A DNA stretch of 23,056 nucleotides from Campylobacterales bacterium (lineage in GTDB: Bacteria; Campylobacterota; Campylobacteria; Campylobacterales; Hydrogenimonadaceae): positions 1 to 23,056 of the forward strand of contig JALSPH010000266.1 in NCBI GenBank assembly GCA_026986055.1, written 5' to 3'. Of the stretch, positions 1 to 23,056 are shown piece after piece. The position numbers and the translations under genes are program-made. Below the pieces are notes generated by a model. It saw nothing but the letters and a program-made list of their open reading frames with translations. It did not search any database and was not told where the DNA came from. The first letter of the stretch is position 1, and each line of letters opens with the position of its first letter.

Positions 1-1628
1 TGCTAGATACTCTTGACTTCGAGAGTCTTGGAGAGGGAGACCGCTTCTATCTTCAATGTTTCGGCATATACAACAGCGAGCTCGAGGAGGAGACCTTCAT
101 GCTGCGGGTGCGCACTCCCGGCGGGCGTATAAAAGGCGAACACTTCTCTTCGATAGCCTCCATAGTCAAAGAGCACGATCTTCAGATGGTGCTAACCGCA
201 AGAGCCGGCATACAGATTCACGGACTTGAGCCTGACAACATCCTGGAAGTCTTCAAAGAGGTCAACGCCATGGAGGGGCTCACTACATGGCAGACCTTCG
301 GAGACAACATCAGAAACGTCGTTACAGACCCTTACGACGGCAGGGGCAGCAGTTGTGAAATAGAGGCATATCCTTATATCGAAAAGATGCAGAGCTTCTT
401 TTTGAGAAATCCGGAGCTTGTAGGGATGCTTCCAAGAAGGGTTTCGGTCGGTATATCCGGCATGCGTGAAAATGTCAACCCTCTATTCTCGAACGATCTT
501 CTTTTCGCTCTTGCCGATAGAGCGGGCATTTACGGTTTCAATGTCTATATAGGGGGCAAAAACACCGAAGTTGCGCAGCCTGCGGATATATTTCTTCTAC
601 CGGATGAGAGTGTTCCCTTTTTCGAAGCTCTCATTTTGGCTTTCAACCGCTACGGTTCAAGGGAAAAGAGAACCAGAAGCCGCCTCTTTCATATGATCGA
701 AGATATCGGGATGGATGGACTCAAAAAACATATAGCGGAGTTCTATGAAAAGGAGTGGAGCGCAGCGGGGGAGCTCCTCTTTAAAAAGAGAGGCTTTGGC
801 GATTTCGAAGAGTTGGCCGACGGAACTTTCGGTTACAGGTATAGAACCGACTATGGAGTAGTGGGAGCAGAAGAGTTCGAAGAGATATCCGCTTTTTTAA
901 AAGAGAGCGGTGCCGAGGTGAGGCTCGGCATAGACCAGCAGATCTACCTGCTTGGCCTCAAAGAGGCGAAGGTGCCGTTTGAGCAGCGCGATACTGCCGC
1001 GACCGTCGTAGCTTGTGCTGGGAGCGAGTACTGCCCCTTCTCTTACTGGAGCATAAAGGATGAGTCCCATATGCTTCCCCAAAGTAAAATCGACAGAAAC
1101 GGAGTCATAGTAGGCTTTTCAGGGTGCCTGAAAGGCTGCGGCAGACACAAGCATGTCGACATAGGAATTGTGGGGCTGAGATCGAGCCGCTTCAAGGATG
1201 ACGACAGGTCTGCCAGAATTTTCTTAGGTGCGGAGTACACGGAGGGCAAAAGAGCAGCGGAGGCGGTTTTTCAGAGTGTACCGGTAAAAGAGATGGGAAG
1301 AGTCGTTGCGCTTGTGATAGAGGAGTATGAGGATAGCGGCAAAGAGAGTTTCGAAGAGTTCAGCAGGAAGGTTTTGAACCGTTTCGATCCGGAGTTTTTG
1401 TCGCTCTGGTTCATGGCGAAGCTCGAAAGCGGTTGCAAAAGTACTCTTTCTGCCGATATGGAGGAGATGGAGCTTTTGAAAAGATCTTTCGATGGAAAAG
1501 AGTATATTGAGGTTGCAAAAACGAAGGGGTACGCAGAGGCGGTAAGCATGATAGTGAAAGATTTGTGGTACGAGCAGGAGGCGCCGAAAATATACCACGT
1601 AAAACCGGAAGAGCGCCGGTCGCGATAA
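1..1628 (+). CDS. Nitrite/sulfite reductase, siroheme and [4Fe-4S] protein (5' partial)
   Basis: The frame is open from the left edge (first whole codon at base 3), so the N-terminus lies outside the window. The ATG at 99 is internal, because the codons before it read as family sequence (FYLQCFGIYNSEL) leading into MLRVRTPGG. About 541 residues are visible. Family knowledge: these enzymes reduce nitrite to ammonia or sulfite to sulfide with six electrons, using siroheme coupled to a [4Fe-4S] cluster. The cluster-binding cysteines are visible as CAGSEYC (CX5C) and, about 40 residues later, GCLKGCGRH (CX3C), followed by DIGIVGL. An Arg-rich substrate and siroheme region is suggested by RVRTPGG near the N-terminus and by MLPRRVSVGISG. 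Nitrite and sulfite reductases of this family are hard to separate by eye, so substrate is left open. It ends 16 bases before a small ORF that is probably co-transcribed. Confidence 0.9.
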   Translation, partial: LDTLDFESLGEGDRFYLQCFGIYNSELEEETFMLRVRTPGGRIKGEHFSSIASIVKEHDLQMVLTARAGIQIHGLEPDNILEVFKEVNAMEGLTTWQTFGDNIRNVVTDPYDGRGSSCEIEAYPYIEKMQSFFLRNPELVGMLPRRVSVGISGMRENVNPLFSNDLLFALADRAGIYGFNVYIGGKNTEVAQPADIFLLPDESVPFFEALILAFNRYGSREKRTRSRLFHMIEDIGMDGLKKHIAEFYEKEWSAAGELLFKKRGFGDFEELADGTFGYRYRTDYGVVGAEEFEEISAFLKESGAEVRLGIDQQIYLLGLKEAKVPFEQRDTAATVVACAGSEYCPFSYWSIKDESHMLPQSKIDRNGVIVGFSGCLKGCGRHKHVDIGIVGLRSSRFKDDDRSARIFLGAEYTEGKRAAEAVFQSVPVKEMGRVVALVIEEYEDSGKESFEEFSRKVLNRFDPEFLSLWFMAKLESGCKSTLSADMEEMELLKRSFDGKEYIEVAKTKGYAEAVSMIVKDLWYEQEAPKIYHVKPEERRSR

Positions 1629-1644
1629 GGAGTCGTTTCTTAAA

Positions 1645-2010
1645 ATGGATGAGAAAAAGAGAGAGAAGTATATTCAGTCGCGCTACAGAAGAGAGTTGGA
1701 GCGCTACCTGAACAGAGTGGTCGGCTTCGTGATGGGAGGAGATTTCGACAAAGGCGAATATGACGCGATAGTGGAAAAGGGGCTTGAAAAGCTCGAAAAA
1801 GTAGAGAAGGCGAAACTATTCAGCGACTATTTTGAGAGCCTTGAGGATTTTGTGCAAAAGAGTAGAGAGTTAAAAGAGAGCGACCTTTCGGCAGATGAGG
1901 TCGGATCTCAAATAGTATATGAAGCCAACCAGATACGAAAGTTGAAAAGAAAGAAGAGTTACAACAGAAAAGAGAGGCGTTTCAGAGGCGATGATGAGCG
2001 CGATTTTTAA
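1645..2010 (+). CDS. Small highly charged protein of unknown function
   Basis: 121 residues, very rich in Lys, Arg and Glu, with no signal peptide, membrane segment or cysteine pair. The pattern suggests long amphipathic helices, and the C-terminus is strongly basic (IRKLKRKKSYNRKERRFRG). I do not recognise the family. An AAGGAG ribosome-binding site at 1627-1632, partly inside the stop codon of the reductase, lies 12 bases before the ATG. The 16-base gap indicates one transcript with the reductase. By position it could be an accessory or assembly factor for that enzyme, but nothing in the sequence shows this. The tRNA promoter begins 18 bases after its stop codon. Confidence 0.75.
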   Translation: MDEKKREKYIQSRYRRELERYLNRVVGFVMGGDFDKGEYDAIVEKGLEKLEKVEKAKLFSDYFESLEDFVQKSRELKESDLSADEVGSQIVYEANQIRKLKRKKSYNRKERRFRGDDERDF

Positions 2011-2027
2011 AAAATGTGACTCATGGC

Positions 2028-2056
2028 TTGACAATGGAAGGAAAAGATATTAAAAT
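2028..2056 (+). promoter_or_regulatory. Sigma70-type promoter of the tRNA cluster
   Basis: TTGACA at 2028-2033 and TAAAAT at 2051-2056 are separated by exactly 17 bases, close to the sigma70 consensus. The expected start point, near 2063, is about 12 bases before tRNA-Thr(UGU). This is the clearest two-box promoter in the window. The other promoter candidates have a -10 box but a poor -35. Confidence 0.8.
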
Positions 2057-2074
2057 TGCACTCCGATTTTAATC

Positions 2075-2151
2075 GCCGGTGTAGCTCAGTTGGCTAGAGC
2101 AGCTGATTTGTAATCAGCAGGTCGCGGGTTCGAGTCCCATCACCGGCTCCA
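2075..2151 (+). tRNA. tRNA-Thr(UGU)
   Basis: Full cloverleaf with acceptor GCCGGTG/CACCGGC, D-arm GCTCAGTTGGCTAGAGC, anticodon stem GCTGA/TCAGC with loop TTTGTAA (anticodon TGT), T-loop TTCGAGT and encoded CCA. The T-stem GCGGG/CCCAT has one C-A mismatch and one G-T pair at its outer end. It is the first gene of the Thr-Tyr-Gly-Thr cluster. Confidence 0.95.
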
Positions 2152-2191
2152 TTTTTTAACGTCAGTGTTTGTACCAGAAAACGACAATGAC

Positions 2192-2277
<86 letters not shown>

Positions 2278-2292
2278 GTCTTTTGTTTGGAT

Positions 2293-2369
2293 GCGGGAGT
2301 AGCTCAGTTGGCTAGAGCATCAGCCTTCCAAGCTGAGGGTCGCGGGTTCGAGTCCCGTTTCCCGCTCCA
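2293..2369 (+). tRNA. tRNA-Gly(UCC)
   Basis: Acceptor GCGGGAG/TTCCCGC (one G-T pair), D-arm GCTCAGTTGGCTAGAGC, anticodon stem TCAGC/GCTGA with loop CTTCCAA (anticodon TCC), T-stem GCGGG/CCCGT and encoded CCA. It lies 15 bases after tRNA-Tyr. Confidence 0.95.
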
Positions 2370-2404
2370 TCCGACAATCTGGGAGCTGAAATATTTTGAT
2401 TCTT

Positions 2405-2434
2405 GCAATCTTTAAGGGCAGAGAATTGCTTTTT
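2405..2434 (+). terminator. Weak hairpin with T-tract after tRNA-Gly
   Basis: GCAAT (2405-2409) and ATTGC (2425-2429) can pair around a 15-base loop and are followed directly by TTTTT. The stem is short and the loop long, so this is only a possible terminator or processing site in the 124-base gap between tRNA-Gly and tRNA-Thr(GGU). Nothing else recognisable lies in that gap. Confidence 0.25.
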
Positions 2435-2493
2435 CCGCTGAAAAAGAGAAACTGCACTCCCCTTGTAATAATTCACTCCTGGTTAAATACTAC

Positions 2494-2568
2494 GCCCAGA
2501 TAGCTCAGTGGCAGAGCACTTCCTTGGTAAGGAAGAGGTCGGCGGTTCAATCCCGCTTCTGGGCTCCA
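2494..2568 (+). tRNA. tRNA-Thr(GGU)
   Basis: Acceptor GCCCAGA/TTCTGGGC region, D-arm GCTCAGTGGCAGAGC, anticodon stem CTTCC/GGAAG with loop TTGGTAA (anticodon GGT), T-arm GGCGGTTCAATCCCGCT and encoded CCA. It is the fourth tRNA of the cluster and the last gene before the tuf leader. In E. coli the matching position before tufB is also a tRNA-Thr(GGU). Confidence 0.95.
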
Positions 2569-2634
2569 CGAGTCGGATGAATCTATTAGATTTTGAAGAC
2601 GGCGGAGCACAAAAGCAGATTTTGACAAAAACTC

Positions 2635-2643
2635 TGGTATAAT
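2635..2643 (+). promoter_or_regulatory. Extended -10 promoter of tuf
   Basis: TGGTATAAT is a perfect extended -10 element (TGnTATAAT). A TTGACA at 2622-2627 is only 10 bases upstream of TATAAT, too close to act as the -35 of this -10 box. The position 17 bases upstream reads GCAGAT. Promoters driven mainly by an extended -10 are typical of Campylobacterota. The predicted start near 2650 gives tuf a leader of roughly 320 bases containing the 96-bp repeat. Confidence 0.7.
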
Positions 2644-2698
2644 ACGGCGCACATTTTGGCAGGGTGCCTCTGTAAATGTTCTATATATTGTGAAATTA

Positions 2699-2904
2699 GG
2701 CTTTGCCGGCGGGTTGCAAAGATGTTGTAAAAGCGCGGCTTGGCTGCGCGTGGGCCCGCTGCCGAAGCGGACACAGCGTCAGCGTAGCTTCGACGGCTTT
2801 GCCGGCGGGTTGCAAAGATGTTGTAAAAGCGCGGCTTGGCTGCGCGTGGGCCCGCTGCCGAAGCGGACACAGCGTCAGCGTAGCTTCGACGGCTTTGCCG
2901 GCGG
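2699..2904. repeat. Perfect 96-bp direct tandem repeat in the tuf leader
   Basis: Two identical 96-base copies occupy 2699-2794 and 2795-2890. The first 14 bases of a third (GGCTTTGCCGGCGG) follow at 2891-2904 before the sequence diverges. The unit is far more GC-rich than its AT-rich flanks and contains several short inverted repeats: CCGCT/AGCGG at 2756-2770, CGAAGC/GCTTCG at 2763-2768 and 2787-2792, and GCGC/GCGC around GGCTTGGCT. Because 96 is a multiple of 3, frames stay open through both copies on both strands. I regard these as artefacts of the repeat, not genes. The whole block lies between the tuf promoter and the tuf start codon. I see no transposase and no clear target-site duplication. 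Confidence 0.95.
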
Positions 2905-2970
2905 AGCGTATAAAACAAATGGAATATTTGCAGAGGTACCCTATATTTAAATCTTTTACGGAGGACACTT

Positions 2971-4170
2971 ATGGCTAAGGAAAAATTCGAACGAACCAAG
3001 CCGCACGTTAACATCGGTACTATCGGTCACGTTGACCACGGTAAAACTACACTGACTGCAGCGATCACTGCAGTTCTAGCAACAAAAGGGGATGCCGAGC
3101 TGATGGATTACGATCAGATCGACAACGCTCCTGAAGAGCGCGAGCGCGGTATTACGATCGCTACATCACACGTTGAGTACGAAACTGACAAGCGCCACTA
3201 TGCACACGTTGACTGCCCCGGCCACGCCGACTACGTCAAAAACATGATCACAGGTGCTGCTCAGATGGACGGCGCTATTCTTGTTGTTTCTGCAGCGGAT
3301 GGCCCTATGCCTCAGACTCGCGAGCATATCCTTCTTTCAAGACAGGTTGGCGTTCCTTACATCGTCGTATTCATGAACAAAGCGGATATGGTCGACGATG
3401 AAGAGCTTCTCGAGCTTGTAGAGATGGAGATTCGCGAACTTCTCAGCGAGTATGACTTCCCAGGAGACGACACCCCGGTTATCGCAGGATCTGCACTTAA
3501 AGCGCTTGAAGAGGCGAAAGCGGGACAAATCGGCGAGTGGAGCGAAAAGATTCTAGAGCTGATGAATGCGGTTGACGAGTATATTCCTACGCCTGAGCGC
3601 GAAACGGACAAAGATTTCCTTATGCCGATCGAAGACGTATTCTCAATTTCCGGTCGTGGTACGGTCGTTACCGGACGTATCGAGCGCGGTAAAGTTTGCG
3701 TTGGAGACGAGATAGAAATCGTAGGTATCAGAGATACTCAAAAAACTACGGTAACAGGCGTAGAGATGTTCAGAAAAGAGATGGAGTGCGGTGAAGCAGG
3801 CGATAACTGCGGCGTTCTTCTTCGCGGTACGAAGAAAGAGGATGTCGAGCGCGGTATGGTTCTTTGTAAGCCAGGCTCAATCACTCCTCACACTAAGTTC
3901 GAAGCAGAAATCTACGTACTTACAAAAGAGGAAGGTGGACGACATACTCCATTCTTCAACGGATATCGCCCGCAGTTCTACGTACGTACTACAGACGTTA
4001 CAGGTGCGATCACTCTTCCTGAAGGTACAGAGATGGTTATGCCCGGCGACAACGTCAAGATCACTGCAGAGCTTATCGCTCCGATCGCTATGGAAGAGGG
4101 AACTCGCTTCGCGATTCGTGAAGGCGGACGTACAGTCGGCGCAGGTGTCGTTTCCAAGATCCTTGCATAA
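2971..4170 (+). CDS. tuf: Translation elongation factor EF-Tu
   Basis: 399 residues, the usual EF-Tu length. It is the GTPase that delivers aminoacyl-tRNA to the ribosomal A site. The G domain shows the P-loop GHVDHGKT (residues 19-26), the effector-loop region RGITI, DCPGH (81-85) with the catalytic His85, and NKAD (136-139) for guanine specificity. Beta-barrel domains 2 and 3 follow ([32 protein letters not shown] at the C-terminus). The ribosome-binding site GGAGG at 2960-2964 fits the ATG at 2971. It is the only tuf in the window and stands before rpmG and secE-nusG, in the position of E. coli tufB. There is no second copy after fusA. Confidence 0.98.
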
Positions 4171-4181
4171 CTAATGAATCT

Positions 4182-4204
4182 AAAGGCGGACATGCTCCGC
4201 CTTT
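4182..4204 (+). other. Stem-loop between tuf and rpmG
   Basis: AAAGGCGGA (4182-4190) and TCCGCCTTT (4196-4204) form a perfect 9-bp stem with the 5-base loop CATGC. No run of T follows, so it is more likely an mRNA-processing or 3'-end-stabilising hairpin of the abundant tuf message, or a partial terminator, than a full terminator. Confidence 0.6.
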
Positions 4205-4224
4205 GCCTTTAAGGATAAAAGAAG

Positions 4225-4383
4225 ATGAGAATCAAAATTGGACTCAAATGCAGTGAGTGCGGTGAGATAAACTACACTACGACTAAAAACTCTAAAACTC
4301 ACACTGAAAAGTTTGAGACTAAAAAGTTTTGTCCGCGCTGCAACAAACACACTCTTCACAAAGAGGTGAAACTTAAAAGCTAA
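4225..4383 (+). CDS. rpmG: 50S ribosomal protein L33
   Basis: 52 residues, the normal L33 length. It is a small protein of the large ribosomal subunit near the E site. It keeps four zinc-ribbon cysteines, CSEC (Cys9, Cys12) and CPRC (Cys36, Cys39), so it is the zinc-binding type of L33 rather than the cysteine-free type. The ribosome-binding site AAGGA at 4211-4215 lies 9 bases before the ATG. It sits between tuf and tRNA-Trp, a common arrangement ahead of secE-nusG. The last codons form the left arm of a terminator-like hairpin. Confidence 0.96.
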
Positions 4384-4405
4384 ACCCTTTCGGGTTGGCT
4401 TTTTT
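4375..4405 (+). terminator. Intrinsic terminator overlapping the rpmG stop codon
   Basis: AAAAGC (4375-4380) and AACCC (4383-4387) pair with GGGTT (4392-4396) and GCTTTT (4398-4403) around the loop TTTC, followed by T-tract 4400-4405. The hairpin includes the last sense codons and stop of rpmG, and its T-tract ends two bases before tRNA-Trp. It may be a partial terminator, because no clear new promoter separates it from tRNA-Trp and secE. Confidence 0.6.
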
Positions 4406-4407
4406 AC

Positions 4408-4483
4408 AGGGCAGTAGCTCCAATGGTAGAGCATCGGTCTCCAAAACCGAGTGTTGGGGGTTCGAGTCCCTCCTGCCCTGCCA
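4408..4483 (+). tRNA. tRNA-Trp(CCA)
   Basis: Acceptor AGGGCAG/CTGCCCT, D-arm GCTCCAATGGTAGAGC, anticodon stem TCGGT/ACCGA with loop CTCCAAA (anticodon CCA), T-stem GGGGG/TCCCTCC region, discriminator G and encoded CCA. It stands between rpmG and secE, a placement shared by many bacteria. Confidence 0.96.
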
Positions 4484-4498
4484 CTTTAAGGAAATATC

Positions 4499-4678
4499 AT
4501 GGAAAAACTGATCAGTTATATAAACCATGCAAAAATAGAAATATCTAAAGTAATTTTTCCGACGAAACTACAGGTAAGACAGGCGTTTTTCGCAGTCTTT
4601 GTAGTGGTTACCGTCGTAGCACTATTCCTTGCATTGATTGATGTGATTATGTCTGCATCTCTCTCTGCTCTGATCTGA
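4499..4678 (+). CDS. secE: Preprotein translocase subunit SecE
   Basis: 59 residues, the length of single-span SecE proteins. SecE clamps SecY in the SecYEG protein-export channel of the inner membrane. It has an amphipathic N-terminal helix (residues 1-20), then FPTKLQVRQ with the conserved P and R/Q hinge, then one hydrophobic segment (about 29-52, FFAVFVVVTVVALFLALIDV). A TAAGGAA ribosome-binding site at 4487-4493 precedes the ATG at 4499. nusG follows after 13 bases, the near-universal secE-nusG pair. Confidence 0.95.
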   Translation: MEKLISYINHAKIEISKVIFPTKLQVRQAFFAVFVVVTVVALFLALIDVIMSASLSALI

Positions 4679-4691
4679 AAAAGGGGTTTAT

Positions 4692-5222
4692 ATGGCACAT
4701 AAATGGTATGCGATTCAAACCTACGCCGGAAGCGAGCAGAGCGTTAAACGTGCTATTGAGAGTATGGCAGAGCAGCTTGGTATAGAGGATAAGATAGAAG
4801 AGATAGTAGTCCCTACCGAAGATGTTATCGAAGTCAAAAACGGTGAGAAAAAGATAACCGAAAGATCGCTCTATCCTGGGTATGTCTTTGCGAAGATGGA
4901 TCTGGACACCGATCTTTGGCATAAGATCCAATCTCTACCAAGGGTTTCCAGGTTTATCGGCGAGTCCAAAAAACCGACTCCGCTCAGCGAGAAGGATGTA
5001 TCCAACATACTCGACAAAGTAGAGAACAGAGCGGCTCCGAAGCCGAAAATCTCTTTCGAACCGGGAGAGATGGTACGTATAGTAGAAGGACCGTTTGCCA
5101 ACTTTACCGGTATGGTGGAAGAGTACGATCTGGAGCATGGTAAGCTGAAACTGAATGTCTCGATATTCGGCAGAAGCACTCCTGTAGAGATTCTCTACTC
5201 TCAGGTCGAAAAAATAATTTAA
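4692..5222 (+). CDS. nusG: Transcription termination/antitermination factor NusG
   Basis: 176 residues. NusG binds elongating RNA polymerase, suppresses pausing and links transcription to Rho or to the ribosome. The N-terminal NGN domain begins KWYAIQTYAGSE and includes LYPGYVFAKM and RFIGE (residues about 1-115). A flexible linker leads to the C-terminal KOW domain, FEPGEMVRIVEGPFANFTG through VEILYSQVEKI. The ribosome-binding site AAGGGG lies 8 bases before the ATG. It is followed after 21 bases by rplK, as in most bacteria. Confidence 0.97.
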   Translation: MAHKWYAIQTYAGSEQSVKRAIESMAEQLGIEDKIEEIVVPTEDVIEVKNGEKKITERSLYPGYVFAKMDLDTDLWHKIQSLPRVSRFIGESKKPTPLSEKDVSNILDKVENRAAPKPKISFEPGEMVRIVEGPFANFTGMVEEYDLEHGKLKLNVSIFGRSTPVEILYSQVEKII

Positions 5223-5243
5223 ATTCAATAGAAGGGAAAAGCA

Positions 5244-5669
5244 ATGGCTAAAAAAGTTGTTGATGAATTCAAACTGCAGATTCCTGCCGGCAAAGCCAAC
5301 CCGTCGCCTCCAGTAGGTCCGGCTCTTGGACAGCGCGGTGTGAACATCATGGAGTTCTGCAAAGCGTTCAACGAAAAAACAAAAGATATGATGGGGTACA
5401 ACATTCCTGTCGTCATAACCGTATATTCCGATAGAAGTTTCACGTTCATAACGAAGAAGCCTCCGGTAACCGACCTTATCAAGAAAGAGATCAATCTCCA
5501 AAAAGGTAGCGACAACCCTCTTAAAAACAAAGTGGGCAAGATTACCAGAGAGCAGATCATGAATATTGTAAAAACTAAGATGGACGATCTCAATGCGCAT
5601 GATGAAGAGGCTGCCGCCAAAATAATAGAAGGTAGCTGCCGAAGTATGGGCGTAGAGGTAATCGACTAA
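5244..5669 (+). CDS. rplK: 50S ribosomal protein L11
   Basis: 141 residues, the standard length. L11 binds the GTPase-associated centre of 23S rRNA with L10 and L7/L12. The N-terminal domain has the typical [20 protein letters not shown] with [12 protein letters not shown]. The C-terminal RNA-binding domain carries [21 protein letters not shown] and ends in the usual [10 protein letters not shown]. Ribosome-binding site GAAGGG is upstream of the ATG. Downstream lies a 61-base spacer with a small hairpin, then rplA. Confidence 0.97.
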
Positions 5670-5678
5670 AAGATCTTC

Positions 5679-5702
5679 ACCGCCAGATCGAAAAGATGCG
5701 GT
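5679..5702 (+). other. Bulged hairpin between rplK and rplA
   Basis: ACCGC (5679-5683) pairs with GCGGT (5698-5702), and ATC (5687-5689) with GAT (5695-5697) around loop GAAAA, leaving CAG as an asymmetric bulge. L1 autoregulates the L11-L1 operon by binding a stem with an asymmetric internal loop, so this could be relevant, but I cannot match it to a known L1 site. Confidence 0.35.
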
Positions 5703-5730
5703 AGCAAAAAATAAATTTGCGGAGAAAAAA

Positions 5731-6435
5731 ATGTCAAAAAAAGTTTCCAAAAGAGTACAGAAACTGCTCGAAAAAATCGATACTGAAAAAGAGTATTCTA
5801 TAGAAGAGGCGACAAATCTTGTAAAAGATCTCAAGTCTGCCAAATTTGATGAAACCGTAGAGCTCGCTCTTCGACTGAACGTAGACCCAAGACACGCGGA
5901 CCAGATGGTTAGAGGCGCAGTGGTTCTTCCTCATGGTACCGGAAAAAAAGTTCGAGTTGCCGTATTTGCCAAAGGTGCAAAAGCTGACGAAGCGAAAGAG
6001 GCAGGAGCCGATATCGTAGGAGCGGAAGATCTGGTAGAGCAGGTTCAAAACGGAAATATTGATTTTGATATCGTCATAGCTACTCCCGATATGATGGGCC
6101 AAGTAGGTAAAATCGGTCGTATCCTTGGGCCAAAAGGTCTTATGCCGAACCCTAAAACCGGTACGGTAACGATGGATGTCGCACAAGCGGTCAACAATGC
6201 AAAAGGCGGTCAGGTCAACTTCCGTGTCGACAAGAAGGGTAACATTCATGCAGGTATCGGCAAAGCGAGCTTCGATGCAGAAAAACTTGCAGAAAACCTA
6301 AAAACATTCGTAGCAGCGATAAACAGGCAAAAACCTGCATCTGCAAAGGGACGATATATTCAAAATGCAGCCCTTTCACTTACGATGAGCCCGTCTATCA
6401 AGCTTAATACGCAAGAGTTGATGGATATAAAGTAG
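5731..6435 (+). CDS. rplA: 50S ribosomal protein L1
   Basis: 234 residues, the usual bacterial length. L1 forms the mobile L1 stalk of the large subunit and acts in release of deacylated tRNA. In many bacteria it also represses its own mRNA. Visible signatures are [54 protein letters not shown] and the C-terminal SIKLNT. Ribosome-binding site GCGGAG lies 7 bases before the ATG. It is separated from rplJ by a 201-base spacer that carries an inverted repeat, heptamer repeats and the L10-type leader. Confidence 0.97.
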
Positions 6436-6447
6436 GAGTTTCAACGA

Positions 6448-6518
6448 CAAGGTAAGGTGGAAAACCAAGTGTAGGTTTAGATCACTTCGTTCATTGGTAG
6501 ACACCACCTTATACCTTG
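6448..6518. repeat. Imperfect inverted repeat in the rplA-rplJ spacer
   Basis: CAAGGTAAGGTGG (6448-6460) pairs with CCACCTTATACCTTG (6504-6518) with a two-base bulge, and further CCAA/TTGG pairing is possible inside. The 71-base unit could fold into one long hairpin. It ends with no T-tract, so it does not look like a terminator. It resembles a small intergenic palindromic element inserted between rplA and the L10-type leader. Confidence 0.7.
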
Positions 6519-6541
6519 AACCCAAAACCTTGAACCTTTAA
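6514..6541. repeat. Short heptamer array CCTTGAA/CCCAAAA
   Basis: Four consecutive 7-base units read CCTTGAA, CCCAAAA, CCTTGAA, CCTTTAA, overlapping the right arm of the inverted repeat. The pattern CCNNNAA in strict 7-base phase matches the longer array after tRNA-Arg near 19784. Confidence 0.65.
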
Positions 6542-6559
6542 ATCGTTCTATTTATCTTA

Positions 6560-6622
6560 GACTGAAGATAGTTAGGGGCGAAAGCTTAATCGGCTTCGGC
6601 CGCCCTTCTTGAAGTCTCAGTC
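6560..6622 (+). ncRNA. L10-type leader of the rplJ-rplL mRNA (candidate)
   Basis: The stem GACTGA (6560-6565) / TCAGTC (6617-6622) encloses GAAGATAGTTAGGGGCG and a second stem AGGGGCG (6574-6580) / CGCCCTT (6601-6607). An inner CGGC-TTCG-GCCG tetraloop hairpin competes with part of that stem. It sits 14 bases before the rplJ start. This is the place and general shape of the known ribosomal protein L10 leader, where the L10-L7/L12 complex binds and represses translation of its own mRNA. Confidence 0.65.
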
Positions 6623-6636
6623 GGAAAGGAGGAAAC

Positions 6637-7125
6637 ATGACCCGTAGCGAAAAAGAGCAACTTGTAGCGGAGCTTTCCGATAAGTTCAAAGAGGCCGGAT
6701 GTGTCGTAATCTGCGACTTCAAAGGCATGAGCGTCAAGGAGCTTGAAGAGTTCAGAAAACTCGGCTTCGAAGCAGGTCTAGGTGCGCGCGTCGTCAAAAA
6801 CACGCTCGCTCAGATCGCATTCAAAAATGCCGGAGTCGAAGGTGTCGAGCTTCGCGAAACGAATATGGCTATATGGGGCGAAGACCCTATAGCGACTTCC
6901 AAGGCCGTTGCCAAGTTCGCCAAAGAGAACGACAAGTTCGTTATAAAAGGCGGAGTTATCGGCGGGGAAGCGGTAGACGCAGCCAAAATCGTCGAATACA
7001 GCAAACTGCTTGGTCGCGAAGAGCTTCTTGGAATGCTTCTGTCTGTATGGACCGCACCTTTGCGAAACATGGTTTGCGGACTCGACAATCTTGCGAAGAA
7101 AAAAGCGGAAGAGGAGGCTGCCTGA
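6637..7125 (+). CDS. rplJ: 50S ribosomal protein L10
   Basis: 162 residues. L10 (P0) anchors L7/L12 dimers on the large subunit to form the stalk that recruits translational GTPases. Typical features are LVAELSDKFKEAGCVVICDFKGMSV at the N-terminus, GLGARVVKNTLAQIAF, and a C-terminal helix ending AKKKAEEEAA that binds L7/L12. A strong AGGAGG ribosome-binding site at 6627-6632 precedes the ATG at 6637 and would be available or hidden depending on the upstream leader. A 12-base sequence at the very 3' end is repeated just after the stop codon. Confidence 0.97.
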   Translation: MTRSEKEQLVAELSDKFKEAGCVVICDFKGMSVKELEEFRKLGFEAGLGARVVKNTLAQIAFKNAGVEGVELRETNMAIWGEDPIATSKAVAKFAKENDKFVIKGGVIGGEAVDAAKIVEYSKLLGREELLGMLLSVWTAPLRNMVCGLDNLAKKKAEEEAA

Positions 7126-7139
7126 TAGAGGCTGCCTGA
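7114..7139. repeat. 12-bp direct repeat at the rplJ stop codon
   Basis: GAGGCTGCCTGA occurs at 7114-7125, where it encodes the final EAA and stop, and again at 7128-7139, a 14-base tandem duplication. It looks like a small slippage event that duplicated the end of rplJ. Confidence 0.8.
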
Positions 7140-7191
7140 AAAATGTGGCATAAAGTGCCCTTGAAATAAAAATCCTAACGAGGAGAAAAAA

Positions 7192-7566
7192 ATGGCAATT
7201 ACTAAAGAAGAGTTGTTTGAATATATAGAAGGTCTTTCTGTTCTTGAACTCAACGAGCTTGTTAAAGAGTTCGAAGAGAGATTCGGAGTTTCTGCTACAC
7301 CTATGGTCGTAGCAGGTGCAGGCGGCGGAGAAGCCGGCGGTGGTGCTGAAGAGAAAACTGAGTTCGACGTCGTTCTTACAAGCCCAGGCGCTAAGAAGAT
7401 CAACGTCATCAAAGTTGTTCGCGAAGTTACAGGTCTTGGACTCAAAGAGGCGAAAGAGGCTGTCGACAACGCACCTACCACTGTCAAAGAGGGTGCTAGC
7501 AAAGAGGAAGCTGAAGAACTTAAAGCTAAGTTCGAAGAGGCCGGTGCTACTGTCGAAATTAAATAA
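7192..7566 (+). CDS. rplL: 50S ribosomal protein L7/L12
   Basis: 124 residues. L7/L12 is the multicopy stalk protein that binds EF-Tu, EF-G and other GTPases. The N-terminal dimerisation domain is about residues 1-35 ([26 protein letters not shown]), the hinge is the Ala/Gly-rich [14 protein letters not shown], and the C-terminal factor-binding domain starts near [22 protein letters not shown] and includes [12 protein letters not shown]. Ribosome-binding site GAGGAG lies 7 bases before the ATG. A hairpin just downstream probably sets the ratio of L7/L12 to RNA polymerase subunits. Confidence 0.98.
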
Positions 7567-7583
7567 TATTTTAAGTAATTTAC

Positions 7584-7624
7584 ATAAAGGGAAGATTGTA
7601 TCTTCCCTTTATTTGGTTTATTCT
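7584..7624 (+). terminator. Terminator or attenuator hairpin between rplL and rpoB
   Basis: ATAAAGGGAAGA (7584-7595) and TCTTCCCTTTAT (7601-7612) form a perfect 12-bp stem with a TTGTA loop, followed by the T-rich but interrupted TTGGTTTATTCT. In E. coli a partial terminator at this place lowers rpoBC expression relative to rplJL; the same role is likely here. Confidence 0.75.
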
Positions 7625-7642
7625 ATCATTGTAACTTATGCT
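7613..7642 (+). promoter_or_regulatory. Possible promoter upstream of rpoB
   Basis: TTGGTT at 7613-7618 and TATGCT at 7637-7642 are 18 bases apart and could start transcription about 60 bases before rpoB. Both boxes are imperfect, so rpoB may instead depend on read-through from rplL. Confidence 0.25.
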
Positions 7643-7704
7643 TACACTAACCGTGTCAAATATTGATACATCCCGATGCAACACACTACTGAATGAGGTC
7701 TTAG

Positions 7705-16369
<8,665 letters not shown>

Positions 16370-16373
16370 GCCT

Positions 16374-16398
16374 CTCTCCCCGTGTAATATGGGGAGGG
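16374..16398 (+). other. Hairpin after rpoC
   Basis: CTCTCCCC (16374-16381) pairs with GGGGAGGG (16391-16398) through 8 bp with one G-T pair and a 9-base loop. No T-tract follows, so it may be a Rho-related or mRNA-stabilising 3' structure rather than an intrinsic terminator. Confidence 0.5.
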
Positions 16399-16418
16399 TC
16401 AGGTGTATATCTTTAATA

Positions 16419-16437
16419 TTTACTTAATTTAAGTAAA
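16419..16437. promoter_or_regulatory. 19-bp perfect dyad upstream of rpsL
   Basis: TTTACTTAA, a single T, and TTAAGTAAA form a perfect palindrome with 9-base arms in the rpoC-rpsL spacer, about 15 bases upstream of the likely -10 box. The arms are AT-rich and the one-base loop is too small for an RNA hairpin of this length, so a dimeric DNA-binding protein site is more natural. I cannot name the regulator. Confidence 0.5.
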
Positions 16438-16451
16438 ATGTAATATTTGTT

Positions 16452-16461
16452 TGGCTATTAT
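16452..16461 (+). promoter_or_regulatory. Possible promoter of rpsL-rpsG
   Basis: TGGCTATTAT resembles an extended -10 region, preceded by about 40 bases of AT-rich sequence without a good -35. Start of transcription would be near 16468, about 38 bases before rpsL. The same bases can form a small TGGC/GCCA hairpin, so the call is uncertain. Confidence 0.35.
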
Positions 16462-16505
16462 TTGCCATCATTTTCAAATAGAATTAATAAAAGAAAGGAA
16501 TTTGA

Positions 16506-16877
16506 GTGCCTACCATCAACCAACTTGTTCGTAAAGAGCGAAAAAAGGTAATCAAAAAGTCAAAATCTCCAGCGCTCGTTAAGTGCCCACAGCGCCGTGG
16601 AGTATGTACGCGTGTCTATACGACTACGCCAAAAAAACCGAACTCCGCACTTAGAAAGGTCGCAAAAGTGCGACTTACGAGCGGATTTGAAGTGATCAGC
16701 TACATTCCGGGAGAGGGGCACAACCTGCAAGAGCACTCCATCGTTCTCGTAAGAGGCGGACGTGTAAAAGACCTTCCCGGTGTTAAGTACCACATCGTGC
16801 GCGGTGCACTCGATACCGCCGGTGTTGCAAACAGACGTGTTTCACGCTCCAAATATGGTGCGAAGCGCCCCAAATAA
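16506..16877 (+). CDS. rpsL: 30S ribosomal protein S12
   Basis: 123 residues, starting at GTG (16506) with AAAGGAA at 16494-16500 as ribosome-binding site; this start gives the usual [15 protein letters not shown]12 lines the decoding centre and controls accuracy. The two loops where streptomycin-resistance changes occur, [13 protein letters not shown] and [14 protein letters not shown], have the sensitive-type lysines. First gene of the str-type cluster; rpsG follows after 28 bases. Confidence 0.97.
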
Positions 16878-16893
16878 TTTAAAGAAAGAGTAG

Positions 16894-17373
<480 letters not shown>

Positions 17374-17400
17374 GCGATTCGGACTCCCGATACTGCTTGC

Positions 17401-17434
17401 AGCTCGGACAGGGTTATCCTGTTTGGGCTTTTTT
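17401..17434 (+). terminator. Intrinsic terminator after rpsG
   Basis: AGCTCGGACAGG (17401-17412) pairs with CCTGTTTGGGCT (17418-17429) over 12 bp including several G-T pairs, with loop GTTAT and the T-tract 17429-17434. This is a convincing Rho-independent terminator. It should separate rpsL-rpsG from fusA, at least partly. Confidence 0.8.
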
Positions 17435-17448
17435 AAACTTCACTTCGC

Positions 17449-17454
17449 TATAAT
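17449..17454 (+). promoter_or_regulatory. -10 box of the fusA promoter
   Basis: A perfect TATAAT preceded by TTCACTTCGC and the T-rich end of the terminator; no convincing -35. Predicted start near 17461, giving fusA a leader of about 30 bases. Position directly after a strong terminator supports a real promoter. Confidence 0.6.
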
Positions 17455-17490
17455 CACGACAAAATTTACCAATGCTTAAAGGAAACAACG

Positions 17491-19566
<2,076 letters not shown>

Positions 19567-19569
19567 TGA

Positions 19570-19591
19570 GAAACCGCACGCGCGGTTTTTC
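19570..19591 (+). terminator. Intrinsic terminator after fusA
   Basis: GAAACCGC (19570-19577) pairs with GCGGTTTTTC (from 19582) around loop ACGC, with the T-run 19586-19590 straight after the GC-rich stem. It ends the str-type unit 4 bases after the fusA stop codon. Confidence 0.85.
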
Positions 19592-19615
19592 TGGTAAAAA
19601 GTTAAAACTCTTTTT

Positions 19616-19640
19616 GGAGGGCGGTACAGAGTCGCCCTCC
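19616..19640. repeat. GC-rich inverted repeat after fusA
   Basis: GGAGGGCG (19616-19623) and CGCCCTCC (19633-19640) form a perfect 8-bp stem with loop GTACAGAGT. An alternative pairing ACTCT (19607-19611) / AGAGT (19628-19632) would exclude it. There is no T-tract on either strand in the right place, so it is not a standard terminator. Confidence 0.55.
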
Positions 19641-19662
19641 GTTTCATAAAAAAATAGACCGT

Positions 19663-19690
19663 TTTACACTATCTGCTACCTATTTATCTT
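19663..19690 (+). promoter_or_regulatory. Possible promoter of tRNA-Arg
   Basis: TTTACA at 19663-19668 and TATCTT at 19685-19690 are 16 bases apart, placing the start only a few bases before tRNA-Arg at 19702. Both boxes are one or two bases from consensus. Confidence 0.4.
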
Positions 19691-19701
19691 GCCGACTTTT
19701 C

Positions 19702-19778
19702 GACCTCGTAGCTCAGCTGGATAGAGCATCGGATTCCTAATCCGAAGGTCGCGCGTTCGAATCGCGCCGGGGTCACCA
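19702..19778 (+). tRNA. tRNA-Arg(CCU)
   Basis: Acceptor GACCTCG/CGGGGTC, D-arm GCTCAGCTGGATAGAGC, anticodon stem TCGGA/TCCGA with loop TTCCTAA (anticodon CCT, reads AGG), T-stem GCGCG/CGCGC, discriminator A and encoded CCA. It stands alone between the fusA terminator and a C-rich heptamer array. Confidence 0.96.
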
Positions 19779-19783
19779 CCTCA

Positions 19784-19839
19784 CCTAAACCCCAAACCCC
19801 AAACCCCAAAACCTAAAACCTAAAACCTGAAAATTAAAA
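19784..19839. repeat. Telomere-like C-rich heptamer array
   Basis: Eight consecutive 7-base units in strict phase: CCTAAAC, CCCAAAC, CCCAAAC, CCCAAAA, CCTAAAA, CCTAAAA, CCTGAAA, ATTAAAA, decaying toward the 3' end. On the - strand this contains three GGGG runs separated by TTT, then GG runs, so a G-quadruplex is possible there. It begins 6 bases after tRNA-Arg and ends 34 bases before the next promoter box. Confidence 0.9.
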
Positions 19840-19872
19840 TAGATAGAGTGCCAAAGAGTTACAACCCTACGG

Positions 19873-19878
19873 TATAAT
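19873..19878 (+). promoter_or_regulatory. -10 box of the ankyrin/MoxR operon
   Basis: A perfect TATAAT in the context ACGGTATAATCC ends only 7 bases before the ATG at 19886. Transcription starting 6 to 7 bases downstream of a -10 box would begin at or next to the A of the ATG, so the mRNA may be leaderless. No -35 is apparent. Confidence 0.6.
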
Positions 19879-19885
19879 CCTCTCT

Positions 19886-20383
19886 ATGGAAAAATCATTG
19901 AACGAATTGATCGTTGCCGTAAAAAGCGACTCTCTCGCAAAAGTGGAGGAGCTTCTCAAAAATGGTTGCGATCCTAATGGAACTGATGAGGAGGGGCGAC
20001 CTCCGCTGCTGGTTGCACTGAAGAGCGGAGCGTCCAAAGAGGTGGTGGAACTTCTTTTGCAAAATGGAGCCGACCTTGATTGGACGACATCGGAGGGAGT
20101 GAGCCTGCTTGACGAAGCGGTCGAAAAGAACAGACTCGATTTGGTAGAGCTGTTCATAGAAAGAGGTATGGATCCAGCCAAAACGCAAAGAGGGAGCGGT
20201 ATGACCGTTATGATGCTCGCCGCCTCTTTCGACTATCTGGAGATGATGGAGCTTCTTTATGAAAAAGGGGCCGATATATTCGCGGTCGACGAGATAGGAT
20301 TGAGTGCTGTAGATTATGCCAGGAAGCTTGGAAGAAGCAGGGCCAAAAGATGGCTTGAAGAGAAGATGGCGAACCCCTTTTGA
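19886..20383 (+). CDS. Ankyrin-repeat protein
   Basis: 165 residues made almost entirely of ankyrin repeats, about 33 residues each. Recognisable units include VEELLKNGCDPNGTDEEGRP, VVELLLQNGADLDWTTSEG, LVELFIERGMDPAKTQRGSG and MMELLYEKGADIFAVDEIG, with a final cap ending MANPF. Such proteins bind other proteins and have no catalysis. No signal peptide or membrane segment, so cytoplasmic. No ribosome-binding site is visible before the ATG, which fits a leaderless message from the adjacent TATAAT. Its stop codon touches the start of the next gene, marking the first gene of a four-gene unit with a MoxR ATPase and a VWA-like protein; an adaptor role in that system is inference. Confidence 0.9.
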   Translation: MEKSLNELIVAVKSDSLAKVEELLKNGCDPNGTDEEGRPPLLVALKSGASKEVVELLLQNGADLDWTTSEGVSLLDEAVEKNRLDLVELFIERGMDPAKTQRGSGMTVMMLAASFDYLEMMELLYEKGADIFAVDEIGLSAVDYARKLGRSRAKRWLEEKMANPF

Positions 20384-20385
20384 AG

Positions 20386-21771
20386 ATGAGAGATATTATG
20401 GAAGAGATCGTACCGTCGCTTAGAGGCAGAAAGGTTTTACTCTTTGGACGCAACAAAACTATCAGCGAAGAGGATATGTCTCTTTTTCTGGAGAGTGTAG
20501 GAGCCAGTTTGGCTGACGATGAGAGCGAAGATGGTATAGCCCTGGTGGTAAAGGGGAGGCTAATGAACCCCGTCGAAGAGAGTGTCTGCGACGATTTTGA
20601 GAAAAGGGGTATTCCTGTAGTCGAGATAGAGGCCATAGAGAGCTACTACGCCTCGACTATAGATAGAGATATGCTTTTGGGAAGTCTCAAGATATTCAGA
20701 AACAAAGAGCGCATTATAAACCTGCTTCACAACGACTCCATAGACGACAACCTCTTTTGCGAAATACTCAAGCTATACGATTGGGGCGGCAAAGCTCCCT
20801 TCGAGAGCGACGAAAACAGGGATGTTGCAGGCAGTATGGTGTCGCGCTTCTACAAAGATATAGAGAGAAACCACAATATCGAGTTTTCGCCCGTAGGCCC
20901 GTTTCTGGTTGCGGCGGAGTCGGACAAAAAGGCTCTGCTTGAAGCTATAGCGATGATACCGGACTATGAGATAACACAAAGAAGCGGTGACTACTGGATG
21001 CCCGCTACGCTACATGAAGCTCTTTTGGTAAACGAAAATATCCCGACAGATATATTGGAGAATTTTGCAAGAAGCGGCGATGAGAGAAAGGTAGCCTTTG
21101 CGGCAGCCCACCCGCTTCTATCCGAAGAGACTCAAAAGTATCTGTTCTCAAAAGATGAAAAGAGGATTCTCGAGGGGCTTGCCAAAAACCCCTCCTTGTC
21201 AAAAAAACTCTACGAAACTCTTCTTGAAAAGGAAGATAGCGATGTAAGGTGTATGGTTTTGAAGTATCAGCCGCTTCCTGCATCTATCTTTTCGCAGCTG
21301 CATGAATTAGATGATAGCGGCAAAAGATCGGTCGGATCCAACATACATCTCGACGAAGAGTCGGCGATGAAGCTTTTCGATTCGCAAGAAGAGGAGATTC
21401 TGAAGTCTCTCGCTTCAAATGAAAACCTTTCAAGTTCCATATATGAAAAGATCGAATCGACGGGAGATAGGGATCTGTTGAGGATACTTGCCGCAAACCC
21501 GTCCGTAGAGGGCTCCATTTTAAAAAGACTCCTTCGGATAAGGGATAAAGAGCTATATAGAGCGTTGGCTGCGAACCCCTCCACGCCGAAAGAGATATTG
21601 GAAAACTTCTCCAAAATAAGAGATAAAGATATTGCCGCCGCACTTGCATCGAACCCTTCGACTCCTATCGAGATTCTCCTTGGTTACCAGATGGATGCCG
21701 AGCTCTCCAATATTTTGAAGAGAAACGAAGCCTTCGGCGACTATATAAAGGAGAATATAGGGTGGCAGTGA
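20386..21771 (+). CDS. LRV/HEAT-like repeat protein with possible BRCT-like N-terminus
   Basis: 461 residues from the ATG at 20386; a TTG at 20380 overlapping the previous stop codon and an ATG at 20398 are alternatives, and no ribosome-binding site decides between them. From about residue 200 to the end it is built of some eight units of roughly 23-25 residues with the pattern L..LAANPS.....IL, clearest in LRILAANPSVEGSILKRLL, LYRALAANPSTPKEILENF and IAAALASNPSTPIEILLGY. This matches leucine-rich-repeat-variant (LRV) alpha-helical repeats. The first 85 residues (GRKVLLFGRNKTISEED, FLESVGASLADD, GIPVVEIEAIESYYAS) have the spacing of a BRCT domain, a tentative reading. The middle part is unclassified. 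It overlaps the MoxR gene by 10 bases, so it is probably a scaffold or substrate binder for that ATPase. Confidence 0.85.
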   Translation: MRDIMEEIVPSLRGRKVLLFGRNKTISEEDMSLFLESVGASLADDESEDGIALVVKGRLMNPVEESVCDDFEKRGIPVVEIEAIESYYASTIDRDMLLGSLKIFRNKERIINLLHNDSIDDNLFCEILKLYDWGGKAPFESDENRDVAGSMVSRFYKDIERNHNIEFSPVGPFLVAAESDKKALLEAIAMIPDYEITQRSGDYWMPATLHEALLVNENIPTDILENFARSGDERKVAFAAAHPLLSEETQKYLFSKDEKRILEGLAKNPSLSKKLYETLLEKEDSDVRCMVLKYQPLPASIFSQLHELDDSGKRSVGSNIHLDEESAMKLFDSQEEEILKSLASNENLSSSIYEKIESTGDRDLLRILAANPSVEGSILKRLLRIRDKELYRALAANPSTPKEILENFSKIRDKDIAAALASNPSTPIEILLGYQMDAELSNILKRNEAFGDYIKENIGWQ

Positions 21772-22772
21772 TGAGACCTGAAGAGCTCAAAGATGCTCTC
21801 GAACACCTTTTGATACAGAAAGTCCCCATATTTTTGTGGGGAGCGCCCGGGATCGGAAAATCCTCCATAGTTCGCCAGATAGCGAAAGAGAGAGGCATAG
21901 GTTTTTTGGACTTGAGGTTGACGCTGCTGGACCCGACAGATTTAAGAGGCATACCATTTTTCGACCAGGAGAGCAAAAAGGCTATTTGGGCCTCCCCGGC
22001 CTTTTTGCCGGACGGCAGCGAACCGGAGGGGATACTCTTTTTGGATGAACTGAACACGGCGGCGCCTATGGTGCAGGCGAGCGCTTATCAGTTGATACTC
22101 GACCGTCAGATAGGGGAGTACAAGCTGCCTGAGGGCTGGGCCATAGTCGCGGCCGGAAACAGAGAGAGCGACAGAGGAGTTGTTTTCAGGATGCCCGCTC
22201 CTCTTGCGAACAGGTTCGTTCATCTTGAGATGGAGATAGATGCGAAGCAGTGGTGCAGATGGGCGGTCAAAGAGGGTTTCGAACCTTCGGTCGTAGGGTT
22301 CATATCGGCCCGTCCCGATGCGCTTTTTAGTTTCGACGCAAAATCTTCCCACAGAAGCTTCGCCACTCCGAGAAGCTGGGAGTATGTCGACAAGATATTG
22401 AAGTCTAAGCCAAAGAGTGAGCAGCTCATGCCTCTTGTTGCAGGAAGCATAGGAGAAGATCTTGCGGCGGAGTTTCTAAGCTGGAGAGCCGCTGCGGGAG
22501 AGCTTCCCGATCTTGACGCTATTTTAAGAGGCGAGGAGAGTATGGTGCCTAAAGATACGAACGCTCTGCATGTTCTATCCTCCATGATACTCCAAAGGGT
22601 GGAGCCCGACATCCCGAAAGAGGCGCTTGAAAATCTTCTTAGGTATCTTCTGAAGCTTCCGGGAGAGTTTTCCGTAATGGTAGTCGGGGAGCTTCAAAGA
22701 AGGGGAGTTCTGCTCGAGAGAGCCGCCGGCTGGAGAGAGTGGATAAAAGAGTTCGGCTACCTTCTTGCATGA
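21762..22772 (+). CDS. MoxR-type AAA+ ATPase
   Basis: 336 residues from GTG at 21762, chosen because AAGGAG at 21748-21753 lies 8 bases upstream; an ATG at 21771 overlapping the previous stop (TGATG) is the alternative. Walker A GAPGIGKSS (27-35), Walker B ILFLDE (91-96), sensor-1 Asn133 in AAGNRESD, and a candidate arginine finger Arg151 in PLANRF are all present, so it should be an active ATPase. MoxR proteins are hexameric chaperone-like ATPases that work with VWA-domain partners, for example RavA with ViaA. The next gene, overlapping by 4 bases, encodes such a VWA-like partner. The C-terminal part (about 220-336) is helical and specific to this subfamily. Confidence 0.93.
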   Translation: MAVMRPEELKDALEHLLIQKVPIFLWGAPGIGKSSIVRQIAKERGIGFLDLRLTLLDPTDLRGIPFFDQESKKAIWASPAFLPDGSEPEGILFLDELNTAAPMVQASAYQLILDRQIGEYKLPEGWAIVAAGNRESDRGVVFRMPAPLANRFVHLEMEIDAKQWCRWAVKEGFEPSVVGFISARPDALFSFDAKSSHRSFATPRSWEYVDKILKSKPKSEQLMPLVAGSIGEDLAAEFLSWRAAAGELPDLDAILRGEESMVPKDTNALHVLSSMILQRVEPDIPKEALENLLRYLLKLPGEFSVMVVGELQRRGVLLERAAGWREWIKEFGYLLA

Positions 22773-23056
22773 ATCTTGAAGAGAAGATCACCAAGGCTAA
22801 AACACGGCTGCTGCTCAAACACCCATATTTTGGTATGCTGGCTACCAGATTGGGCACGGAGGCGGCCGATGTAGAGGCCTTTTTGAGTGACGGCCGAACC
22901 CTGCAATACAATGAAGAGTATTTCAAGTCCGAGCCTCTCGAGACGGTGGAGTTTGCTCTTGCCAACAGCGTTATGCACCATGTCCTGGCTCACGAAAACA
23001 GAAAAGCCTCCCGTCAGGGGTGGCTATGGCAACTCGCTACCGACTACGCAATAAAC
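22769..23056 (+). CDS. VWA-like putative metallopeptidase, MoxR partner (3' partial)
   Basis: The first 96 residues are visible and the frame is open to the window edge. ATG at 22769 overlaps the MoxR stop codon as ATGA, so translation is coupled. LLLKHPYFGMLATRL, then NSVMHHVLAHENR, then WLWQLATDYAIN follow the layout of the N-terminal domain of VWA-like metallopeptidase-related proteins (DUF2201 type), which usually accompany MoxR genes. In that family, as I recall it, the first block holds an HExxH zinc motif; here the aligned residues are NSVMH, with His71 and His75 still present, so the usual catalytic Glu seems missing. The C-terminal VWA-like domain would lie outside the window. Family call is moderately sure; activity is unknown. 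Confidence 0.75.
   Translation, partial: MNLEEKITKAKTRLLLKHPYFGMLATRLGTEAADVEAFLSDGRTLQYNEEYFKSEPLETVEFALANSVMHHVLAHENRKASRQGWLWQLATDYAIN

Follow-up and report, generated by a model that had tools for sequence, protein, structure and literature searches.

Tandem copies of a dispersed structured element as a probable origin of the array in a Campylobacterales tuf leader

What is a perfect, GC-rich tandem array doing between the putative promoter and the start codon of the gene for elongation factor Tu, and where did it come from? The question is raised by a contig of a Campylobacterales bacterium of the family Hydrogenimonadaceae (assembly GCA_026986055.1, contig JALSPH010000266.1), of which the first 23,056 nucleotides were analyzed as a whole and are called here the window. 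The reading that we favor, with a probability of about two in three, is that the array consists of two tandem copies of a dispersed, non-autonomous element that is tolerated at the tips of RNA hairpins and that became duplicated at tuf. A preliminary description of the locus had offered a mobile intergenic repeat, a regulatory RNA and a source of copy-number variation as possible explanations, and each of them holds in part: the repeat is dispersed between genes, it has a conserved RNA structure, and its copy number differs between species.

The tuf leader hairpin and the array in its loop

The array occupies positions 2699-2904 of the forward strand, on which all features of the leader lie. 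Tandem Repeats Finder describes it as a repeat of period 96 with 2.1 copies, 100% matches and no indels, and a script check of the 206 bases found the 96-base unit repeated as two units plus 14 bases, exactly the duplication that had been claimed. Its GC content also departs from that of the flanks, as had been stated (65.5% against 48.2% over the whole window, and likewise in a 100-base GC profile). In the frame of R1, a covariance model of the element, copy 1 lies at 2733-2815 (hairpin H1 at 2733-2749, core at 2750-2815, with the terminal hairpin extending into the spacer; 71.9 bits) and the complete copy 2 at 2829-2911 (H1 at 2829-2845, core at 2846-2911; 85.1 bits), while positions 2699-2732, which equal positions 1-34 of the unit, are probably the remnant of another unit, its 3' part with the 5' end cut. 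The two 96-base units are identical, and they agree at 91 of 96 positions rather than fully in the frame of the model because copy 1 ends in spacer. The window also holds a short, degenerate tandem repeat of ACCTAAA at 19783-19832 (7.1 copies, 88% matches).

The open reading frame at 2971-4170 (399 aa, starting with ATG), the product of which we take to be elongation factor Tu, has counterparts of 96-99% protein identity in 13 other genomes of the same genus, and four tRNA genes lie directly upstream of its leader. As had been proposed, the array sits between an extended -10 element and this start codon at 2971. The putative promoter element, TGGTATAAT at 2635-2643, is present in all 12 same-genus leaders compared, and transcription would start near 2650. 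A consensus scan of 2560-2980 for TTGACA and TATAAT separated by 16-18 bases found no such promoter and no intrinsic terminator, which leaves the extended -10 as the only promoter candidate seen; a TTGACA does occur at 2622-2627 and is not a normal -35, since it precedes the -10 by just 10 bases.

The array is enclosed by two complementary arms of 16 base pairs, AGGGTGCCTCTGTAAA at 2661-2676 and TTTGCAGAGGTACCCT at 2927-2942, and the Shine-Dalgarno sequence GGAGGA, which presumably serves tuf, lies outside the hairpin at 2960-2965. The 18 genomes of the genus contain 14 recognized tuf genes, with 12 complete leaders and two cut by contig ends; in all 12, AGGGTGCCTCTGTAAA comes after the promoter and TTTGCAGAGGTACCCT further downstream, without one differing base in either arm, and a 15-base part of the 5' arm is exact in 13 of the 18 genomes. 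For comparison, 72 of the 399 third codon positions of tuf (18%) are invariant over 13 species. The expectation of a structured leader is in line with the fold of 2660-2973, which at -152.3 kcal/mol is far more stable than its shuffles (-113.75 ± 4.23 kcal/mol; z -9.1), and in three leaders folded together with their copies the pairing probability of the arms is 0.91-1.0 per pair, by which the conserved stem is predicted to close around the array all the same, with the Shine-Dalgarno sequence outside. The hairpin matched no Rfam family. A scan of 397 genomes of the class for the paired arms, which allowed loops of 15-45 bases and is blind to long loops such as that of the window's own genome, found the pattern in two, both of the same genus, and two one-mismatch matches to the 5' arm elsewhere had no matching 3' arm within the next 220 bases. 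The constraint on the sequence of the arms far exceeds what base pairing requires, and makes the hairpin a candidate for the control of EF-Tu; as to its role, one may guess at an RNase III site, at binding of EF-Tu or at a structure that protects the 5' end.

The content of the hairpin tip varies from species to species. The copy-number variation that had been suggested is found between species: among the 13 with a readable 5' arm, nine have no element at tuf (eight with a short loop, and G011 with another insert) and four have it in one, two, two and at least three copies. The lower bound comes from G001, where one contig ends with the 5' arm and three tandem copies, another begins with the 3' arm and tuf, and the two contigs probably meet. 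Measured between 11-base cores of the arms, the arm-to-arm distance is 24-37 in eight species, 107 in G011, 113 in G014, 257 in G002 and 258 in the window's genome, and arms that pair at such varied distances would point to an RNA structure rather than to a DNA site for a protein. The tip is perhaps a hot spot for insertion, perhaps simply neutral. A tree of tuf DNA had no strongly supported fork; species relations are thus weakly resolved by tuf alone, and one insertion at tuf cannot be distinguished from several. The insert of G011 (locus L039) is about 97 bases long and had no model match listed there.

The copy number in the window is that of a single draft assembly (281 contigs, 83% complete), and units that are exactly identical could be one true unit duplicated by the assembler. 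Such an artefact is hard to reconcile with G002, a one-contig genome in which two diverged copies (66 of 97 positions identical) occupy the same site, or with the arrays that the element forms elsewhere in G003 and G008 (the latter also a one-contig genome). In addition, short-read assembly collapses such units more often than it multiplies them, and we regard an assembly origin of the second unit as very improbable. Divergence between units is also seen in the array of G001, with identities of 92/97, 76/97 and 80/96.

A dispersed element with a conserved structure

The unit of the array recurs in the same genome and in its relatives. The window's genome has six matches by BLAST and 11 by R1, the window's own included in both counts. 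By BLAST, matches were found in 16 of 60 genomes with its own counted, namely 15 of 18 of the same genus and one of another family, and R1 found up to 16 matches in each of 17 of the 18. Far from being absent from every related genome, a possibility that the preliminary description had raised, the repeat matches 14 of the 17 other genomes of the genus by BLAST and 16 of the 17 by R1 (G010 and G011 with a single weak match each; G015 with none). Within the class, in a sample of 150 genomes scanned with stricter filters, R1 matched 17: four of the same genus (f1), nine of f16 and four of f20, where the figures for f16 and f20 are carriers found and not a share of carriers, and where membership is by model match for f16 and by alignment for f1 and f20. 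The f20 carriers have 20-34 matches each. No match to the repeat was present in a plasmid collection, and titles and abstract openings of the literature, in the part of the search results shown, contained no description of it in these bacteria. As far as these literature searches show, the element family, its occurrence across three families of the order and its seat in the tuf hairpin beside empty sister species are new, whereas dispersed palindromic elements, MITEs and inserts in RNase P RNA are a kind already known.

Aligned copies share the conserved core GGGCCCGCTGCCGAAGCGGACACAGCGTCAGCGTAG, flanked on either side by hairpins that vary; the element is about 80-95 nt long and its core about 66-95 nt. 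On the strand shown, the fold consists of hairpin H1, a two-part H2, a mini-hairpin of two pairs, and a long H3 introduced by CGTAG, a motif present before H3 in most of 33 copies, in which the last A and G are invariant and the base before them is T, C or A. The structure was drawn by eye from aligned copies and then counted on these 33, which were retained from 46 extracted and 41 distinct and usable copies; the paired share of 87.9% of pair cells, against 73.2% in shuffles and 34-46% when the structure was slid along the alignment, is raised by the omission of partial, divergent and near-duplicate copies. In this alignment 18 of 27 pairs have changed on both sides, with a covariation of 0.423 against 0.163.

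Since the structure was derived from those 33 copies, the copies of f20 are the test that counts. Thirty-five of the 43 f20 matches were aligned (six were not 66 bases long, one was overlooked and one was weak), and one of them, L173, which lies at the same place as L021, was already among the 33. In these 35 copies 91.8% of the pair cells are paired, against 32-58% when slid, and double changes affect 11 of 21 pairs and a total of 68 cells, where shuffles give 21.6 cells; the covariation score is 0.349 against 0.211 when shuffled and at most 0.143 when slid. The stems are AU-rich in f20 and GC-rich in the window's genus, and the 66-base consensus sequences of the two are the same at 43 positions. 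Across the pair columns there are 130 G·U cells against 36 A·C, with G·U in excess in 28 columns and A·C in 8; these cells are not independent, and the asymmetry is as expected if one strand folds, either as RNA or as single-stranded DNA. Rfam had no family over the element at gathering score, and for eight loci searched up to an E value of 5 it returned nothing except the RNase P RNA that surrounds the copy in L033.

Sites, orientation and means of spread

Copies lie mostly between genes: 113 of 124 sites are clear of called genes, and the 11 that overlap a called open reading frame are possibly miscalls. Between co-directed genes, copies are sense rather than antisense in a ratio of 49:10 in the window's genus and 17:8 in f20 (66:18 in total) with a codon-scored gene caller, and of 36:16 for both families with a cruder one; both callers are home-made, and the codon-scored one missed rpmJ. 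After merging of orthologous sites the ratios are 22:5 in the window's genus (p 0.0015) and 16:8 in f20 (p 0.15), where eight further sites are convergent and orientation is not clearly biased. Some copies are antisense to their neighbors or lie between divergent genes. These counts omit six weak or cut matches of 116 in one scan and the six lowest of another; four distinct sites in the window's genus and one in f20 have no orientation call, and copies in RNase P RNA stand outside the orientation count. In the window's genus 18 of 27 distinct sense sites lie within 35 nt of a gene start (19 when rpmJ is read directly), a closeness that alone is no proof of a leader role, since intergenic gaps are short. 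At several genes the spacing recurs: the core ends 13 nt before a start reading MKVRPSVKKMCDKCK, presumably rpmJ, in nine of ten grouped loci, 19-22 nt before a start reading MELF.YKKPIPLM, which we take to be secF, in seven of nine, and 9-12 nt before the start of a gene divergent from bioD in eight of eight. The grouping of sites assigned at least L214 to the secF group in spite of its different gene, so that distinct sites are somewhat undercounted, and L006 of that group is cut by a contig end.

The other RNA that contains the element is that of RNase P, which was found in 16 of the 18 genomes of the genus with lengths of about 324-465, and in six of these 16 species R1 matches inside it. 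The relevant tip belongs to the helix that follows ACAGAAA..ACC, which we take to be P12; it was readable by motif search in 13 of the 16, and the insertion site could be read in four of the six (the exceptions being G003 and G013). The tip measures 8 bases in G010 and G015, 115-149 bases with the element in G009, G016, G008 and G012, and 26-92 bases without a model match in seven others, the window's genome included, so that it accepts other sequence too. In the RNase P RNA of the window's genome (L167) a 92-base AT-rich stretch without a model match takes the place that the element has in sister species, at the helix tip. At two loci the element precedes a tmRNA gene, with its core ending about 10 bases short of the gene and not inside it. 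The genes, at 1605-1978 in L014 and 1606-1979 in L015, belong to two species and encode the tag ANNTNYRPAYAYAA. The flanks of 84 sites were no more complementary than controls (p 0.67), and placement at a hairpin tip therefore holds for tuf and RNase P RNA and not for the copies in general.

A structure conserved in two families, with unpaired bases that hardly vary, and the selection on one strand that the excess of G·U over A·C suggests, are what one would look for in a cis-regulatory RNA, whether a protein-binding leader or something like a riboswitch, and two copies at tuf could then sharpen or strengthen the control of EF-Tu. The fixed distances to rpmJ, secF and one further gene start across many species fit such a role, as do the tandem arrays at several sites and the fact that the element shares its orientation with the downstream gene at 26 of the 31 distinct sites called in the window's genus. 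The downstream genes, however, have no evident common pathway, some copies face the wrong way for a leader or separate divergent genes, the orientation in f20 with its convergent sites is not clearly biased, copies within RNase P RNA cannot work as a leader there, and most species with a readable arm lack the element at tuf itself. We consider a regulatory RNA a doubtful explanation of the array.

For a non-autonomous element tolerated where it lands, the flanks in f20 provide a candidate means of spread. Of 42 copies in genomes G036 and G158, 21 have both inverted ends, TAGACTTCTTGCAAAACTC and GAGTTCTGCAAGAACTCTA (17 of 19 positions complementary; up to six mismatches allowed per end), in units with a modal length of 138 bases, the closest pair being 97.1% identical at two loci; most complete units start and end in TA, which may be either the target or part of the ends. 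In G036 there are also eight pairs of these ends, one base different, 917-919 bases apart. None of the four pairs that were read encloses the element, and the one in which genes were sought has two open reading frames that are the halves of an IS5-family transposase, with HTH_Tnp_4 and DDE_Tnp_4 above their cut-offs and the NCBIfam IS5 models below theirs for each half. From their ends, the f20 copies so bounded look like MITEs of this IS5-family element of G036. In the window's genus no inverted ends were seen in the flanks of the element copies, and, as compared by eye, IS5-type ends are not near any R1 match. Away from the element, G008, G002 and G013 have pairs of such ends spaced by about 270 bases, possibly another MITE family. 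A further MITE-like family in f20 is seen at three loci of G158 (L245, L246 and L247), where units about 166-168 bases long have the ends TAGACTTCTTTCATAACCC and lack the element.

A different mobilizing enzyme could be suspected from the CGTAG that introduces H3, which recalls the GTAG foot that precedes the hairpin of REP repeats, according to the available part of the source (PMC2817692), and in that case a Y1 tyrosine transposase (RAYT) would have moved the element as a REP or BIME. Genes with the Y1_Tnp domain do occur in eight of the 18 genomes of the genus and in seven of the 12 f16 and f20 carriers searched. Nevertheless, within the stretches examined around 19 of the 23 Y1_Tnp matches, R1 matched at none of the 19 loci up to an E value of 1; moreover, neither G000 nor the one-contig genome G016 has a Y1 gene, both with copies of the element, and G010 has three Y1 genes but one weak copy. 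To a RAYT origin we accordingly give almost no credence.

Origin of the tuf array and relation to known systems

Comparison between genomes shows, at the level of sequence, a family of elements with a conserved structure, its seat at the hairpin tips of tuf and RNase P RNA, and differences in copy number between species. The history that we propose begins with an older, sequence-constrained tuf leader hairpin, into the loop of which an element would have inserted in the ancestor of some of the species. It could have persisted there if the tip of the loop is nearly neutral, as it may well be, because closure of the stem is retained, with the ribosome-binding site outside it. Slippage or unequal recombination would then produce tandem copies and homogenize them, which would result in identical copies here and diverged ones in another species. 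In f20 the element has likely spread by mobilization in trans through an IS5-type transposase, given that IS ends bound units of about 138 bp around half of the copies sampled. The effect of the array on EF-Tu output is probably small, and sister species with empty, one-copy, two-copy and at least three-copy leaders make the choice between neutrality and tuning directly testable.

Certain observations go beyond what a passenger tolerated at hairpin tips would explain. The sense bias and the closeness to start codons in the window's genus exceed the needs of a neutral passenger, conservation of the core in three families is unusual for a passive one, and for the copies in the window's genus neither inverted ends nor, as compared by eye, an IS partner was found. 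The element can be a passenger and a regulator in turn, spreading first and being put to use later. A bolder proposal along this line, and in our opinion an unlikely one, is that of a mobile cis-acting RNA which would be a transposon passenger in one family and a domesticated, shared leader element in another. If that were true, a single trans-acting factor or ligand could co-regulate the RNAs that carry the element at the tips of tuf and RNase P RNA and before rpmJ, secF and tmRNA, which would join protein synthesis to tRNA processing, with the tandem copy number as a dial. Returning to the non-autonomous element duplicated at tuf, what gives it a wider interest is that one conserved RNA structure is found in three families of the order as a dispersed repeat, as a MITE-like passenger and as a tip insert in two important RNAs.

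Several known systems can be compared with it. In Escherichia coli, tufB lies behind tRNA genes and has a leader for which control by EF-Tu has been proposed. The arrangement described here is similar in having tuf with its leader behind tRNA genes, and differs in a hairpin that was seen in this genus only, in a short-loop search, and that has no Rfam family match. The intervening sequences of 23S rRNA are extra sequence at helix tips of an essential RNA, with the helix unbroken; the present element is likewise placed at a helix tip without breaking the helix but, unlike them, it resides in the tuf leader and in RNase P RNA and comes from one dispersed family. With REP and BIME repeats, as the available part of the source describes them (PMC2817692), the element has in common that it is dispersed and has a hairpin after GTAG, in contrast to which it has no association with a Y1 transposase and its core is far longer than one REP hairpin. 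BrickBuilt of Porphyromonas gingivalis, in the available part of its description, is an IS5-related, intergenic MITE in which tandem repeats of a 23-nt unit are possible (PMC4596501). The f20 copies resemble it in that half of those examined have ends related to the IS5 family; unlike BrickBuilt, it is a whole structured RNA that is repeated, the copies in the window have no inverted ends, and the core is common to three families. A precedent is offered by the Rickettsia palindromic elements, which the available part of the source, a review, describes as 105-146 bp long with 12-bp terminal inverted repeats, located between genes, inside the genes for RNase P RNA (M1 RNA) and tmRNA, and also in frame inside proteins (PMC2229807). 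The copies of the window's genus differ from them in having no inverted ends, where those elements have inverted repeats of about 12 bp, and the likeness is one of description and not of sequence: both are short, dispersed and structured, with many intergenic copies and some inside RNase P RNA.
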